Source: Lachnospiraceae bacterium
GTDB taxonomy: Bacteria; Bacillota; Clostridia; Lachnospirales; Lachnospiraceae
DNA: 64,000 nt
Direction: 5' to 3'
NCBI GenBank assembly: GCA_028693165.1
Contig: JAQUVX010000007.1
Coordinates: forward strand, 1 to 64,000
The notes below the pieces were generated by a model, which worked only from the letters and a program-made list of their open reading frames with translations, had not been told where the DNA came from and did no database searches. This document shows positions 1 to 64,000 of this stretch, piece by piece. Positions within the stretch are counted from its first letter, which is position 1. Each line of letters starts with the position of its first letter. The translations under genes were made by a program, and so were the position numbers.

Positions 1-754
1 CCGTATCCACAGAGAACCAGCCGCCCCCTATGCCGAGGCAGCCCTTCTCCTTATCCACATAATACCACCTGTCATCGACCTTCACAATCCCGCTGCGCGT
101 CACAGCTCCCCCTTTGGTAAAATAGTAACTGCCGCCATCCACGTCCTTCCAGCCGTCATAATACAGAGAGCCATCCGCGTTGGCGTAATACCAGGTTGTC
201 CGGACCGGATCCGTTGGAAGGGTGCGTTCAGCTTCTACCGAGAACCAGCCACCCCCTATCCCCTGACATCCCTTGTCCTTGTCAACATAATACTTCTGTT
301 CTCCGACCGTTATCACGCCTCCGCGGACAGCCCGCCCATTCTTTTCGAAATAGAACTGCACACCATCGATAGAATACCAGCCATCGCAGTAAAGCTTTCC
401 TTCCTCGTCCGCATAGAACCATGTATAGCTGACCTTACCGTTCGACGCATTCACATTCTCCGCAGCACACCAGCCGCTCGTACACATAAATCCATTCTTA
501 TCGAAGAAATAGTATATTCCTTTCACATTGACAGACGTGTTGCTTACCATGATCCCGCTTCCATTCACATATCGCCAATGGCCCTGCGCATCCTGAACCC
601 ACTGGTTCTTTACCTGCTTCTCTTCCTCATAATACGTCCATTTCCCTTCTGCGTTTTTCTGCCAGCCATCATCTGCATAAATCATTGATATGTATGAAAA
701 GCTCATAGCCGTCAAAGCTATAGCAAACGTTATATTCTTCCATTTCTTTTTCAT
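1..754 (-). CDS. Secreted cell-wall-binding repeat protein (5' part only)
   Basis: The gene starts at 754 on the minus strand and runs off the left edge, so only about 251 residues are visible. Translation shows a signal peptide (MKKKWKNITFAIALTAMSFS, processed near YADDGW) followed by tandem choline/glucan-binding-type repeats of about 20 residues rich in Gly, Trp and Tyr, such as GWYSIDGVQFYFEKNGR and GWFSVEAERT. Such repeats anchor proteins non-covalently to the cell wall or to polysaccharide. A GGAG ribosome site lies 8 bases upstream of the ATG. Any catalytic domain would lie beyond the window. It follows the GDP-fucose operon on the same strand and may be a surface protein linked to the polysaccharide. 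Confidence 0.85.
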   Translation of the reverse strand, partial: MKKKWKNITFAIALTAMSFSYISMIYADDGWQKNAEGKWTYYEEEKQVKNQWVQDAQGHWRYVNGSGIMVSNTSVNVKGIYYFFDKNGFMCTSGWCAAENVNASNGKVSYTWFYADEEGKLYCDGWYSIDGVQFYFEKNGRAVRGGVITVGEQKYYVDKDKGCQGIGGGWFSVEAERTLPTDPVRTTWYYANADGSLYYDGWKDVDGGSYYFTKGGAVTRSGIVKVDDRWYYVDKEKGCLGIGGGWFSVDT

Positions 755-838
755 TATATGTTCTCCATATTCTCAACTTTATAGGCATTTGTTAAATGCA
801 ATTGAAACGTGTGATTGCGACAGCTAACAATTAATGTT

Positions 839-2533
839 TTATTTCACATATTCTCCAACAGCCTCAGCCAATCTTTCCTCAACTACTTTCGCCTCAGCTT
901 CATCCTTCGCACACACCGAAATATACGCTTTCATCTTTGGTTCTGTTCCAGACGGACGAATCACAATCGAACAATTCCCTTCCAGCAAATACTTTAATAC
1001 ATCTGATTTCGGAAGACCATCTATTCCCTTACTGTAATCCAGACAAGTCTCTACGTTGTTTCCAGCAAATGCATCTACACCTTTATGGAATGTCTCCATA
1101 ATTTCCTGCATCTTCTGTGCTCCACTTGCACCTTCAAATGTATAAGAATGAAGGGTATTAAGTGTATAGCCATAAGTGGCATACAGCTCTTCTAATTTTG
1201 CAAGTAGACTAATTCCTCTAGTTTTATAGTAAGCAAACATCTCGCAAATCAAAAATGCTCCATCCACAGCATCTTTATCTCTTGCATAAGAACCACTGAG
1301 GTATCCATAACTCTCTTCAAATCCAAAGATATAAGAATCAGCTTGTCCTTTTGCTTCCAACAGTCCAATCTGTTCACCGATAAACTTAAATCCAGTTAAC
1401 ACATTGATTGTCTTCACTCCATAATGTGCTGCAATTCTCTCTGCCATGTCTATCGTTACGATTGTTTTAACCATCACTGGTTTTTCTGGCATCGTGCCAT
1501 TCTCCACTCTTCTTGCACAAATATAATCTAAGAGAAGCATACCAGTCTCATTTCCAGAAAGGAGAACAAATTCTCCGTCTTCTTTCTTTACAGCGATTCC
1601 CACACGATCACAGTCAGGATCAGTTGCTAACAGTAAATCTGCATTACACTTTTTCGCGCATTCTATCCCCAGTGCCATTGCTTCTTTAATCTCTGGATTT
1701 GGATAAGGGCAAGTAGGGAAGTTGCCATCTGGCTGCTCCTGCTCTTTTACTACAGTAATGTTTGTAAATCCACCTTCACTCAAAGTACGAAGCACCGGTT
1801 TTAAACCAGTTCCGTTCAATGGGCTATACACAATCGCTACGTCTTTTTCAATCTCTGTATCCACTGTCAGCATAGATTCCTGCTTCACTCGATTAATAAA
1901 TGCTGTCTCTACTTCATCCTTAATGTAGGCAATCTTGCCTGATTCCAATCCTTTCTCGAACGAAATTCTCTTCACATCTGCAAATGTATCTACCGCATCA
2001 ATCTCTTTTAAAATCAAGTCGGCTGCTTCCGTTGTAATCTGACAGCCATCCGCACCATATACTTTATAGCCATTGTATTTTGCTGGATTATGCGATGCAG
2101 TAACCATGATACCTGCTGCACAGCCAAGCTCTCTTACCGCAAAAGAAAGGCAAGGCGTTGGCATTAACTGCTTGTAAATATGCACCGAAATTCCATTCGC
2201 AGCAAATACACCGGAAGAAATCTGTGCAAAGAGATCTGACTTAATTCTGGAGTCATAACTCACTGCAATAGACCAGTCTTTTTCCTCGAACTGTTCTTTC
2301 ACATAATTGGCTAAGCCTTGTGAAGCTTTCGCTACCGTGTAAATGTTCATGCGATTTGTTCCAGCTCCAATGACACCGCGAAGTCCACCTGTTCCAAATG
2401 CAAGTTCACGGTAAAAACTGTCTTCTTTTTGTTCAACATTGTCTGCCATAGAATTTAACTCTGCCACCACATCTGCATCCTCTGTTGCTTTAACAATCCA
2501 TATTTGACATTGTGATTCAATTTTATCCATCAT
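839..2533 (-). CDS. Phosphohexomutase (phosphomannomutase/phosphoglucomutase), 564 aa
   Basis: Alpha-D-phosphohexomutase family enzyme that interconverts hexose 6- and 1-phosphates. In this operon it most likely supplies mannose 1-phosphate for GDP-mannose, the ManB role. The active-site phosphoserine loop is visible as VTASHNPAKYNGYK, the metal loop as ATDPDCDRVG, the sugar loop as GFEESYGY, and the C-terminal phosphate-binding loop as IRPSGTEPKMK. About 565 residues is normal for the long Firmicutes PgcA type. The reading frame extends upstream to 2593, but the ATG at 2533 has a GGGAG-type ribosome site and the upstream codons do not look like the family. It is the last gene of the gmd-fcl-manC-manA operon, 72 bases after manA. 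Whether it prefers mannose or glucose cannot be read from the sequence. Confidence 0.93.
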   Translation of the reverse strand: MMDKIESQCQIWIVKATEDADVVAELNSMADNVEQKEDSFYRELAFGTGGLRGVIGAGTNRMNIYTVAKASQGLANYVKEQFEEKDWSIAVSYDSRIKSDLFAQISSGVFAANGISVHIYKQLMPTPCLSFAVRELGCAAGIMVTASHNPAKYNGYKVYGADGCQITTEAADLILKEIDAVDTFADVKRISFEKGLESGKIAYIKDEVETAFINRVKQESMLTVDTEIEKDVAIVYSPLNGTGLKPVLRTLSEGGFTNITVVKEQEQPDGNFPTCPYPNPEIKEAMALGIECAKKCNADLLLATDPDCDRVGIAVKKEDGEFVLLSGNETGMLLLDYICARRVENGTMPEKPVMVKTIVTIDMAERIAAHYGVKTINVLTGFKFIGEQIGLLEAKGQADSYIFGFEESYGYLSGSYARDKDAVDGAFLICEMFAYYKTRGISLLAKLEELYATYGYTLNTLHSYTFEGASGAQKMQEIMETFHKGVDAFAGNNVETCLDYSKGIDGLPKSDVLKYLLEGNCSIVIRPSGTEPKMKAYISVCAKDEAEAKVVEERLAEAVGEYVK

Positions 2534-2605
2534 TTTATTCAGCTCTCCCTTCCTATTCTCGTATTCATTAGACACGCAACGGAATTTGCACATGACTCTT
2601 TATCA

Positions 2606-3613
2606 TTAACATCCAACGCCAAGCAATTGGGCTTTCCCATGAAACCTCATCTTCGTAGAATTCGCTGGTACAAATATACAATCTCCCTTGAAGAAATTCA
2701 GCATCTGACCGTCTTCCATAAAAATCACACCACAGCCTTCCAGACACAAAAATACATAAAAAGAATTCTCCCTTGTATGAAAGTCCACCATACCTCGCAC
2801 AATCTCTGTATTAAGCAATAATCGTTCCACTTGAAAATACTTGCATCGGCAAAGAAGTTCGGATGCAGCACCTTTTCGGTACTTTAGCACACGCATAGGC
2901 TGTCTGGGCTCGCTGCTCCCCTTTAGGTTGGCAACCTCTACTGCTTTATCGACATGTAATTCTCGCAATTTTCCGTTCTTATCTACACGATTATAATCGT
3001 ACATCCGATAGGTCAGATTCGAGTTTTCCTGTATTTCTGCAATCAAAGCACCTGCACCGATTGCATGCACTGTTCCCGCCTCAATAAAGAATACATCATC
3101 CTTTTTGATTTTCACTTTCTGCAGATACTTTTCCACCGTACCATCAGCAAGACTCTTTTTCAATGTACTCTTGTCCATATCATGGTAAAAACCATACACC
3201 AACTTTGTATTCTCAGCGGCATCCATGACATACCACATCTCAGTTTTTCCCTGCTGACCATGCTCATACACATTAGCATATTCATCATCTGGATGAACCT
3301 GCACCGACAAATCACTTTTTGCATCAATCAACTTAATCAGAATCGGAAGTTCTCCTTCTGTACCTGGGTGAGTTCCCAACAGTTCTGGATGTTCCTTTAG
3401 TATTTCGGAAAGTGTTCTTCCTTCCCAGACTCCACTCCCGACAATACTTGATCCATCCGGATGTGTAGAACACTCCCAGCTCTCTGCCAGTGGTTCCTCG
3501 GGCAGCTCTTTTCCAAACTCAGTTCGAAGCCTTGAGCCTCCCCAGAGATAGTCCTTTCCTATTGGGCGAAGCAAGAACGCACTATTTACTGAGTTCATAT
3601 TTTGTTTTGTCAT
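2606..3613 (-). CDS. manA: Mannose-6-phosphate isomerase, class I (335 aa)
   Basis: Zinc enzyme that converts fructose 6-phosphate to mannose 6-phosphate, the entry step to GDP-mannose. The zinc-site motif QVHPDDEYAN is visible near residue 102, with the N-terminal signature DYLWGGSRLRTEFGK and EAGTVHAIGAGALIAEIQ in the cupin core. The length matches the short bacterial ManA/Pmi type. The ATG at 3613 has AAGGAG eight bases upstream. The gene overlaps the end of manC by 32 bases, so the two are probably translationally coupled. ManC also carries its own C-terminal cupin, so the locus encodes two PMI-type folds. Confidence 0.93.
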   Translation of the reverse strand: MTKQNMNSVNSAFLLRPIGKDYLWGGSRLRTEFGKELPEEPLAESWECSTHPDGSSIVGSGVWEGRTLSEILKEHPELLGTHPGTEGELPILIKLIDAKSDLSVQVHPDDEYANVYEHGQQGKTEMWYVMDAAENTKLVYGFYHDMDKSTLKKSLADGTVEKYLQKVKIKKDDVFFIEAGTVHAIGAGALIAEIQENSNLTYRMYDYNRVDKNGKLRELHVDKAVEVANLKGSSEPRQPMRVLKYRKGAASELLCRCKYFQVERLLLNTEIVRGMVDFHTRENSFYVFLCLEGCGVIFMEDGQMLNFFKGDCIFVPANSTKMRFHGKAQLLGVGC

Positions 3614-4898
3614 TTACATTGATCTCCTTACCTAACTGAACTTCCATAATTTTCAGTTCTGTATCGGCAATGATTGTATGTCTGCATCCAGCCTGCATTG
3701 TCACCACATCTCCCGGACATACTTTCTCTTCCATTCCATCTACGATCGTAGTACCTGTTCCCGAAAGAATGGTCCATACCTCATCACGATGTTCATGGCT
3801 ATGATAGTTCATGCTATGACCTGGATTTAAAGTAATCTTAATGGTCATGCTTTCTTCTTCAATATCCTGTACCTCAAATTTCCCCCAGGATTTTTCTGCA
3901 AACATCACCTGCTGTTTCATTTTATCCACAAATGGTTTGATATAGCTCGACTGTTCTTTATCAGACACAAGAATTCCTTCTGCACTGGCAGAAACAATCA
4001 CGTTCTTCAGCCCCATGCAAAGAATCGGAATATCTAGTTCGTTAATAACACTGACATCCTCACAGGTATCATTACAGATGGCATTCCCAACAATGTTTTC
4101 CGACATCTCTTCTGTCAGCGTATTCCAAGTTCCAAGATCCTTCCAGTATCCAGAGAACCGCATCACCTGAATACTGTCTTCTTTTTCTACGACAGCATAG
4201 TCAAAGCTAATCTTGTTCAATGTCTCATACTTATCAAAAAGATCCTGATAATCTGTAAAATCAATTAATTCGTGTGCTTTCTTTAATACATATCCTAATT
4301 TATAGGCAAAAACTCCGCCATTCCAAAGTGCGCCTTGAGAAATGTAAAACTTTGCCGTTTCTTCATCTGGTTTTTCTTTAAATGTTTTTACATAACTGGT
4401 AGCTTCTTCGCTTTTTGGAATGATGTATCCATATTTTTCACTTGGATAAGTTGGTTCCATTCCCATAAGTACCAGATTTGCTTCTCCCTGCTCCGCCTGT
4501 TTTCCCAGAGCTTCCAGTGCTTCAAAATAGTCTTTCTCCACATAAGGATCCACTGGGCACACTACAACAGCTTCCTCTTCGGATACACCCTGTACATCAT
4601 GAAGATAGGCTGTTGCCAATGCAATTGCTGGAAATGTATCACGTCTGCAAGGTTCTACACTGATACCAACACCATCTCCCAATTGATTATGAATTGCGGA
4701 AACCTGAGTTTTTGAAGTAGCAATGGTTACAACCGCTTCCCTGTCCACCTTACATATCTGACGATATACACGTTGTACCATAGATTCATAAGAGCCATCT
4801 TCTGCTTTAAATATTTTAATAAACTGTTTGGAACGGATATCATTGGATAAAGGCCAAAGACGTTTTCCCGATCCACCAGATAATAATACTATATTCAT
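3582..4898 (-). CDS. manC: Mannose-1-phosphate guanylyltransferase with C-terminal cupin (438 aa)
   Basis: Makes GDP-mannose from mannose 1-phosphate and GTP. The N-terminal nucleotidyltransferase signature LLSGGSGKRLWPLSND starts at residue 5. The middle has the expected FKEKPDEETA and LWNGGVFAYK stretches. The last about 115 residues form a mannose-6-phosphate isomerase type II cupin (MNYHSHEHRDEVWTILSG, then GDVVTMQAGCRHTI). I chose the ATG at 4898 because AGGAAGG precedes it and the family begins at this point; the open frame itself runs to 4925. It starts 13 bases after the fcl stop codon and overlaps manA. Confidence 0.93.
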   Translation of the reverse strand: MNIVLLSGGSGKRLWPLSNDIRSKQFIKIFKAEDGSYESMVQRVYRQICKVDREAVVTIATSKTQVSAIHNQLGDGVGISVEPCRRDTFPAIALATAYLHDVQGVSEEEAVVVCPVDPYVEKDYFEALEALGKQAEQGEANLVLMGMEPTYPSEKYGYIIPKSEEATSYVKTFKEKPDEETAKFYISQGALWNGGVFAYKLGYVLKKAHELIDFTDYQDLFDKYETLNKISFDYAVVEKEDSIQVMRFSGYWKDLGTWNTLTEEMSENIVGNAICNDTCEDVSVINELDIPILCMGLKNVIVSASAEGILVSDKEQSSYIKPFVDKMKQQVMFAEKSWGKFEVQDIEEESMTIKITLNPGHSMNYHSHEHRDEVWTILSGTGTTIVDGMEEKVCPGDVVTMQAGCRHTIIADTELKIMEVQLGKEINVNDKTKYELSK

Positions 4899-4911
4899 AT
4901 GTAAATCCTTC

Positions 4912-5856
4912 CTACCGTTCTGCACGCATCGGGTTATTCAGGAAATCCTCATAGGAGAGACGAATTCCCTCTTCCAGTTCCGTCTGATAATGCCAGCCAA
5001 GCTTTTCACTCTTAGACACATCTAAAAGCTTCCTTGGAGTTCCGTTCGGCTTGGTTGTGTCCCATTTAATCTCACCATCAAATCCGATGACCTTCGCAAC
5101 TAATTCTGTCAATTCCTTAATCGTAAGTTCTTTTCCTGTACCAGCATTCACAGTCTCATTACCACTATAATGATTCATCAGGAATACGCAGAGATCTGCA
5201 AGATCATCCACATACAGGAATTCTCTTAATGGAGAACCATCTCCCCAACATGTTACCTCTGTGAGACCAGCTTCTTTTGCTTCATGGAAACGACGAATTA
5301 AAGCTGGAAGGACATGACTGTGTGTTGGATGATAATTATCATTTGGTCCATAAAGATTCGTTGGCATCACGCTGATATAATTTGTTCCATACTGACGATT
5401 TAAGAACTCACAGTATTTTAAACCAGAGATTTTTGCCAATGCATATGCCTCATTTGTTTTCTCTAACTCACTGGTAAGCAGACAACTTTCCTTCATCGGC
5501 TGTTCTGCCAAACGTGGGTAAATACAAGAAGAACCTAAGAACTCCAACTTCTTGCAGCCATTTTTCCAAGCGGCATTGATGACATTCATCTCAAGCATCA
5601 TATTGTCATACATAAAATCTGCCAGTGCTTCCTGATTGGCAATGATTCCACCAACCTTTGCAGCTGCCAAAAATATATAATCTGGTTTTTCCGCAGCAAA
5701 GAAGTCCTTCACTGCCTCTTGGTTAATTAAATCCAATTCCTTGTGTGTTCTGGTAATAATATTTGTATATCCTTGTTTCTCCAGACATCTGACAATGGCT
5801 GATCCAACCATGCCTCTATGTCCTGCTACATATATCTTTGCACTTTTTTCCATCAT
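4912..5856 (-). CDS. fcl: GDP-L-fucose synthase (314 aa)
   Basis: Bifunctional 3,5-epimerase/4-reductase that makes GDP-L-fucose from GDP-4-keto-6-deoxymannose using NADPH. The Rossmann motif is [13 protein letters not shown] near the N-terminus. The catalytic YxxxK is in [13 protein letters not shown], with SSCIYP before it. Length and motifs are typical of the Fcl/WcaG family. The start at 5856 (two consecutive ATGs) has AAGGAG nine bases upstream; an in-frame GTG at 5877 lacks one. It follows gmd by 24 bases, the order usual for GDP-fucose synthesis loci. Confidence 0.95.
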
Positions 5857-5880
5857 GACCACATTCTCCTTATTCACTTC

Positions 5881-6927
5881 TTATGCCTGTTTCATAGCCT
5901 TTTCGCGTTTAGCAAGTTCACGATCATGTTTTGCCATAATGCTTACTAATTCTTCATAGCTGGTCTTCTGCGGATTCCATCCAAGTACCGTTTTAGCCTT
6001 TGTAGGATCTCCCCAAAGATTATCAACGTCTGTAGGTCTAAACCACGCAGGATTTACGCATACCAGCATCTTTCCAGTAGCCGCATCAAATCCCTTCTCT
6101 TCTAATCCTTCACCTTCCCAACGAATAATAATACCGTTAGCAGCAAATGCTTTCTCTGTAAAATCACGAACAGTGTGCTGTTCTCCAGTCGCAATTACAA
6201 AATCTTCTGGTGTATCATGCTGAAGAATCAACCACATGCATTCCACATAATCCTTCGCATATCCCCAGTCACGCAAAGAATCCACGTTGCCAAGCTCCAG
6301 ATGATCCTGTAGTCCTTCTGCGATTCTTCCGGCCGCTAATGTAATCTTTCGAGTAACAAAGTTCTCCCCACGTCTTTCTGATTCGTGATTGAACAGGATA
6401 CCACTTACTGCAAACATATTGTAAGCTTCACGGTATTCTTTTGTAATCCAAAAACCATACTGTTTTGCCACTGCATATGGGCTGTATGGATGGAATGGAG
6501 TTGTCTCTCTTTGAGGTACTTCTTCCACTTTTCCATACAATTCAGAAGTAGATGCCTGATATACTTTCGTCTTCTCCGCAAGTCCAAGAATACGAACTGC
6601 TTCTAGTACTCTTAATACACCAAGGGCATCCACATCTCCAGAATACTCTGGAACATCAAAAGATATCTGTACATGTGATTGGGCAGCAAGATTATAAATC
6701 TCATCTGGTTGTACCAAACCAATAATACGTACTAAGGAAGAAGAGTCTGATAAATCTCCTTCATGTAATGTAATAGAATTATTAGCTAATAAGTGATCAA
6801 TTCTTGCTGTATTAGAAATAGATGCTCTTCTTGTGATTCCGTGAACTTCATATCCCTTCTCTAATAAAAATTCTGCTAAATAAGAACCATCCTGTCCTGT
6901 AATTCCTGTAATCAATGCTTTTTTCAT
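5881..6927 (-). CDS. gmd: GDP-mannose 4,6-dehydratase (348 aa)
   Basis: First committed enzyme of GDP-L-fucose synthesis; it removes water from GDP-mannose using bound NADP. The nucleotide-binding motif [17 protein letters not shown] starts at residue 6. The catalytic region has STSELYGKV and [10 protein letters not shown], and [12 protein letters not shown] is characteristic of GMD. The ATG at 6927 gives the canonical MKKALITG start, although the frame is open to 6969. It is the first gene of the five-gene leftward operon and diverges from an AraC-family gene across about 170 bases of putative control region. Confidence 0.96.
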
Positions 6928-7016
6928 TATCGTATAACCTCTTCTTTCTGTTTTATTAACAATTAACATCTAGGTAGTATTTTACTAAATAGAATGATTT
7001 CTGTTGAGTGTATATC

Positions 7017-7043
7017 TTGACTATTGTTAGTATTATATTGACT
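7017..7043. promoter_or_regulatory. Direct repeat TTGACT x2, 21 bp apart, between gmd and the AraC gene
   Basis: TTGACT occurs at 7017-7022 and again at 7038-7043, exactly 21 bases (two helical turns) apart, in the divergent gmd/araC spacer. AraC-family regulators often bind direct repeats in this phasing, so this is a candidate operator. On the minus strand a TATAAT sits inside the same interval with no good -35, which would suit an activator-dependent gmd promoter. Operator function is inference. Confidence 0.4.
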
Positions 7044-7097
7044 TTTATGATATACTAGAAAAAATAGCCAGAAAGAATAAGTTAAGGAGTAATACTC

Positions 7098-7958
7098 ATG
7101 GATCCATATACTTTTCAGGGCAACTTAGAAGCATCCAATCGTACTCTTTATACTGCATCCAGTTTTGCCCGAAATAATCTTCTGCATTTGCAGGAAATCG
7201 GAAGCCTGCATGCAACCAGTGCTCATACCAATCGTAGAGAAAGTCTTGCCTCTTACCTGTTTTTTATGGTCGAATCAGGAACTGGCACACTGACCTATCA
7301 CAATATTGACTACCCGCTTTCCGCAGGAGACTGCGTTTTTATCGACTGCCGTACTGCTTATGCACACACCACTTCCGATGATCTGTGGCAATTACGCTGG
7401 GTGCATTTCCAAGGACCTACCATGGAACAAATCTATCTTAAATATAAAGAAAGAGGTGGAACGCCTACGTTTCACCCCTCTGATTTCGTGCAATATGGAA
7501 TTGTATTAACTTCTATTGAGGAAGTTCTTATTTCTGATTCTCATGTAAAAGATATGAGTATCCACGAAAAGCTTTCTGGTCTTTTAGTGCATCTCATGGA
7601 AGACAGTTGGCAGCCTGACCAGGCAAAAAAGTTTTCTGCTAAACGTCAAAGCTTACAACATATTCGAGAATATCTGGATACTCATTATCAAGAACATCTA
7701 AAGCTAAACGATATTGCTGATAAATTCTATATCAACAAATATTATTTAACACGAATTTTCAAAGAACAATACGGTATAACCATCAGTAATTACATCCAAC
7801 AGCTTCGAATTACGCATGCCAAACAATTACTGCGCTTCTCTGATCTATCTATAGATAAGATTGGTGAAGGCTGCGGATTGAATGATGCAAATTACTTCTC
7901 GCGTGTATTTAAAAAAGTAGAGGGAATATCACCTGGTGAGTTTCGCAAGACTTGGTAA
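7098..7958 (+). CDS. AraC-family transcriptional regulator (cupin plus two HTH), 286 aa
   Basis: The N-terminal half (about residues 15-150) is a cupin-like sugar-sensing domain (FMVESGTGTLTYHNIDYPL, SAGDCVFIDCRTAY). The C-terminal about 100 residues are an AraC-type double helix-turn-helix with the hallmark stretches LNDIADKFYINKYYLTRIFK and DANYFSRVFKKVEGISPGEF. AAGGAG lies eight or so bases before the ATG. It is divergent from gmd and is the likely regulator of the GDP-fucose operon, perhaps sensing a sugar. The ligand cannot be told. Confidence 0.92.
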   Translation: MDPYTFQGNLEASNRTLYTASSFARNNLLHLQEIGSLHATSAHTNRRESLASYLFFMVESGTGTLTYHNIDYPLSAGDCVFIDCRTAYAHTTSDDLWQLRWVHFQGPTMEQIYLKYKERGGTPTFHPSDFVQYGIVLTSIEEVLISDSHVKDMSIHEKLSGLLVHLMEDSWQPDQAKKFSAKRQSLQHIREYLDTHYQEHLKLNDIADKFYINKYYLTRIFKEQYGITISNYIQQLRITHAKQLLRFSDLSIDKIGEGCGLNDANYFSRVFKKVEGISPGEFRKTW

Positions 7959-8104
7959 TAATATTGATCATCTTAAAGATATCTCGGTCTCTTTCCAAAA
8001 GAACTTGAAAACCAGTTAAATCTGAACTTTGCATAAAAGTTACACTAAGCGCTACAATTCCTTGATTGTTTATTGCGGTGGGTTAGCCGGACTAGCGGGG
8101 TAAA

Positions 8105-8353
8105 ATGCCCCGGAATACTCACCAACTGTTGGATTATATCTATGAATATGGTGGAAAACCTACGATCCCATCCAAAAATGGAGCCAAATTTGAATGCCAT
8201 TGTAATTGGTGGCTCTATAAGGAGAGACACTTGGTTGAATAATATTTTCTTAAACTTAAGGGATTTCGCCGGATAGCTACGCGTTATAACAAACTGGTTG
8301 TTACCTATCTGAGGGTTATATGCATTGCGTCCATTCTAATTTGGTTAAAATAA
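8105..8353 (+). pseudogene. IS5-family transposase remnant (C-terminal part, internal stop)
   Basis: Translation from 8105 gives a typical IS5/IS4-like C-terminus: YKERHLVE, then KGFRRIATRYNKL and a terminal IASILIWLK before the stop at 8351. An in-frame TAA at 8240-8242 interrupts the frame just after the conserved glutamate of the DDE region. Only about 82 codons remain and no terminal inverted repeats are evident. This is an old insertion-sequence scar at the downstream edge of the polysaccharide cluster. Confidence 0.75.
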
Positions 8354-8381
8354 ACAACTTCAAATGTTTTTCAAACGGACT

Positions 8382-8459
8382 CTAGGAACATGAGTATAAG
8401 TGCATTCATTATTGAAGAACTCAATAGTTTACCCACATTAAATGCAATAACAGCAGATA
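8382..8459 (-). pseudogene. Remnant of a second wzx flippase gene
   Basis: This 78-base stretch aligns without gaps to 11891-11968 near the 3' end of the intact flippase gene; I count 13 mismatches. It has no open frame of useful length. It is a leftover of a homologous flippase, either a duplicated copy or the trace of a replaced polysaccharide cluster. Confidence 0.7.
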
Positions 8460-8577
8460 TTTGAGAGTTAAAAGTTCTATCTTCATATCATTGCATGTTT
8501 GTGCACCTAAAGGTCTGCATTTCAAAAAATATCGAGTCTTCGTATTTTCATCGTTCCACCCTCTTTTTCTCTCATCT

Positions 8578-9582
8578 TCATTCATTCACTTTTCTCTGCA
8601 TTATCAATTTCCAAAACCAATACTTTTTAAGTTTAAAAAAAGGATAATACTTTTTCATAGAGTGATCCTTGACTTCAGTTAATCTTAAATATTTTATAGC
8701 ATATGATACATCTACTGAACTCATATACCGATAAAATTCCTTTTTCTTTTCAGACTCCGAAAGATTGTTTTGATACACAAACAAACTTTTTTTTAAATAG
8801 TCAATAGACATCTTCCATATTTTCTGATAAAAAGCCGCAAATAACTGATGTGAACAATTCTTTTCAACCATCCATAGTCTAATCTGTTGATAAGAATACA
8901 CCAAGTCTTCCGAATAATTTGGATTATAAGAATTTACTGTAGATAATGTATTTATTCGATAAATATAACCATCCACATCAGCATATATAATTCTTTTTGT
9001 CTCCTGCAAATACATTAGATTAAAAAGGCCATCTTCCATGCGCTTCATTCCTACAATAAACCGAATACCACTTTCTTGAATAATATCTCTTCTATACACT
9101 TTCCCCCATACAGTGTTAAAGAAACAATTACTAAAATCCTTATTATACGTTAAGACAGCAAGCTGTGCTAAAGATACATCAACTTCCGTATTTCCACTAA
9201 ATATTTTCTTTTCAACCCCTGCCCGACTCAGGATCTGGACAGAAAAACAGGTCAAATCCGTATTCTCATCCAATTCACAATCTAAACGTTCAAGTGTGTT
9301 ATCCATAAACATATCATCTGCATCCAAAAAAAGAATATAATCCCCAAAAGCATTCTTGATTCCCGTATTCCTTGCCGATGCAACACCAGCATTTTTCTGG
9401 TGAATCACTTTGATATGGTTATCTATTAACGCTATTTGATCACAGAAATTTGCAGTGGATTGCATTGATCCATCATCAATAATAATTATTTCATATTCCG
9501 CGTTGCTGTGAATACTAAAAACTGCATCGTTGAGCATACTCTCCTCAGCATTATACACGGGAATGATGACTGAATACTTCAT
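8578..9582 (-). CDS. Glycosyltransferase family 2 (334 aa)
   Basis: GT-A fold glycosyltransferase that would add a sugar to the lipid-linked repeat unit on the cytoplasmic side. The family 2 signature is clear: YSVIIPVYNAEE at the N-terminus, IIIIDDGSMQSTANFC, the nucleotide site GVASARNTGIKNAFGDY and the DxD motif in FLDADDMFMD. The start at 9582 has GGAGG nine bases upstream; an ATG two codons earlier lies too close to that site. It is the last intact gene of the leftward cluster. Donor and acceptor sugars cannot be deduced. Confidence 0.88.
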   Translation of the reverse strand: MKYSVIIPVYNAEESMLNDAVFSIHSNAEYEIIIIDDGSMQSTANFCDQIALIDNHIKVIHQKNAGVASARNTGIKNAFGDYILFLDADDMFMDNTLERLDCELDENTDLTCFSVQILSRAGVEKKIFSGNTEVDVSLAQLAVLTYNKDFSNCFFNTVWGKVYRRDIIQESGIRFIVGMKRMEDGLFNLMYLQETKRIIYADVDGYIYRINTLSTVNSYNPNYSEDLVYSYQQIRLWMVEKNCSHQLFAAFYQKIWKMSIDYLKKSLFVYQNNLSESEKKKEFYRYMSSVDVSYAIKYLRLTEVKDHSMKKYYPFFKLKKYWFWKLIMQRKVNE

Positions 9583-9607
9583 CCACATTCACCTCCATCC
9601 AACTATA

Positions 9608-9699
9608 TTATTTTTTCAAAAGTTTAATCAATTCAAGTCCCAGAGAACCCTTTCCGGCAAGATCCATGTCCTCTGAGACTTTGGTAAAACCATGGTCAT
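9608..9699 (-). pseudogene. Possible 3' tail of a lost glycosyltransferase gene
   Basis: The minus strand reads through about 30 codons ending at a stop at 9608, with the translated tail VSEDMDLAGKGSLGLELIKL then LKK. This resembles the end of a sugar-transferase-like protein, but no start or upstream domain remains. The rest of the 9589-9847 gap shows nothing I recognise. Assignment is tentative. Confidence 0.3.
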
Positions 9700-9847
9700 T
9701 GTATCAGATTTTGAGCTAACTCTCAATGAGGACACACATATTTTTTATTAAGCCAAATCAAACTTCCGATCTTGACTTTGAATCCCTGACTTACAACTTT
9801 CCTAGATCTATTGGTTTCAATTGCATAAAGTGTGATTCTCTTCTAGG

Positions 9848-10600
9848 CTAAATCTTTTTTCCACTTTTTCCTCTCACACCGTCCGTTATTCCACACAATA
9901 TATACTTTAGCCTAATAAGTTTGTTGGTTGCCGTACCTTGTGCCTTTAAAGTGTGACGTACCCTCAACTTAAATGCAGCTTTTACTCTTTGCTTTGATTC
10001 CGATGGAAATGCATCTTTGAACTCTTTTGCAAGTAAAATATTGTTTCGGACTGCGTAGTAGTATACTATATTTGATTTTGGTAAAGTGCCAGTATTCTTA
10101 TCTTCATCCATCTGATGGTTTAATAAAACGTCGCTGTTTTTTATGATTTTATATCCATAATTTCGAGCCCTCCAACAATATTCGTAATTGCAACAATAAA
10201 TGAAGAAATCCTCTCTATATCCCCCCAGCTTTATAGCAATTGGAATGCTCATAAAGGAACCCGATGTAATTACCTCGTTAACCTGCTGTATACCTCCCCC
10301 ACATTTTCAGGGATAAATTCAGGAGCAAATACAGCAACACCATTGGTTTCTTTATTTTGTATGTATTCAATCATCTGATTCATTGAATCAGAATCCAAAT
10401 AGGAATCTTGGTCAAAACATGCTAACCATTGGCAACCATCATCATTTGCATTATCCAAGAGATAATTCAGAGCATAGCCAATATGAGGTTTATTATTCAT
10501 AAATGCGTCACTCCTTGTAATAATTTGTCACGTTATCAATTTAATCCTTCTACATATTTCCATATTCATAAACATCCGAATGATGTGATAAAACAAATAG
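9848..10600 (-). pseudogene. Broken GT2 rhamnosyltransferase-like gene
   Basis: Two open pieces on the same strand together resemble a WbbL-type family 2 glycosyltransferase. The upstream piece (stop near 10270) has NNKPHIGYALNYLLDNA and WLACFDQDSYLDSDSM. The downstream piece (10252-9848) has GGYREDFFIYCCNYEYCWRA and LLNHQMDEDK, the usual C-terminal half. They are out of frame near 10265, where VITSGSFMS should continue from the first piece. The N-terminal GT2 motif is missing or decayed upstream of 10500, where the frame shifts again. The gene is almost certainly inactive. Confidence 0.75.
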
Positions 10601-10665
10601 AATACAAATGCCTTTTATGATGTCAATCCATGCTATGCGTTTCTTTTCCATATATCACCCTTAAT

Positions 10666-11748
10666 TCATTTGATTTTTTCAAACTCTGCAAATAGAGTTT
10701 TGAATTTATCTAAAAAAACCGATTCCGAGAAATTCTTTAAATAAATATCGTCTGTCTTTTTCACACGTGATTCTACTTCTTCCAGATCTGAATTCATAAT
10801 ATTTTCTATAGCGTCTGCAAGATCAGCGGCTTTATGCGGCACTAAAATAACATCTGTTTTACCATTAAAAAATTCGCTACAGCCTTCGCTTTCCCCGGTT
10901 ATTAATGGAATTCCAAATGCCAAGGCATCTACCACTTTATTTGGAACAACCGTGTAGGCTTTTTTACTTTCCCCAAAGACTCCTAGCATTAAAGAACAAT
11001 TTTCAACACACCATTTGTAGTACCCATCTTTATCCCACTCGTTCAAAAAGTAAATGCAGTCATCCAATTTACGCTCTTTCACCTGGTTCTGCCATTTAGT
11101 AGAATCCCTAACAGTATCCTTATTTCCCCATAAGTATAAATAAATATTTTCGTATTTCTGTTTGAGAATCTCCATTGCATCAATTATAATCTGAATGCCC
11201 TGAAGTGGTACGTAGGTCCCGCAAAATACAATGTTGAATGTGTCTGTGTTATTTCTATAATATTGAAGTTTTGCTTTCGGGTGCTTTTCAATTACCAATG
11301 GTATAATTCGTGCTTTTTGTGCATATTGACTACATTCAGTTACCGAAAGATAATATCTGCTTTCTGCTTGATTCAAGAAAACAAGCGTATCTGCTAGGCA
11401 GGCAGCTTCACGATCTACCATAAGAGCGCTTTTTCCTTCTCTACTGTCGCAAGTATATAATTGCCTATCCAGAACATTCATGTCATAATATGACACATAA
11501 TAATCAATCACTACTGCTTTTTTTAGTTTCTTTGCTAACTTAATTACTCTTGTATTCGAATGTGAAAAGGGACCCATATAAAGAATGTCACAAAAAGGAA
11601 TTTTTACAAGATCAAGAATCTTGTTTATTTTTTTGTTACACCCCCCAGAAACTAAATGAATATTACGATTCTCCTTTAATTTATTCTTTAATTTACCGAT
11701 TCTATTGTTTGTAGTCGCTTCACTACCATATACATATAGCCTCATCAT
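10666..11748 (-). CDS. Glycosyltransferase family 4-like protein (360 aa)
   Basis: GT-B fold glycosyltransferase. The C-terminal nucleotide-sugar domain has the expected IVFCGTYVPLQGIQIIIDAM stretch and the family 4 loop PNKVVDALAFGIPLITGES. The N-terminal half is more divergent, as usual for acceptor domains. The start at 11748 (ATGATG) has AAGGAG nine bases upstream; an in-frame ATG at 11769 does not. It lies 35 bases after the flippase gene and is the last intact gene before the broken GT2. Confidence 0.82.
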   Translation of the reverse strand: MMRLYVYGSEATTNNRIGKLKNKLKENRNIHLVSGGCNKKINKILDLVKIPFCDILYMGPFSHSNTRVIKLAKKLKKAVVIDYYVSYYDMNVLDRQLYTCDSREGKSALMVDREAACLADTLVFLNQAESRYYLSVTECSQYAQKARIIPLVIEKHPKAKLQYYRNNTDTFNIVFCGTYVPLQGIQIIIDAMEILKQKYENIYLYLWGNKDTVRDSTKWQNQVKERKLDDCIYFLNEWDKDGYYKWCVENCSLMLGVFGESKKAYTVVPNKVVDALAFGIPLITGESEGCSEFFNGKTDVILVPHKAADLADAIENIMNSDLEEVESRVKKTDDIYLKNFSESVFLDKFKTLFAEFEKIK

Positions 11749-11783
11749 AGACCAATTCTCCTTCTTCAATCATTCATATCTAC

Positions 11784-13244
11784 TTATCGATGAAACACTT
11801 TCCTTTTTATAAACTCTATGCCCTTTCGCCAAATTGATATAAAAAATGCATCTTTAAACAACAATAAGAGCAAACAGTAAATCAGGATTACCAGGAATAT
11901 AAGTATAAGCGTATTGATTATTGAAGAATCCAGCATTTTACCAACATTAAAAGCAATAACAGCAGATAGTGCTCCTGAAAATAAATAGCTATATGAATTC
12001 TTTAGAAAATCACCGATGCTAACTAGATTGCGAACATAGTATATCAAAAAGCCGAATAAAACAAATTCTGATACAACTGAAGCAACACAAGCACCGGCAG
12101 CACCAGATGTCTTAATCAGAAAGAGATTAATTATTATATTAAGTCCGGCAGAACACCATATTCCAACCGAATATTTATTTTGTTTAAAGGATGGTATCAA
12201 TATTGCACTGCCAAAATAATTATTTACACCCTTAACAAGCATCATAATTGAGAGAACCTGAAGTAGCAAAATACTTCTTTCATACCCAGTCCCATAAAAC
12301 CACGGGATGATATTACCTGCAACTGAAAACATTCCTCCCGCCAATAGACATGAGACCAACATAATCGCTCGTGTTCCCTCTATCGAATAAAATTTCAAAT
12401 GTTTGTTATCTTGTTCATTAAAATAAAATGCCATTCTCGGGACAACAACAGTCGAAATGGCAGATACAAATGATGTTCCCAGGGCAATAAACTTTAAAGC
12501 TTGCTCATAATATCCATTTTCAACACCGCTAGGAGAAATGTATCCAAGCATGGTCTTATCTATATAGCTAAACAGAAGAGTCCCAATAAAAGGTATAAAT
12601 AGTAGTATTTCCTGTTTTAAATGTCTAAACGGATGGATGTCTTTAATTATGTTCTTTTCAATGATGCTTCGAAGTTTCGGCCATAAAAGGAGATGCCCCA
12701 GCATGGTAGGGAGGGTGCATGACGCAACATAAAACAGAATATCACTTTCTGATTTTACAAATAAGAAAATTGCTACGACACTCATCAATTTTGCTATAAT
12801 CTGTGTAGTTACAGTTATCCTAAAATTCTCTAAACCTTGAAACAACCAGGTTACATCTACTCCAGCAGCGATAATTGTTATAATTTGCACGGTATATAAG
12901 CCCGTATATTTTTCCGGTTGCGTTGAAATAAACACCAGGTAGAGCAACAAAGAAATCAATGTCGTAACCCAACGAAGTAATATGATTTCGCATGCGAAAA
13001 TGGCCAGCTCTCCTTTATCATTTCTTTTGGCTGCTACGCCACGTTGTCCATGCACTCCGCTCCCTATAGCAGCAACCAACGAAAAATAAACCACAATTGA
13101 TTGTGTGAAACTATAATTACCAATCCCATCTGGTCCAACTACTCTCGAAATATATGGGGCAGTAATCAAAGGAGTTATTAATAACAAGACCTGATATATG
13201 GTACTATAAATAAAATTCACTTTAATACTAGCTTTTGATTTCAC
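11784..13244 (-). CDS. wzx: Oligosaccharide flippase Wzx (486 aa)
   Basis: Polytopic MOP-superfamily protein that would flip the undecaprenyl-linked repeat unit across the membrane. The N-terminus reads KSKASIKVNFIYSTIYQV followed by LLLITPLITAPYISRVVGP, the characteristic start of Firmicutes Wzx proteins, and about twelve to fourteen hydrophobic segments follow. I prefer the GTG start at 13244 because family members begin at this Lys-Ser; AGGAG lies only four bases upstream, which is short. An in-frame ATG at 13256 is the alternative. A decayed homologous fragment lies at 8382. Confidence 0.9.
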   Translation of the reverse strand: MKSKASIKVNFIYSTIYQVLLLITPLITAPYISRVVGPDGIGNYSFTQSIVVYFSLVAAIGSGVHGQRGVAAKRNDKGELAIFACEIILLRWVTTLISLLLYLVFISTQPEKYTGLYTVQIITIIAAGVDVTWLFQGLENFRITVTTQIIAKLMSVVAIFLFVKSESDILFYVASCTLPTMLGHLLLWPKLRSIIEKNIIKDIHPFRHLKQEILLFIPFIGTLLFSYIDKTMLGYISPSGVENGYYEQALKFIALGTSFVSAISTVVVPRMAFYFNEQDNKHLKFYSIEGTRAIMLVSCLLAGGMFSVAGNIIPWFYGTGYERSILLLQVLSIMMLVKGVNNYFGSAILIPSFKQNKYSVGIWCSAGLNIIINLFLIKTSGAAGACVASVVSEFVLFGFLIYYVRNLVSIGDFLKNSYSYLFSGALSAVIAFNVGKMLDSSIINTLILIFLVILIYCLLLLLFKDAFFISIWRKGIEFIKRKVFHR

Positions 13245-13288
13245 GGTTCTCCTCATATAATGCACTTAATTTTCGCAATGTGCAGATC

Positions 13289-14506
13289 TTAATGTGCAGA
13301 AGTCATTTGTTCCTCTGCCATCTTCATCGCCAAATCCACCGTAACATCCGAATTATAATGCTGATGCTCACCCCAGCGGCCAAGACCGTACACGCCCTGC
13401 TCTGCACTCCATGTAAGCAGCTTCTTCATCATTTCTGATTTTCTAATAGTGTTGAGCGGATACGCATACTGATTCATGTATTTGAAATTGTCGTTTGGCC
13501 CTTCCATATCAATGCGCTCACTATTTGTTTCAGTCCAATACCCCTTGCTGTTCGGGCAGAAATTATGGCGTACCAAAATTCTATGGTAAGGCAACTTCGG
13601 GTCCGGATAATAAATCCACTGGCATTTGGTATCAAGGTTCTCAGAGAAATATTCCGTCTGAATAGAACTAAACTTCAACTCTCCAATACTTTCTTTAATA
13701 TCAACCGGCATACCAACGATTTCATCAAATTCCATCCATGGGATCGTTGTGATAATCACATCTGCCTGATATCTCTCTCCATCAGAAGTCGTTACAGTCT
13801 TGCTATTGAAATCAATGCCCTTTACAGCCTTACCGTATTCAATATTATTCTTAATCGAATCTGCCATCCTTAGCCACAGCTCACCATAACCGTACTTTTT
13901 CGGATAGTAAAACTGTGCATGACCTGGCTGCGTTCCATAGGCTTTTCTTTCCAAGCAGGAGCGGAGTGTTTCTTCAAAGCTTACATTTGGTAGTTTCTCC
14001 AGCCAGTATGTACCAAGCTGGTTCAGCTCCTTATTAAACAGCTTCTGGTTATACGGAATCATATAGTCTTCCGCAACCTTCGAACCAAGCTTCCAATAAA
14101 TCCAATCAACAAAAGCTTCCGGCATTGGTTCCCCCGTATTGCAGCCTGCCTGGGCGATTGATTTCAGATACTCAACCTGATCATCAAGCTTCATCTGCCA
14201 AATGTTTGCCTCAATCGGATGGTTGACTTCATTGCCCTTTACAACAATCCGGCTATCACGGGTGTACTTGTCCCATTCATCTTCCGGCATAAAACCGAAT
14301 AGAAATTCATTCACCTGCGGACGGCGTACATCGAGGAAATGTCCACCTCCAATATCAAACGGCGAACCGTCAACGTCTACAGAGCGGCAAAGACCACCTG
14401 CTGCAGATTCTCTTTCAAGCACGAGGAAAGATGTCTCTCCATCTTGTTTTAATTTATTTGCAAATGTAAGGCCTGCAGGACCTGCTCCTAAAATTAAGTA
14501 CTTCAT
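13289..14506 (-). CDS. FAD-dependent oxidoreductase, UDP-galactopyranose-mutase/protoporphyrinogen-oxidase-like (405 aa)
   Basis: The N-terminus has a dinucleotide-binding motif (YLILGAGPAGLTFANKL) and a second FAD-contact stretch GGLCRSVDVDG then FDIGGGHFLD. This organisation is shared by UDP-galactopyranose mutases and amine-oxidase-like proteins found in surface-polysaccharide clusters. It could provide a furanose sugar or another redox-dependent sugar rearrangement; the exact reaction is not readable. The ATG at 14506 has AGGAAGG nearby and gives the canonical start, although the frame opens at 14566. Confidence 0.75.
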   Translation of the reverse strand: MKYLILGAGPAGLTFANKLKQDGETSFLVLERESAAGGLCRSVDVDGSPFDIGGGHFLDVRRPQVNEFLFGFMPEDEWDKYTRDSRIVVKGNEVNHPIEANIWQMKLDDQVEYLKSIAQAGCNTGEPMPEAFVDWIYWKLGSKVAEDYMIPYNQKLFNKELNQLGTYWLEKLPNVSFEETLRSCLERKAYGTQPGHAQFYYPKKYGYGELWLRMADSIKNNIEYGKAVKGIDFNSKTVTTSDGERYQADVIITTIPWMEFDEIVGMPVDIKESIGELKFSSIQTEYFSENLDTKCQWIYYPDPKLPYHRILVRHNFCPNSKGYWTETNSERIDMEGPNDNFKYMNQYAYPLNTIRKSEMMKKLLTWSAEQGVYGLGRWGEHQHYNSDVTVDLAMKMAEEQMTSAH

Positions 14507-14645
14507 TCTATTTCCTTCCTGGCATATATATGGGACTAATACCAAAATTATTGTGATGTGCGTCATACCATGCTATTTTATACATCTGTACTTGCTTTTT
14601 GGTTTTCTTTCCAAAAACAACTGGAAGTACAGTACAACTTTTATT

Positions 14646-14767
14646 TTAAACACCATCTAGCACGCTTATATTCATAACATTTAAAAAATTAGATTTAATG
14701 AGCCGCCTATGCCCTCTAGCATACTTTCCGTAAGAAAGTACAGATGTGGCTAATGCGCCAGCTCCAC
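14646..14767 (-). pseudogene. Orphan coding-like fragment
   Basis: The minus strand holds about 40 codons without a stop, ending at 14646, reading GGAGALATSVLSYGKYARGH and RRLIKSNFL. It has no ribosome site or start. It looks like the decayed end of a protein from an earlier version of the locus, but I do not recognise the family. Confidence 0.25.
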
Positions 14768-14792
14768 CTAGATATTTTCATATTTCAAAAAA

Positions 14793-15716
14793 TCATTGAT
14801 ATTTTATTGGCAAATGATGTTCACTTGCAGCATATTTTCGATTCTTAACATAGTACCAAATCATCAAGTATCGGTTATATAAGCCAAGTACAATTGCCGG
14901 AATTGAAGTAGTTTTCTTTTTGTATCCCGTCGCCACCATAACTGGAATCAACAGCAGAAGCGTACATGGTTGCCATATAGAAACGATAGTATACAAAAGC
15001 AACACACAAAGCTGAATAATGCAGCGTTTCCAAATGATTTGACTATCCTCCATCTGCCAATCGGCAATAGCGTTTACTTTCATTTTCTTCTGATAGTCTT
15101 TCCAATTTTGAGGTGTATCCCAATATGCAACAGCTTTTTCGACCCATACTGCTTTCTCTCTTTTTTTTCGTATACGTCTAGAAAACTCAAGATCCTCTCC
15201 GGCATATACAAAGCCTTCCCAGAAATAGCCAACCTGATCAAATACAGATTTGTGGATTAGCATACCATGATTACTGATATCAAGATCCTGAACTCTATTG
15301 CCCCGAAGAAAATACTGGTTAAACCAATGTGCAAATTTCGTTGTTTCACTGCCAATAATTGTACTGTAAAACACCAGCGCATCTGTTTGATTCATAGTAT
15401 CGATCATTTTTTCAATAAAATCATCATAGTAACTATTACCGGTGCCCATTACAAGAACCCAATCATTACATGTCGCCTTTATCGCATCATTAAATCCTTT
15501 TGGAATATTCCTTCGTTTACCATCGCTGATAATTCGAATCCTAACCGCACTATTTTTGGCATAATTTTCAACCACCTCAACAGTGCGGTCTTTAGAGCCT
15601 CCATCGGCAATTACGATTTCATCAGGAATCATCGTCTGATGAAGAAGCTGTTCTAAAACAGGAATAATCGTCTTCTCGTCATTAAATGTCGTAGTTGCAA
15701 TACTTATTTTATTCAT
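14793..15716 (-). CDS. Glycosyltransferase family 2 (307 aa)
   Basis: GT-A fold enzyme with ISIATTTFNDEKTIIPVLEQ at the start and EIVIADGGSKDRTVEVVENY as the nucleotide-binding segment. WVLVMGTGNSYYDDFIEKM occupies the usual DxD region, where the aspartate pair is replaced by a Gly-Asn context, so the metal site is atypical. Two hydrophobic stretches near residues 228-262 suggest membrane attachment. The start overlaps the end of the next upstream gene by four bases (ATGA), indicating translational coupling. Confidence 0.85.
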   Translation of the reverse strand: MNKISIATTTFNDEKTIIPVLEQLLHQTMIPDEIVIADGGSKDRTVEVVENYAKNSAVRIRIISDGKRRNIPKGFNDAIKATCNDWVLVMGTGNSYYDDFIEKMIDTMNQTDALVFYSTIIGSETTKFAHWFNQYFLRGNRVQDLDISNHGMLIHKSVFDQVGYFWEGFVYAGEDLEFSRRIRKKREKAVWVEKAVAYWDTPQNWKDYQKKMKVNAIADWQMEDSQIIWKRCIIQLCVLLLYTIVSIWQPCTLLLLIPVMVATGYKKKTTSIPAIVLGLYNRYLMIWYYVKNRKYAASEHHLPIKYQ

Positions 15717-16864
15717 GCCTCCCCTTCCAATTCAAAACACTGCTCATACAAGCGGTATATATTCTCGCAGTACGTTTTCTCCGTGAACAGCTGTTCTGCA
15801 CGCATTTTACCATGTTGACCCATTTTCATGCACAATTTACGATCTAAATATAACTTTTCTAATTTTCCAGCAAGAAGTTCTGGATTTTCACTTTGAAGCA
15901 AATAACCAGTTACCTTATCCTCAATAATCTCTGATGTCCCCCCATCTTGAATTCCAACAACCGGCAAACCATTCAACATATACTCAACAGTAACCCGTCC
16001 AAAAGCTTCGTGACGAGAGCACATCAATCCAACATGATATGTATGAGTCGGAATGCAACTAGAATATCCTCTCAATACAACATAATCATCCAGCTCTAAT
16101 TTCTTTATTAAGGCTGCATATCGTTCCCGATCCGCGCCATCTCCGTACAGATCCAGAACGAAATTTCTATATCCTCTGTCGTACATAAATCTGCAGGCTC
16201 TGATTGCAGATTCCTGCCCTTTTTCAGAACTCAATCGACCGATTAGAATCATGCGGAATTTTTCAGTAAACCAATCATTCTCTCCCTTTGGCAAAAGCTT
16301 TACACCATTATGAATATAAGTCAGATTTTGATTATCAAGATACTTTGCATAATAGTCACAAACAGCCTTAGAATTGCATACTACTTTTGCAGCTTTTTTT
16401 GCAAGCCATCTGATATAAGGGAATCCCAGTTCAAAATCAAATCCAAAGTCAAGCTTTCCAAATTCGCGGATGTGCCAAATATGTGGAACCTTAAGCATAT
16501 CTGCAAGATATACACCCATTTCCGAGGTGATTGTATTGGAATGTACACCAATCACATTTACCTTTTCTTTCTTCAAACGTCTGCTGATGCTGTATGCAGC
16601 ATTGAAATTAATTGCTGCCTTTGCAACACCTCTAATGATCTTCGTCCCGCGATTATAATTTACGTTTCCTTCAAATCTACAAATCCTGTATGGAATCTGT
16701 GCAGCTTTGAGTAAATCCTCAATAGGTCCACTGCGCGGAATAATCGTAAGTGTATTCAAGTTCTCCTCATTTATCAAGTATCTTTGCAGCGAAACCAACG
16801 ATTTCTCAGCACCATCTTTTTTTGTATTAGTTGAAATAAAAACTATTGTCCTTCTGCCAGCCAT
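15713..16864 (-). CDS. Glycosyltransferase family 4 (383 aa)
   Basis: GT-B glycosyltransferase of the capsule cluster. The acceptor half begins TIVFISTNTKKDGAEKSLVS. The donor half has RMILIGRLSSEKGQESAIRA, a LDLYGDGADRERY stretch and the family 4 EX7E region HEAFGRVTVEYMLNGLPVVG. The ATG at 16864 lies inside the end of the polymerase gene (22-base overlap), with AGAGAGAAG as ribosome site. Confidence 0.92.
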   Translation of the reverse strand: MAGRRTIVFISTNTKKDGAEKSLVSLQRYLINEENLNTLTIIPRSGPIEDLLKAAQIPYRICRFEGNVNYNRGTKIIRGVAKAAINFNAAYSISRRLKKEKVNVIGVHSNTITSEMGVYLADMLKVPHIWHIREFGKLDFGFDFELGFPYIRWLAKKAAKVVCNSKAVCDYYAKYLDNQNLTYIHNGVKLLPKGENDWFTEKFRMILIGRLSSEKGQESAIRACRFMYDRGYRNFVLDLYGDGADRERYAALIKKLELDDYVVLRGYSSCIPTHTYHVGLMCSRHEAFGRVTVEYMLNGLPVVGIQDGGTSEIIEDKVTGYLLQSENPELLAGKLEKLYLDRKLCMKMGQHGKMRAEQLFTEKTYCENIYRLYEQCFELEGEA

Positions 16865-18237
16865 TTTCTTCTCTCTTTCATTGCAATTGATATTATCGGT
16901 ATCAATAACAAATACGCAGTATCGTATAATGTATATAAATCATTTGTGAACAAAACTGGTAACAGTAACAATGCTGTCATCATTTTTGAAACATTCTTTC
17001 CATATACTTCAAAGAGCAATTTAATCCATAGGTACAATCCAATGAAGCCAATATTTGCGAAAATACATATTAATCCTGTTACACAGTATGTCGTTCCAAT
17101 TCCTAAACCTAGTAACGGACGTGCAAATCCTGCTTTTAAAGTAATCACTCCCCCCCCTAAGCGAGATGCTTCTGAGGAAAAATCCTCTCCTGGAATTAGT
17201 GTGTTAGTAAAAGCTTTTTTTATCTGTACAACTGATTGTACTGATCTTTCCAGAACAGTAATATTTGAATGCATTGCAAAATTCAAAAAAAATGGGGATG
17301 AGATTATTAATATCGCTAAACATACCACAATACAAATACCAATCGAAACCTTAAACATTCTCCCACTTGAATATGTATTCGCTAAATACAGCCACATTAA
17401 CATTAGAGCAACGATACATATCATAAATGAGAATGATGTAGTAAAAATACCAATAAGTGCAGAAACTATTGTCCAATTTCTTATTTTCCTTTTTACAGCA
17501 GAATTTTGTTCAATATAAAACAATGCCGTTGACAATGCCATAAAGTTAAATAATGCTAGTGCATAATATGATGGCTCTCTACATATGCCTTGAAGTCGCT
17601 CTACTCCACCACCTGTTGAAATACCCCTACCAAAAAAATCATTTAAATACAAATTAACATTAATATGCAGAGCATATTTCAATACTATTTCTATTACCCC
17701 GTAAACTATAAGCCCCTTAAGATATTTATATACTTTTTTCGCTATATCAACCCATTCATGCTCATTAAATAATAAATATGCAATATTCAGCACAAAAACA
17801 AAAATCAGTACTCGAATAAACATCAATACCGATTGCATTGAAAACGCTACCGGCTGCATTTCTGATGTAAAACCTCTCATATACATATCCCAGCTATGAT
17901 TATAATCAATCACAGCTACATTTGCAGGAAATATATTACACAATAACATCCCAATAAAAATCGTCAGCAATAGTAACATAGAGATATTACTCGTTTTTTG
18001 TGGAATACGTGGATTTTTAATGAGCACTAGTATTGAAAGAACAAATAGCACTCCAAGCAACACATCGTTATATTCTAATTCACTACCTCCAATATGAACA
18101 AAGTATCCATAATTCATTCTTGATAGTGCAAATACCAATTCGATTACAAAAAAGTTTAAAAACAATACTTTTAGCTTTCTCTGACTAAAAAACTCATAAG
18201 TAATAACAGCTATCAAAACATAACTAAATGGAAACAT
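16843..18237 (-). CDS. wzy: Wzy-like polysaccharide polymerase (464 aa)
   Basis: Predicted integral membrane protein with about eleven to twelve hydrophobic segments and one large extracytoplasmic loop near the middle (around GRGISTGGGVERLQGICREP). That topology is typical of O-antigen/capsule polymerases. Wzy proteins are poorly conserved, so the call rests on topology and on its place among glycosyltransferases and a Wzx flippase. No other gene in the cluster fits the role. It starts 2 bases after the preceding glycosyltransferase. Confidence 0.75.
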   Translation of the reverse strand: MFPFSYVLIAVITYEFFSQRKLKVLFLNFFVIELVFALSRMNYGYFVHIGGSELEYNDVLLGVLFVLSILVLIKNPRIPQKTSNISMLLLLTIFIGMLLCNIFPANVAVIDYNHSWDMYMRGFTSEMQPVAFSMQSVLMFIRVLIFVFVLNIAYLLFNEHEWVDIAKKVYKYLKGLIVYGVIEIVLKYALHINVNLYLNDFFGRGISTGGGVERLQGICREPSYYALALFNFMALSTALFYIEQNSAVKRKIRNWTIVSALIGIFTTSFSFMICIVALMLMWLYLANTYSSGRMFKVSIGICIVVCLAILIISSPFFLNFAMHSNITVLERSVQSVVQIKKAFTNTLIPGEDFSSEASRLGGGVITLKAGFARPLLGLGIGTTYCVTGLICIFANIGFIGLYLWIKLLFEVYGKNVSKMMTALLLLPVLFTNDLYTLYDTAYLLLIPIISIAMKERRKWLAEGQ

Positions 18238-18239
18238 GG

Positions 18240-19247
18240 CTACTCACCTTCTAAACTGATTCCCAGTATTTTTTCCGCCATATCGGTATAATTCAGCGGG
18301 TCAAAGAATCGCGCTTTTGCGTATCCATCAAGTATTTCACGACAAAATGGACAATCGCTCGCAACAACATATGTATTAGTTAACCTGGCTTCTAATAGCG
18401 GAAGACCAAATGACTCTACAAAAGATGGAAATAACAGAATTGAATTGGCATACAGCTCAAAAACTTTTTCTCTGCTTACTTGTCCCATAAAAAGCGCATT
18501 CAAGCCATGCTCTTCTACATACTTCGCCACTTCCCGGGTATATGAATTTTCGTCCTTTTTAATTGTCAGAATAACCTCATAATCCGCTAAGCCATGTCGA
18601 GATGCATATTCAATCGCTTTAAACAAAGTCAAATGATTCTTGTAATGAAACGCTGTTGCCGGATAAAAGTATCGCTTTCGATTTGAAGGCGTATCAGCAA
18701 AAGTTCCGATTACATTCATGCTAATATCAGGTGGTTGAACAAAAATATTCTCTTCCTTAACACCAGCTTTCTGGATTAATGCATCCTTCATCCATTGCGT
18801 CTGTACAATAACCCGGTTTACTTGACGTAAAGATTTAAAAATACTTCTACTCAGAACATTCTGATACAGCCAAAGCCGCTTTCCATCTTTTTTCAAATCG
18901 AATCTGTAATCGCACAAAACAAATGGGAGATGAAGATACACATCCTGCTCTCCATGAAAGAATGGAATTCCTTTATTTTGTAGAGAATAGACCCTGTCAG
19001 GTCTATATTTTCTTAAGATTTTTCTTGTTGTAATATAATCAAAATAAAGTCTGTGAATCCAACTTTTTTTAACCCATGGATACCGTTCTACTACAATTTT
19101 TTCAGCTGATTCATAGTCAGGTGTACTTACAATAAAAACATACTTTTTATCAGTTTCAGCATTCGTTTTAATTTTCAAATACAAATCATCCAGTATTGCC
19201 AGTGCTCCTGATTCACTTGCGTGTACATCATAGATTAATTCAACCAT
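18240..19247 (-). CDS. Glycosyltransferase family 4-like protein (335 aa)
   Basis: GT-B glycosyltransferase. The donor domain shows YFYPATAFHYKNHLTLFKAI, the LFMGQVSREKVFELYANS stretch and SFVESFGLPLLEARLTNTYV, which contains the family 4 ExxxE signature. The N-terminal acceptor half is divergent. A GAGGT ribosome site precedes the ATG at 19247. It sits between a glycosyltransferase 5 bases upstream and the polymerase 2 bases downstream. Confidence 0.88.
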   Translation of the reverse strand: MVELIYDVHASESGALAILDDLYLKIKTNAETDKKYVFIVSTPDYESAEKIVVERYPWVKKSWIHRLYFDYITTRKILRKYRPDRVYSLQNKGIPFFHGEQDVYLHLPFVLCDYRFDLKKDGKRLWLYQNVLSRSIFKSLRQVNRVIVQTQWMKDALIQKAGVKEENIFVQPPDISMNVIGTFADTPSNRKRYFYPATAFHYKNHLTLFKAIEYASRHGLADYEVILTIKKDENSYTREVAKYVEEHGLNALFMGQVSREKVFELYANSILLFPSFVESFGLPLLEARLTNTYVVASDCPFCREILDGYAKARFFDPLNYTDMAEKILGISLEGE

Positions 19248-19252
19248 TTCAT

Positions 19253-20374
19253 TTACCTCTTATTTTGTCTGGACATTTTATCCATTTGTTGTACAACGGC
19301 ATCTGTGAACAGCTCATAATTATACCTATTTTGGGCTATCTCAAACGCTTTTTTGCTCATTTTTTCCAATTCTTCCGAATGGTCTTCCACATAACGGATT
19401 ATCTTAATCCAGCTGTCTGCATCGTGCATCTTTGCTTTAATACCAATGCCTTCTTTTTCAACATCTAAAAAGTTCGTATTCAGATCGCTTACAACAATCG
19501 GCTTTCCACATGCCAGTGCTTCTACGAAAACACTCGCTCCATTTGCAACGTGATTTCTATAAGCTATCGGAATCAGAACTGCCTTACAATCGTGATAAAA
19601 CTCCCGAAGCTTATTATATGAATCCATTCCAAACTTACTGTAGTCAAAGAAAATGATGTTATTCGGTAATGGACTTTCTTTATCCACCACTGTACGCGGA
19701 CAACTTATTACCAGTTTATAGGGAAGCTTTCGAAACGCTTCTATCAGTGTATGATAGTCTCTATTGGCTCCACCTGCTGCAAAATAGAACGGTTTGATAT
19801 CATTATGTGCCCCATACAAACCTCGCTGAAAATATTGGATGTCTGCTCCCCATCCACTGTTAACCATATGTTTTTCGGGGATTTTACCGTCCTCCGCTGC
19901 CAATTTCATCAATGTCTCACAATTAAAAACAATCTGATCCATAGAGGAAAAAACAAGCTTTCGCTCCATTGCAAGAATGATTTTTTTTATTTTGCTGTCA
20001 ACCGTCCTAGTGTCATATGAAAAGTGGCAAACCATGAGAACCGGCTTTTTGCAAATCCTTAACTTACGAGCAATCGCAAGCAGATACGGGTGTCTGTCTG
20101 CCGAATAATAGACCACGTCATAATTCTTGCTGCGTTTAATCAATTGTAGCTGCAAGACCAGGTTGCATCCCTCTAATTTTAAGAATTTCCTCAGTATTTT
20201 TGCGTACCACTTTCCATAGTCAGGGACGACCCAGTCCACCTGAACACCCTTATTTGGGAACAATTCATATCCAAAGCGTGAAACCGAAAAAGCGTCTCCT
20301 CCATTTTTTATGTAATTATCCATCGGCTCGAATGACCAATCAGTCGGCTGGATAATCCTTATTCTTTCTTGCAT
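19253..20374 (-). CDS. Glycosyltransferase family 4-like protein (373 aa)
   Basis: GT-B glycosyltransferase with RIIQPTDWSFEPMDNYIKNG and GGDAFSVSRF near the N-terminus. The donor domain has FYFAAGGANRDYHTLIEAFR and NGASVFVEALACGKPIVVSD. The frame opens at 20386, but the ATG at 20374 has GGAG six bases upstream and is preferred. It overlaps the tail of the broken acyltransferase gene by 16 bases, so the two were translationally coupled before that gene broke. Confidence 0.87.
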   Translation of the reverse strand: MQERIRIIQPTDWSFEPMDNYIKNGGDAFSVSRFGYELFPNKGVQVDWVVPDYGKWYAKILRKFLKLEGCNLVLQLQLIKRSKNYDVVYYSADRHPYLLAIARKLRICKKPVLMVCHFSYDTRTVDSKIKKIILAMERKLVFSSMDQIVFNCETLMKLAAEDGKIPEKHMVNSGWGADIQYFQRGLYGAHNDIKPFYFAAGGANRDYHTLIEAFRKLPYKLVISCPRTVVDKESPLPNNIIFFDYSKFGMDSYNKLREFYHDCKAVLIPIAYRNHVANGASVFVEALACGKPIVVSDLNTNFLDVEKEGIGIKAKMHDADSWIKIIRYVEDHSEELEKMSKKAFEIAQNRYNYELFTDAVVQQMDKMSRQNKR

Positions 20375-21380
20375 AGCAATCTCCATTCATTTTTTAACCT
20401 TCGGATTATGGCATACCACAACAAGCCGCCAGCCGTACATAGAATCAAACTCAGAGGACATAATATAAATGGTGATAAACCCATAAGTGTCCACGAAACG
20501 CCAAATGCAAACACCGCCATCTGAAATGCATAAATATACAATAAGGACCTACCCACCTTTTCAAACACAGTAGAAATCGTCCCACTTCGATTTTGAAAAT
20601 GCTCTGCCTTGCTAAGCAGAAACAAAAATCGGTCCTATGAATAACAGCGTATAAAACGAACTGTGTTTCCAATAAGTGGCAAGTGGCATATCAACATTGA
20701 AGTATTGCGTTGCTAGGATATAACCTATACCAAGCAGTCCCCACACACACTAAATATTGGGATATCGATTTTCTCTTATCGAACAAGCACAGGTAAAGAC
20801 CCCATGCTGCAAATGCAAAATATCGAATCGGACATAATTTATAGAACAGCTCTATATTCATTCCATTTCCGGCAATGGCGGCAACCAGCAATTCAAAGAC
20901 TACATTAATAATAATCATCAAAAGTAAACCGCCCAACTTCCACTTCTTTATTGTGTAAGTAAAGATTGGAAAGACAAGCAACAGCATTACGTACACAATA
21001 CAAAAATATCCACCTGTTCCAAGGCAACCCACTAAAAGCATTTGAAAAATTTTCAAACCAGAGTATTTACTTCCAGATATTATTCTAAGCGCAAATACAA
21101 GAAAACTTGCTATTAAATACGGTATCACTACAGTACGAATGCTTACGGGCAATTTAAGATAATATTCTCTCATGCTCCCAATTCTTTCAGAATACAAAGT
21201 CGGAGTATATCCTGATATCATAAAAAACATTGGGACAGCAAGTTTTACCCAGAAAGGCATCAAGAATGTATTTCCATATAAAATTGTTATCTCACAATGC
21301 TGTATAATGACCATCCAAATGCATATTGCCTTGAGATAATCTAAAATTTTTAATCGTTTTGTCCTATTTAGCTGATTCAA
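20359..21380 (-). pseudogene. Acyltransferase 3 family gene with two frameshifts
   Basis: The first 200 or so codons encode a membrane acyltransferase (KILDYLKAICIWMVIIQHCE, then LAVPMFFMISGYTPTLYSE). Such proteins acetylate or otherwise acylate the polysaccharide repeat. Near 20740 the frame shifts; the +1 frame continues with GLLGIGYILATQYFNVDMPL until a TAG at 20612-20614. A third frame continues as FLLSKAEHFQNRSG through the last hydrophobic segments to 20359. All pieces are recognisable, so the damage looks recent. Sequencing error at two sites is possible but less likely. The start is a TTG at 21380 with GGAGG seven bases upstream, overlapping the epimerase end. Confidence 0.8.
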
Positions 21381-22335
21381 ATTCTTTCCTCCATTTCAAA
21401 GTTACCTTAACCCCTTCAAGCCTTGAATATGGCATATCCGGAGCGATTTTATACGTATTACTCATGTCGTTTGTTCCATCATGTGTCATATTTCCATAGC
21501 GGAAGGACTGCATGGGAAAATGAACTCCGAAGAGTCCTAAAAAGTCACCGAACTTCGCTAATGTCTTTACAAACCACACAGGCATCGTAGGCACCTTAAA
21601 TCCAAGCTCTTCTGCGATTTCATCCGCCCATTCGTTAATCTCGTAGGCAGGCTCGTCACCAATATAGAAGACCTTATTTTCTTCCTCAGGAGTCTCATTA
21701 AAAAGAAGTTGTTCAATTTGATATATCGCATTTCCAATATAACCATAAGTTTTATGGCATTTGATGTGTCCAATATGAAAATACATGCGCTTCATCACAA
21801 TATCAAAGAAATTACGATACGGCACTCCAAACCATGGTCCCCAAATAGATGTCGGACGGATAATACACCAATCGCAATGTGGCTCATCACCCCACACCCG
21901 GATTTCAGTCTCGACCTTACTTTCGCCGTACTTAGTGTGTGGACAATAATCGTGTTGATTCTTGATCTGATAGCCATTTCTTGTTACAAACTTCGAAGAT
22001 GCAATGATTATCTTATTAAGATTCGGTAACTTTCGGACTATCTTCATCATGTTTTCAACACCAGTAATATTGGCATCATAGTCCTCAAGTGTTTTTCCAT
22101 CCAGATCAGTACGCGCTGCAAGATGGACAATGTAATCAGGATTGAAGTCTAACACTGCATTCTCCAAAAACTCGTATTTCGTTATATCAACATTCTTCCA
22201 GAGGTTTTTTCTCTCTAGAAGTTTCGGTTCCTTCCAATCAATATTAATTACTTCATAGTCCTTGGAAAGCAAGTCTTCCATGAGGTTAGTTCCAATAAAA
22301 CCGGAAGCACCGGTAATCAGTATTTTTGTCTTCAT
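21364..22335 (-). CDS. NAD-dependent epimerase/dehydratase (323 aa)
   Basis: Extended short-chain dehydrogenase. The Rossmann motif ITGASGFIGTNLMEDLL is at residue 5 and the catalytic YxxxK lies in HTKYGESKVETE, with IIASSKFV before it. IIRPTSIWGPWF is typical of nucleotide-sugar epimerases. The C-terminal part (residues 230-323) differs from GalE and RmlB, so the substrate is uncertain. It may prepare a modified sugar for this polysaccharide. The ATG at 22335 has AGGAAG six bases upstream; the frame opens 15 bases earlier at a TTG. Confidence 0.85.
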   Translation of the reverse strand: MKTKILITGASGFIGTNLMEDLLSKDYEVINIDWKEPKLLERKNLWKNVDITKYEFLENAVLDFNPDYIVHLAARTDLDGKTLEDYDANITGVENMMKIVRKLPNLNKIIIASSKFVTRNGYQIKNQHDYCPHTKYGESKVETEIRVWGDEPHCDWCIIRPTSIWGPWFGVPYRNFFDIVMKRMYFHIGHIKCHKTYGYIGNAIYQIEQLLFNETPEEENKVFYIGDEPAYEINEWADEIAEELGFKVPTMPVWFVKTLAKFGDFLGLFGVHFPMQSFRYGNMTHDGTNDMSNTYKIAPDMPYSRLEGVKVTLKWRKEFESAK

Positions 22336-22391
22336 TCTATTCTTCCTCAAATTCTTATATTTCTTTTATGCTAAAACACTTCTGACCCTTA

Positions 22392-22660
22392 TCATGCTCT
22401 TTTCCTTTTCATAAACATATCAAACACTGCTGCTATCATAATGCTTAAGCCAATAACAAGTAAGAGCTTAACCCATCCATAACCTATCCAATCGATCACG
22501 ATATATTTCGACATCAGGTTTCCAACCAAAATATGGATTATATATATCACCATACTGTAATTTCCCCCCGCATAATCAAGAAAAGATTTGACCCCTTAAT
22601 CCGGATTTAGAATGGCAAATAGACACACAACAATTAATACTAGCATAGAACCAATATGCA
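22392..22660 (-). pseudogene. C-terminal remnant of a second membrane acyltransferase
   Basis: The minus strand encodes FLDYAGGNYSMVIYIIHILV and later WVKLLLVIGLSIMIAAVFDM before a stop at 22392. This hydrophobic pattern is the C-terminus of an acyltransferase-3-type membrane protein. A stop codon in the middle and the lack of any start or upstream part show that it is a remnant. It differs in sequence from the broken acyltransferase at 20359-21380, so it derives from another gene. Confidence 0.6.
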
Positions 22661-22693
22661 ATTCCAGAAAATCCCCGATATATGCGTCTTCCT

Positions 22694-23995
22694 TCAGCAC
22701 CCCAGAATCTCTTCTGCGTACTTCCTAACGCTCATTTCTCTCGTCAAATTCTCAATCAAGTACTCATGTCCCCGTTGCCCCATGCTTATTACCTCTCCAC
22801 TTCCTGCTTTTTCAATAAACCACCGAATGTTCTTCTCAACTTCTCCATACTCACCCGGTTCACAGCAAAGACCACCTTGTGTTTCTTCAATCAAACATCT
22901 AACCTCCGAACCACTCTCTAAAACTCCCAACACAGGCTTCCCACATGCAGCTAATCCATAATACTTACTCGGACAGCTAACACCTTTGATTCCTTTCGCA
23001 TTCACACACCAGTGGACATCTCCTGCATTTAAGGAATATATAAGGTCTTCCTTTGCCTGGTATGGGATGAACACTACATTATCCATGTGATGCTTTTCCT
23101 TATACATCACCAGCTTATCCAGAACAGACCCAGCACCGACAAAAGAAAAAACAACTTCTCGTCCGTCAGCAGACCGTGTACCTGACTTGAACTTTTCAAT
23201 CACTTTCAACAGATTTTCCAGATCATAATAAAGGCCTATATTTCCACTATACATGATGATGAACTTGCCATCTAGACCATACTGCTTCTCAAATTCCACA
23301 ACTTTAGGATGATCTGCTTCCAATGGATAGATTTTCTTTTCATCAATCCAGTTGTTAATAAGCACTGACTTTGGAGCTTTTTTAACCACACCGTTCTTCG
23401 CAGCAATACCGTTCTTTCCTTTAAAGCGCCCATTCAGCGTTTCCACCAAATCTCGCCCCACTGTGATGACAAGATCACTCCGCCCGCAGGAGAATTTATC
23501 AAACCACATCATGGCTCCTGTGATCAGCCTATTCTTGCTATATTCAACAGCCAGAACCTGCTCCGGATTGAAATCCTGGATGTTATATATGTACTTGGCG
23601 TGTTTTATCCATTTACCCCAAACACCAATCAGTCCACCGAGAATAGGTGGTTGAGAGATAGAAAACACATAATCCTGTTTTCCAACCTTAAAAGTTGCAG
23701 CCATAGCTCCAAAGAAGTATCCAAGGATGTTCTTGATACGGCTCATCTTATTAGTCTTACTGAACTCCGGAACACGAATGCGCAGAACCTTTACACCGTT
23801 GATATTTTCTTTATAGTACTTCTGCATCTTGTACTTATCCTCAATCGTACCGAGATAACTCGGTACCACACAAATTACCGTGATATCAAATGTATCAAGC
23901 ATTCCTTCGGCAAGTTCCTTTAATATCTGCCCTGTGGATGCTGTGTCAGGCACATAGTAATGCGCATATATTAATAGCCGCTTCTTTGTAACCAA
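22694..23995 (-). CDS. Glycosyltransferase family 4, WbuB-like (433 aa)
   Basis: GT-B glycosyltransferase with LLIYAHYYVPDTASTGQILK, a long acceptor domain (YNIQDFNPEQVLAVEYSKN) and a donor domain containing FIIMYSGNIGLYYDLENLLK and CPSKYYGLAACGKPVLGVLE. The arrangement is that of WbuB/WcaI-type enzymes that act early in repeat assembly. The start is TTG at 23995 with GGAGG seven bases upstream; no ATG or GTG fits as well. It is the first glycosyltransferase downstream of the UDP-sugar dehydrogenase and may add the second sugar. Confidence 0.92.
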   Translation of the reverse strand: MVTKKRLLIYAHYYVPDTASTGQILKELAEGMLDTFDITVICVVPSYLGTIEDKYKMQKYYKENINGVKVLRIRVPEFSKTNKMSRIKNILGYFFGAMAATFKVGKQDYVFSISQPPILGGLIGVWGKWIKHAKYIYNIQDFNPEQVLAVEYSKNRLITGAMMWFDKFSCGRSDLVITVGRDLVETLNGRFKGKNGIAAKNGVVKKAPKSVLINNWIDEKKIYPLEADHPKVVEFEKQYGLDGKFIIMYSGNIGLYYDLENLLKVIEKFKSGTRSADGREVVFSFVGAGSVLDKLVMYKEKHHMDNVVFIPYQAKEDLIYSLNAGDVHWCVNAKGIKGVSCPSKYYGLAACGKPVLGVLESGSEVRCLIEETQGGLCCEPGEYGEVEKNIRWFIEKAGSGEVISMGQRGHEYLIENLTREMSVRKYAEEILGC

Positions 23996-24063
23996 CTGCG
24001 TACCTCCAAAACTTCTTAGTCCCTCTTGTATTTTTAATAGCTTTAATCGCTGAAATCTCTTTA

Positions 24064-25386
24064 TCAGTCTCTCTTAAAAATATCTCTCGTATAAACCTTC
24101 TCAGCACAATCATCCAACTCTTCACTATATCGATTTGCAATAATTGTATCGCATTCATCTTTGAACTTCGCCAAATCATTCACTACCAAGCTTCCGAAGA
24201 ACGTCTCGCCATCCTCCAGAGTTGGCTCATAGATAACCACTCTAGCCCCCTTCGCCTTAATCCTCTTCATAACGCCCTGAATACTACTCTGCCGGAAGTT
24301 ATCTGAATTACTCTTCATCGTCAGTCTGTACACGCCAATCACAGCAGGTTTTTCTTTACGCTTGCTGTATTGGTTATCTTCCTTATATCCGTAATACCCA
24401 GCCAATTTCAGCACACGGTCTGCAATAAAGTCTTTTCTCGTTCTATTGCTTTCAACGATAGCAGACATCATGTTCTGCGGTACGTCAGCGTAATTGGTGA
24501 GAAGCTGTTTGGTATCCTTCGGTAAACAGTAACCGCCGTAGCCGAAGCTCGGATTGTTATAATGTGTACCAATTCGCAGATCAAGGCACACACCGTTAAT
24601 GATGGCTTGTGTATCAAGGCCTTTCATCTCAGCGTATGTATCAAGCTCGTTGAAATAGGAGACGCGAAGAGCTAAGTAGGTATTGGCGAACAGTTTTACA
24701 GCTTCTGCCTCTGTAAAGCCCATAAACAGTGTGTCTATCGGCCTTTCATCAACCTCATATCCAGCTGGTATTTCTTTCTTCCCCTTCATAGCCCCCTCCT
24801 GAAGCAATCCTGCAAAAGTATGTGCAGCTTCTACTAACCTTTTATCATCCATATCCGTACCGACGATGATGCGGCTTGGATACAAGTTATCGTATAACGC
24901 CTTAGATTCTCTCAGAAATTCTGGACTGAAGATGATATTCTTGCTTCCTATCTTCTCCCTAATGCTCGTTGTATACCCAACCGGGATTGTACTCTTAATG
25001 ACCATGATGGCGCTCGAGTTATATTTTATAACCAGCTTGATAACCGCCTCGACTGCACTTGTATCGAAATACTGTGTACTACTGTCATAATTGGTCGGTG
25101 CTGCGATTACCACAAAATCAGCATCTTTATACGCAGCTTCTGCATCCAGAGTTGCTGTCAGATCAAGCTTCCTAAGGCCGGAAACATCCTCTGATAAAAA
25201 CTTCTCTATATATTCATCTTGAATCGGAGACTTTCTATTGTTAATCATCTCAACCTTCTCCGGGATGATGTCCACAGCTGTTACATGATGGTGCTGCGAA
25301 AGCAGTGTAGCAATAGATAGACCAACGTAGCCAGTACCGGCAACAGCGATGTTATGCTTTTTATTTTCGACTCTTGTGTTTTCCAT
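24064..25386 (-). CDS. Nucleotide-sugar dehydrogenase, UDP-glucose 6-dehydrogenase type (440 aa)
   Basis: Oxidises a UDP-hexose to a UDP-uronic acid with two NAD. The N-terminal Rossmann motif is [17 protein letters not shown]. The substrate region has [20 protein letters not shown], and the catalytic cysteine lies in [17 protein letters not shown]. The C-terminal NAD/UDP domain has [18 protein letters not shown]. The Gly-Tyr-Cys context differs from the classical Gly-Ser-Cys form but the cysteine and PKD are kept. AAGGAG is nine bases before the ATG. It implies an acidic (uronic acid) component in the polymer. Confidence 0.92.
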
Positions 25387-26039
25387 GTGTACTTGCTCCT
25401 TTGTATAGTTGTGTTTCTTGTGTTCCTTTTGCCTTTACTTCTATATTTAATCTTCCGATTGTAGACTTCTGCAGTCTTTAACCGGAAATCGGATTTTCGT
25501 TTTTCTAATTTCTTTGTTCTTCTTTTTTACAATAAAGTGATTTGGCGTGTGTTGGGTAATATTTTCACTGATTTTGTAGGATGAGAACCTCATTTTTACA
25601 TGTATACAACTCATTTCACATGAAAATCCCTGTCCTTCTCCCCAACTAATTTCGTATCATAGACATTATCTCTTGTCTGCATCTTCCTCTTGAACTATTT
25701 TTTCTTATCCAGACATAACAAACAGTGGCTGGTTTTTATGCCTTCCGCTGTGCCATACTCGCCCTCCTTTATCAGCTATATTCCTTGTAAACACAAGGTT
25801 TTTCGCTCACTTTCCAGGGTAAGAAATGCGAACTTCCCGTCCATTAAAAATCACTAATAAGAACTCAAAGCATTGTTCACCTCCATCCCGCAATTTCACT
25901 TTTGCATATCTATCTATTTCATTTTAATTAATGACACGGTTTTAATCAAAACTCGAACTCCCCAAAACCGTCTCCATCCCGCCAAGGGGAACCGCTCCAC
26001 GCAAGCTCCCCTTCAGCCAGGATTACATCTCAACATACA
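25387..26039 (-). other. 653-bp non-coding spacer inside the polysaccharide operon
   Basis: No gene longer than a few codons fits this interval between the priming transferase and the dehydrogenase. It holds at least two inverted repeats: ACGGTTTT/AAAACCGT around 25938-25970, and AAGGGGA/TCCCCTT around 25984-26015. A minus-strand reading includes a Shine-Dalgarno-like AAAGGAGGG followed by ATG and a six-codon frame near 25750. It could be an mRNA leader with attenuation or an internal promoter region. I recognise no known riboswitch. Confidence 0.4.
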
Positions 26040-27452
26040 CTACATCCCATCCCCCACGACAACGATCTTCACCGTCTTCAAAATAATCTTCAAATCCTTC
26101 CCAATCGTCCAGCTATTAATATACTCATTATCCAGTCTTACCACATCCTCGAACTGATCCACCGCATTTCTCCCGCTTACCTGCCACAGCCCGGTGATTC
26201 CCGGCTTTACTGACAGTCTGCTTCTATGATGCAGCTTATATTTCTTAAACTCATCGACTGTCGGTGGTCTGGTACCGACCAGGCTCATGTCGCCAATCAG
26301 TACATTGTAAAACTGTGGGAACTCGTCCAGCGAATACTTCCGGATCACGTGGCCGAAGGGGAAGATCCGCGGGTCATCTTTCATCTTGAACATCATGCCA
26401 TCCGGGATGTTGTTCTGTTTCATCAGCTCTTGCTTTCTGGCTTCAGCGTCCGGATACATGGAACGGAACTTCCAAATCTCGAAGCTGCGGCCATTCTTGC
26501 CGACACGCGTCTGGTGAAAAAAGATCGGCCCGGGACTCTGGATCTTGATGATCGGACCAATCACGATCGTCATAAGCAGGGTCAGAATACAGCCAACAAC
26601 ACCGCCCGCGATATCCAGCACACGTTTTAAAAACGCCTGGCGGCTATTCACCACACGTAGGCTGGTGGTCAGAACCGTATAGCCTCCAAACTTTTCGATG
26701 ACCTTGTTCTCGCCCTCTCCCAGCTTCAGAAGATTGATATGTACTGTGATTCCGGCATCATGGATCTCGTCGATGCAGTGTTCTGGCAGCGTGATTTCTG
26801 CCGGCAGATTGATGAATACCTCATCGATGACATGAGACTGTAAGTAGTCGATGGAGCCATCGATAGAGCCTGCCACTATCGGCAGGCCGAGGATCTCTTG
26901 ACCGACCATGTCCTGATCTACGATCGTGAGCGCGGTTACAAGATAATCCCGGTAACACTGCTGTCTGATGTTTTCTACAATTTCGCTGGCCCACCCGGAC
27001 GATGTTACCAGCAAAACGGAACGGTAGACCTTACGTTTGTCAAGGTATCGGCGGATATGATCCTTCCACCCGATACGAACCAGATAACTCAGCACAATAC
27101 TGTACACCCACAGTAGAACCAGTGCTTCTCTGGAAAATATATCCGATGTTTTTCGTAGGAAAAGATAGGCCAGAACCGTGGCCATAAAGATGCTCAGGTG
27201 CTTGACCGTCGCTTTGAATTCACGATAAAGACCCCGGCGCAGAACTCCGCTGTAGCTTCGATTCATAAACATCACGCACAAATCTAACAGCGTCATGACA
27301 ATCGCAATCTCCCGGTAGTCAGCCTGCCAATAAGGCAGATTCCAGCCGTGTCTGGTCATATACGCCAAAACATAGGCGATCTGCATCGTAATCAGATCGA
27401 GAATTAGAAAATCAATATGTTTTGTCCAATCTTTTCGTGCTTTTTCATACAT
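26040..27452 (-). CDS. Priming undecaprenyl-phosphate sugar phosphotransferase, CpsE/WcaJ type (470 aa)
   Basis: Transfers the first sugar 1-phosphate to undecaprenyl phosphate and starts repeat synthesis. Four or five hydrophobic segments at the N-terminus (residues 13-125) are followed by a CoA-binding-like domain (SVLLVTSSGWASEIVENIRQ). The C-terminal transferase domain has IQSPGPIFFHQTRVGKNGR, FEIWKFRSMYPDAEARKQE and KPGITGLWQVSGRN, all diagnostic. Length is normal for the family. AAAGGAGGGG precedes the ATG. It follows the small exported-protein gene after 149 bases that contain a strong hairpin. Confidence 0.95.
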   Translation of the reverse strand: MYEKARKDWTKHIDFLILDLITMQIAYVLAYMTRHGWNLPYWQADYREIAIVMTLLDLCVMFMNRSYSGVLRRGLYREFKATVKHLSIFMATVLAYLFLRKTSDIFSREALVLLWVYSIVLSYLVRIGWKDHIRRYLDKRKVYRSVLLVTSSGWASEIVENIRQQCYRDYLVTALTIVDQDMVGQEILGLPIVAGSIDGSIDYLQSHVIDEVFINLPAEITLPEHCIDEIHDAGITVHINLLKLGEGENKVIEKFGGYTVLTTSLRVVNSRQAFLKRVLDIAGGVVGCILTLLMTIVIGPIIKIQSPGPIFFHQTRVGKNGRSFEIWKFRSMYPDAEARKQELMKQNNIPDGMMFKMKDDPRIFPFGHVIRKYSLDEFPQFYNVLIGDMSLVGTRPPTVDEFKKYKLHHRSRLSVKPGITGLWQVSGRNAVDQFEDVVRLDNEYINSWTIGKDLKIILKTVKIVVVGDGM

Positions 27453-27556
27453 CTTTTGTCCCCTCCTTTGCGCACGGCGAACCGCACGCCACAGTGGTAT
27501 TCAGCAAAATTCGCAACCTGTCCTTGCGTACTCTGCTCAATATCACTGAATCGCCC

Positions 27557-27585
27557 GGGGAGTTCCTGCCAGGCAGGCTCCCCGA
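27557..27585 (-). promoter_or_regulatory. Strong intercistronic hairpin upstream of the priming transferase
   Basis: CGGGGAG at 27557-27563 pairs with CTCCCCG at 27579-27585, and CCTGC pairs with GCAGG inside it, giving about 12 GC-rich pairs with a three-base loop. No T tract follows on the minus strand, so it is not a classic terminator. It may protect the upstream mRNA or reduce read-through from the regulatory genes into the transferase genes. Confidence 0.5.
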
Positions 27586-27601
27586 ACGGTTAGTTCATCC
27601 A

Positions 27602-28261
27602 TTATTTCTTGTAAATAACAGATAAGGTACCGTTACCCGGTACTTTGACAGATACGGTCTTTGAATTCAGATCCATTGCGGTGATCGGAATCATCATCCA
27701 CTGCCCGGTTACGTTGTCATAGAATGCAACGGATACGCTTCCCAGATCAGCCATCAGGTTGGATACATACAAGCTTACTTCTACAGGCTCTTCTACAACC
27801 TGCTCGGTAGCTGCACTCTTAACCACGATTGCATGGGTTCCGGTTAATGCATTGTAACCTGCAAATGCAGCGTTTCCGGTTGCTTCTGCCAGGTTTGCGC
27901 CTGAGTTGATTGCACTGATGGATGCCACAGCGCGCTCCGGAAGTCCGGCGGTAGCTGCAACGCCAGTTGCGAATGCAACGGCTTTGTCACCAATGACAGC
28001 TTCTCCTCTTGCGTTTGTCGTAACCGTCTCACCAGTTGAGGTAGTTACGCCGGTCTGGACACCAATGCTGGTACCCTTTGCATCGGAACTGCTCAGGCTT
28101 ACAGAGCCATTGCTTCCAACGGAGGCCGTTGTGCCGGAGCTCGTATTAGAGCTGGAACTTGAACCACTGTCATCATTGCTTCCACTGTAGGAAGCGAAAG
28201 CCATCACTGGCATAGAAACCAGGACTGCTGCTAATGCAAGTGCTTTGATTACTTTTTTCAT
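27602..28261 (-). CDS. Small exported protein of unknown function in the capsule operon (219 aa)
   Basis: I do not recognise a family. The N-terminus is a clear signal peptide (MKKVIKALALAAVLVSMPVM, cleavage likely after AFA). A Ser/Gly/Asn-rich low-complexity linker (SGSNDDSGSSSSSNTSSGTT) follows, and then a threonine/valine-rich region that ends in a beta-rich domain with MADLGSVSVAFYDNVTGQW and VSVKVPGNGTLSVIYKK. It lacks membrane anchor and LPXTG motifs. I chose the ATG at 28261 because AAGGAGG is nine bases upstream; ATGs at 28270 and 28297 fit less well. Its place between the LCP protein and the priming transferase suggests a role in surface assembly or attachment. Confidence 0.75.
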   Translation of the reverse strand: MKKVIKALALAAVLVSMPVMAFASYSGSNDDSGSSSSSNTSSGTTASVGSNGSVSLSSSDAKGTSIGVQTGVTTSTGETVTTNARGEAVIGDKAVAFATGVAATAGLPERAVASISAINSGANLAEATGNAAFAGYNALTGTHAIVVKSAATEQVVEEPVEVSLYVSNLMADLGSVSVAFYDNVTGQWMMIPITAMDLNSKTVSVKVPGNGTLSVIYKK

Positions 28262-28328
28262 CTTCTTCATCCTCCTTCCCTCAAAAGTATTTATCAATAA
28301 GCCACGAAAATCTGTGGAATATTGCGTC

Positions 28329-29450
28329 TTATCCTTCCCGATAAAACATGGAAAGCAGAAGCTCGTTCAGACCCTCATCGTCGACATAGAACTCATCATA
28401 ACGCTCCGTTGTGACTCCGGTTCCGGGAACCGTCCTGATCTGATCCGAAGTCAGGTCTCCTGACTGTAGTGCATTGACCGCGATCTTCAGATATTCATCC
28501 TTCGGCATATCGGTTACCATATAGTTTTGAATCAGATCGAAAAGCTGCGGAACGATCTGGCTGTTTGTCCTGGAGGTGCTTCGCACCGCATCAAAGAATC
28601 CGGTAATATATTCCTGCTGCTGATTCATCCGGAGAAGTGCCGAATGGTCGCGGCCAACATCCCGGTAACGGACGAAGCGTTCCGCCAATTTCCCTTTCAG
28701 GAGGACGGTACTTCCCTTCGTAAAGGACGGGTCAATCACTTCCATCCCATCGGTCGGCACGGTGACCTCTACACCGCCTACAGCATCGTTCAGCACCGAT
28801 ACCACCGAAGTGTCGACTGCCATATAGCGGTCGATCGAAAAGCCTCCAAAGAGATCGGAAACAGCCTCTTTCGTAAATTCACAGCTCTTCTCTCTGCCGT
28901 CGCCAAATGCATAGGCAAGCAACAGATGCTGTAGATCTTTGCCAAGGACATTGCCGCTTAAATCGGTCATCGTGATCTTGGTCATGGTATCTCTTGGAAC
29001 CATGAGGATCTGAATGCTCCCCCGTGCAGTGTCCTGTGCGATCACATAGATTCCGTCGCACTGACCGCCAAAACCGGTAGTCGTAGTCTCGGTCATCTCT
29101 CCTGCGCGATCTACACCGATACACAGAAATGCTTTGATGTAGGTGTTGCGCTTATAAATCCTGCCGTTCCATTCCACCGTATTCCCGGAAAAATCCAGAA
29201 TCCGGCGCGGCTGGTCGGCAAGCGAGGTACCTCCCTGTGTCACCTGGCCGTCCGCACCAACCTGTGCATGGGAAGCCCCCGCCTCCTGCTGGCGCTGCTC
29301 TGCCTGATGACGCGCTGCAATCTCAGTCTCAATCGCTTTTCTCTGTCGATAGAGACCGACACCTGCCCAGCCAGCTGCGACCAGGCCCACGAGGCCAAGA
29401 CCAATGAGCGCACCACGAATCTTTGTCCAGTTCTGTCTCAGCCAATCCAT
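28329..29450 (-). CDS. LytR-CpsA-Psr family protein (373 aa)
   Basis: Membrane-anchored phosphotransferase family that attaches capsule or teichoic-acid polymers to peptidoglycan. A transmembrane anchor spans about residues 13-33 (GALIGLGLVGLVAAGWAGVG). The LCP domain then shows FLCIGVDRAGEM, QCDGIYVIAQDTARGSIQIL, MVPRDTMTKI and AVDTSVVSVLNDAVGGVEV, with FVRYRDVGRDHSALLRMNQQ near the end carrying the conserved arginines. The start at 29450 has GAGAGG nine bases upstream. It follows cpsD after 55 bases. It probably couples the finished polymer to the cell wall. Confidence 0.88.
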   Translation of the reverse strand: MDWLRQNWTKIRGALIGLGLVGLVAAGWAGVGLYRQRKAIETEIAARHQAEQRQQEAGASHAQVGADGQVTQGGTSLADQPRRILDFSGNTVEWNGRIYKRNTYIKAFLCIGVDRAGEMTETTTTGFGGQCDGIYVIAQDTARGSIQILMVPRDTMTKITMTDLSGNVLGKDLQHLLLAYAFGDGREKSCEFTKEAVSDLFGGFSIDRYMAVDTSVVSVLNDAVGGVEVTVPTDGMEVIDPSFTKGSTVLLKGKLAERFVRYRDVGRDHSALLRMNQQQEYITGFFDAVRSTSRTNSQIVPQLFDLIQNYMVTDMPKDEYLKIAVNALQSGDLTSDQIRTVPGTGVTTERYDEFYVDDEGLNELLLSMFYREG

Positions 29451-29505
29451 CCATCAAATCCTCTCATATCCCCGATCCTGTTAATCCTCTGCCGAAAATC
29501 GCAGG

Positions 29506-30264
29506 TCAGTTTTCCTGCGCATCATACTTCCCATACTTACTGTACTTTCCATATTTCCCATACTTGCTATAGCGGCTATATTTCCCATACTTGCTGTAGC
29601 GGCCATATTTCCCATAATATCCTTCTGCATGGATATCCACCTTATTCAGCACCACTCCCAGTATCCGGCAACCGGATATATCCAACTGACTCTTTACCTT
29701 CTGCTCCAGATGGTAGCTGATCGCACCGCTCTCAATAACCATCACTGCACCGTCACAGTAGCGGGCCACGATGGCACCATCAATCAGATTGGCCATCGGC
29801 GGTGTATCAATGACGATGTAATCATATTGCTCACTCAAGTTATCAAGCATTTCACCAAAGAGGTGCTCCTCAAGAAGCTCTGCCGGGTTCGGCGAATAGG
29901 GACCGGCAAAGATGATATCCAATCCTTTTGTATCTGTCGGATAAATGATATCCTCCATCACCCGCTGCCCACTCAGGTACTGAGAGAGACCATCAATTTC
30001 CTGCTCAAGCTGATAACGTGCCACCAGAATGGATTTGCGGATATCTGCATCAATCACAATAATCCTCTTGCCAATCTGTGCCAGAGACTGTGCCAGAGCA
30101 AACGCGATATCGCTCTTCCCCTCATCCGGCAAAGCACTGGTCAGCATGATTCTCTTAATGTTGCTGCCACAGAATTGGATGTTCGTTCGCAGCGTCTTGA
30201 TGGCTTCGTTGTAATTGTAGTCATCCTTCATCTCCCGTTTCAGGGTAATCATCGAATTGCTCAT
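29506..30264 (-). CDS. cpsD: Bacterial tyrosine kinase CpsD with an extreme tyrosine-repeat tail (252 aa)
   Basis: BY-kinase that controls chain length with CpsC. The Walker A is ALPDEGKSDIAFALA, Walker A' is IVIDADIRKS and Walker B is YIVIDTPP. The C-terminus after residue 213 is a tandem array of a three-residue unit, [GS][KR]Y, with 12 tyrosines in about 35 residues; the DNA shows the matching nine-base repeat at 29530-29620. Typical CpsD tails hold three to six tyrosines. The tail is the autophosphorylation cluster removed by CpsB. The gene starts 3 bases after cpsC. Confidence 0.93.
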   Translation of the reverse strand: MSNSMITLKREMKDDYNYNEAIKTLRTNIQFCGSNIKRIMLTSALPDEGKSDIAFALAQSLAQIGKRIIVIDADIRKSILVARYQLEQEIDGLSQYLSGQRVMEDIIYPTDTKGLDIIFAGPYSPNPAELLEEHLFGEMLDNLSEQYDYIVIDTPPMANLIDGAIVARYCDGAVMVIESGAISYHLEQKVKSQLDISGCRILGVVLNKVDIHAEGYYGKYGRYSKYGKYSRYSKYGKYGKYSKYGKYDAQEN

Positions 30265-30267
30265 GAA

Positions 30268-31089
30268 CTATCTCCTCCCCTTTTTGCGGCTTCGCGCACG
30301 CTGATCCGCCTTGCTGGATTTCTTGTTTTTCGCCATCAGCTCTTTATCATCATCGTTCTCGCCTTCACGCTGCGGGACAGAGGCCAGAACACTGAGGCCA
30401 AGGTATTTGGCAACATCCTCCTCCGTGCGAACCGTGTCGTTCATGATCACGTCCATGGTGATGATCGCGCAGGTTGCAAAGATGGCTAGAAGTGCGCCGA
30501 TCGCGGCATTTTTGCCATTATGCGGACTGGACTTCTGCGTGGGAACCTCGCCATCCTCGATCAGCTTCGGCGGAACCATCTCCATGATATCCCCGATATA
30601 GTTCGAAGAAGTCTTAGCCACCTGGTCCGCAATTTGCTTGGCCCTCTGCGGGTCCGGATCCACCGCTGTGATGGACAGGATGCGGGTGTCGGAAGGATTG
30701 TCAATGGTAATCTTACTGCTCAGCTCTTTGTAATCCATATCCAGATTGAGATTCCGGATTACATCCTCAAGCACCGGACGGCTGGTCACGATGATGCGGT
30801 AATCCTTCGTCAGCTGGCTTCCGATCTGCAGATCGGCCAGTGAAGTCAGCGTCGTCTCCTTCGATAAAATATAGGTCATCGTAGTAGACTGATACTGTGG
30901 AGTAAGTGCAAATTTGCTGAAACATCCCACGACCGCTCCCCCGATGAAACCTGCAAGGAGGATGAACAGGATGTGTTGTTTGAATGCCCGAAGCAACTGC
31001 CAGAGATCAATTTCGATCTCGTCATCATCATAGGTCTGCGTCTGCACGACCGGAATTGTATTTTGTTTGAAATGTTCTGTTAAGCTCAT
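30268..31089 (-). CDS. cpsC: Wzz-type chain-length protein CpsC/YveK (273 aa)
   Basis: Membrane adaptor that activates CpsD and sets chain length. A first transmembrane segment (HILFILLAGFIGGAVVG) lies near residue 40, followed by the extracytoplasmic Wzz domain with SLADLQIGSQLTKDYRIIVT and TAVDPDPQRAKQIADQVAKT. A second segment (NAAIGALLAIFATCAIITMD) is near residue 190. The C-terminus is a cytoplasmic tail rich in Lys and Arg. GGGGAG precedes the ATG. It sits between cpsB and cpsD in the standard Firmicutes order. Confidence 0.93.
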   Translation of the reverse strand: MSLTEHFKQNTIPVVQTQTYDDDEIEIDLWQLLRAFKQHILFILLAGFIGGAVVGCFSKFALTPQYQSTTMTYILSKETTLTSLADLQIGSQLTKDYRIIVTSRPVLEDVIRNLNLDMDYKELSSKITIDNPSDTRILSITAVDPDPQRAKQIADQVAKTSSNYIGDIMEMVPPKLIEDGEVPTQKSSPHNGKNAAIGALLAIFATCAIITMDVIMNDTVRTEEDVAKYLGLSVLASVPQREGENDDDKELMAKNKKSSKADQRARSRKKGRR

Positions 31090-31099
31090 AGTTGCTCCC

Positions 31100-31828
31100 C
31101 TAAGTTATATTCTCATTCTTGATCATACGAAGCGGGTGCTCGTATGTCAGCAGTTCGATCTGCCGTGAAGTCAGATGCTTCTCCATCCACTTCCATGCTT
31201 CATCGATCTGCGGTGGACGATAGTCCATGCTGTGCATGTCGGTTCCCAGCATATGGATCCGGCCGTCCAGCACCTGTCTGCGGCACCAGTGTACCTCTGA
31301 TGAAAAAAAAGAACCGGCCAGGCTTTCATAATTCATCTGAAAAAGGCAGCCACTTCCCTCAAGATCCGAAAGATTCGCTGTCTGTCTCAAACTGCTGTAA
31401 CGCTCCATATGTGCCAATACCGGCTTGTAACCTGCCAGAATCAGGTTCCGAATCCCTCGAAACAACGTGCTGTAAACTTCGTGCGGGTCAAACTCGACCA
31501 GGACATAGCGACTCCCTGCCATGGTAAAGGCAAGGCCGTCTCGCAGACGCTGCGGAAGTTCTTCATGATAATACGTTTCCTGTCCCAAAAAAAGCTCAAA
31601 ATCCGGCAGCATCTTGTGAATCTCCTGCCGCAGCAGTTCAAGGCACTCCGGATATCCCTGATTCGTCCCCCTTCTGGAATAATGAGGTGTCACGATCACA
31701 GCGGTCACGCCCTGTTTTGCGGCTGCTTCCAGAAGCGCGCAGGATTCTTCTAAATCCCTGGCTCCATCGTCTACTCCCGGCAATACATGAGTATGCATAT
31801 CAATAATCCTTCTGTCCCGAATCCCCAT
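31100..31828 (-). CDS. cpsB: Tyrosine-protein phosphatase CpsB, PHP fold (242 aa)
   Basis: Metal-dependent phosphatase that removes phosphate from the CpsD tyrosine tail. The PHP signature DMHTHVLPGVDDGA begins near residue 10, followed by VIVTPHYSRRG and further metal ligands in LAHMERYSSLR and GTDMHSMDYR. It is the first gene of the leftward cluster. The ATG at 31828 has only a weak ribosome site. An internal ATG at 31798 has AAGGAT seven bases upstream, but it would remove the conserved aspartate before the HxH motif, so I prefer 31828. The 5' end of the gene is partly copied in the adjacent 206-bp repeat. Confidence 0.9.
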   Translation of the reverse strand: MGIRDRRIIDMHTHVLPGVDDGARDLEESCALLEAAAKQGVTAVIVTPHYSRRGTNQGYPECLELLRQEIHKMLPDFELFLGQETYYHEELPQRLRDGLAFTMAGSRYVLVEFDPHEVYSTLFRGIRNLILAGYKPVLAHMERYSSLRQTANLSDLEGSGCLFQMNYESLAGSFFSSEVHWCRRQVLDGRIHMLGTDMHSMDYRPPQIDEAWKWMEKHLTSRQIELLTYEHPLRMIKNENIT

Positions 31829-31915
31829 ATTCGCTATTTCTCTCTTAGTATTCTTTTTTAATCTTTTACAGGTTTGTTTCCTTATTTTATCATCTCCTGT
31901 CGGGTTTTACAATAC

Positions 31916-31945
31916 TACAAATTGTATTTGATGGCGTACAAGTTA
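31916..31945. promoter_or_regulatory. Candidate operator, copy one: TACAAATTG and TACAAGTTA, 21 bp apart
   Basis: TACAAATTG at 31916-31924 is followed 21 bases later by TACAAGTTA at 31937-31945. The first half-site contains the palindrome ACAAATTGT and lies over a possible -10 (TAGTAT) of the leftward cpsB promoter. Two helical turns between repeats would put two protein units on the same face. The adjacent XRE regulator is the obvious candidate ligand. This is inference from pattern and position. Confidence 0.4.
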
Positions 31946-32121
31946 TTTATAAAGGTTTTTTTACCATATAGACTTTACAGTGAGGTGATTACATGAGCAT
32001 GCATATCAATAATCCTCCTGTCGTCCTGAATCCCCATATTCGCTGTTTCTCTCTTATATTCTTTTTATTTTTTGCGGCTTCGTTTTTTCATTTTACCACT
32101 CCAACTTTGATTTTGCAATAC

Positions 32122-32151
32122 TACAAATTGCATTTGCTATCATACAAATTG
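32122..32151. promoter_or_regulatory. Candidate operator, copy two: TACAAATTG x2, 21 bp apart
   Basis: Perfect TACAAATTG repeats at 32122-32130 and 32143-32151, again 21 bases apart and in register (+206) with copy one. The block lies just upstream of a weak promoter (TTGTTT, 18 bases, TATAGA) about 20 bases before the XRE start codon. Conservation of both repeats while the middle of the 206-bp unit diverged supports a functional role. Confidence 0.45.
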
Positions 32152-32198
32152 TTTATAAAGGTTTTTTTACCATATAGACTTTACAGAGAGGTGATCAC

Positions 32199-32453
32199 AT
32201 GAAAATAAGCGCAGAGGCACAAAACTACATGGTACAGCACTATCGCATCATCGGATTGAACATCGCATATTATCGGAAACTTCGCGGTCTGACACAGCTG
32301 CAGTTGGCTGAAAGAATTGATATCAGCCGCACGCACATGAGCAATATCGAAGCTCCGAATATGCCAACTTCCGTCTCCCTGGAGGTACTTCTTCTGATTG
32401 CAAAAGAACTTCAAATCTCAGCCTATCGGCTCCTGGTTTTTCCTGAGGAATAA
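32199..32453 (+). CDS. XRE-family helix-turn-helix regulator (84 aa)
   Basis: Small DNA-binding protein with a single HTH_3 domain: IGLNIAYYRKLRGLTQLQLA, then RIDISRTHMSNIEAPNMPTS and VSLEVLLLIAKELQI. There is no other domain. GAGGTG lies about six bases before the ATG. It is divergent from cpsB and about 370 bases from it, a position similar to SinR-like or other local regulators of exopolysaccharide genes. It probably regulates the capsule operon, itself, or both. Confidence 0.9.
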   Translation: MKISAEAQNYMVQHYRIIGLNIAYYRKLRGLTQLQLAERIDISRTHMSNIEAPNMPTSVSLEVLLLIAKELQISAYRLLVFPEE

Positions 32454-32481
32454 ATCCCAGGGACTTCCCCTGCTTTTCATC

Positions 32482-32510
32482 TTGTAAAACATGTAAAAAG
32501 CTGATAGAAT
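32482..32510 (+). promoter_or_regulatory. Sigma-A promoter of the phosphofructokinase gene
   Basis: TTGTAA at 32482-32487, a 17-base spacer and TAGAAT at 32505-32510. Transcription would begin near 32517, at the foot of the hairpin described next. Confidence 0.65.
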
Positions 32511-32514
32511 AAAA

Positions 32515-32554
32515 AATACCCTGTCCCTTGCATCGCTGCAAAAGACAGGGTATT
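32515..32554 (+). promoter_or_regulatory. 5'-terminal hairpin of the phosphofructokinase mRNA
   Basis: AATACCCTGTC (32515-32525) pairs perfectly with GACAGGGTATT (32544-32554) around an 18-base loop. It sits at the predicted 5' end of the transcript and may stabilise the mRNA. On the opposite strand the stem is followed by a run of T, so it could also stop leftward read-through. Confidence 0.6.
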
Positions 32555-32665
32555 AAAAAGGGGAGGATAAGTATTTCTCTTTTCTTTGGTACTAATCTAA
32601 GTATCCCCGATGCATGGCAGTTTATTCAAAAAGAAGAAAATATTTATGATAAAAGGAGACCCGCT

Positions 32666-33883
32666 ATGAAAAATGTAATTGTTGGCCAGTCGGGCGGACC
32701 GACTGCGGTCATCAATGCCAGTCTGTACGGTGTGATTCGGGAGTCATTGGCACACGATCAGGAAATCGGACATGTCTATGGCATGATCAACGGAATCGAG
32801 GGATTTCTGCAGGATCATTATATGGATCTGGGAAAGGATTTGTCCGAGGAGGAGCTGGAGCTTCTGAAGCTGACCCCGGCGGCCTATCTGGGTTCCTGCC
32901 GCTACAAGCTGCCGGAGGATTTGAACTCCACCTTCTACATGACTATATTTGAGAAATTCCGCAAGCTGGATATCGGATACTTCTTCTATATCGGCGGCAA
33001 CGATTCCATGGATACAGTCAGCAAGCTGTCACGCTATGCGGCGAAGATCGGCAGCACCATCCGCTTCATCGGTGTGCCGAAGACCATCGACAACGATCTG
33101 ATCCAGACCGATCACACACCTGGCTACGGCAGCGCCGCCAAATACGTGGCAAGCACCGTGCGGGAGATCGTGCTGGACGCGACCGTGTATCAGCAGAAGG
33201 CTGTGACCATCATCGAACTGATGGGACGCCACGCGGGATGGCTGACCGCCGCCAGTGTATTGGCAAGAAAGCATCCCAAGGACAATCCAGTGCTGATCTA
33301 TCTGCCGGAATCCGATTTTGAGATGGAGCATTTTGCGCAGGATCTGGATGCGGCGCTTGAGAAGCGAAACAGCGTGATTGTCTGCGTATCCGAGGGCATT
33401 TCCGACAGCGCCGGCACCTTCATCTGCGAGTACGGCGATGAGGCCGCAGTGGACAATTTCGGACACAAGATGCTGACCGGCTGCGGCAAAGTGCTGGAGA
33501 ATTTCGTCCGGCACAAATTCGGTGTCAAGGTCCGTTCTGTGGAGCTGAACGTCAGCCAGCGCTGTTCCGGCATGGTCGCATCTGCGGTGGATATTGAGGA
33601 AGCCGCTCTGGCCGGCAGCAAAGGCGTGGAAGCCGCTCTGGCCGGCGAGACCGGCAAGATGATCGCATTCCACCGGATTCCGGGAAGCGATTATCAGATG
33701 GAATGCCGCACGGTGGATGTCAACGAGGTCTGCAATCAGGAGCAGCCGGTGCCCGCCGCGTGGATCACCGGGCGCGCCAATGATATCGGCCAGGACTATA
33801 TCGATTATGTGCGGCCGCTGATTCAGGGCGAACCGGCACGGCCGATGGAACATGGCGTCCCGAAGTATTTGTATCGGAATTAA
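32666..33883 (+). CDS. pfp: 6-phosphofructokinase, pyrophosphate-dependent type (405 aa)
   Basis: Phosphorylates fructose 6-phosphate in glycolysis. The phosphate-binding start is IVGQSGGPTAVINASLYGV, the donor loop is YIGGNDSMDTVSKLS, and the catalytic stretch is GVPKTIDNDLIQTDHTPGYG. The GGNDS form (rather than GGDGS) and the 400-residue length are those of PPi-dependent enzymes from Clostridia, so PPi rather than ATP is the likely donor. The open frame starts at 32528 but the ATG at 32666 has AAAGGAG and the canonical start. It converges with the SpoIID gene, 26 bases away. Confidence 0.88.
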   Translation: MKNVIVGQSGGPTAVINASLYGVIRESLAHDQEIGHVYGMINGIEGFLQDHYMDLGKDLSEEELELLKLTPAAYLGSCRYKLPEDLNSTFYMTIFEKFRKLDIGYFFYIGGNDSMDTVSKLSRYAAKIGSTIRFIGVPKTIDNDLIQTDHTPGYGSAAKYVASTVREIVLDATVYQQKAVTIIELMGRHAGWLTAASVLARKHPKDNPVLIYLPESDFEMEHFAQDLDAALEKRNSVIVCVSEGISDSAGTFICEYGDEAAVDNFGHKMLTGCGKVLENFVRHKFGVKVRSVELNVSQRCSGMVASAVDIEEAALAGSKGVEAALAGETGKMIAFHRIPGSDYQMECRTVDVNEVCNQEQPVPAAWITGRANDIGQDYIDYVRPLIQGEPARPMEHGVPKYLYRN

Positions 33884-33897
33884 TATTTCATCACTGT

Positions 33898-33924
33898 GAA
33901 GCGTCAGCGTTACTCTGGCGCTTC
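33898..33924. terminator. Hairpin between convergent genes, overlapping a stop codon
   Basis: GAAGCGTCAG (33898-33907) pairs with CTGGCGCTTC (33915-33924), ten pairs with one G-U. It covers the stop codon of the leftward SpoIID-like gene. No T tract follows on either strand, so termination efficiency is doubtful. Confidence 0.35.
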
Positions 33925-36171
33925 CACCGAAACTCCGTGATAGTAAAATTGCAAAATATCTTCGTACTTCATTCCGTCCTTCGCCATGCCCTGGGCGCCG
34001 TTCTGGCTCATACCTACCCCGTGTCCGTAGCCGCCACCGTAGATCTTAAAACTGTGAACACCGTCCTCACCGGTTCCCAGATCATCCACCGTCAAAAATC
34101 CACTGGGCAGCGAACGCCAGCCGTCCGTGGTTTTGCCGTCCTTGCGGTTGATCGTCAGACTGGCATCTCCAAGCGCGGCGCGGATGGAATTCTGACCGCT
34201 GATGGTCTTCTCCCCTTCTGTCCCCGTGACCAGGAGCTTCTGTGCCACGCCGCCCGCGCCACGTTCTGTGACCTTTACGTTCTTTACCTGCCCCACACCG
34301 CCGATGTTGGCGGTCAGAATCTCTTCCGTCGTGGTCGCATTCCAGCGATAGAACGGGTAATCCGCATCGTAGGCCGGATAATCGTTTTTCTTGATAAACG
34401 CGGCGAATGCATCATTGTCCGTCAGCTCCAGACTCTTGCGTCCCGGCTGAAGCGCCACACTCTGCAAATATGGCATATCGTCCGGGTCACTTCCCCACAC
34501 CGAGCTGTCCGCGGTCGTCCCGCAGGATGTGGAAAAATAATAGGCTGAGATCGGCGCACCCTCGTAGAACAGCATCTTCCCGTAGGTCTGCTGCACCGCT
34601 TCCTCCGTGTTATGGTCGGTGGCGATGTTGTTGTAGACCTGAAAGTTCGTGCTGTCATCGATATGGGCGCCGTACTGGCTGTATGTATTGCTCTGAAGCT
34701 GCATATACGCGTAGGTTCGCGCACAGACCGCCTGCGCCTTCAGGGCCTCCATCTCATAGCTGGCCGGCATCTCGCTCGGCACGACCTTCTTGAGATAATC
34801 CTCCAGATACAGTTCATTGATCAGAACAAGCCCTTCCTGGGTATCCACGATCTCAAGCCGTCCGTCATAGCCGGGCGCACCCTGGGCACGCGCTAAGGAG
34901 GTCACCAAAAGCTCCTGCCCGGAGGAGGGAGTAAGGATCAAACGTCCTTTTTGAAAAACGCTGTCCCCGGACGTGAAGGTGAGCTCCTGTCCGGCCTCCA
35001 CCGTCTGCTCCGTCTTCTCCTGCACAATCGTCACCGCACCCTCGCTGCGAATGGTAATCGACGGATGAAACAGCCCCTGAAACTGGTTGTTCATGAGCAG
35101 CACGCGGATGGTATCCGCCTGCAGTCTGCGCACCGTCAGCACAGCACAGATCTTCCCCTTTGCGACTACAAATTCTTCCACATCATATCCCACCAGGATG
35201 TCTGACAGCTTCTGCCGTTCCACCTCCCCGTAGGTTTTCAGCACCTTGACCTCGTCATCCAGCGGCACCGCACCATAGCCCTCCAGCTCGATGGCATCCT
35301 CCTGCACCGACAATATCTTTCCGGTGATGGTTTCTGTTTTTAAAGAGACCTTGGTAATCCTGCCCTTCTCCATCTGGATATCCGCAAGATGTCCAATCAT
35401 CGTCTCCGTTTTCTTCGTCTTTTTCCGGAAAGGAATCTCACGCTTGATATCTCCCAGAAAAACCGACAGTGATTCCGCATCCCCGTCCGTGATCCAGACA
35501 TTGCGGTAAAGCGGATTCTCTCCCTGATCCTCCAGCACGTGAATCAACTGGGTTCCGCGCACGTAGGCACTCAATTTATGATCCAGATAAGGGTCCAGCG
35601 TCACCCCGTCAAACCGGAGTGTTCCCAGATTCGTGTAGGCCGTCCACTCCGGTGCCTCGGGGATATTGTCCGGGGTCCCGTAGATCAGCACACTGGTCTT
35701 TGCGACCTCTCCCTCCGGGTCCAGCTCGCGGAGCACCGAATCATAGAACAGCCACCAAAGCTCGTGGGGAAACGGTTTTTCCCGGTTCTGCCGCGTGACC
35801 TTGACCACATCCGACAGCTCCGGCGACAGAGCCTGCGCCATATGGGCTGCCTCCCCGTAGGTCAGTTCACCTTCCGCGTGCTTTGCATCCGCCGGAGCCT
35901 CCGACTCCGCGAGATATCCCTGTTCATACAGATAATCCAGATAAGGCACGTACCACTCCTTCAGCGTCTCTGCCGGGAAATGAGAGGCACCATACTCCTT
36001 CTGCCACGCAGACAGCTCTTCCGGGGACAGAACAACAAGGGCGAGTGACTTTGCAGCCATCGCCCTGCTGATTCCATCCTTTTTCGGTTCGTTAAACACA
36101 ATGATCAGGATCAAAATCACCACCAGAAGGGGGATTCCGATCACCCAGCCAAGCATGCTCCGATTTTTCAT
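33910..36171 (-). CDS. SpoIID/LytB-domain membrane protein (753 aa)
   Basis: A transmembrane anchor near the N-terminus (MLGWVIGIPLLVVILILIIV) is followed by a long extracytoplasmic region. The SpoIID domain is in the last about 300 residues: VVPSEMPASYEMEALKAQAV, CARTYAYMQL, ISAYYFSTSCGTT and GGGYGHGVGMSQNGAQGMAK. SpoIID-type proteins are peptidoglycan lytic transglycosylases; the conserved glutamate after VPSE is present. At 753 residues it is about twice the size of SpoIID, with an N-terminal extension containing beta-rich repeats, and it is probably not the sporulation protein itself. It overlaps the upstream transporter gene by four bases. Confidence 0.88.
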   Translation of the reverse strand: MKNRSMLGWVIGIPLLVVILILIIVFNEPKKDGISRAMAAKSLALVVLSPEELSAWQKEYGASHFPAETLKEWYVPYLDYLYEQGYLAESEAPADAKHAEGELTYGEAAHMAQALSPELSDVVKVTRQNREKPFPHELWWLFYDSVLRELDPEGEVAKTSVLIYGTPDNIPEAPEWTAYTNLGTLRFDGVTLDPYLDHKLSAYVRGTQLIHVLEDQGENPLYRNVWITDGDAESLSVFLGDIKREIPFRKKTKKTETMIGHLADIQMEKGRITKVSLKTETITGKILSVQEDAIELEGYGAVPLDDEVKVLKTYGEVERQKLSDILVGYDVEEFVVAKGKICAVLTVRRLQADTIRVLLMNNQFQGLFHPSITIRSEGAVTIVQEKTEQTVEAGQELTFTSGDSVFQKGRLILTPSSGQELLVTSLARAQGAPGYDGRLEIVDTQEGLVLINELYLEDYLKKVVPSEMPASYEMEALKAQAVCARTYAYMQLQSNTYSQYGAHIDDSTNFQVYNNIATDHNTEEAVQQTYGKMLFYEGAPISAYYFSTSCGTTADSSVWGSDPDDMPYLQSVALQPGRKSLELTDNDAFAAFIKKNDYPAYDADYPFYRWNATTTEEILTANIGGVGQVKNVKVTERGAGGVAQKLLVTGTEGEKTISGQNSIRAALGDASLTINRKDGKTTDGWRSLPSGFLTVDDLGTGEDGVHSFKIYGGGYGHGVGMSQNGAQGMAKDGMKYEDILQFYYHGVSVEAPE

Positions 36172-37415
36172 CCATTCTCCTGTTTCTTAATATAAGTTTT
36201 GTGGCTCTCTTCAATATGATTCAACCGTTCATACTGTTCAATATTCCCAGACAATTCCTTCTTTCGGAGCAGGTATGTAACCAGCTCCGTCGTCAGCCGG
36301 TACAGCACGGCAAAGGTCGGAACCCCGATAATCATGCCGACAAAGCCGAACAGTCCCCCGAACAGCAGGATCGAAAACAGCACCCAAAAGCTGGAAAGTC
36401 CCGTGGAGTCTCCCAGAATCTTCGGACCGATGATGTTGCCGTCCACCTGCTGCAGCAGAAAGATAAATCCAATAAACAGAAGACATTTCATCGGACTGAC
36501 CAGAAGAATGAAAAATGCACTCGGAATCGCACCGATAAACGGCCCGAAGAACGGAATCACATTTGTCACACCGATGATGACGCTGATCAAAAGTACATAC
36601 GGCATCTTCATCACGCTCAGCAGAACAAAGCTCAGCAGTCCGATAATCAGGGAATCCAACAGCTTTCCGATGATGAATCCGCCAAACACCTTATGCACAT
36701 AGCGTGCTTCCTCTATCACTTTATTCGCGGCCAGAAGCGGTAATACCCCATAAGCGATCATTTTCGCCTGCGTCACAAGCTTTTCCTTCATATTCAATAA
36801 GTAGACCATCACAATCAGACCGATCAGGATATCTTTCACCGCACTCAAAACGCTGAATACGCCACTGGAAAGACCTGTCAAAATACTGTAGGTATTGGGA
36901 ATCACCTGGTTGCTGAGCCAGTTCTGGATATAATCACTCGCCGCACCATAATGCTGCATCACCTGTGCTTCCACCGCCGGATTGTCTGCGAAGACGCGCT
37001 CCAGCCAGCGTTCCAGATTGTTGATACCGGCCGGAAATCCTTCAATCAGACCAAGTACGCTGCTGATCAGCTGCGGGATCAGCATGGAAATCAGTCCCGT
37101 CACGACAGCGAGCAGAACGACCAGACTCATCACCGTGGCAAACAACCCTCCCAGTTTTTTTCTGGTACGCTCTGTTTGAATCAGTTTTTCGGTCAGGCCC
37201 ATGACAAAGGTACGCACCCGGTTGTAGATCGGCGTCAGCAGATAGGCAAACACCGCTCCCCAGGTAATCGGTGCCAGAATACCAAGCAGGATGTCCACGC
37301 CGCGCCGAACCCGCGCCCAGTTGATCAGAAGGAATACAAACGCCACCAAAAAAGCCAGCACCACAAATGCCGTCACTCCCCAATATATATATCTGCGATA
37401 TTTCTCGTTTTTCAT
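36168..37415 (-). CDS. AI-2E family (PerM/YtvI-like) transporter (415 aa)
   Basis: Integral membrane protein with about eight hydrophobic segments. Family features are ILAPITWGAVFAYLLTPIYN near the N-terminus and the C-terminal stretches GVTNVIPFFGPFIGAIPSAF and QQVDGNIIGPKILGDSTGLS. The substrate is unknown; members export small signals or ions, and the AI-2 link of the family name is not proven for this clade. AAGGAG precedes the ATG at 37415. It forms a two-gene operon with the SpoIID-like gene through an ATGA overlap. Confidence 0.9.
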   Translation of the reverse strand: MKNEKYRRYIYWGVTAFVVLAFLVAFVFLLINWARVRRGVDILLGILAPITWGAVFAYLLTPIYNRVRTFVMGLTEKLIQTERTRKKLGGLFATVMSLVVLLAVVTGLISMLIPQLISSVLGLIEGFPAGINNLERWLERVFADNPAVEAQVMQHYGAASDYIQNWLSNQVIPNTYSILTGLSSGVFSVLSAVKDILIGLIVMVYLLNMKEKLVTQAKMIAYGVLPLLAANKVIEEARYVHKVFGGFIIGKLLDSLIIGLLSFVLLSVMKMPYVLLISVIIGVTNVIPFFGPFIGAIPSAFFILLVSPMKCLLFIGFIFLLQQVDGNIIGPKILGDSTGLSSFWVLFSILLFGGLFGFVGMIIGVPTFAVLYRLTTELVTYLLRKKELSGNIEQYERLNHIEESHKTYIKKQENG

Positions 37416-37501
37416 AATTTCTCCTTTTGTGGAAATTATTGCCAGGAAAAAGCGCCTCTAAACGAATCAGCTTTTCCACCGATTATAGATTACCACAGAT
37501 T

Positions 37502-37536
37502 GGCAAAAAAAGAAAGAGTCCGCCGAAGCAGACTCT
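37502..37536 (-). terminator. Rho-independent terminator of the 6S RNA gene
   Basis: On the minus strand AGAGTCTGC and GCGGACTCT pair around a TTCG tetraloop (plus-strand 37515-37536), followed by TTTCTTTTTTT. It lies directly after the 3' arm of the 6S RNA. Confidence 0.85.
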
Positions 37537-37540
37537 CTTC

Positions 37541-37738
37541 TCTTTTGTAATCCCGGGATGCCGTTCTTACTTATTGACGCCTAGCAGTGCTAGGTGGGCG
37601 ACCTCACGTAAATTTCTGCCTTCCTCTCGCAGGAGGCTTGACATCCACTTACAAATATTGGAATCCCGGAGTCAGTAATGTAGGTTCAAAATGGGTAAGG
37701 TTGTCGAGCATTCCAGGAATTACACTCTCTCTTTTGAT
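37541..37738 (-). ncRNA. ssrS: 6S RNA (about 198 nt)
   Basis: The transcript folds into one long imperfect hairpin. The 5' arm TGTAATTCCTGGAATGC pairs with the 3' arm GCATCCCGGGATTACA with one mismatch and one bulge. The tip holds a stable hairpin (GCCTCCT with AGGAAGGC), and the 3' side of the central bubble has a small hairpin CCTAGC/GCTAGG. This is the architecture of 6S RNA, which binds sigma-A RNA polymerase by mimicking an open promoter. The 3' closing stretch CGGCATCCCGGGATT resembles the bacterial 6S end. It has a consensus promoter and its own terminator. No protein frame fits. Confidence 0.8.
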
Positions 37739-37744
37739 GTCTCA

Positions 37745-37773
37745 ATTATACAACAGATGAGGAGGTTTTTCAA
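37745..37773 (-). promoter_or_regulatory. Strong promoter of the 6S RNA gene
   Basis: Minus-strand TTGAAA (37773-37768), a 17-base spacer and TATAAT (37750-37745). Transcription would begin near 37738. Confidence 0.8.
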
Positions 37774-37818
37774 GTTCCTTTTCCTGCCAGCCGTATATTT
37801 ATCGGTTCGTTTTTTCGA

Positions 37819-38154
37819 CTATTGAAAGACCGTCTGCACCAGAAACATGTACACCACCGTGCCTGCGCCGATACTGAGCAGGGAATTGCTTTTCCAGCGG
37901 TGCAGCAGCACAATCACCAGCACAGCCAGAAACTCCGGCGCGCCGTGTGGCGCCGCCAGAAGCTGCACGCCCTTCAGACAATAGACCACCAAAAGTCCCA
38001 TCGTCGCAAACGGCAGCGTCTTTCCCAAAAAGTCCACAAACCGCGGTGTCGCCTTCCCCGCCGGAAAGATCAGAAACGGAAGGAATCGGGTAACCAATGT
38101 GCCCGCAATCATAGCCGCCACGATCAGCAGCTCTCTCATAAATTCAGGTCTCAT
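37819..38154 (-). CDS. azlD: Branched-chain amino acid export subunit AzlD (111 aa)
   Basis: Small four-helix membrane protein with LIVAAMIAGTLVTRFLPFLI and LPFATMGLLVVYCLKGVQLL. It is the small partner of AzlC in LIV-E-type exporters of branched-chain amino acids. Its start overlaps azlC by four bases. The downstream 6S RNA promoter begins 45 bases beyond its stop codon. Confidence 0.9.
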   Translation of the reverse strand: MRPEFMRELLIVAAMIAGTLVTRFLPFLIFPAGKATPRFVDFLGKTLPFATMGLLVVYCLKGVQLLAAPHGAPEFLAVLVIVLLHRWKSNSLLSIGAGTVVYMFLVQTVFQ

Positions 38155-38852
38155 GTCCGTTCCTCCTTTCCATTTCTCTTATATTGAAATCCCAAAACCG
38201 CAAAAATGAGCACCATGGATGGGATGATGAAGGCACTCTGGCCGAAGATCCACAGACAGCCAACCGTGGCCGCCACGCCGAGCACCGCCGGGCCGTGACC
38301 GTCCTTCTGCTTCCACTGATCCACAAAAATCACGACAAACAGCGCCGTCAGCGCAAAATCAAGCCCCGTTGTGTCGAAGGTGATAAAGCTGCCCGCAATC
38401 GCTCCCAGCACACTTCCGGTCACCCAGTAGATCTGGTCCAAAAGCGTGATCCAGAAATACACATGATCCGCATTGAGATTCTTCGGCACCTGCTCGTGGC
38501 AGACCACCGAAAAGGTCTCGTCCGTCAGCCCAAAAATCAGATACGGCTTTCGCTCCTTCACCGTGCTGTATTTCCCCAGCATCGAAATCCCGTAAAATAA
38601 ATGACGGGCATTGAGTACCAGCGACATGAAAAGCGCGGTGATGGGATGCACCAGCGAGGTCAGCATGGTCACCCCCAGATACTGCAAACTTCCCGCATAG
38701 ACCAATGTGCTGATGGCAAAGATCCACCAGAATCCAAATCCATTGACATGCATCAAAATCCCATACGCCATCCCCAAAAACAGATAGCCGACCATCACCG
38801 GCACCGTCCTCGGAAATGCATAGCGGATCTCATCTCTTATCCTCTCTCCCAT
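38151..38852 (-). CDS. azlC: Branched-chain amino acid export subunit AzlC (233 aa)
   Basis: Membrane protein with about seven hydrophobic segments. AzlC family features are AFPRTVPVMVGYLFLGMAYG, STLVYAGSLQYLGVTMLT and LNARHLFYGISMLGKY. I chose the ATG at 38852 (MGERIRDEIRYAF) because AAAGGAA precedes it; the frame is open to 38894 without a ribosome site. It forms a two-gene operon with azlD. Confidence 0.92.
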   Translation of the reverse strand: MGERIRDEIRYAFPRTVPVMVGYLFLGMAYGILMHVNGFGFWWIFAISTLVYAGSLQYLGVTMLTSLVHPITALFMSLVLNARHLFYGISMLGKYSTVKERKPYLIFGLTDETFSVVCHEQVPKNLNADHVYFWITLLDQIYWVTGSVLGAIAGSFITFDTTGLDFALTALFVVIFVDQWKQKDGHGPAVLGVAATVGCLWIFGQSAFIIPSMVLIFAVLGFQYKRNGKEERT

Positions 38853-38888
38853 GGTACATAAAATTCCTTTCCTCTGCCATCCAAAAAC

Positions 38889-38917
38889 TTGCAATTCCGG
38901 CTGGTTTTTCGTATACT
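38889..38917 (+). promoter_or_regulatory. Promoter of the radical SAM gene
   Basis: TTGCAA at 38889-38894, a 17-base spacer and TATACT at 38912-38917, about 55 bases before the start codon. Confidence 0.65.
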
Positions 38918-38970
38918 ATTGGATAGTTTACCCTTGACTGCTTCATTTGTCAATCCAGAAAGGAACCATC

Positions 38971-39903
38971 ATGCCGATTGAACAACAGATAACTTTCTGC
39001 CAACTCTGCCCGCGTATGTGCGGCGTCAACCGCTTAGAACAGACCGGCTTTTGCGGCGCTCCCGGCCAGCTCATGGCGGCCCGCGCGGCCCTGCATCACT
39101 GGGAGGAGCCCTGCATCAGCGGAACCCGCGGGAGCGGGACGGTGTTCTTCTCCGGCTGCACGCTGCGCTGCTGCTTCTGCCAGAATTATCAGATCAGCCA
39201 GGATGCTTTCGGCAAAGCCCTCTCGCCCCGTCAGCTAGCCGATATTTTCCTGCGCCTACAGGCACAGGGCGCACACAACATCAATCTGGTAACCGCCACC
39301 CAGTATCTCCCCTGGATTCTTCCTGCCCTGGAGCTGGTTCGGGATCAGCTTCACATCCCGGTGGTCTACAACTGCGGCGGCTATGAGCGCACAGAGACGG
39401 TTTTGGCCCTGAAAGATTATGTGGACATCTGGCTTCCAGATCTGAAATATTTTGATTCCGAACTCTCCGCCCGCTATTCCCGGGCGCGCGACTATTTCGA
39501 TGTGGCGGCAAAGGCGGTCACACAGATGATTACACAGGTCGGCGCACCTTCTTTTCACGAGGAAACCGAAGCAGACGGACAGACACCGCACTCCATCATG
39601 GACCGGGGTGTGATCATCCGCCACTTAGTCCTGCCCGGCCAAAAGGAGGACTCCATCCGCCTGCTTCACTGGATGGCCGAGACCCTTCCCCGGGGACAGT
39701 TTTACATCAGTCTGTTGAGCCAGTATACGCCGTTTTATCACAGCAGCGAGTTTCCGGAGCTGAACCGGCGCATTACCAGCTATGAATATCAGAAGGTTGT
39801 GGATGCGGCCCTGAATCTGGGCCTGGAACAGGGATTTATGCAGGAAAAAAGCAGCGCGAAGGAAGAATACACGCCGCCGTTTGATCTGGAAGGTTTGGAC
39901 TGA
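38971..39903 (+). CDS. Radical SAM protein, PflA-like (310 aa)
   Basis: The iron-sulfur and SAM site is SGCTLRCCFCQNYQIS, a CxxxCxxC motif. An N-terminal cysteine cluster (FCQLCPRMCGVNR and GFCGAP) precedes it, as in the pyruvate-formate-lyase-activating-enzyme-like family COG1313. VVYNCGGYERTETVLALKDY and DIWLPDLKYFDSELSARYS are typical of that group. The target protein is unknown and no glycyl-radical enzyme lies nearby. I chose the ATG at 38971 with AAAGGA; the open frame begins at a TTG at 38947. Confidence 0.9.
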   Translation: MPIEQQITFCQLCPRMCGVNRLEQTGFCGAPGQLMAARAALHHWEEPCISGTRGSGTVFFSGCTLRCCFCQNYQISQDAFGKALSPRQLADIFLRLQAQGAHNINLVTATQYLPWILPALELVRDQLHIPVVYNCGGYERTETVLALKDYVDIWLPDLKYFDSELSARYSRARDYFDVAAKAVTQMITQVGAPSFHEETEADGQTPHSIMDRGVIIRHLVLPGQKEDSIRLLHWMAETLPRGQFYISLLSQYTPFYHSSEFPELNRRITSYEYQKVVDAALNLGLEQGFMQEKSSAKEEYTPPFDLEGLD

Positions 39904-39911
39904 ATTTAAGA

Positions 39912-39945
39912 GTGGTTATCAATGATTGACATCTTTGATAACCAC
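39912..39945. terminator. Perfect 11-bp hairpin between the radical SAM gene and the purine-rich interval
   Basis: GTGGTTATCAA (39912-39922) pairs with TTGATAACCAC (39935-39945). It lies 8 bases after the radical SAM stop codon and could end that transcript or the leftward transcript starting near 40363. It lacks a clear U tract on either strand. Confidence 0.5.
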
Positions 39946-40363
39946 CCTTAATGCACTTCGTCCATTGGAGTATACCTCTCTTTGGCTTTTTCTATATGAA
40001 ATTGTTCCCTCTACATCTGCTACTTAACCGTTCCGATTGTTTCCCATTCATTTTACTTTTTTTCTTTGTTATCCGATTTTGAAATTTATCTTTTTCTTGA
40101 TACTTTCTCGTCATATCAGGAATTGGATTCTTTCAATTTGTGATAACGTTCTGATTTGGTATTCTTCTTTTCCTGGTTTTTCACTTCGTAGATTCGTTTT
40201 CCTATGTTTCTGATTATCTCTTTCTGATAATAGAAACTTCATTTAATAGTTCGGCGGTCCGTACCTCCTTCTTTTAAATTTTTGTTTCTTTGAAATTCCC
40301 TCACGATAGGAATTTCATTTTGAGAACTGTTCTTGTTCTCGTTTGGTTTTCTCTTTCTTTGTT
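39946..40363 (-). ncRNA. Candidate purine-rich non-coding transcript (about 420 nt)
   Basis: A consensus promoter at 40370-40398 points leftward into an interval without a normal gene. The minus strand is strongly rich in A and G. It contains several short stems: GAGAAC/GTTCTC, GAAATTCC/GGAATTTC and ATTATC/GATAAT. AAGGAGGT occurs in the middle, but the next ATG is 21 bases away and opens only 43 codons (MKFLLSERDNQKHRKTNL at its start). It could be a small RNA, a leader or a carrier of a small peptide. No known RNA family is recognised. Confidence 0.4.
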
Positions 40364-40369
40364 GTCTTT

Positions 40370-40398
40370 ATAATAGCAGATGTCCGTTTATTTGTCAA
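40370..40398 (-). promoter_or_regulatory. Strong promoter of the purine-rich transcript
   Basis: Minus-strand TTGACA (40398-40393), a 17-base spacer and TATTAT (40375-40370). It points away from the DarA-like gene, which ends at 40465. Confidence 0.7.
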
Positions 40399-40464
40399 TG
40401 CTTTTTGTTTAAAATTTTTATATTAATTGTTAATTGTTAATTTGTATGTAATTATTCAAACAAT

Positions 40465-40800
40465 TTAGAATTTCTCAAACCGTTCAACATCTGTCACAAA
40501 GATCGTTGCTCCGCCCAGTTCCACCGTCACCGGCATCATCATATATCCGGTAGACATGGATCCGATGTTCGGTGTGGGCATATCGCAGCTGATCTTCTGA
40601 CGCTTGCCGCAGGTCTTGCGGATCAGCCCGATCGCCTCGTCCACCCGCGCCTCATCGGTACCGATCATCAGGGTCGCGTTGCCCTTCTTCAAAAAGCCGC
40701 CGGTCGTCGCCAGCTTCGTCACACTGAACTGATTCTCATTCAATACATCGGTCACTCTGTTTCCGTCATCGGAACTTACGATTGCATAAATTATTTTCAT
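40465..40800 (-). CDS. darA: PII-like cyclic-di-AMP receptor DarA (111 aa)
   Basis: Small cytoplasmic signal protein of the DarA/PstA (YaaQ) family, which forms trimers that bind c-di-AMP. Family features are KIIYAIVSSDDGNRVTDVLN, FSVTKLATTGGFLKKGNATL, MIGTDEARVDEAIGLIRKTC and the C-terminal VTVELGGATIFVTDVERFE. The length is normal. AGGAGG lies eight bases before the ATG at 40800; the open frame begins three codons earlier. It follows the flavodiiron gene after 47 bases, likely in the same operon. Confidence 0.93.
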   Translation of the reverse strand: MKIIYAIVSSDDGNRVTDVLNENQFSVTKLATTGGFLKKGNATLMIGTDEARVDEAIGLIRKTCGKRQKISCDMPTPNIGSMSTGYMMMPVTVELGGATIFVTDVERFEKF

Positions 40801-40847
40801 TATGAACACCTCCTGAAGAAAGCCTGTTGTCGTGGTTAAATGATGCT

Positions 40848-42026
40848 TTATATTATATCACAAGATCCGCTAATTGCACCAGCCAGTTTTTGCATTACCA
40901 CTTCGGTATCTGCATGCACAGCGGATTTGATGGTAACCACCGGTTCCAGAATGTTTACATCCTTCATGGTCTCCAACATTGCGCGCATCACCTTGCCGGC
41001 CAGCGGCGCCCAGGAACCGTTTTCCATGATGCCCACGGTGCGCTTCTGATAATTCTTTGACTTCAAATGCAGCAGGAATTCTTCCATACAGGGGAACACA
41101 CCGCCGTCATAGGTGGCTCCCGCCACGATCATCCGATCGTAGAAAAATGCCTTTCTGACAGACAGGGACATATCCGTGCGGGACAGATCCAGCACCTCCA
41201 CCGATTCCTCACCCTGCTCGCGCAAAAGTTCCGCCATCCGGCGCGCCGCGTTGGCCGTATTGCCGTGGATGGAGGCGAAGGCCACCAGGACTCCGGACTG
41301 CTCCGGCTGATAGGTGCTCCAGGTCTGATATTTGCCGATGTAATAGTCCAGATTGTCCTTCAAAATGGGGCCATGAAGCGGACAGATCCGCGCAATGTCC
41401 AGGTTGGCGGCCTTTTTTAAGAGTCCCTGCACCTGCACGCCGTATTTGCCGACAATATTCAGATAGTAGCGAGCCGCTTCCTCGGTCCAGTCCTCCTCCA
41501 CATCCAACGTTCCGAACTTGCCGAAGCCATCGGCGGAAAACAGGGTTTTGCTGGCCTGCTCATAGGTAACCATGACCTCCGGCCAGTGAACCATCGGTGC
41601 CATGAAAAACTGCAGCGTGTGATGGCCCAGCTCCAGGGTGCTGCCCTCCTTCACTTCCACCTTGCGCTCACCGAGATCCACATCGAAAAACTGCGTGATC
41701 ATCGCGAAGGTCTTTGCATTTCCCACAATCTTTACCTCCGGGTAGCGCTGCGCAAACTGCCAGATGTTCGCCGCGTGATCCGGCTCCATATGCGACACGA
41801 TCAGGTAATCCACCGATTCGCCGGCCAGCGTCTGCTCCAGATTGGCAAACCACTGCTCCGTCGCGCGGTTGTCCACCGTGTCCAGCACCGCGATCTTGTC
41901 GTCCAGAATCACGTAGGAATTGTAAGAAACGCCCTGTGGGACTGCATACTGACTTTCAAACAAATCCAACGTCTTATCATTGACTCCGATATAAACTATA
42001 TTCTCCGAAATAAACGTATCACTCAT
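40848..42026 (-). CDS. Flavodiiron protein, FprA family (392 aa)
   Basis: Reduces oxygen and/or nitric oxide in anaerobes. The N-terminal metallo-beta-lactamase-like di-iron domain shows HMEPDHAANIW and the later metal ligand in HWPEVMVTYE, with CPLHGPIL near residue 225. The C-terminal flavodoxin domain has VAFASIHGNTANAARRMAEL and AGATYDGGVFPCMEEFLLHL. Start at 42026 has AAGGAG; the upstream open frame to 42056 is not needed. Its neighbours are a YhfC protease and DarA. Confidence 0.93.
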   Translation of the reverse strand: MSDTFISENIVYIGVNDKTLDLFESQYAVPQGVSYNSYVILDDKIAVLDTVDNRATEQWFANLEQTLAGESVDYLIVSHMEPDHAANIWQFAQRYPEVKIVGNAKTFAMITQFFDVDLGERKVEVKEGSTLELGHHTLQFFMAPMVHWPEVMVTYEQASKTLFSADGFGKFGTLDVEEDWTEEAARYYLNIVGKYGVQVQGLLKKAANLDIARICPLHGPILKDNLDYYIGKYQTWSTYQPEQSGVLVAFASIHGNTANAARRMAELLREQGEESVEVLDLSRTDMSLSVRKAFFYDRMIVAGATYDGGVFPCMEEFLLHLKSKNYQKRTVGIMENGSWAPLAGKVMRAMLETMKDVNILEPVVTIKSAVHADTEVVMQKLAGAISGSCDII

Positions 42027-42066
42027 GTCTGTTCTCCTTCTTGTCTTACGATTCAAGTCTTACCAT

Positions 42067-42870
42067 TCAAATCTCAATTTCCTGTTCCTGCTGCCATACC
42101 AGTTTCCATGCCAGCAGGCCGATAGCCACGGTTCCGGCCAGTGTCACCAGCTCGGCAAAAATCAGCGAACCATGGTTTGCAATCAGCACCACCATGGCAT
42201 CCACAGCTGCATGCAGCAGAATCGCCAATACAAAGAAGCCCTTTTTTGCAGGTTCTTTTACCGCGCGATAAACCAGCAGCGAAAGGGCCAGATGCAGGGC
42301 GACCGCGATGATCCGCTCCGCTCCGCCAAGGAAAAACTGCCAGGCCGGGAGCGTTCCGAGCGGCATCAGACTTTCCATCACCTGCTGCGCATTGGCATCC
42401 TCGGCAAGCGCTGAGACAAACCCTCCTGAATTCAGCAGAATCGAGCTGACCAGGTTGTTGATGGAGGGAATTCCCAGAATCAGGATCGCCTCCATGCCGC
42501 CATGTCCTGCACCGTACATCAGCGCATTTTCCTTCGTCAGATTCTTTTTGAGGAAGAAACGCATGGCGAGATATCGCCCGGTCTCCTCAAAAACTCCGGC
42601 CGCCAGGCCGCCATAAAGGGCATAAAGCCAAATGTTGTTCTTCAGTGCCTCGCTGACCGGTCCCAGCTTGAAGATGACCAGCGTATGCAAAAGCTGCTCC
42701 AGAACCAGTGCAAAGAGAAAGAACGTGGCACAGCCGAGGAAAAAAGCAGGCAGACTCGCTTTCAGCTTCCGGTACAGCACCACACAGAGGGCTGTCGGCA
42801 AGCCCCACGCTACGATCAGCGAAAACACTATCCCTGCGATATTTCCCATCGGAACCTGAATCGTCGTCAT
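42067..42870 (-). CDS. YhfC-type intramembrane metalloprotease (267 aa)
   Basis: Integral membrane protein with about eight hydrophobic segments. The YhfC/CPBP-like glutamate-type motif is visible as GVFEETGRYLAMRFF near residue 93, followed by ALMYGAGHGGMEAILIL. These Glu/His residues form the putative active site of the family. The substrate is unknown. It overlaps the upstream response regulator by four bases and is 40 bases from the flavodiiron gene, so the four genes form one leftward operon. Confidence 0.85.
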   Translation of the reverse strand: MTTIQVPMGNIAGIVFSLIVAWGLPTALCVVLYRKLKASLPAFFLGCATFFLFALVLEQLLHTLVIFKLGPVSEALKNNIWLYALYGGLAAGVFEETGRYLAMRFFLKKNLTKENALMYGAGHGGMEAILILGIPSINNLVSSILLNSGGFVSALAEDANAQQVMESLMPLGTLPAWQFFLGGAERIIAVALHLALSLLVYRAVKEPAKKGFFVLAILLHAAVDAMVVLIANHGSLIFAELVTLAGTVAIGLLAWKLVWQQEQEIEI

Positions 42871-43247
42871 AGGTTACCCTCCTTCTTTTCCTTCTGATAG
42901 TTGTGAATCAGTTGGGCCACCTGTGCCCGGGTATATGGTTTTTCAAGGAATCCATAAGCCTGAATCTTCCATGCTTCCAGAGAAAACCCCGGGATGCTGG
43001 ACATCAGCACCACCGACGGCGCATCGGCAAGCTTATGCAGTTCCGATGCCAGACTGATTCCGCTGATATCCGGCATTACAATATCGGTAAACACCAGATC
43101 GACCTGGTTTTGTTTGACGAATTCGACCACGGCCACCGCTTCCTCGAAGCAGCCCAAAAGCTCCACATCCTCCATGCTGCGAAAAATCCCAATCAACTTA
43201 TCCAGCAATTCCGGCGCATTGTCCACCGCCACAACCCTCGTTGCCAT
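42867..43247 (-). CDS. Stand-alone response-regulator receiver (126 aa)
   Basis: Single CheY-like domain without an output domain. The phospho-acceptor is D55 in VFTDIVMPDISG. The switch serine lies in VVLMSSIPG and the lysine in FLEKPYTRAQ. The N-terminal acidic pair is reduced to Asp-Asn (VDN at residues 9-10), which may alter magnesium binding. No sensor kinase is adjacent. A consensus promoter lies 43 to 70 bases upstream, so it is the first gene of the YhfC-FprA-DarA operon. Confidence 0.9.
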   Translation of the reverse strand: MATRVVAVDNAPELLDKLIGIFRSMEDVELLGCFEEAVAVVEFVKQNQVDLVFTDIVMPDISGISLASELHKLADAPSVVLMSSIPGFSLEAWKIQAYGFLEKPYTRAQVAQLIHNYQKEKKEGNL

Positions 43248-43289
43248 ACTTTGTTCCTGCCTTATCTCAAATGTAGTATTTCCTTTTTC

Positions 43290-43317
43290 ATTATATCCGA
43301 TACCGAAAATATGTCAA
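43290..43317 (-). promoter_or_regulatory. Promoter of the response regulator-yhfC-fprA-darA operon
   Basis: Minus-strand TTGACA (43317-43312), a 16-base spacer and TATAAT (43295-43290), both perfect consensus boxes. Confidence 0.75.
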
Positions 43318-43355
43318 TCCGTCACGGCTTCCGGTTTGTCATGGCTTCCGATTCG

Positions 43356-44336
43356 TCACGGCTTCCAGCCGCGAAATGCGGGCGGATCGGCCAGGGGATA
43401 TTCGGCAAAGAGCCGGGACACCGCGGTCTCGTAATCGCTCCGGTGCTGGCTTTTCCGAATCTTTTTGATCTGCTTTTCGCTGTCCGCAAAGGCATCGCCC
43501 AGATAGCACCACAGTTCTTTCATCTTAAACAGCACGTTACGGTCGCCGGACGCGATCTGGCTGTAGGCCTCAAAAATAGCATCGTGATAGGCACGCAGTG
43601 TCTTTTTGTCAAGGCCGGCACCGCTCACGCCGCAGATTTCCCCCGCCAGAGACGGATTGGCTAAGAGTCCTCTTCCAACCATGACATGCTCCACCTGCGG
43701 GAACCGTTGGTGAAACGTTTGAACATCCTTGATGGAAAAGAGATCTCCGTTGTAGCACAGGGGATGTCGACTCTCCTGCACCGCCAGGGCAAAGGCATCC
43801 AGATTGGGATGATTTTTATAAAAATCGGTTCGGACGCGGGGATGGACGATCAGCTCTTTCAGCGGAAACCGGTTGTAAAGCTGAATCAGATCCTCAAACT
43901 CCGACGGGTCCGCCATGCCGATCCGGGTCTTGACGGAAAGCTCCATCCCCAGCCGCTGCATGGAGTCGCAGATACTGTCAAGAAACCCTTCCAGCTCCTC
44001 GGTCCTGCCCAAAAGCCCGGCACCCCGGTGCTTTGACACCACCGTGGCCGACGGACAGCCAAGATTTAAGTTGATTTCCCGATAGCCCAGTTCCCGGATC
44101 CGCTCTGCCGCCCAGCGAAAATTTTCCGCATGGTTACCCAGAATCTGAGGGATCACCGGGATGCCTGCATTGTGCTCCGGCAAAATATCATTTAATTCGC
44201 GCGATGTCAGCTTTCGTGTCTGGGTCGGCGTGATAAACGGCGTATAATAGTGATCAATATGTCCATAAAACTGATGATGGGCATTCCGAAACAGGTATCC
44301 GGTAATGCCCTCCATCGGTGCAAAACTACATTTCAT
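43356..44336 (-). CDS. tRNA-dihydrouridine synthase (326 aa)
   Basis: FMN enzyme that reduces uridines in tRNA. The N-terminus is SFAPMEGITGYLFRNAHHQ. The central stretches INLNLGCPSATVVSKHRGAG and LIVHPRVRTDFYKNHPNLDA contain the catalytic cysteine and phosphate contacts, and HVMVGRGLLANPSLAGEI is the FMN loop. I chose the ATG at 44336 because the upstream frame to 44435 overlaps a promoter. The exact Dus class is uncertain. It diverges from the PH-domain gene. Confidence 0.92.
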   Translation of the reverse strand: MKCSFAPMEGITGYLFRNAHHQFYGHIDHYYTPFITPTQTRKLTSRELNDILPEHNAGIPVIPQILGNHAENFRWAAERIRELGYREINLNLGCPSATVVSKHRGAGLLGRTEELEGFLDSICDSMQRLGMELSVKTRIGMADPSEFEDLIQLYNRFPLKELIVHPRVRTDFYKNHPNLDAFALAVQESRHPLCYNGDLFSIKDVQTFHQRFPQVEHVMVGRGLLANPSLAGEICGVSGAGLDKKTLRAYHDAIFEAYSQIASGDRNVLFKMKELWCYLGDAFADSEKQIKKIRKSQHRSDYETAVSRLFAEYPLADPPAFRGWKP

Positions 44337-44378
44337 CTTCTTGTCCTCGGCTTCTTTTCTCCCACTGCATTTTTTTCG

Positions 44379-44407
44379 ATAATAGCATAGGGAAAAGGAA
44401 AATACAA
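44379..44407 (-). promoter_or_regulatory. Promoter of the tRNA-dihydrouridine synthase gene
   Basis: Minus-strand TTGTAT (44407-44402), a 17-base spacer and TATTAT (44384-44379), about 43 bases before the start codon. Confidence 0.6.
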
Positions 44408-44483
44408 GTGTTTTATCTTTCTCTTGCTTTTTCACAATTCACGTATTATGATGAAAGTTGAGAGAACAAAAGGAGGTATTATT

Positions 44484-44906
44484 ATGGCCCAGGAAGAGAA
44501 TACGGTATTATGGAAAGACCGCAAGCACTGGCTCTGGTTTCCGTTCAGCCTTACCGCATATTCGATTGAAGATGACCGTTTGATTATTAAGTCCGGCCTG
44601 CTGAGTACGCAGGTGGAAGAAACCCTGTTATACCGCATCGTGGACTTAAGCTGTAAGCAGTCCCTGGCGGGGAAACTGTTTGGCACCGGCGATATCATTC
44701 TGAAGACTAAGGTGGACACGACCCCGGAGATTATTTTGAAGAATATCTGCGCGCCGTTTAAAATCCGCACCCTGATTTCCAACGCGGTTGAAGCCAGCCG
44801 TCAGAAGCGCAACGTGGTCGGCAAGGAATTCTACGGCAGCGGGCATGCACATATGGACGAGGACGGCGACGGATTCTGCGATTTCGAGGAACCGCTGGAT
44901 CACTGA
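44484..44906 (+). CDS. Bacterial PH-domain protein with a C-terminal calcium-loop-like motif (140 aa)
   Basis: The central about 95 residues match the bacterial PH domain of the YdbS/YdbT type: HWLWFPFSLTAYSIEDDRLI, then LSTQVEETLLYRIVDLSCKQ. There is no transmembrane segment. The last 25 residues contain DEDGDGFCDFEE, which resembles a calcium-binding EF-hand or dockerin loop (Dx[DN]xDG). Such a tail is unusual for this family. AAGGAGG precedes the ATG at 44484. It is followed by a LUD gene after 39 bases. Confidence 0.82.
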   Translation: MAQEENTVLWKDRKHWLWFPFSLTAYSIEDDRLIIKSGLLSTQVEETLLYRIVDLSCKQSLAGKLFGTGDIILKTKVDTTPEIILKNICAPFKIRTLISNAVEASRQKRNVVGKEFYGSGHAHMDEDGDGFCDFEEPLDH

Positions 44907-44945
44907 TGCTTTACCGGTTTATTTCACAGAAGAAAGGAATAGTAT

Positions 44946-45545
44946 ATGCAGCTTGATCAGGTCATTTCACAATTTAAAGAAGAAGGCTTTCGGGTAACTT
45001 ATTTTGACACCAGTGAGGAGGCTGTCGCGTATCTGTGCACAGAAAACGAGGGGAAAACCATCGGCTTCGGCGGAAGCGTGACCCTGGAGGAGACGGGACT
45101 CTTCGATGCATTGTCCAAAGAGAACACCGTATTCTGGCACTGGAAGCAGCCATCGAAGGAAGCACGGGATCATGCCGCCAATGCAGAGGTTTACATCACT
45201 TCCGCCAATGCGGTCTCCCAGACCGGCGAGATCGTCAATATCGACGGCACGGGCAACCGGGTCGCCGCAATCAATTATGGTCATGAAAAGGTCTATGTGA
45301 TCATCGGCATCAACAAGATTGAGGATACTTTGGAGCAGGCGATCTGGCGCGCCAGAAACATTGCCGCACCGCTGAATGCAAGACGCTTACATACCAAAAC
45401 GCCATGCGCCATGGGGGAGGAAGTCCGGTGCTATGACTGCAAGAGCCCGGAGCGGATCTGCAGAGGATTTTCTATTATTAACCGGAAGATGTCCGGCAAT
45501 CAGGAGATGGAATTAGTGCTGATTGATGAGGCGCTGGGATACTGA
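44946..45545 (+). CDS. LUD-domain protein, lactate utilisation LutC-like (199 aa)
   Basis: DUF162/LUD family. Features are TIGFGGSVTLEETGLFDALS, YITSANAVSQTGEIVNIDGT and the C-terminal MGEEVRCYDCKSPERICRGF with four cysteines. Stand-alone LUD proteins of this size are common in Clostridia and their reaction is not settled. The neighbours (PH-domain and aldose-epimerase-like genes) give no pathway. Its ATG at 44946 is preceded by AGAAAGGAA. Confidence 0.88.
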   Translation: MQLDQVISQFKEEGFRVTYFDTSEEAVAYLCTENEGKTIGFGGSVTLEETGLFDALSKENTVFWHWKQPSKEARDHAANAEVYITSANAVSQTGEIVNIDGTGNRVAAINYGHEKVYVIIGINKIEDTLEQAIWRARNIAAPLNARRLHTKTPCAMGEEVRCYDCKSPERICRGFSIINRKMSGNQEMELVLIDEALGY

Positions 45546-45576
45546 TCCATCGTCCTGACGGAAGGGAGTCAAGTTC

Positions 45577-46458
45577 ATGTTTATCACAATCAAAGACGAT
45601 TCGGTGTCGGCCACGGTCGATACCCTGGGCGCACAGCTGATTTCGTTTCAGGGTCGGACCGGCAAAGAATATATCTGGCAGCGCGATCCGGCCTACTGGA
45701 CAAGCTGTTCTCCGCTTCTTTTCCCGGCAGTCGGCAACAGCCGAAACGGCAAGACCCTGTTTGACGGCATCTCCTATGACATGCCAAAGCACGGGGTATG
45801 CCGCAGCGAAGAATTCGAGGTGGTGTCCCAGTCTGTCAACGAAGTTACCCTGCGTCTTTCAGCCAATGAGGCGACGCGGATTCATTACCCTTATGATTTC
45901 GTGCTGACGCTGACTTATCAATTGGAAGACGGCCGGCTCCAGATCACCTATCAGGTAGCCAATCCGCAGGATAGTGAGTTGCTCTACTGCATCGGTGCGC
46001 ATCCGGGCTTTCTCTGCCCCATGGAGGATGGTGCCGTATTCGAGGATTATCAGCTTGAGTTTGAGCAGGTGGAGGACACGACCGCCATGCCTTACGATCT
46101 GGCTGCCATGCAGTTTGACGCGGCCGGTAACGGGCTGCGGCTGGAGCACACATCGGTGCTGCCGCTCTCCTACGACCTGTTCGATCAGGATGCCGTGTAT
46201 TTTGAGCAGATCCTTTCCCGCAGGGTTTCGCTGATTCACAAAGAAAGCCGCAAGGGCATCGAGGTTTCCTACCCGGATTTTGAGTCCGTCGCGTTCTGGA
46301 CCATGAGTGACAAAAAAGCACCGTTTCTCTGCATCGAGCCGTGGAACGGTTCGGCTATCCGCTCGGACGAAGATGACGAGTTCGCGCACAAGCATCAGCT
46401 GCAGCGGCTGGGCGCATGGGAAAGCAAAGTTTATCTGTTGGAGCTACGGGTTTTATAG
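45577..46458 (+). CDS. Aldose 1-epimerase family protein, LacX-like (293 aa)
   Basis: Galactose-mutarotase-like beta-sandwich fold. Features are ATVDTLGAQLISFQGRTGKE, YIWQRDPAYWTSCSPLLFPA, IGAHPGFLCPM with the catalytic histidine, and LCIEPWNGSA near the C-terminus with the catalytic glutamate. It probably interconverts sugar anomers or acts on hexose phosphates. GGAAGGGAG precedes the ATG. Confidence 0.9.
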   Translation: MFITIKDDSVSATVDTLGAQLISFQGRTGKEYIWQRDPAYWTSCSPLLFPAVGNSRNGKTLFDGISYDMPKHGVCRSEEFEVVSQSVNEVTLRLSANEATRIHYPYDFVLTLTYQLEDGRLQITYQVANPQDSELLYCIGAHPGFLCPMEDGAVFEDYQLEFEQVEDTTAMPYDLAAMQFDAAGNGLRLEHTSVLPLSYDLFDQDAVYFEQILSRRVSLIHKESRKGIEVSYPDFESVAFWTMSDKKAPFLCIEPWNGSAIRSDEDDEFAHKHQLQRLGAWESKVYLLELRVL

Positions 46459-46635
46459 TTTGACAAACCAAGCCTTCTGATCATGACGATTCCGTTTTGC
46501 ATGGAGCTGTAATCCGGGATCGATGTCATGGTGCAGGAGGTTTTTTTGTGGATATTCTTGTGAATCTTTCAAAAATCAGGACACTCCTGATATTTGCAAA
46601 TACATCCCCGAAATGCTCCAATGTCTTTCCACCAG

Positions 46636-48014
46636 CTACTGAAACAATTCTGCCAAATCAATATGCTTTATTTGTTCTGTTTCACTTCCTGCAAATCCGG
46701 CTCTGGAAATAAAAACATACCGATAACAATTCATCCCTGTTGCTTTAACCTGATTTATTTCTTCTCTGATCATACGTTCTGACAATGGGTTTTTTCTGAA
46801 TTTCACCTCATAAAATACATACCCATTCTCATCCTCAGTAACAATGTCGAATTCCCCATTTGTATGATTCACCGGATCGTCATAGTAGTATTTCCCGATT
46901 TTTTCAAAAACAGGGATCATCTCTCCTTTTCTATTTTTTCGAATCAGATATTGTCTGCTAACCTCCTCAAACTGATGTGGAACAAAAAACTCTTCAAAAT
47001 CCTTCTCTATATATTTGGCAAAAAAACATCGGAATCCATAATTTTCATCTGTGACGAATATTTAAAAATATATCGGTAATAAAACATGAACAGGTTATCA
47101 CAAATATAATATCCCGCTTTTCTCTTATTATTTGCATCATTGATTGGTGCCGTCTTTACCACGACCTCCATCCGCATTAATTTATCCAGTACATCCACCA
47201 AGGTCGGACCGCTTGACACATGAGACTGGGTCAGGATATCACTGTATTTTGTATACCCCTTTGCAAGGGCTTCAAATACCTCATTAGCATTGGCAATTTT
47301 CGATATTTCCGCATTCAAGTACATGGAAACCTCATTTTCAAGCCGAGAACCAGAGGAAGCAATCAAATCTATGATATTGTCCTTAACAGATTTTGTGTCA
47401 TCAACCAGACGATTAAAATATGGGATTCCCCCAAACACAGAATAAATCCGTACCTTGTCTTCATAAGAAAATGCCGGATAGAACTTAGAAGAATCATAAT
47501 AATCCATTTGCTTTAAGTCAACCACTAAATCAATTCTTCCAAACAACGGATTTGAATGCTCCAGAAGTGATCTCATACCATCCACATAGGACCCCAGAAT
47601 GATAGACGTAAGCTTTGCACGATCTCGATACTCATCAACCAATGACTGTAAAATACTGTCAACTCCTTTGATATTCTCTCTCAAATAAGGATACTCATCC
47701 AATACAAGAATCAACTTCTCTTTCACAGATAATTGAAAGATATAATCTAAAATCTCCTCTATCCTCGTATATCCAATTTTAGGAAGATTGAATTTCTCAG
47801 CTACAATATCGCACAGACTTTGCACATTGTTTGCTTCCGCAACCTGCTTGCACTCATAATAAATGCTTTTGAAACCTGAACTTTTTAGTACCTGCTTGAC
47901 CAGTTCACTTTTCCCCACTCTTCTGCGTCCATAAATCAATACCATTCGCATCTCGTCGATTGTAATTTCTCTGTTTAATTTTTTCAGCTGTTCTTTCCGT
48001 CCAATAAACCTCAT
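46636..48014 (-). pseudogene. AAA ATPase (DUF234 type), single-base frameshift
   Basis: The N-terminal 335 codons have a P-loop in LIYGRRRVGKSELVKQ, the Walker B LILVLDEYPYL and an archaeal/bacterial ATPase pattern with DUF234 at the end. The frame stops at 47007. One base more in a run of seven T (minus strand, 47026-47020) would let it continue as FFAKYIEKDFEEFFVPHQFE and join the second piece at 46920-46636, which reads IPVFEKIGKYYYDDPVNHTN and onward with a nuclease-like FDIVTEDENGYVFYEVKFRK. So this is one gene with a homopolymer frameshift; sequencing error or slippage is possible. Confidence 0.8.
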
Positions 48015-48428
48015 TTCATTCGGTTCCTTTCGAGTCGGTTTTCATCGAGTTAACATTATTAATGTCTTTTGCACAATTCGTGTAAAGGGCTAATTTGATT
48101 TTCATTTATCATCCCCGTGAAAAACGAAGAACTGAAGAAAAAGATGGATACCTGTTCAATCGCACGCTTTTCGGGGTGGATCGCGTCATCGGATCGCGTT
48201 CCACGGCTAGAAAAAGATCGGTTTGGACAATTTTTGTCTTTTATGCCTCCGGCTTTCCACAAAATACGCAATCTCTGGACAATACAAGCCAGCTTCCCTC
48301 TTTTTCTTTCCAAATCAGGCAATTTTCCCCGATTCATGACTTCCTTTTGGAAAACCAACCTCTGAACGGATGGCTAATGATCCAAACGGCCACGCCAAAG
48401 CCTGCCACTCCAAAGCTCCCCCAGCTCA
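48015..48428. other. Non-coding spacer upstream of the LysR gene
   Basis: About 410 bases between the frameshifted ATPase and the LysR promoter. Direct repeats of GATCGCG lie near 48180-48200. A plus-strand frame runs through but has no ribosome site until 48506. I see no other gene. Confidence 0.4.
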
Positions 48429-48457
48429 TTGACACCTGTTTTGAACCCCGTTATAAT
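48429..48457 (+). promoter_or_regulatory. Consensus promoter of the LysR gene
   Basis: TTGACA at 48429-48434, a 17-base spacer and TATAAT at 48452-48457, both perfect. The leader is about 45 bases. Confidence 0.8.
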
Positions 48458-48505
48458 GAACATACGATTACAACTCAGCGTTCCCCACCAACGGAGGCAC
48501 AAACC

Positions 48506-49393
48506 ATGGAACTGAAAAACATGAAATATTTTATCACGATTGCCCGGGAGGGTAGCATCACGCAGGCCGCACAGGTGCTTCATATGACCCAGCCCAATTT
48601 AAGTAGGCAGATCATGGCTTTAGAGGAAGAGTTGGGGGCAAAGCTCTTTACGCGGAGCAATAAGAAAAGTGAACTGACGGAGGATGGACGCAAGCTCCTT
48701 CAGCGATTCGACGAGATTCTCGCTCTCGTAGATAAGACGGAACAGGAATTTTTAGGCGATAAGGGCGCGATTCAGGGAGCCATCGCCATCGGCGTAATCG
48801 AGAGCGCCAGTCTTCCTGTGATTGCAAAACATGTCACAGAATTTCAGAAACAATATCCGCAGGTATCCTTTGATTTCGTCACGGCCTACGGCGATGATCT
48901 GAGAGAAAAGCTGTCGCACGGACTGCTTGATTTCGTCTTTCTGACAGAGCCTGTGGATGTCACGGCCTTTGATTACCTGCGTCTTGCATCTCCCGACCGC
49001 TGGGGTGTACTGGTCTCCCGCTCTCATCCGCTGGCTGCAAGGGACACCATCCGCATCTCGGAGCTGCCCTCCATCCCAGCCTATCTCCCGCGCCGCAATC
49101 TGCTGCAGCAGGAAATCAGCAGCTGGCTTGGCATCTCCGAAAAGCCCGCCATGCTCGGAACCTACACCCAGGTACTCGGCGTAGTCTCCGTTTTGCAGCA
49201 GGATTCACAGCATGCCGTAGCCGTGTGCCTGGAAGGTGCAGGCCGTCTCTATTCCTCCGAATCATTGAAATTTATCCCGCTTGCTCCTCAAAAGGAAGCC
49301 TGCAACCTGATGATCTGGAAGAAAGACCGCATGTTCCCCCCGGCGGCACGGCTGTTTCATAGGGCGCTGGCAGACGCGGTTACGCGACGTTAA
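48506..49393 (+). CDS. LysR-family transcriptional regulator (295 aa)
   Basis: The N-terminal HTH reads YFITIAREGSITQAAQVLHM then TQPNLSRQIMALEEELGAKL. A substrate-binding domain follows from about residue 90 (IAIGVIESASLPVIAKHVTE). I chose the ATG at 48506 because GGAGG is eight bases upstream and the consensus promoter lies just before it; the frame is open to 48095. The target genes are unknown. The next plus-strand genes have their own promoter. Confidence 0.92.
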   Translation: MELKNMKYFITIAREGSITQAAQVLHMTQPNLSRQIMALEEELGAKLFTRSNKKSELTEDGRKLLQRFDEILALVDKTEQEFLGDKGAIQGAIAIGVIESASLPVIAKHVTEFQKQYPQVSFDFVTAYGDDLREKLSHGLLDFVFLTEPVDVTAFDYLRLASPDRWGVLVSRSHPLAARDTIRISELPSIPAYLPRRNLLQQEISSWLGISEKPAMLGTYTQVLGVVSVLQQDSQHAVAVCLEGAGRLYSSESLKFIPLAPQKEACNLMIWKKDRMFPPAARLFHRALADAVTRR

Positions 49394-49468
49394 ATTACAC
49401 TTTTTATCATGCCTTTGTCATGTCTTTGCCATGCTCTCCAAGTATGGCCAGCAATAAAAAAGCAGTAT

Positions 49469-49497
49469 TTGACATATTTAATCCGCGCTGTTATGAT
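49469..49497 (+). promoter_or_regulatory. Promoter of the small-protein/YmaF pair
   Basis: TTGACA at 49469-49474, a 17-base spacer and TATGAT at 49492-49497, 64 bases before the small coding region. Confidence 0.7.
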
Positions 49498-49560
49498 GGA
49501 ATCATCCAATCACGGTAACGATCACACGATCGCCACATTCAGAATGCGAGGTAATCCATT

Positions 49561-49755
49561 ATGCGTGCACAATTCTTTCATAACATGTCATCCGATTTTA
49601 CAGTTTACCAGTCCTTCTCCGCACTTGCCAAGAACGCACCCGACTGCAAAACGGAATTTCTCACGGAGCAAATCGCCTGGACCGAGGAACAGATTGCTCA
49701 GCTGGAACAGCGGCTGGAACAACTTCAGTGCCTTCTGGATTATCAGGTAAATTAA
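49561..49755 (+). CDS. Small coiled-coil protein (64 aa)
   Basis: Unrecognised small protein. The first half is MRAQFFHNMSSDFTVYQSFS; the second half is a predicted coiled coil rich in Glu, Gln and Leu (TEQIAWTEEQIAQLEQRLEQ). GAGGT lies eight bases before the ATG and a consensus promoter is upstream, which supports a real gene. It is followed by the YmaF-like gene after 99 bases and may be co-transcribed with it. Confidence 0.55.
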   Translation: MRAQFFHNMSSDFTVYQSFSALAKNAPDCKTEFLTEQIAWTEEQIAQLEQRLEQLQCLLDYQVN

Positions 49756-49854
49756 CGGATTTCCGGTAACGGCAGCACGTCATTCTTCCACCATTCACCT
49801 CCTTTCAACTCCCGCATATATTACATTATAACAAAGAAAAGGAGACAAACTCTT

Positions 49855-50214
49855 ATGTATGATGATGATACCACCACCGAGACTTCCTATGATTCCTTTG
49901 AGCAGCATGTTCACGAACTGGTTGGAAGTACCCTGATTGCAAATGCATGTCAGCCTCACAATCACCGGTTCGCGACTGTTTCTGAGGAAGCGGTTCCCTG
50001 CAAGGGCGGCCACATCCACAACATCCGGTTCCGTACCGACAGTTATGACGGTCACTACCACGAATTCTGCGGCACATCCGGACCTGCGGTTTCCGTAGGT
50101 GATGGACGCCATGTCCACTACGTTTCCGGCTATACCTCTTCCGAGGATGGTCATACCCACCGCTTCCGGGCAGCTACTCTGATTGAGAACCCGATTGACT
50201 GCAACTGCAGATAA
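49855..50214 (+). CDS. YmaF-family histidine-rich protein (119 aa)
   Basis: Cytoplasmic protein of the YmaF family. It has six HxH motifs spaced about 17-21 residues apart: HVH, HNH, HIH, HYH, HVH and HTH, in repeats such as CKGGHIHNIRFRTDSYDGHY. The regular spacing suggests a repetitive beta structure and possible metal binding. The function of the family is not known. AAAGGAG precedes the ATG. A strong bidirectional terminator lies 31 bases after its stop codon. Confidence 0.85.
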   Translation: MYDDDTTTETSYDSFEQHVHELVGSTLIANACQPHNHRFATVSEEAVPCKGGHIHNIRFRTDSYDGHYHEFCGTSGPAVSVGDGRHVHYVSGYTSSEDGHTHRFRAATLIENPIDCNCR

Positions 50215-50245
50215 CCGCACCTCAAAAATTCAGCTGCACCCAACC

Positions 50246-50283
50246 AAAAACGCACGCCCCTCATGCCAGGGACGTGCGTTTTT
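50246..50283. terminator. Bidirectional terminator between ymaF-like gene and purL
   Basis: AAAAACGCACG and CGTGCGTTTTT form an 11-bp stem around a 16-base loop, with T runs on both strands. It ends the YmaF transcript and the leftward purL transcript. Confidence 0.85.
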
Positions 50284-50306
50284 CTGTATCTGTCTGCTCC
50301 AGAATC

Positions 50307-53300
50307 TTACTTAAAATACTTCACACCACTCTCAAAAATCTTCATATCCTGTTCCCCATAAATGTTCATGGCCACAGAATCCCCACGTCTCTCAGAGTGA
50401 GCCATCTTGCCAAGGATTCGTCCATCCGGGCTGGTAATGCCCTCGATCGCCATGTAGGAACCGTTCGGATTCCAGAATTCATCCATGGTAGGCTTGCCTG
50501 CATCGTCAACATACTGCGTTGCTACCTGACCGTTCTCAAACAGCTTTTTCAGCCATGCATCGTTTGCGACGAAACGGCCTTCACCGTGAGAAGCCGGATT
50601 GCAGTACACGCCGCCAAGCTCTGCACCCTGCAGCCACGGGGACTTGTTGGTTACCACCTTCGTGTAGACCATCTTGGAAATGTGGCGGCCGATGGTGTTC
50701 ATCGCCAGGGTCGGAGAATCTGCCGTCTGCTCTGCGATCGTTCCCTCCGGAACCAGTCCCAGCTTGATCAGAGCCTGGAAGCCGTTGCAGATACCAAGCA
50801 TCAGACCGTCGCGCTCATTTAACAGCTTGTCGATCTCTTCCTTGATCACCGCATTGCGGAATACGGTTGCGAAGAACTTTGCGCTGCCCTCCGGCTCATC
50901 ACCTGCGGAGAAGCCGCCCGGGAACATCACGATCTGTGCCTGCGAAATCTCGTTCTTGTAGCCCTCCACGGACTCGCGGATATCCTCGGCGGAAAGGTTT
51001 TTGAACACGCGGGTTACCACTCTGGCACCGGCACGCTCGAATGCCTTTGTGCTGTCGTATTCACAGTTGGTGCCTGGGAATACCGGAATAAATACCGTCG
51101 GCTGTGCCAGTTTGTGTGTGCAGATATGGATGTTCTCTGCCTTGTAGAGCTGATCCGTCACCTCGGTCTGCTTCACGCCGGACTGCGTCGGGAATACGTC
51201 TTCCAGCGTCTCATTCCATGCATGCAGCGCCTCGTCCATGGTGATAGTAGTCGGGCCATATTCCAGCGTGCCCTTGTCGGTCACTTCACCGATTACGGTA
51301 TAGGTAATCGCAAGCTCGCCCACTTTTCCGTCCGGAACCTCGCATACGATATTGCCCCAGCCTGCCGCGAAGAAATCTCTCGGATCTACATTGTGCTCAA
51401 TCTTCACGCCCAGCTTGTTGCCGAATGCCATCTTGCTGACTGCCTCGGCCATTCCGTGACCTTCCACCGCATAAGCAGAAATGATTCTGCCTGCCTTGAT
51501 GTCCTCGTGAAGCTTTGTGTATCCATCCATGATCTGGCTGTAAACCGGCAGATCATACTGGTCTTTCTCAATCTGAAATACCACGATCTTGCTTCCGGCC
51601 TTCTTAAACTCCGGAGAAATGATGGTCTTATCGCTCGCCACATCCACAGCGAAGGACACCAGAGTCGGCGGTACATTGATCTCGCCGTGATGCTCATCGT
51701 TGAAGGTGCCGGACATGCTGTCCTTGCCGCCGATGGACGGAAGGCCGAAGCCGAGCTGTGCATTGTAAGCACCCAGAAGTGCCGCAAACGGAGCACCCCA
51801 GCGGGCTGCATCCTCGGTCATGCGCTTAAAATACTCCTGGAAGGTGAAACGGATCTTACTGTAGTCTCCGCCGTTTGCCACGATCTTTGCCACGGAAGAA
51901 AGCACCGCGTAGATGGAACCGTGATACGGGCTCCAGCTGGACAGGTACGGATCAAAGCCGTAGCTCATCATGGTCACGGTATCGGTCTTGCCCTTCAGAA
52001 CCGGCAGCTTCGCCACCATGGCCTGCGTCTCGGTCAGCTGATATTTACCGCCGTAAGGCATGAATACGGAGCCGGCTCCGATGGAACCGTCAAACATCTC
52101 AACCAGACCCTTCTGAGAGCAGACATTGAGATCTGCCAGCACGTTCAGCCAGGTGGCCTTCACGTCGCCAACCTCTTTGCGCTCAAAAAGATTGCCCTCC
52201 TTAACCGGAGTCTCCAGCACCACCTTCGCCTCCTGATGGGCACCGTTGGTGTCCAGGAATGCGCGGCTTACATCGACGATGGTCTTGCCTCTCCAGTTCA
52301 TCACCAGACGCGGTTCCTCGGTTACCACTGCAACCGGAATCGCCTCGAGATTCTCCTCTGCGGAATACGCCAGGAATTTGTCCACATCAGCCGGGTCCAG
52401 AACCACTGCCATACGCTCCTGAGACTCGGAGATGGCAATCTCGGTTCCATCCAGACCGGCATATTTCTTGGGAACCTTGTCCATATCAATCTGAAGTCCT
52501 GCTGCCAGCTCGCCGATCGCTACGGATACACCGCCTGCACCGAAGTCATTACATTTTTTGATGATATTGCTCACTTCCGCACGGCGGAACAGTCTCTGGA
52601 TCTTGCGCTCGGTCGGTGCATTACCCTTCTGAACCTCTGCGCCGCAGACCTCGATGGAAGCCTCGGTGTGTACCTTGGAGGAACCGGTTGCGCCGCCGAT
52701 TCCGTCACGGCCGGTGCGGCCGCCCAGAAGCACGATGATATCACCAGGATCGGAATTCAGACGTTTTACCTGTTTGCGCGGAGCAGCTCCCATAACGGCA
52801 CCGATCTCCATGCGTTTTGCCACATAATTTGGATGATAGAGTTCTTTGACATAACCGGTCGCCAGACCGATCTGGTTGCCGTAGGAGCTGTAGCCGCTGG
52901 CTGCGCCATTCACCAGCTTTCTCTGCGGCAGTTTGCCTTTCAGCGTCTCGGACAGCGGACGGGTCGGGTCAGCGGCACCGGTCACACGCATCGCCTGATA
53001 GACGTAGGTACGTCCGGAAAGCGGATCGCGGATCGCTCCGCCCAGACAGGTTGCAGCGCCGCCGAACGGCTCGATCTCGGTCGGATGGTTGTGCGTCTCA
53101 TTCTTGAAGTTTACAAGCCACTCTTCCTCCACGCCGTCGATGGTAACCGGAACCACGATACTGCACGCATTGATCTCATCGGAGACCTCCAGATCTTCCA
53201 GCTTCCCCTCTGCACGCAACTTCTTCATCGCCAGCAGCGCCAGATCCATCAGGCAGACAAACTTGTCGTCGCGCCCTTTGTAAAGCACCTCGCGGTCAGC

Positions 53301-54071
53301 CAGGTACTGCTTATAGGTCTCCTCGATCGGAGCCTTGTAATCGCCCTCGGTGATCGTCACGTCCTTTAACTCGGTGGAGAAGGTCGTGTGACGGCAGTGG
53401 TCGGACCAGTAGGTATCCAGCACACGGATCTCGGTCACGGTCGGATCGCGATGCTCCTCGTCCTGATAATAGGTCTGGATATGCTGGAAATCCTTGAAGG
53501 TCATAGCCAGATTCAAGGAGCTGTAAAGCTCGTTCAAGTTCTCCTCATCAAACGCACGGAAGCCATCGAATGAAGTCACGTCCTCCGGCACATCAAATAC
53601 GGTAACCAGTGTCTGCGGTTTTCCTGCGCCCGCCTCTCTGGAATCCACCGGGTTGATGCAGAAGCTCTTGATCGCCGTTTTCTGCTCATCACTCAACGAA
53701 CCGGAAAGCACATAAGTAGTCGCAGTCCGAATCACCGGCTCCTCGGTCTCTTTTAACAGCTTCACGCACTGCTCGGCAGAATCGGCTCTCTGGTCGAACT
53801 GTCCCGGCAGATATTCTACGGAAAATACGGTGTCGTCTGCCTCCTGCGGGAAGCTCTCCTCATATACGAAATCAACCGGCGGCTCGGAAAAAATGGTTCC
53901 AACCGCCTGCTGATAAGTCTCATCCGAAAGATTCTCAATATCATAACGGATCAGCACCCGTACCTTCGTCACGGAATCAATACTCAAATAACTGCTGATC
54001 TCTTCCTTCAGCTCTCCGGCCTTTACTGCAAATTCCGGTTTTTTCTCTACATACACTCGTCTTACGCTCAT
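50307..54071 (-). CDS. purL: Phosphoribosylformylglycinamidine synthase, single chain (1254 aa)
   Basis: Fourth step of purine synthesis: FGAR plus glutamine and ATP gives FGAM. It is the large single-chain form, with the synthetase halves showing ETHNHPTEIEPFGGAATCLG, GGRTGRDGIGGATGSSKVH and PSIGGKDSMSGTF. The C-terminal glutamine amidotransferase has FPGTNCEYDSTKAFERAG, FPGGFSAGDEPEGSAKFF, the catalytic cysteine in LMLGICNGFQALIKLGL and the His-Glu pair in ASHGEGRFVA. The ATG at 54071 has AGGAGG; the frame is open to 54134. No purine riboswitch is visible upstream. Confidence 0.96.
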   Translation of the reverse strand: MSVRRVYVEKKPEFAVKAGELKEEISSYLSIDSVTKVRVLIRYDIENLSDETYQQAVGTIFSEPPVDFVYEESFPQEADDTVFSVEYLPGQFDQRADSAEQCVKLLKETEEPVIRTATTYVLSGSLSDEQKTAIKSFCINPVDSREAGAGKPQTLVTVFDVPEDVTSFDGFRAFDEENLNELYSSLNLAMTFKDFQHIQTYYQDEEHRDPTVTEIRVLDTYWSDHCRHTTFSTELKDVTITEGDYKAPIEETYKQYLADREVLYKGRDDKFVCLMDLALLAMKKLRAEGKLEDLEVSDEINACSIVVPVTIDGVEEEWLVNFKNETHNHPTEIEPFGGAATCLGGAIRDPLSGRTYVYQAMRVTGAADPTRPLSETLKGKLPQRKLVNGAASGYSSYGNQIGLATGYVKELYHPNYVAKRMEIGAVMGAAPRKQVKRLNSDPGDIIVLLGGRTGRDGIGGATGSSKVHTEASIEVCGAEVQKGNAPTERKIQRLFRRAEVSNIIKKCNDFGAGGVSVAIGELAAGLQIDMDKVPKKYAGLDGTEIAISESQERMAVVLDPADVDKFLAYSAEENLEAIPVAVVTEEPRLVMNWRGKTIVDVSRAFLDTNGAHQEAKVVLETPVKEGNLFERKEVGDVKATWLNVLADLNVCSQKGLVEMFDGSIGAGSVFMPYGGKYQLTETQAMVAKLPVLKGKTDTVTMMSYGFDPYLSSWSPYHGSIYAVLSSVAKIVANGGDYSKIRFTFQEYFKRMTEDAARWGAPFAALLGAYNAQLGFGLPSIGGKDSMSGTFNDEHHGEINVPPTLVSFAVDVASDKTIISPEFKKAGSKIVVFQIEKDQYDLPVYSQIMDGYTKLHEDIKAGRIISAYAVEGHGMAEAVSKMAFGNKLGVKIEHNVDPRDFFAAGWGNIVCEVPDGKVGELAITYTVIGEVTDKGTLEYGPTTITMDEALHAWNETLEDVFPTQSGVKQTEVTDQLYKAENIHICTHKLAQPTVFIPVFPGTNCEYDSTKAFERAGARVVTRVFKNLSAEDIRESVEGYKNEISQAQIVMFPGGFSAGDEPEGSAKFFATVFRNAVIKEEIDKLLNERDGLMLGICNGFQALIKLGLVPEGTIAEQTADSPTLAMNTIGRHISKMVYTKVVTNKSPWLQGAELGGVYCNPASHGEGRFVANDAWLKKLFENGQVATQYVDDAGKPTMDEFWNPNGSYMAIEGITSPDGRILGKMAHSERRGDSVAMNIYGEQDMKIFESGVKYFK

Positions 54072-54149
54072 GTGCTTCCTCCTGAATAGTAGGTCTGTGT
54101 GATGGTTTCTAAACACAATCATACCATAAGACATATTATAAATAAAATT

Positions 54150-54178
54150 AATATATCTTATCTCTTATATTAACACAA
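54150..54178 (-). promoter_or_regulatory. Possible purL promoter
   Basis: Minus-strand TTGTGT (54178-54173), a 17-base spacer and TATATT (54155-54150), leaving a leader of about 70 bases. Confidence 0.45.
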
Positions 54179-54190
54179 CTTCTAAATGAA

Positions 54191-54727
54191 TTATTCTTCC
54201 ACATCCGGACTCACACTCATGGCGTCCAGCGTCAGCTTCATGATGTCCTTAATCTCATCCTCTGTCATCTTCATCTTCTCAGCAAGCTCCGGCACCGTAG
54301 CCTCGCGGCCAAGCTCCTCTGCCATCCGCCTGCAAACCTCTTTTAAAACATTGACACGAGCCAGCATCTCACCCTCGACCTGCTCCTCCAGCTTCTGCTC
54401 CTCGACCGCCGCTTTCAGCGACTCCTGAATCTGTGCCAGGGCATCCGCGTGAAACTGCTGCGCCTCCCCCTGCTCTGCAGCGAAGCGATCCACTGCCATA
54501 ATGAGAGCGATGTTCGCCTCCTGAATCAGATCACCCAGAGGAAGGCCCTGATCCTTATATGCCTTAGCCTGCTCCACAACCATGCCAAGACTTCCCTCCA
54601 AAAGACGCTTCTTCGCCTCCTGATCCCCATGAGAAATTTTCTGCAAAAGCTCCAGCTCCTCTTCCTGCGTACAGGGCGGAATCGTCTTAAGCTCTTCTAA
54701 ATACATCTGGTAAATATCATCATGCAT
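54191..54727 (-). CDS. Sigma-70-like protein lacking region 4 (178 aa)
   Basis: The N-terminal half resembles sigma-70 regions 1.2 and 2: YLEELKTIPPCTQEEELELL, then LLEGSLGMVVEQAKAYKDQG and LPLGDLIQEANIALIMAVDR. The promoter -10 recognition part (2.3-2.4) is replaced by a Gln/Glu-rich helix. The C-terminal part resembles region 3 (RRMAEELGREATVPELAEKM). Region 4 is absent. It could bind core polymerase without promoter recognition, or act as a regulator. The ATG at 54727 overlaps the luxS stop by eight bases, so the two are coupled. Confidence 0.75.
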   Translation of the reverse strand: MHDDIYQMYLEELKTIPPCTQEEELELLQKISHGDQEAKKRLLEGSLGMVVEQAKAYKDQGLPLGDLIQEANIALIMAVDRFAAEQGEAQQFHADALAQIQESLKAAVEEQKLEEQVEGEMLARVNVLKEVCRRMAEELGREATVPELAEKMKMTEDEIKDIMKLTLDAMSVSPDVEE

Positions 54728-55220
54728 CTGCTTTGTCTCCTTCCCCCGGATAGATCAGACGGCTGTCATCGATTTCATCCAGCACCTCGCGCAGATATTT
54801 CCCAGCCAGATACTTCGCCATCGGGAGATTCATATCCAGGTAATTGCCGCAGTCTCTCGCCGCTGCCCCCGGCACTTCCCCCTCATAATCGCGGATAAAA
54901 GCAAACAGCTCCCGCATCAGTCCCACGATGTCCCGCGACTCATAATCGCCCGCCAGCAGCAGGTAGAAGCCGGTCCGACAGCCCATAGGGCCAAAGTAAA
55001 GCACCTTTTCCTTCATCGCCGCGTGGTTGCGCAGAAACGTCGCCGCAAGATGCTCGATCGTGTGCATCTCTGCTGTATTCATCACCGGCTCATAGTTGGG
55101 CCGCGTCATGCGAAGATCAAAGGTAGTGATCGTCGCATCTCCTGCCTGATCCTTCCGGGACACATAGACACCCGGAAGCAGTCTTAAATGGTCAATGGTA
55201 AAACTCGTGATTTTTTCCAT
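54720..55220 (-). CDS. luxS: S-ribosylhomocysteine lyase (166 aa)
   Basis: Cleaves S-ribosylhomocysteine to homocysteine and DPD, the AI-2 precursor, in the methyl cycle. The metal site is MHTIEHLAATFLRNH (HxxEH). The catalytic cysteine lies in YFGPMGCRTGFYLLLAGDY. The length is typical. AAAGGAG precedes the ATG at 55220 and a promoter lies 50 to 78 bases upstream. The open frame reaches 55262 but lacks a ribosome site there. Confidence 0.96.
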   Translation of the reverse strand: MEKITSFTIDHLRLLPGVYVSRKDQAGDATITTFDLRMTRPNYEPVMNTAEMHTIEHLAATFLRNHAAMKEKVLYFGPMGCRTGFYLLLAGDYESRDIVGLMRELFAFIRDYEGEVPGAAARDCGNYLDMNLPMAKYLAGKYLREVLDEIDDSRLIYPGEGDKADA

Positions 55221-55269
55221 GATAAGTTCTCCTTTAAATGCGCTCTGCTGCCATAAATACACACTCTAT

Positions 55270-55298
55270 ATTGTAAATCAGGTTGCGGGAAAAGACAA
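55270..55298 (-). promoter_or_regulatory. luxS promoter
   Basis: Minus-strand TTGTCT (55298-55293), a 17-base spacer and TACAAT (55275-55270). Confidence 0.65.
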
Positions 55299-55300
55299 GA

Positions 55301-55341
55301 AAAAAAGGCCGCAGTCCCATCTTTCTCCGGGACTGCGGCCT
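55301..55341 (-). terminator. Strong terminator after the protease operon
   Basis: AGGCCGCAGTCCC (55306-55318) pairs perfectly with GGGACTGCGGCCT (55329-55341); on the minus strand a run of T follows. It ends the leftward transcript of the 121-aa/protease pair just before the luxS promoter. Confidence 0.9.
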
Positions 55342-55369
55342 ACGCCTTACGAGGTTTTCTGTGGCATTA

Positions 55370-55735
55370 TCAAATATAAGATACCTTATGCAGTTTACTG
55401 GTCAAAGTAGTACCACTGATCTCGTACGCAGCGGTCTTCCCCGAATCCTCGTCATAAGTATATTGTTCGCCAGCCTCCCTGTCCGTGCCTGCCATCACAT
55501 AAGCTCTGAGTTTTACCAAAGTTCCACTTTTCAAGTTCACATCATTCTTCAAATCCACCGTTCGCTCCGACGATGCACAGATATCGGAATAATTTGGGGA
55601 TTCCCAGTTTTTCCATTCCGCATCATAAGAGATGATCCCTGCTGGACTTTTGTACTTCTCCTTGTAATGCACAATAATTCTGGCTACAAAACCGCCTGTG
55701 TTATGAAGTTTAAAGTAACGAACATCACCATCCAT
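55370..55735 (-). CDS. Unrecognised beta-rich protein paired with a protease (121 aa)
   Basis: I do not recognise a family. The sequence begins MDGDVRYFKLHNTGGFVARI and alternates hydrophobic and polar residues as in a beta-sandwich, with NLKSGTLVKLRAYVMAGTDR and AYEISGTTLTSKLHKVSYI near the end. There is no signal peptide and no membrane segment. AAAGGAG is seven bases before the ATG at 55735; the frame upstream overlaps the protease gene and is not coding. It follows the protease gene after 22 bases and is the last gene before a strong terminator, so it is probably the partner, substrate or inhibitor of the protease. Confidence 0.75.
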   Translation of the reverse strand: MDGDVRYFKLHNTGGFVARIIVHYKEKYKSPAGIISYDAEWKNWESPNYSDICASSERTVDLKNDVNLKSGTLVKLRAYVMAGTDREAGEQYTYDEDSGKTAAYEISGTTLTSKLHKVSYI

Positions 55736-55757
55736 AATAGTTCTCCTTTCTACTACG

Positions 55758-56579
55758 CTACAGCAGGGTGCCCACATACCGATGCAAACTTTCAAATTCA
55801 GCGTCATAAATGGGGGAACCCTGGTATGCATCTTCTGCTTTTTCAGATACCGGACCATAGGATACATTTCCCACAACCGTATTCGTTCCTTTCAGAACCC
55901 ATGCCCCACCGGACGAGCCCTGACGCATTTTATTTCCTTTGATCTCACGGGTATTTCTTTTTGTGACACAGGAACTTCCCTCCACATATACCATTTTCTT
56001 ACCGGCATAATAGTTTTGGGGGTAGCCAAATGCTACAAGTACCTTTTCACCCACATTCTCGGTTGAACACGTCAGCGGCTCGAAAATCAAGGATTCACCG
56101 TTTAATATGGCGAATGCGTAATCCCACTTCCATTCCTTCTGCTCATGCCAATATGATTTTAGCGCAATCGTCTTGAACGTAAGTGTTTCCGTGCTTTTAC
56201 CGTCCTCATCGTAGCCGCGCTCAAACTGGAAATTATCGCATAGATGACCAGTATCTTTATCCTGAATACAATGCGCAGCCGTAAGCAAAATCTTTTTCCC
56301 GGTTACGATCTGTGCGCTGCCCACAAAGTCTTTCCCATCGCAGGAAAAAAAGAGTTTTCCACCTGCTTGAAACGGCATCTTGGAAAGATCCGCTTTCTCC
56401 GGGTCAGTGGTGGCTGGCTCTTCCTCGTTCCCATGACCCTCAAGGTCGACCTCCTGCCCTATAGGGCGAGCCGCATCTTTCCGATCCTGTGTCCAATAGT
56501 CCTTGATTTTCTGGATATTCAGCTCGTTTTCCTCATAGGTAAACGATATGTTTCCGTGTTGGTCTTTTGCTTCGATCAT
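55758..56579 (-). CDS. Trypsin-like serine protease without signal peptide (273 aa)
   Basis: Chymotrypsin-fold (S1) protease. The catalytic triad is visible: His103 in LLTAAHCIQD, Asp153 in KWDYAFAILN, and Ser223 in QGSSGGAWVL. About 70 charged residues precede the protease domain. There is no signal peptide or transmembrane segment, so the enzyme appears cytoplasmic, which is unusual for S1 proteases. AAAGGAG precedes the ATG at 56579. It is the first gene of a two-gene operon with the 121-residue protein. Substrate and role are unknown. Confidence 0.85.
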   Translation of the reverse strand: MIEAKDQHGNISFTYEENELNIQKIKDYWTQDRKDAARPIGQEVDLEGHGNEEEPATTDPEKADLSKMPFQAGGKLFFSCDGKDFVGSAQIVTGKKILLTAAHCIQDKDTGHLCDNFQFERGYDEDGKSTETLTFKTIALKSYWHEQKEWKWDYAFAILNGESLIFEPLTCSTENVGEKVLVAFGYPQNYYAGKKMVYVEGSSCVTKRNTREIKGNKMRQGSSGGAWVLKGTNTVVGNVSYGPVSEKAEDAYQGSPIYDAEFESLHRYVGTLL

Positions 56580-56689
56580 GGTTCGGTCTCCTTTCGTGCT
56601 GCAAATAGTAATTGCTTAAGTTTTAGATTTCTCACCATAAACCAATGGAATCACCTCTTTCCTGTTTCTGCGGCACGTTTCGCCTGCCG

Positions 56690-56746
56690 AACAGCTCGGT
56701 ATCAGCCGCCAGCATATCGGAGCCATGGAGCGCCCAAGCTATTGAC
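56690..56746 (+). pseudogene. Remnant of an XRE-family regulator gene
   Basis: The plus strand encodes EQLGISRQHIGAMERPSY followed by a stop, which matches the recognition helix of HTH_3 proteins. No start or upstream helix is intact. The fragment lies in the 290-base gap between the protease operon and the two-component system. Apart from it and the terminator at 56814, I see nothing in that gap. Confidence 0.45.
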
Positions 56747-56813
56747 CTTTCGGGAGTAACCACCCTATCGTCTTTATGTCATTGTAACAAACAAGGAGCA
56801 ACAAAAGCGCAAC

Positions 56814-56850
56814 AAAAAGCCCTGTTTCTTTTCAAAATCAGGGCTTTTTT
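56814..56850. terminator. Bidirectional terminator after the two-component genes
   Basis: AAAAAGCCCTG (56814-56824) and CAGGGCTTTTT (56839-56849) form a perfect stem with T runs on both strands. It ends the leftward sensor/regulator transcript. Confidence 0.85.
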
Positions 56851-56869
56851 TAAAAATAGAAACAAATGA

Positions 56870-57655
56870 TCATAAACGAGCTTCAAACATACCCATTGTA
56901 AATTCCGCCCAGCTATAATTGGGCAGGTAATCACGGCGGTAGCGGTTGATGGCCTGTGGGTCACCCTCCTGAAAGCGATAGCTGTCACAGTCCAGCCGAG
57001 TCGGGTCAATGGCAAGGCGGTTGAAGCCCTTGACCAAAACATCCTCCGCCCCTGCCAGGCGCAGGGTGGAACGCAGATCAGTGACCAGCGTGCGGAAGTA
57101 GCTTTTTTGACCTGCGTCATCTGCTGCGCCCTCCCACAGCACCGCGCAGGCTTCCCCAGTGGTAACGCTGCTTCCCCGGCGATCAATCAGATAAGCCAGC
57201 AGTTCCTTGGCTTTTGCACGCTTAAACAGCAGAGGTTTCCCATCTGAAAACACATCAAAGCCCCCAAAGGTTTGGACACGAAGCCTCCTGGTTTCACCTT
57301 GCTCCCCATAAAGGAAGGTCAGCTCCCGGCGTATATCCTCCTGCGTGGCCGGCTTCATCAGATAGCCTGTTGCATGAAGCTGAAATGCTTTCAGCGCATA
57401 CTGTTCATGGCTTGTGACAAAGATGATATGAATATCCGGCTGAATATCCTTTAGTTGCTTTGCCAGCACAAGTCCGCTGGTGCTGCCCAGCTCGATGTCG
57501 AGAAAGGCAGCATCCACCGGCGATTTCTCCGCATATTCCAAAGCCTTCTTTGGAGAGGTGAAGCCATGCAGAACAGCATCCGGTGCGGCAGCACATAAGG
57601 CTTCCTCAAGATCTTCCAGCGCAAACGGCTCATCATCCACAATAATATAATTCAT
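56870..57655 (-). CDS. Response regulator with a SARP-like winged-helix output (261 aa)
   Basis: The receiver domain has IIVDDEPFALED, the phospho-acceptor D53 in AAFLDIELGSTSG and the lysine in GYLMKPATQED. The output domain from about residue 125 reads VQTFGGFDVFSDGKPLLFKR and AKAKELLAYLIDRRGSSVTT, which is the OmpR/SARP-type DNA-binding fold seen in some Clostridia, not the LytTR domain usual with LytS-type kinases. It starts four bases after the kinase stop. Targets are unknown. Confidence 0.88.
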   Translation of the reverse strand: MNYIIVDDEPFALEDLEEALCAAAPDAVLHGFTSPKKALEYAEKSPVDAAFLDIELGSTSGLVLAKQLKDIQPDIHIIFVTSHEQYALKAFQLHATGYLMKPATQEDIRRELTFLYGEQGETRRLRVQTFGGFDVFSDGKPLLFKRAKAKELLAYLIDRRGSSVTTGEACAVLWEGAADDAGQKSYFRTLVTDLRSTLRLAGAEDVLVKGFNRLAIDPTRLDCDSYRFQEGDPQAINRYRRDYLPNYSWAEFTMGMFEARL

Positions 57656-57659
57656 GTCC

Positions 57660-58937
57660 TCACACCTCCTTGGGAATGGTAATCGTCACGGATGTCCCCC
57701 TACCCGCAGTGCTTTGAATATCCAGCGTACCTCCGCACAAGGTGGCAAGACGGCTGCGCACGTTCTCAATGCCGATATGGCTGCGCCGCTCTGTCGCTGT
57801 GTCAGCTTGAAATCCTGCCCCATCGTCCGCAACGATGACCATGTAAGCCGTGACTGTTTCCACAGTGGAAATGGTGACGGTTCCACCATTTTCCCGGCGC
57901 AGGATGCCATGGCGCACAGCATTCTCTGCAATGGGCTGAAGGGTCAGCGGCGGGAGGGCGAAATCCTGACAGACGATGTCATAAACCACTTGAAGCCGTG
58001 ATTGAAACCGCTGCTGCTCCAGTGCCAGATAGTGACGGGTATGTAAAAGCTCCTGTTCAAAGGGGATGGGCGCGCGGCTGGACAGCGAATCCATGTTGGC
58101 TCGCAGGAACAGGGAGAAGTCTGCAATCGCAGCTTTCGCCTGCTGGGGATCGTGGTCGCACAGACGGCGAATGGCAGTAAGCGAATTGTATAGAAAGTGG
58201 GGTTGGATTTGCGACAGCATGATGGCGATGCGATCCTCCGCCAGCTCCTTTTCCTGCCGCTTGATCAGCAATTCATGCTCAAATTGAATGTTGACCAGAA
58301 TAAACAGCAGGGCAAGCGCCACGCCGATGTTGACTACGGCGATTCCACGCAGAAACATTTGGGCGGCTCCACCGCCCAATGGTACAAATATGTACAGCAA
58401 AAAAAATACCACTTCTCTCCATGCCAGTCGTTTCCGATACACAATTACCAAAACCGTGAACAGGAAATAGCAGAAGGCCGGGACAACTTGGGATACCCAA
58501 AATAGTTCTCCACGCTGATAGCCACTGTCCGTCACATAAAAAACAGAGCCGGTGAAGGGACTGATGACCGCAAAGAATAGCTGTATACTGCATACGGCCA
58601 CAACGGCGGATAAGCACACTTTTTTTGCTCTGCCGGAAAGCTTCAAATACTCAAAGATATATCGGCCAAAGAAATAAAGTACAAAGGCTGATGCAGCATA
58701 AAACACGGAGGTCGACAGGGACACTGCCATTTGCATAGACGGCTGCGAGGCGTCTTGGATCAACCAGTCAGGCAAATCCCCTATAATCATAAAAAGGTTG
58801 GAAACGCAGACACCCAAAAAGTATTGGTTCAGCTTTTGCCGATACCGATGACCATCCAGAAGGTAGATGATTGGAATGACTGACAAGACAATGCCAACAA
58901 GATCAAGCGCTATATTAGCCAATACCATTTGGCTCAT
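57660..58937 (-). CDS. Sensor histidine kinase, LytS/YesM type (425 aa)
   Basis: The first about 220 residues hold seven hydrophobic segments (IALDLVGIVLSVIPIIYLLD onward). A coiled stretch (LIKRQEKELAEDRIAIMLSQ) leads to the His_kinase domain, with the phospho-histidine in QPHFLYNSLTAIRRL. The ATPase domain shows PIAENAVRHGILRREN and VADDGAGFQADTATERRSHI, then GIENVRSRLATLCGG. The ATG at 58937 is chosen with AAGGGG upstream; the frame is open to 59075. It pairs with the adjacent response regulator. The signal is unknown. Confidence 0.9.
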   Translation of the reverse strand: MSQMVLANIALDLVGIVLSVIPIIYLLDGHRYRQKLNQYFLGVCVSNLFMIIGDLPDWLIQDASQPSMQMAVSLSTSVFYAASAFVLYFFGRYIFEYLKLSGRAKKVCLSAVVAVCSIQLFFAVISPFTGSVFYVTDSGYQRGELFWVSQVVPAFCYFLFTVLVIVYRKRLAWREVVFFLLYIFVPLGGGAAQMFLRGIAVVNIGVALALLFILVNIQFEHELLIKRQEKELAEDRIAIMLSQIQPHFLYNSLTAIRRLCDHDPQQAKAAIADFSLFLRANMDSLSSRAPIPFEQELLHTRHYLALEQQRFQSRLQVVYDIVCQDFALPPLTLQPIAENAVRHGILRRENGGTVTISTVETVTAYMVIVADDGAGFQADTATERRSHIGIENVRSRLATLCGGTLDIQSTAGRGTSVTITIPKEV

Positions 58938-59078
58938 GCGGATTCCCCTTTTCTGTGTACGATCTATAAATTTATTCTCATTTAAATATATCATAATCCG
59001 GTCGGGATTTGAAGCTGCTTTTCGGCAGAGCACTGTCCTTTCTATGGGTACCAGGATATATTTTTTCTCCTGCAATAC

Positions 59079-59114
59079 AAAAAAGACCAGAGCTTTGTTT
59101 TATCAAAGTTCCGG
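59079..59114 (-). terminator. Terminator after tRNA-Ala
   Basis: On the minus strand CCGGAACTTTG and CAAAGCTCTGG pair with two mismatches, followed by TCTTTTTT. It lies 16 bases after the tRNA. Confidence 0.75.
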
Positions 59115-59130
59115 CCCTTCACACAAGGAA

Positions 59131-59203
<73 letters not shown>

Positions 59204-59219
59204 ATGGAAATCTAGTGGC

Positions 59220-59248
59220 AGTATACCACAAGATTTCATTTCTTTCAA
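59220..59248 (-). promoter_or_regulatory. Promoter of tRNA-Ala
   Basis: Minus-strand TTGAAA (59248-59243), a 17-base spacer and TATACT (59225-59220), 16 bases before the tRNA 5' end. Confidence 0.75.
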
Positions 59249-59253
59249 CAAGA

Positions 59254-60189
59254 TTATTCATGAAGCCGGCGAATAATTTTAAAAATGATCGTTCCCTCCA
59301 TGACCGTCGGCGCATGGTGGGCAAAAAATACAATACCGTCCGTCGGCGAGAGAATCTGGCTGATGATCTCGCCCTCCATGGGATCGATGATTGATGCCAG
59401 CACATCTCCCCGGTGCACCTCCTGCCCCGGCTCCATGTGTCTGCGGTAAAGTCCCGGAAGGTCGTTCTTCACATTCGTCAGGTCGTCCTCGTGAATCACA
59501 CTGGCGATATAGCCGCTGTGGCTGGTGTAGCGCAGGATTCCCATGCGCGTCAGGAAACGAAGCACCGACGACACCGCCATTCGCGCTGATGGCTCATCGA
59601 TGTGGCTGGTCGCACTGGTATAGATGGAAAATGCGTTGGTGTTCCAGACCTGCCAGTTGTAATTCAGTGTTGCCGTGTCGATCGGCCGCGGTTTGCGGAT
59701 CACCACATAAGGCAGTCCGAACAGGTTTGCCAGACTCGCATTCTGAAAGCCGGTATCCATCATGCGCACATGCGGAACAAAGTCACCCGGAATATAAAAG
59801 CTCGGAAACTGAATGCCAAAACTGTAGCCCTGAATCGCCTGAAACACTCCCGCCGCGATCCGCTGGGTTGTCTCCCCTGCATGGTAGCCCGGAAACATGC
59901 GGTTGATGTCCGTGTTATCCGTCGCCCAGAAGCGTTTGCCGATATTCATGGCACTGTGATTGACGGAAGGAATGACCAGGATCTCATTGTCATGGACAAT
60001 CGCGCCCTTCTCCTCCAGCTCCTTCAGCGCCTTGACCAGCTGGGAGCAGATGTAGAGCTGCTGCACCTCGTTGCCCCGGATGGAACCGACGATGCAGGCC
60101 GCCTTGTCTCCTCTTCCGAAACGGTATCCATAGATATTCATATCATCCCGGTAATTATTCTTCAGCGTAAAGATCTTTTCTTTTCTCAT
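59254..60189 (-). CDS. AstE-like protein with lost zinc ligands (311 aa)
   Basis: Paralogue of the next gene, from the succinylglutamate desuccinylase/aspartoacylase family. In active members the metal binds to HxxE and a later His. Here the first site reads VGSIRGNEVQQLYI, with Arg in place of His. The second site reads YSFGIQFPSFYIPGDFVPHV, where the usual DxH is gone. The catalytic-Glu region also differs (NTNAFSIYTSATSHIDEPS). The fold is otherwise kept (VIPSVNHSAMNIGKRFWATD). It probably no longer hydrolyses a peptide or amide bond but could bind one or pair with its paralogue. It overlaps that gene by four bases. Confidence 0.85.
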   Translation of the reverse strand: MRKEKIFTLKNNYRDDMNIYGYRFGRGDKAACIVGSIRGNEVQQLYICSQLVKALKELEEKGAIVHDNEILVIPSVNHSAMNIGKRFWATDNTDINRMFPGYHAGETTQRIAAGVFQAIQGYSFGIQFPSFYIPGDFVPHVRMMDTGFQNASLANLFGLPYVVIRKPRPIDTATLNYNWQVWNTNAFSIYTSATSHIDEPSARMAVSSVLRFLTRMGILRYTSHSGYIASVIHEDDLTNVKNDLPGLYRRHMEPGQEVHRGDVLASIIDPMEGEIISQILSPTDGIVFFAHHAPTVMEGTIIFKIIRRLHE

Positions 60190-61139
60190 GCAAATTCACC
60201 TCCCAGCACCCTGGCGATCAGCGAACCGCAGGATACCACGGGATATTCCCGCAGGGTAAACAGCCTTCCCCCAATCGGTGCACAGACCGGCTCCTCCACG
60301 GTACCGTCTAACGGGTTTAAGATGCGGCCGATCAGCTGCCCCTTCTCCACGTTCTTCCAGTGTTCCACACAGGGGAGGAAAATCCCCGGCGCATTCGCAT
60401 TGACAAAACCCACCTCGCCATCCTCGGACACGATCGGCTTCTTTGGCTCGATTACCTCGCCGTCCCAGATTCCCAGATCCTTCATGACGCACAAGATTCC
60501 ATCCGTCAGCTGGTGGCCGTAGTGCTCCGTGATGCGCATGCCTACGCCCATCTCCACCACCACCGTCGGCACACCGATGGAGTTCATGCTGTGGGCCAAC
60601 GTCGATTCCAATACGGTCGCCGCCGCATGCACCCACACAAAATCCAGATTCAGCCGCGTGGCAAACGGAAGCAGGTTGTGCGCCACATTGACATTGACGC
60701 GCGCCTGCGGCACCTCACGCAGGAAAATATTACTGGCATGGATATCGATACACAGATCTGCCCCGGCAATATCCTGGACAATCCTGGCCGCCACATGCTC
60801 CGCCACAGACCCTTCCTCACTGCCCGGAAAGATCCGGTTCATGTCCAAATCAAACATGGGAATCCCTCTTGAGATGGAATCCACGCCCAGCGGATTCAGC
60901 GCCGGATAGATCTCCACAATGCCTTTTAAGCATTCGATCTGTTCCTGAATGATGCGGTTCAGTTCATAGCACACATACTGGCCTTCCAGCTCGTCGCCGT
61001 GCGTGCCGGTCACGATGCAGATTCTCTTTTCTGTTCCGGTCAGCTGCCGGGGCTGCAGTACATGCTTCAGCACACGCAGCTTCTCATCCACCGCAAGCCC
61101 TACCGCAGCGACCGTCTTGATGTTGTCGTCCTTCTTCAC
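60186..61139 (-). CDS. AstE/aspartoacylase-like zinc hydrolase (317 aa)
   Basis: Zn-dependent deacylase/carboxypeptidase-like enzyme of the AstE family. The zinc motif is GTHGDELEGQYVCYE (HxxE), the third ligand is in LCIDIHASN, and the catalytic glutamate is in TVVVEMGVGMRITEHYG. EIYPALNPLGVDSISRGIPM and FDLDMNRIFPGSEEG are typical of the family. Unlike its neighbour it keeps all zinc ligands. It overlaps both neighbours by four bases and belongs to the ATP-grasp/alpha-E/transglutaminase operon. Confidence 0.9.
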   Translation of the reverse strand: MKKDDNIKTVAAVGLAVDEKLRVLKHVLQPRQLTGTEKRICIVTGTHGDELEGQYVCYELNRIIQEQIECLKGIVEIYPALNPLGVDSISRGIPMFDLDMNRIFPGSEEGSVAEHVAARIVQDIAGADLCIDIHASNIFLREVPQARVNVNVAHNLLPFATRLNLDFVWVHAAATVLESTLAHSMNSIGVPTVVVEMGVGMRITEHYGHQLTDGILCVMKDLGIWDGEVIEPKKPIVSEDGEVGFVNANAPGIFLPCVEHWKNVEKGQLIGRILNPLDGTVEEPVCAPIGGRLFTLREYPVVSCGSLIARVLGGEFA

Positions 61140-61918
61140 TCTAACTCTTCCACCTTTGCATATATTTGCTGCATCTGGTATGCATAGCCCAGAAAGCAGC
61201 CCTTATCCACAGTCCCATCCACGAAATCCCGGCCATGGGTCAGCTTGATATAGGTCTCATCCACCAGAGCGTTGTGCGTCGGATCATAGCCGCGCCATGC
61301 GCCCTGATCCCACACCTCCGCCCATGCATGCGTCGCGCCCTCTCCGGGCACAAGCCCCGCCACGTAACGCGCCGGAATCCCGCCCAGACGGCAGAGACTG
61401 ATGAAAATGTGCGCGTAATCCTGACAGACACCGCAGCCTCCCGCGAAGGCTTCCGCTGCCGTCGTCCGCACACTGGTCACGCCGGGCACATAAAGAAACC
61501 GTCCGTGCAGGCGATCCATCAGGACGAGAAGTCCCTCCTGATCCGAGACCGGACGGCCAAGCTCCTGCTCCACCTCCCGCAAAAATCCGCTGATCTGTGC
61601 AGACGGCACCGTGCGGGCGGAGACAAACCGGTACATGGGGTGAAGCTGCGTATCCAAAACAGCCTTCACACACACAATTCCCTCTGCCGTCACGGTCAGC
61701 GAATCATGCGGCTGCCGGATCACACCGGCGAACCCATGATTGCCAAAACCGTCCTCCACCAGGCTCAGCGTCGTCTCCGGCCAGGTTCGGCAGAGGAAAG
61801 ACTCACAGTGCTGACCTTCCGCTTCCATCGGTTTGCAGCGGATCCGGAAATGATGGTCGCGCACAGGCCGGTCCAGCTTTAATTCCATCTCATATCGGAA
61901 CTTCAGTTTTTTCAACAA
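61136..61918 (-). CDS. Transglutaminase-like cysteine protein (260 aa)
   Basis: Transglutaminase-core protein. The catalytic cysteine lies in GGCGVCQDYAHIFISLCRLG, the histidine in EGATHAWAEVWDQGAW and the aspartate in RGYDPTHN. The N-terminal about 90 residues are a beta-rich extension typical of the bacterial transglutaminase proteins found with alpha-E and circularly permuted ATP-grasp proteins. It could hydrolyse or transfer amide bonds. It overlaps the AstE-like gene by four bases and lies 8 bases after the alpha-E gene. Confidence 0.92.
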   Translation of the reverse strand: MLKKLKFRYEMELKLDRPVRDHHFRIRCKPMEAEGQHCESFLCRTWPETTLSLVEDGFGNHGFAGVIRQPHDSLTVTAEGIVCVKAVLDTQLHPMYRFVSARTVPSAQISGFLREVEQELGRPVSDQEGLLVLMDRLHGRFLYVPGVTSVRTTAAEAFAGGCGVCQDYAHIFISLCRLGGIPARYVAGLVPGEGATHAWAEVWDQGAWRGYDPTHNALVDETYIKLTHGRDFVDGTVDKGCFLGYAYQMQQIYAKVEELE

Positions 61919-61926
61919 TGATCACC

Positions 61927-62604
61927 TCAAAAAATATTGCACAGAGCCAGGAGCGCCTCCTGATATCGGCTTCTCCAGTCGTCTCCCAGATTTATGATTT
62001 CGGATAATTTATCCACCTCTGACAGATTATACCCAATCCGGATTTTATGCAAGCGATTTAGGAATTTATTGTACTCTTTCTCAATGGATCGGTAAGGATA
62101 GCCCAGTCTCATGTAAAGATCCAGACGCTCTAAATATTTGCCGCATTTGATGATGTTGCGGCACTCTTCATCCTCCACGTTGTCGTCCAGACACCCCCAG
62201 AAAGCAAACAGATCATCCAGTACCGGCTGCAGATCATAGACCAGAGCCTGCGAATCCTCCGCGCGCTCGATGCTGTCCAGTGCCAGCTGAATATAGGAAA
62301 GCGTCTTGCTGCTCAGTTCATCCCGAAGCACCACCGCATTGTCAAAGGCGCGCAGCATGTTGCTGTAGACGGAGTTCGGATCGTTCTGTGAGAACAGATA
62401 TTTGTGAATAAAATCTTCCTGATCCTTATAACTATTCGGAATGGACAGTTCTTTGCAAAAACTCTGATAAGCCACCTCTGCATCGTCCATGTCCAGCATC
62501 CTGTCAAAATAGCGAAAAAACGAATCCAGTGTCGTAAAGACACGTTCTGCATAACGTCCCAACCAAAATAAATGATCTGATTTTTCTAACGAGATAATAC
62601 CCAT
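61927..62604 (-). CDS. Alpha-E domain protein (225 aa)
   Basis: All-alpha protein of the DUF403 (alpha-E) family: SLEKSDHLFWLGRYAERVFT at the start, then ALDSIERAEDSQALVYDLQ and YLERLDLYMRLGYPYRSIEK. These proteins are nearly always encoded beside circularly permuted ATP-grasp ligases and are proposed to assist them. The start overlaps the ATP-grasp gene by 19 bases. There is no signal peptide. Confidence 0.92.
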   Translation of the reverse strand: MGIISLEKSDHLFWLGRYAERVFTTLDSFFRYFDRMLDMDDAEVAYQSFCKELSIPNSYKDQEDFIHKYLFSQNDPNSVYSNMLRAFDNAVVLRDELSSKTLSYIQLALDSIERAEDSQALVYDLQPVLDDLFAFWGCLDDNVEDEECRNIIKCGKYLERLDLYMRLGYPYRSIEKEYNKFLNRLHKIRIGYNLSEVDKLSEIINLGDDWRSRYQEALLALCNIF

Positions 62605-63935
62605 GTGTCCTTAAAACCTCCTCCCTGAGATGAATTTACAACAAAGGAATCAGGATTACGCGAGAAGCGGGTGAGTCCGCTGGCCCACACGCGTGTCGTG
62701 TCCCCTGTCAGCACAAAGGCTCTCAAATCCGCCTTGCGCGGAACCGCTGTGTCTCCTTCCACAATATCCAGATCAATAAAGTCGATGACCTCCTGCGCGA
62801 TGAAACGGCGCGGTTCCCTGCAAATCACTTTCTTCAAATCTTCCAGTTTTTCTTTCGTCAGTTCACTGCCAAAGACAACGCCGTAGCCGCCGGCCTCCGA
62901 TACATCCTTGACCACCAGACGCTCCAGATGCTCCAGAATGAAGTTCCGGTCCTTCTCATAGAACGCCAGATAGGTTGGTGCATTCTTAAGGATCGCCTCC
63001 TCGCCCAGATAATACTTCACCATATGCGGCACAAAATAGTAGACGCCCTTGTCATCCGCCACGCCGTTGCCAGGTGCATTGACCAGCGCCACATTGCCGC
63101 TGCGGTACACATCCATGATCCCCGGAACTCCGATCAGCGAATCAGGTTCAAAGCACAGCGGATCTAAATACTCATCGGAGATGCGGCGGTACACCGTTCC
63201 CACCTGAAGCTGTCTGCCGTGATACTGGCGATAATACAGCCGGTTGTCTTCCACGAACAGATCCTGCGGCATCGCCAGGATCGCGCCGGAGCGCTCCGCC
63301 AGATAAGAATGCTCAAAGAATGCCGCATTGTAACGGCCCGGCGTCAGCACCACATTGATGCCGCCGGTATTGACCGCATCCATGACTTCCTTGAGCATGG
63401 CAGCATAATTCCGGTTGTCCACGATGTGGTTGGCGGTAAAGGTGCGCGGAGACGCCTGCCGGGTCAGCTCCCGGGCAATCATCGGATATGACGCACCGGA
63501 TGGGATGCGCAGGTTGTCCTCCAGTATGTACCACTCCCTGTCCTTCGCCTGCACCAGATCGATACCGGCAATGTGACTGAAAATGTTCTTCGGCGGCTTG
63601 ATGCCCTCGCACTGCGGCAGATATCCCTTGGAGGAGAAAATAAAATCTTCCGGGATCACACCGTCTTTGACGATCTTTTTCTCTCCATAAATGTCAGCCA
63701 GAAAGCAGTTCAGTGCTTTGACACGCTGGGTCAGCCCCCGCTCCAGAAACGCAAATTCGGCTGCCGTGATCACCCGCGCAAGCGGATCAAACGGAAAAAG
63801 CTGCTCATGAAATTCATTGTGTTTGTAAATGCCAAACTTGACCCCGTACCTTGCCATCAGCCGGTTGATTCCTTCCATGTGTTCTACCAGTTCTCTCATA
63901 GACCTTCCACATCCCCTCTTATAGATAGACAGCAT
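62586..63935 (-). CDS. Circularly permuted ATP-grasp ligase (449 aa)
   Basis: DUF404/DUF407 protein, a permuted ATP-grasp enzyme predicted to form peptide or amide bonds. Family stretches are MARYGVKFGIYKHNEFHEQL, FPFDPLARVITAAEFAFLER, ILEDNLRIPSGASYPMIAR and the C-terminal RKADLRAFVLTGDTTRVWAS then GLTRFSRNPDSFVVNSSQGG with the ATP ligands. GAGGAGG is eight bases before the ATG at 63935. It is the first gene visible of a tightly overlapped five-gene operon. The product is unknown. Confidence 0.93.
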   Translation of the reverse strand: MLSIYKRGCGRSMRELVEHMEGINRLMARYGVKFGIYKHNEFHEQLFPFDPLARVITAAEFAFLERGLTQRVKALNCFLADIYGEKKIVKDGVIPEDFIFSSKGYLPQCEGIKPPKNIFSHIAGIDLVQAKDREWYILEDNLRIPSGASYPMIARELTRQASPRTFTANHIVDNRNYAAMLKEVMDAVNTGGINVVLTPGRYNAAFFEHSYLAERSGAILAMPQDLFVEDNRLYYRQYHGRQLQVGTVYRRISDEYLDPLCFEPDSLIGVPGIMDVYRSGNVALVNAPGNGVADDKGVYYFVPHMVKYYLGEEAILKNAPTYLAFYEKDRNFILEHLERLVVKDVSEAGGYGVVFGSELTKEKLEDLKKVICREPRRFIAQEVIDFIDLDIVEGDTAVPRKADLRAFVLTGDTTRVWASGLTRFSRNPDSFVVNSSQGGGFKDTWVLSR

Positions 63936-64000
63936 CGAGTATACCTCCTCGCGGGACGATTCTGCATCATGCAGGCTCGCATTCGCGATACAAAAAAAGA

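Follow-up and report, generated by a model that had tools for sequence, protein, structure and literature searches.

Among the closest described systems is the Anbu operon, which encodes a circularly permuted (CP) ATP-grasp protein, an Alpha-E protein, a transglutaminase and the proteasome-like Anbu (Iyer et al. 2009, as presented in the available excerpts of PMC5666114 and PMC6376114). According to the excerpted text of PMC6376114, the ATP-grasp protein of the Yersinia Anbu system released phosphate from ATP and the operon proteins showed no specific interaction; tagging has been proposed there as the role of the trio of ATP-grasp, Alpha-E and transglutaminase, with Anbu as the deconjugating enzyme. 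The trio has no confirmed physiological function in those parts of the literature that were examined. According to excerpts of PMC8050072 and PMC5491218, nitrogen limitation controls the trio in Pseudomonas and Burkholderia. In an ntrC mutant, the values printed for the proteobacterial trio are -8.2 (DUF404/407), -9.4 (DUF403) and -9.4 and -6.0 (transglutaminase) (PMC5491218), and PP_2685 and PP_2688 were up by log2 4.44 and 3.99, respectively, on nitrate versus ammonium (PMC8050072). In marine metagenomes, the trio is associated with urea-metabolism domains (excerpts of PMC3597751). A further point of reference is CphZ, an AstE-fold cyanophycin dipeptide hydrolase (PDB titles and excerpts of PMC12661447).

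The window, a stretch of 64,000 nucleotides from a Lachnospiraceae genome, harbours five open reading frames within positions 59254-63935, all on the (-) strand and in the coding order ATP-grasp, Alpha-E, transglutaminase-like (TG), AstE1 and AstE2 (Table 1). ATP-grasp and Alpha-E overlap by 19 nt, Alpha-E and TG are separated by an 8 nt gap, and TG/AstE1 as well as AstE1/AstE2 overlap by 4 nt each. Among 121 adjacent ATP-grasp/Alpha-E pairs, 95 share the 19 nt overlap, and the AstE1/AstE2 genes overlap in 118 of 141 pairs, counts that include loci found via AstE2 and some loci of the same or near-same sequence under two identifiers. Coordinates, junctions and junction conservation bear out the initial annotation, which had described five overlapping or nearly touching genes.

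Table 1. Genes of the operon, with positions in the window and supporting matches.
Gene	Product	Positions	Strand	Support
1	Circularly permuted ATP-grasp (CP_ATPgrasp_1/2), predicted amide ligase	62586..63935	(-)	Pfam CP_ATPgrasp_2 (PF14403) 454 bits; PDB 3n6x 3e-114
2	Short Alpha-E, 225 aa, without C-terminal part of PF04168	61927..62604	(-)	Pfam 71 bits
3	Transglutaminase-like (TG), Bact_transglu_N + Transglut_core	61136..61918	(-)	Pfam; Cys-His-Asp triad
4	AstE1, AstE/AspA-type zinc acylase/peptidase, active site intact by residues	60186..61139	(-)	Pfam AstE_AspA_cat 79 bits
5	AstE2, AstE/AspA-fold pseudoenzyme, DxNR kept	59254..60189	(-)	Pfam AstE_AspA_cat 41 bits

The glycine-rich loop and the K, E-N and D-x-R motifs of the ATP-grasp protein are invariant or nearly so among 111 sequences, and with a mean pairwise identity of 0.69 over 88 loci it is the most highly conserved of the five proteins. 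The Alpha-E protein matches its Pfam profile over cut-off from position 7 to 164 of 294 only, so that it represents the short form only, and its ER motif (E20, R21) is nearly invariant in the Alpha-E alignment. Its AF2 model is all-helical (pLDDT 95.1); a Foldseek search against the PDB gave no match at E<=0.001, the best value being 0.16. The TG triad Cys165-His197-Asp212 is present in all 117 sequences, and Alpha-E/TG fusions are seen in two lineages. The window thus combines a CP ATP-grasp protein, an adjoining Alpha-E protein with the ER motif and a TG protein with its triad, and the trio taken by the initial annotation for a known association is indeed the set found in the available excerpts of PMC5666114 and PMC6376114.

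It had been set beforehand that the AstE genes be sought beside the trio in relatives, and there they are conserved: AstE1 and AstE2 occur in the same order at 69 of 80 Alpha-E-anchored loci, and of the remaining 11 loci seven are cut by contig ends and four are truly without the pair. The five-gene order recurs across Clostridia and is kept over families, orders and classes. Within the family, a strong AstE2 match occurs in 36 of 37 Alpha-E-positive genomes versus 29 of 262 other genomes. Among 338 genomes sampled across the phylum, six contain a strong match (>300 bits), all of them belonging to the sample's nine Alpha-E genomes, and the best score in any other genome of the sample is 83.5 bits. 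A chance neighbourhood was rejected on the basis of this recurrence of the order across classes, its frequency at the Alpha-E loci and the co-occurrence in the phylum sample. The earlier view of the five genes as one set stands as regards a conserved, tightly packed unit; the pair is not strictly bound to it and occurs without the trio beside it.

The surroundings of the operon are variable. No flanking gene is conserved between genera (the best family is found at 9 of 53 loci, in mixed positions), and the neighbour families at these 53 loci comprise no widely conserved regulator, transporter, other catabolic gene or target gene. Of 14 same-genus loci, 8 have a tRNA-Ala(GGC) gene no more than 350 nt beyond AstE2 (in L056 and L063 it is encoded on the opposite strand), and none of 16 other loci scanned has one there; its restriction to one genus therefore points to genus synteny. 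The 700 nt upstream of the operon contain on the coding strand no widely conserved ORF of 20-100 aa that might encode a precursor peptide, and within this upstream scope a graspetide/RiPP cluster was rejected; the best upstream cluster of small ORFs, at 8 loci, is probably the antisense of a LysR gene. An Rfam search at gathering thresholds of loci L019, L053, L064, L078 and L085, a scope exclusive of window positions 59254-62999, found no leader RNA at the operon; its matches were two tRNAs and one T-box, the latter in L053 and several kb from the operon. A promoter scan upstream of the operon in L019 gave 3 promoter-like sites versus 0.8 expected. In the open-access literature searched, a body without Iyer et al. 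2009, no paper among the matches listed was recognisable as joining the trio with AstE proteins.

AstE1 harbours the HxxE, DxNR and DxH motifs and the catalytic Glu of AstE/AspA zinc acylases: H47 is present in 139 of 140 sequences, E50, D132, H134 and E196 in 140 each, and R102 in 136. Its relatives in the PDB are 2qj8, 3cdx and DoeB (6twm). AstE2 shares the fold, as indicated by an hhalign probability of 99.7 against AstE1 and by Foldseek matches of its AF2 model (pLDDT 89.2) to 3cdx (2.9e-20, TM 0.72-0.75), CphZ 8eip (2.2e-19) and DoeB 6twm (1.5e-18), and it is devoid of the zinc ligands and the catalytic Glu. The zinc His is replaced by Arg38 in 146 of 148 sequences, the second zinc-site His by Ala, Thr or Pro in 140, and the catalytic Glu by Tyr190 in 146 and by Met in the other 2, while Glu41 is present in 147 and D94, N96 and R97 of the DxNR motif in all 148. 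For AstE2, the dN/dS ratio was computable in 10 of 12 pairs and ranges there from 0.013 to 0.075; it is below that of AstE1 in 8 of 9 pairs in which both are computable. By these sequence measures, AstE2 is a conserved pseudoenzyme, under strong purifying selection despite its lost site, and the earlier impression that one AstE protein is catalytically dead is confirmed by the residue counts. L236 and L237 retain the zinc ligands and have lost the catalytic Glu, and thus represent an apparent evolutionary intermediate of the pair. In eight genomes AstE2 is located apart from AstE1, and all eight encode AstE1 elsewhere. AstE1 and AstE2 are a natural enzyme-pseudoenzyme system.

Several branches show the trio and the pair apart from each other, and one of these cases is clearly a loss of the trio, since an ATP-grasp remnant persists at that trio-less pair locus. 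L107 and L108 carry a trio-less pair in the orthologous chromosomal place, as judged by the identities of neighbouring genes (LysR 82.5 and 83.6%, PurL-like 85.6 and 85.5%, sigma-like about 54%); hence the neighbourhood was inherited, and a mobile AstE pair was dismissed, since transfer is unnecessary to account for these two loci. Among 30 genomes with the pair or AstE2 only, a CP ATP-grasp gene is found elsewhere over cut-off in seven and below cut-off in one, and 22 have none. The AstE1 pocket is changed at 7 of 25 trio-less loci versus 1 of 107 beside the trio, and, if only trio-less loci with 3 kb or more of sequence upstream are counted, at 6 of 18. All nine pocket residues are kept in 13 of 17 AstE1 proteins from genomes that have no CP ATP-grasp over cut-off. 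The four changed ones derive by tree from at most two lineages (the clade of L177, L178 and L180, and L125), and three of the seven changed proteins come from genomes with a CP ATP-grasp elsewhere; the link between pocket and trio is therefore only suggestive, a hint that the AstE1 substrate may depend on the trio. Persistence of the pair in genomes without any CP ATP-grasp match (22 of 30), mostly with an intact pocket, indicates that it also has a trio-independent use.

Taken together, the five-gene set found in many gut Clostridia probably builds and cuts an amide-linked compound; the initial annotation had suggested a peptide-like metabolite or a protein tag, which would be putative products. 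We favour a two-sided amide cycle, at a probability of roughly 0.4. Judged by fold and conserved residues, the ATP-grasp ligase, with Alpha-E and TG as partners, would join a carboxylate and an amino acid or amine at the expense of ATP. AstE1, given its intact active site, would act as a zinc acylase or iso-dipeptidase that hydrolyses the resulting N-acyl-amino-acid or isopeptide bond. AstE2 would be a non-hydrolytic paralogue without zinc, in which the ligand-binding DxNR motif persists beside a fixed pocket of Arg, Glu and Tyr; co-occurrence and selection suggest that it serves AstE1 as an obligate partner or as a ligand sensor, the simplest arrangement being a heteromer. The likeliest setting of the clostridial operon, by analogy and because of the published nitrogen-limitation data on the proteobacterial trio, would be the storage or salvage of nitrogen when it is limiting. 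In favour of the amide cycle are the conserved gene order, the co-occurrence of AstE2 with Alpha-E in the family and phylum samples, the absence of a proteasome-fold match from most genomes searched, the intact catalytic residues of AstE1, TG and ATP-grasp, the fixed and selected site of AstE2, an AstE1 gene in all eight genomes whose AstE2 is located apart, the AstE1 pocket changes at trio-less loci, the example of CphZ and the proteobacterial nitrogen data. Against it count the missing interaction in the Yersinia system, the trio-independent persistence of the pair, the lack of a widely conserved regulator beside the operon, L076 (G315), where the trio is present and the pair absent, and the genomes G593, G1111, G1164 and G1185, which encode the five genes and a proteasome-fold gene elsewhere.

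Protein tagging is an unlikely alternative, in which the trio would add a small tag (an amino acid or peptide) through isopeptide bonds, AstE1 would remove and AstE2 read it, in analogy to RimK/RimB glutamylation and the Anbu tagging hypothesis. The earlier proposal for the trio (PMC6376114, in its excerpted form), the intact TG triad and the Alpha-E/TG fusions agree with tagging, but where the PDB names a substrate for an AstE-fold enzyme, as for DoeB and CphZ, it is a small N-acyl amino acid or a dipeptide, and no conserved target gene adjoins the operon. Equally unlikely is catabolic nitrogen scavenging, where the five genes would break down an amide or a peptide-like compound from the environment as a source of nitrogen and the ATP-grasp protein would activate or recycle a fragment and build no product. 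The nitrogen control and urea-domain association described above (excerpts of PMC8050072, PMC5491218 and PMC3597751) and a hydrolytic pair that outlasts the trio fit this reading, which is at odds with an ATP-grasp protein that is the most conserved of the set, motifs included, and with the lack of a transporter or other catabolic gene conserved beside the operon. It is improbable that AstE2 catalyses a new chemistry in which Arg38, Glu41, Tyr190 and DxNR stand in for zinc: the replaced positions are nearly fixed and its dN/dS is mostly below that of AstE1, yet a sensor or structural subunit would also have a conserved pocket, and the second zinc-site position holds Ala, Thr or Pro. Least probable is a shared location by common descent without joint function, for although trio and pair each occur without the other, the L107/L108 neighbourhood was inherited and the AstE1 pocket mostly survives where the ligase is missing, the outside genes vary between genera while the five stay overlapping over classes, and the AstE1 pocket is more often altered where the trio is not adjacent.

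A more far-reaching form of the amide cycle is doubtful: Clostridia might run a nitrogen-storage or isopeptide cycle new to the literature, in which the trio makes a small amide product that the obligate AstE pair cuts and senses; many relatives would have dropped the ligase while retaining the pair, and therefore may use the compound made by their neighbours. With a classical small-molecule hydrolase instead of Anbu, the clostridial trio renders the question of its function testable, since AstE-fold proteins lend themselves to substrate screens and the compounds screened can also be offered to the ligase.

The AstE/AspA deacylases DoeB (6twm), 2qj8, 3cdx and CphZ (8ein/8eip) have the fold in common with the clostridial proteins, and AstE1 shares their HxxE, DxNR, DxH and catalytic Glu; here, the family is encoded as an enzyme-pseudoenzyme pair together with a ligase trio, and AstE2 is without zinc ligands and catalytic Glu. 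CphA is an ATP-grasp-type ligase, and cyanophycin serves nitrogen storage. The cyanophycin cycle (CphA with CphB and CphZ) thus resembles the favoured reading in that an ATP-grasp-type ligase is opposed by an AstE-fold iso-dipeptidase for nitrogen storage, whereas the clostridial ligase is circularly permuted and partnered by Alpha-E and TG, and a storage polymer is hypothetical here. In the RimK/RimB and RloABC systems an ATP-grasp ligase likewise lies beside a peptidase, in rlo also with a transglutaminase-fold protein; they differ by an aspartic retropepsin-like peptidase, a membrane-bound inactive transglutaminase and a RimK-related ATP-grasp (excerpts of PMC12239564). Anbu is not among the five genes, and the genome of the window (94% complete) gave no PF00227 match. 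Of 23 genomes searched, 15, including that one, are without a proteasome-fold match; in seven the match is over cut-off and lies either on a different contig or at a distance of hundreds of kb from the trio, and the proteasome-fold genes of these relatives are probably HslV. The Anbu operon and the clostridial operon have three families and a hydrolase gene within the operon in common. In contrast to the former, the clostridial Alpha-E lacks the C-terminal region of PF04168, and the AstE1/AstE2 pair stands in place of Anbu, where it would fill the hydrolase position held by the proteasome-like protein in proteobacterial operons.

The operon encodes, end to end, a circularly permuted (CP) ATP-grasp protein, an Alpha-E protein, a transglutaminase (TG) and two AstE/AspA-type proteins, AstE1 and AstE2; the first three genes are termed the trio and the last two the pair. 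The Pfam names are circularly permuted ATP-grasp, Alpha-E (matching profile positions 7-164 of 294), transglutaminase with Bact_transglu_N, and twice AstE_AspA_cat, with 79 bits for AstE1 and 41 bits for AstE2. The gene junctions, three overlaps (19, 4 and 4 nt) and a single 8 nt gap, bear out the initial annotation of genes that overlap or nearly touch.

Alpha-E proteins are present in 16 of the 23 other genomes of the genus, and the Pfam model matches 37/299 genomes of the family, 23/295 of the order, 7/291 of the class and 9/348 of the phylum, these samples overlapping in some genomes. The Alpha-E neighbourhoods were fetched and then scored with profiles built from the first locus set. AstE1 and AstE2 follow the TG in 69 of 80 Alpha-E-anchored loci (window included), and thus the AstE genes, proposed earlier to belong with the trio, do stand beside it in relatives. 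Two of the 69 (L094, L099) contain broken reading frames. A contig end interrupts seven of the 11 pair-less loci (L052, L069, L084, L223, L225, L226, L231); the pair is truly absent from four, one with a short Alpha-E (L076) and three with a full-length one (L232, L233, L234). Where there is room, the pair occurs in 67/68 loci with a short Alpha-E versus 2/5 with a full-length one (L236, L237). L076 has the trio but lacks the pair within 7 kb, and a search of its genome, G315, for AstE1 gave no good match (best 29 bits).

Strong AstE2 matches (>360 bits) were found in 65 of 299 family genomes, namely in 36/37 Alpha-E genomes versus 29/262 others (Fisher p 2e-27, kinship uncorrected, both samples being taken as the same draw since all 37 Alpha-E handles recur in the AstE2 search). 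For two of the 36 (G123, G161) the operon contig is cut and the match lies on a different contig. In the phylum sample (338 genomes), all six genomes with a strong AstE2 match are Alpha-E genomes. The clostridial trio is therefore nearly always accompanied by the pair, and the pair is also found without the trio. Second AstE2 copies, on a different contig from the operon and mostly with an adjoining AstE1-like match, occur in G076, G078, G084, G117, G121, G198, G229, G289 and G322.

A contig scan with the AstE2 alignment confirmed at least 582 stretches; the 80 best were retained. Among these, 30 genomes carrying the pair or AstE2 without the trio in the vicinity were searched, excluding L114, L121, L151, L156 and L159, where the contig ends near the pair or traces of the trio occur. 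Elsewhere in these 30 genomes a CP ATP-grasp exceeds the cut-off in seven, falls below it in one and is not found in 22. Eight of the 30, which bear the names Oscillospiraceae, Ruminococcaceae or uncultured Clostridia, have AstE2 separate from AstE1; all eight encode AstE1 elsewhere (372-486 bits). In G1229 and G1230, two of the eight, that AstE1 shares a contig with a CP ATP-grasp and follows it at a distance of about 1.7 kb. In L172, AstE2 without adjoining AstE1 is preceded by genes for a tRNA-editing domain protein, an NYN and OST-HTH/LOTUS protein and thymidylate synthase; at least one relative of these lies upstream of similarly placed AstE2 genes in each of L166, L167, L169, L171, L174, L175 and L179.

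Coordinates of the operon and of related features
Locus	Position	Strand	Feature
Window	59254-63935	(-)	Five-gene operon
Window	59130-59204	(-)	tRNA-Ala(GGC), 49 nt after AstE2
Window	55758-59075	(-)	Genes for a trypsin-like peptidase, a response regulator and a His_kinase protein, in the operon-luxS interval
Window	54191-54727	(-)	178 aa sigma-like protein, adjoining LuxS
L107	5443-6318		Gene with LysR domains
L107	6300-7070		Short ATP-grasp remnant, between LysR and AstE1
L172	4901-8936	(+)	AstE2 and upstream genes
L227	4169-5704	(-)	AstE2-methyltransferase fusion
L231	7486-9024	(+)	Alpha-E-TG fusion
L233	6561-8462	(-)	Alpha-E-TG fusion

The source contig (177 kb, the window being its positions 1-64000) carries a divergent gene upstream of the operon, called LysR because an 82.5% identical gene in L107 has LysR domains. 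The tRNA-Ala(GGC) gene lies close to the AstE2 end in 8/14 same-genus loci scanned. Gene families flanking the five genes are not conserved: the best reaches 9/53 loci in mixed positions (ORFs of at least 80 aa, family-level loci, flanks of limited length). Comparison with 159 fetched loci, again with flanks of limited length, gave no match to the trypsin-like peptidase or the response regulator. The sigma-like protein matches sigma-70 region 3 and, more weakly, regions 2 and 1.2; a relative of about 54% identity comes after AstE2 in L107 and L108.

L107 is an orthologous, otherwise trio-less locus with the order LysR, AstE1, AstE2, sigma-like gene, two PFK genes and PurL-like gene; in L108, LysR, the pair, the sigma-like gene and the PurL-like gene are matched as well. 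Between LysR and AstE1, L107 retains a 26-residue ATP-grasp remnant (65% identity, E 7e-10), from which it follows that the trio was lost in this lineage. Nothing significant was found in a check of L108 for such a remnant, and neither genome yielded a CP ATP-grasp. A tree of AstE2 (140 rows, built by a quick method with SH-aLRT as the sole support measure) requires nine changes of the label “trio beside it”, at least five of them forced by starred branches; a few “alone” labels stem from contigs that stop shortly before AstE1. Under midpoint rooting the deepest branches bear the trio.

The active site of AstE1 is conserved in the joint alignment (His47 139/140; Glu50, Asp132, His134 and Glu196 140/140 each; Arg102 136/140), the zinc-binding and catalytic roles of AstE1 and AstE2 residues being those we take from aspartoacylase and DoeB. 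In AstE2 the first zinc His is Arg in 146/148 sequences and the catalytic Glu is Tyr in 146/148, in agreement with the initial annotation of one AstE as apparently catalytically dead. The second zinc-ligand position is Glu in 147/148, the second zinc His position Ala, Thr or Pro in 140/148, and the DxNR motif has its Asp, Asn and Arg in 148/148. In L236 and L237, which belong to a different family within the phylum, AstE2 retains the zinc ligands including the first His, with Met replacing the catalytic Glu. Together with a 41-row tree, where one branch (100/99) separates the AstE1 and AstE2 groups, this suggests that the Glu was lost first. The AF2 model of AstE2 (pLDDT 89.2) adopts the AstE/AspA fold, with Foldseek matches to 3cdx (2.9e-20), CphZ 8eip (2.2e-19) and DoeB 6twm (1.5e-18). 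AstE2 dN/dS is 0.013-0.075 in the 10/12 pairs where it is computable (Nei-Gojobori, many dS values near saturation), also low in trio-less pairs, and below that of AstE1 in 8/9 pairs with both values (higher in L054/L055). A single 511 aa reading frame in L227 (genome G593) passes from AstE2 into a methyltransferase domain of class I.

The nine-position AstE1 pocket deviates in 1/107 cases beside the trio (L094, a decaying operon) versus 7/25 without it (L125, L160, L170, L173, L177, L178, L180; p 3e-5, kinship uncorrected), and in 6/18 trio-less loci whose upstream sequence spans 3 kb or more. By genome, it deviates in 4/17 without a CP ATP-grasp over the cut-off (p 1e-3, kinship uncorrected; three of the four form one clade in the AstE2 tree) versus 3/5 with one elsewhere, and is wholly intact in 13/17 of the former. 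The six-position AstE2 pocket deviates in 0/33 without the trio versus 3/107 with it (L224, L236, L237). The commoner AstE1 changes away from the trio hint that the AstE1 substrate may be tied to the trio's product. Within the trio, Alpha-E and TG probably act together, as judged from two fusions, one with a short and one with a full-length Alpha-E. With a pLDDT of 95.1 the structure predicted for Alpha-E is confident; nothing in the PDB matches it at E<=0.001.

We favour the reading that the five genes would form a ligase-hydrolase cycle, in which the ligase side would make a nitrogen-rich amide compound, the hydrolase side would cut the same compound and AstE2 would be a partner or sensor of AstE1. 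Several observations speak against such a cycle. G315 has the trio without the pair; the pair must have some use by itself, and most trio-less AstE1 retain an intact site; four genomes (G593, G1111, G1164, G1185) combine the five genes with a proteasome-fold gene elsewhere; and an excerpted Yersinia study detected no specific interaction of the operon proteins (PMC6376114). The cycle is nevertheless favoured because AstE-fold enzymes with named substrates (PDB titles) split off an amino acid from its acyl or isopeptide partner, one of them being CphZ, a cyanophycin dipeptide hydrolase (PDB titles; PMC12661447, in excerpt), and because the proteobacterial trio is nitrogen-controlled: according to excerpts of the respective papers, it is under NtrC control in Burkholderia (PMC5491218) and rises with the nitrogen source in Pseudomonas (PMC8050072).
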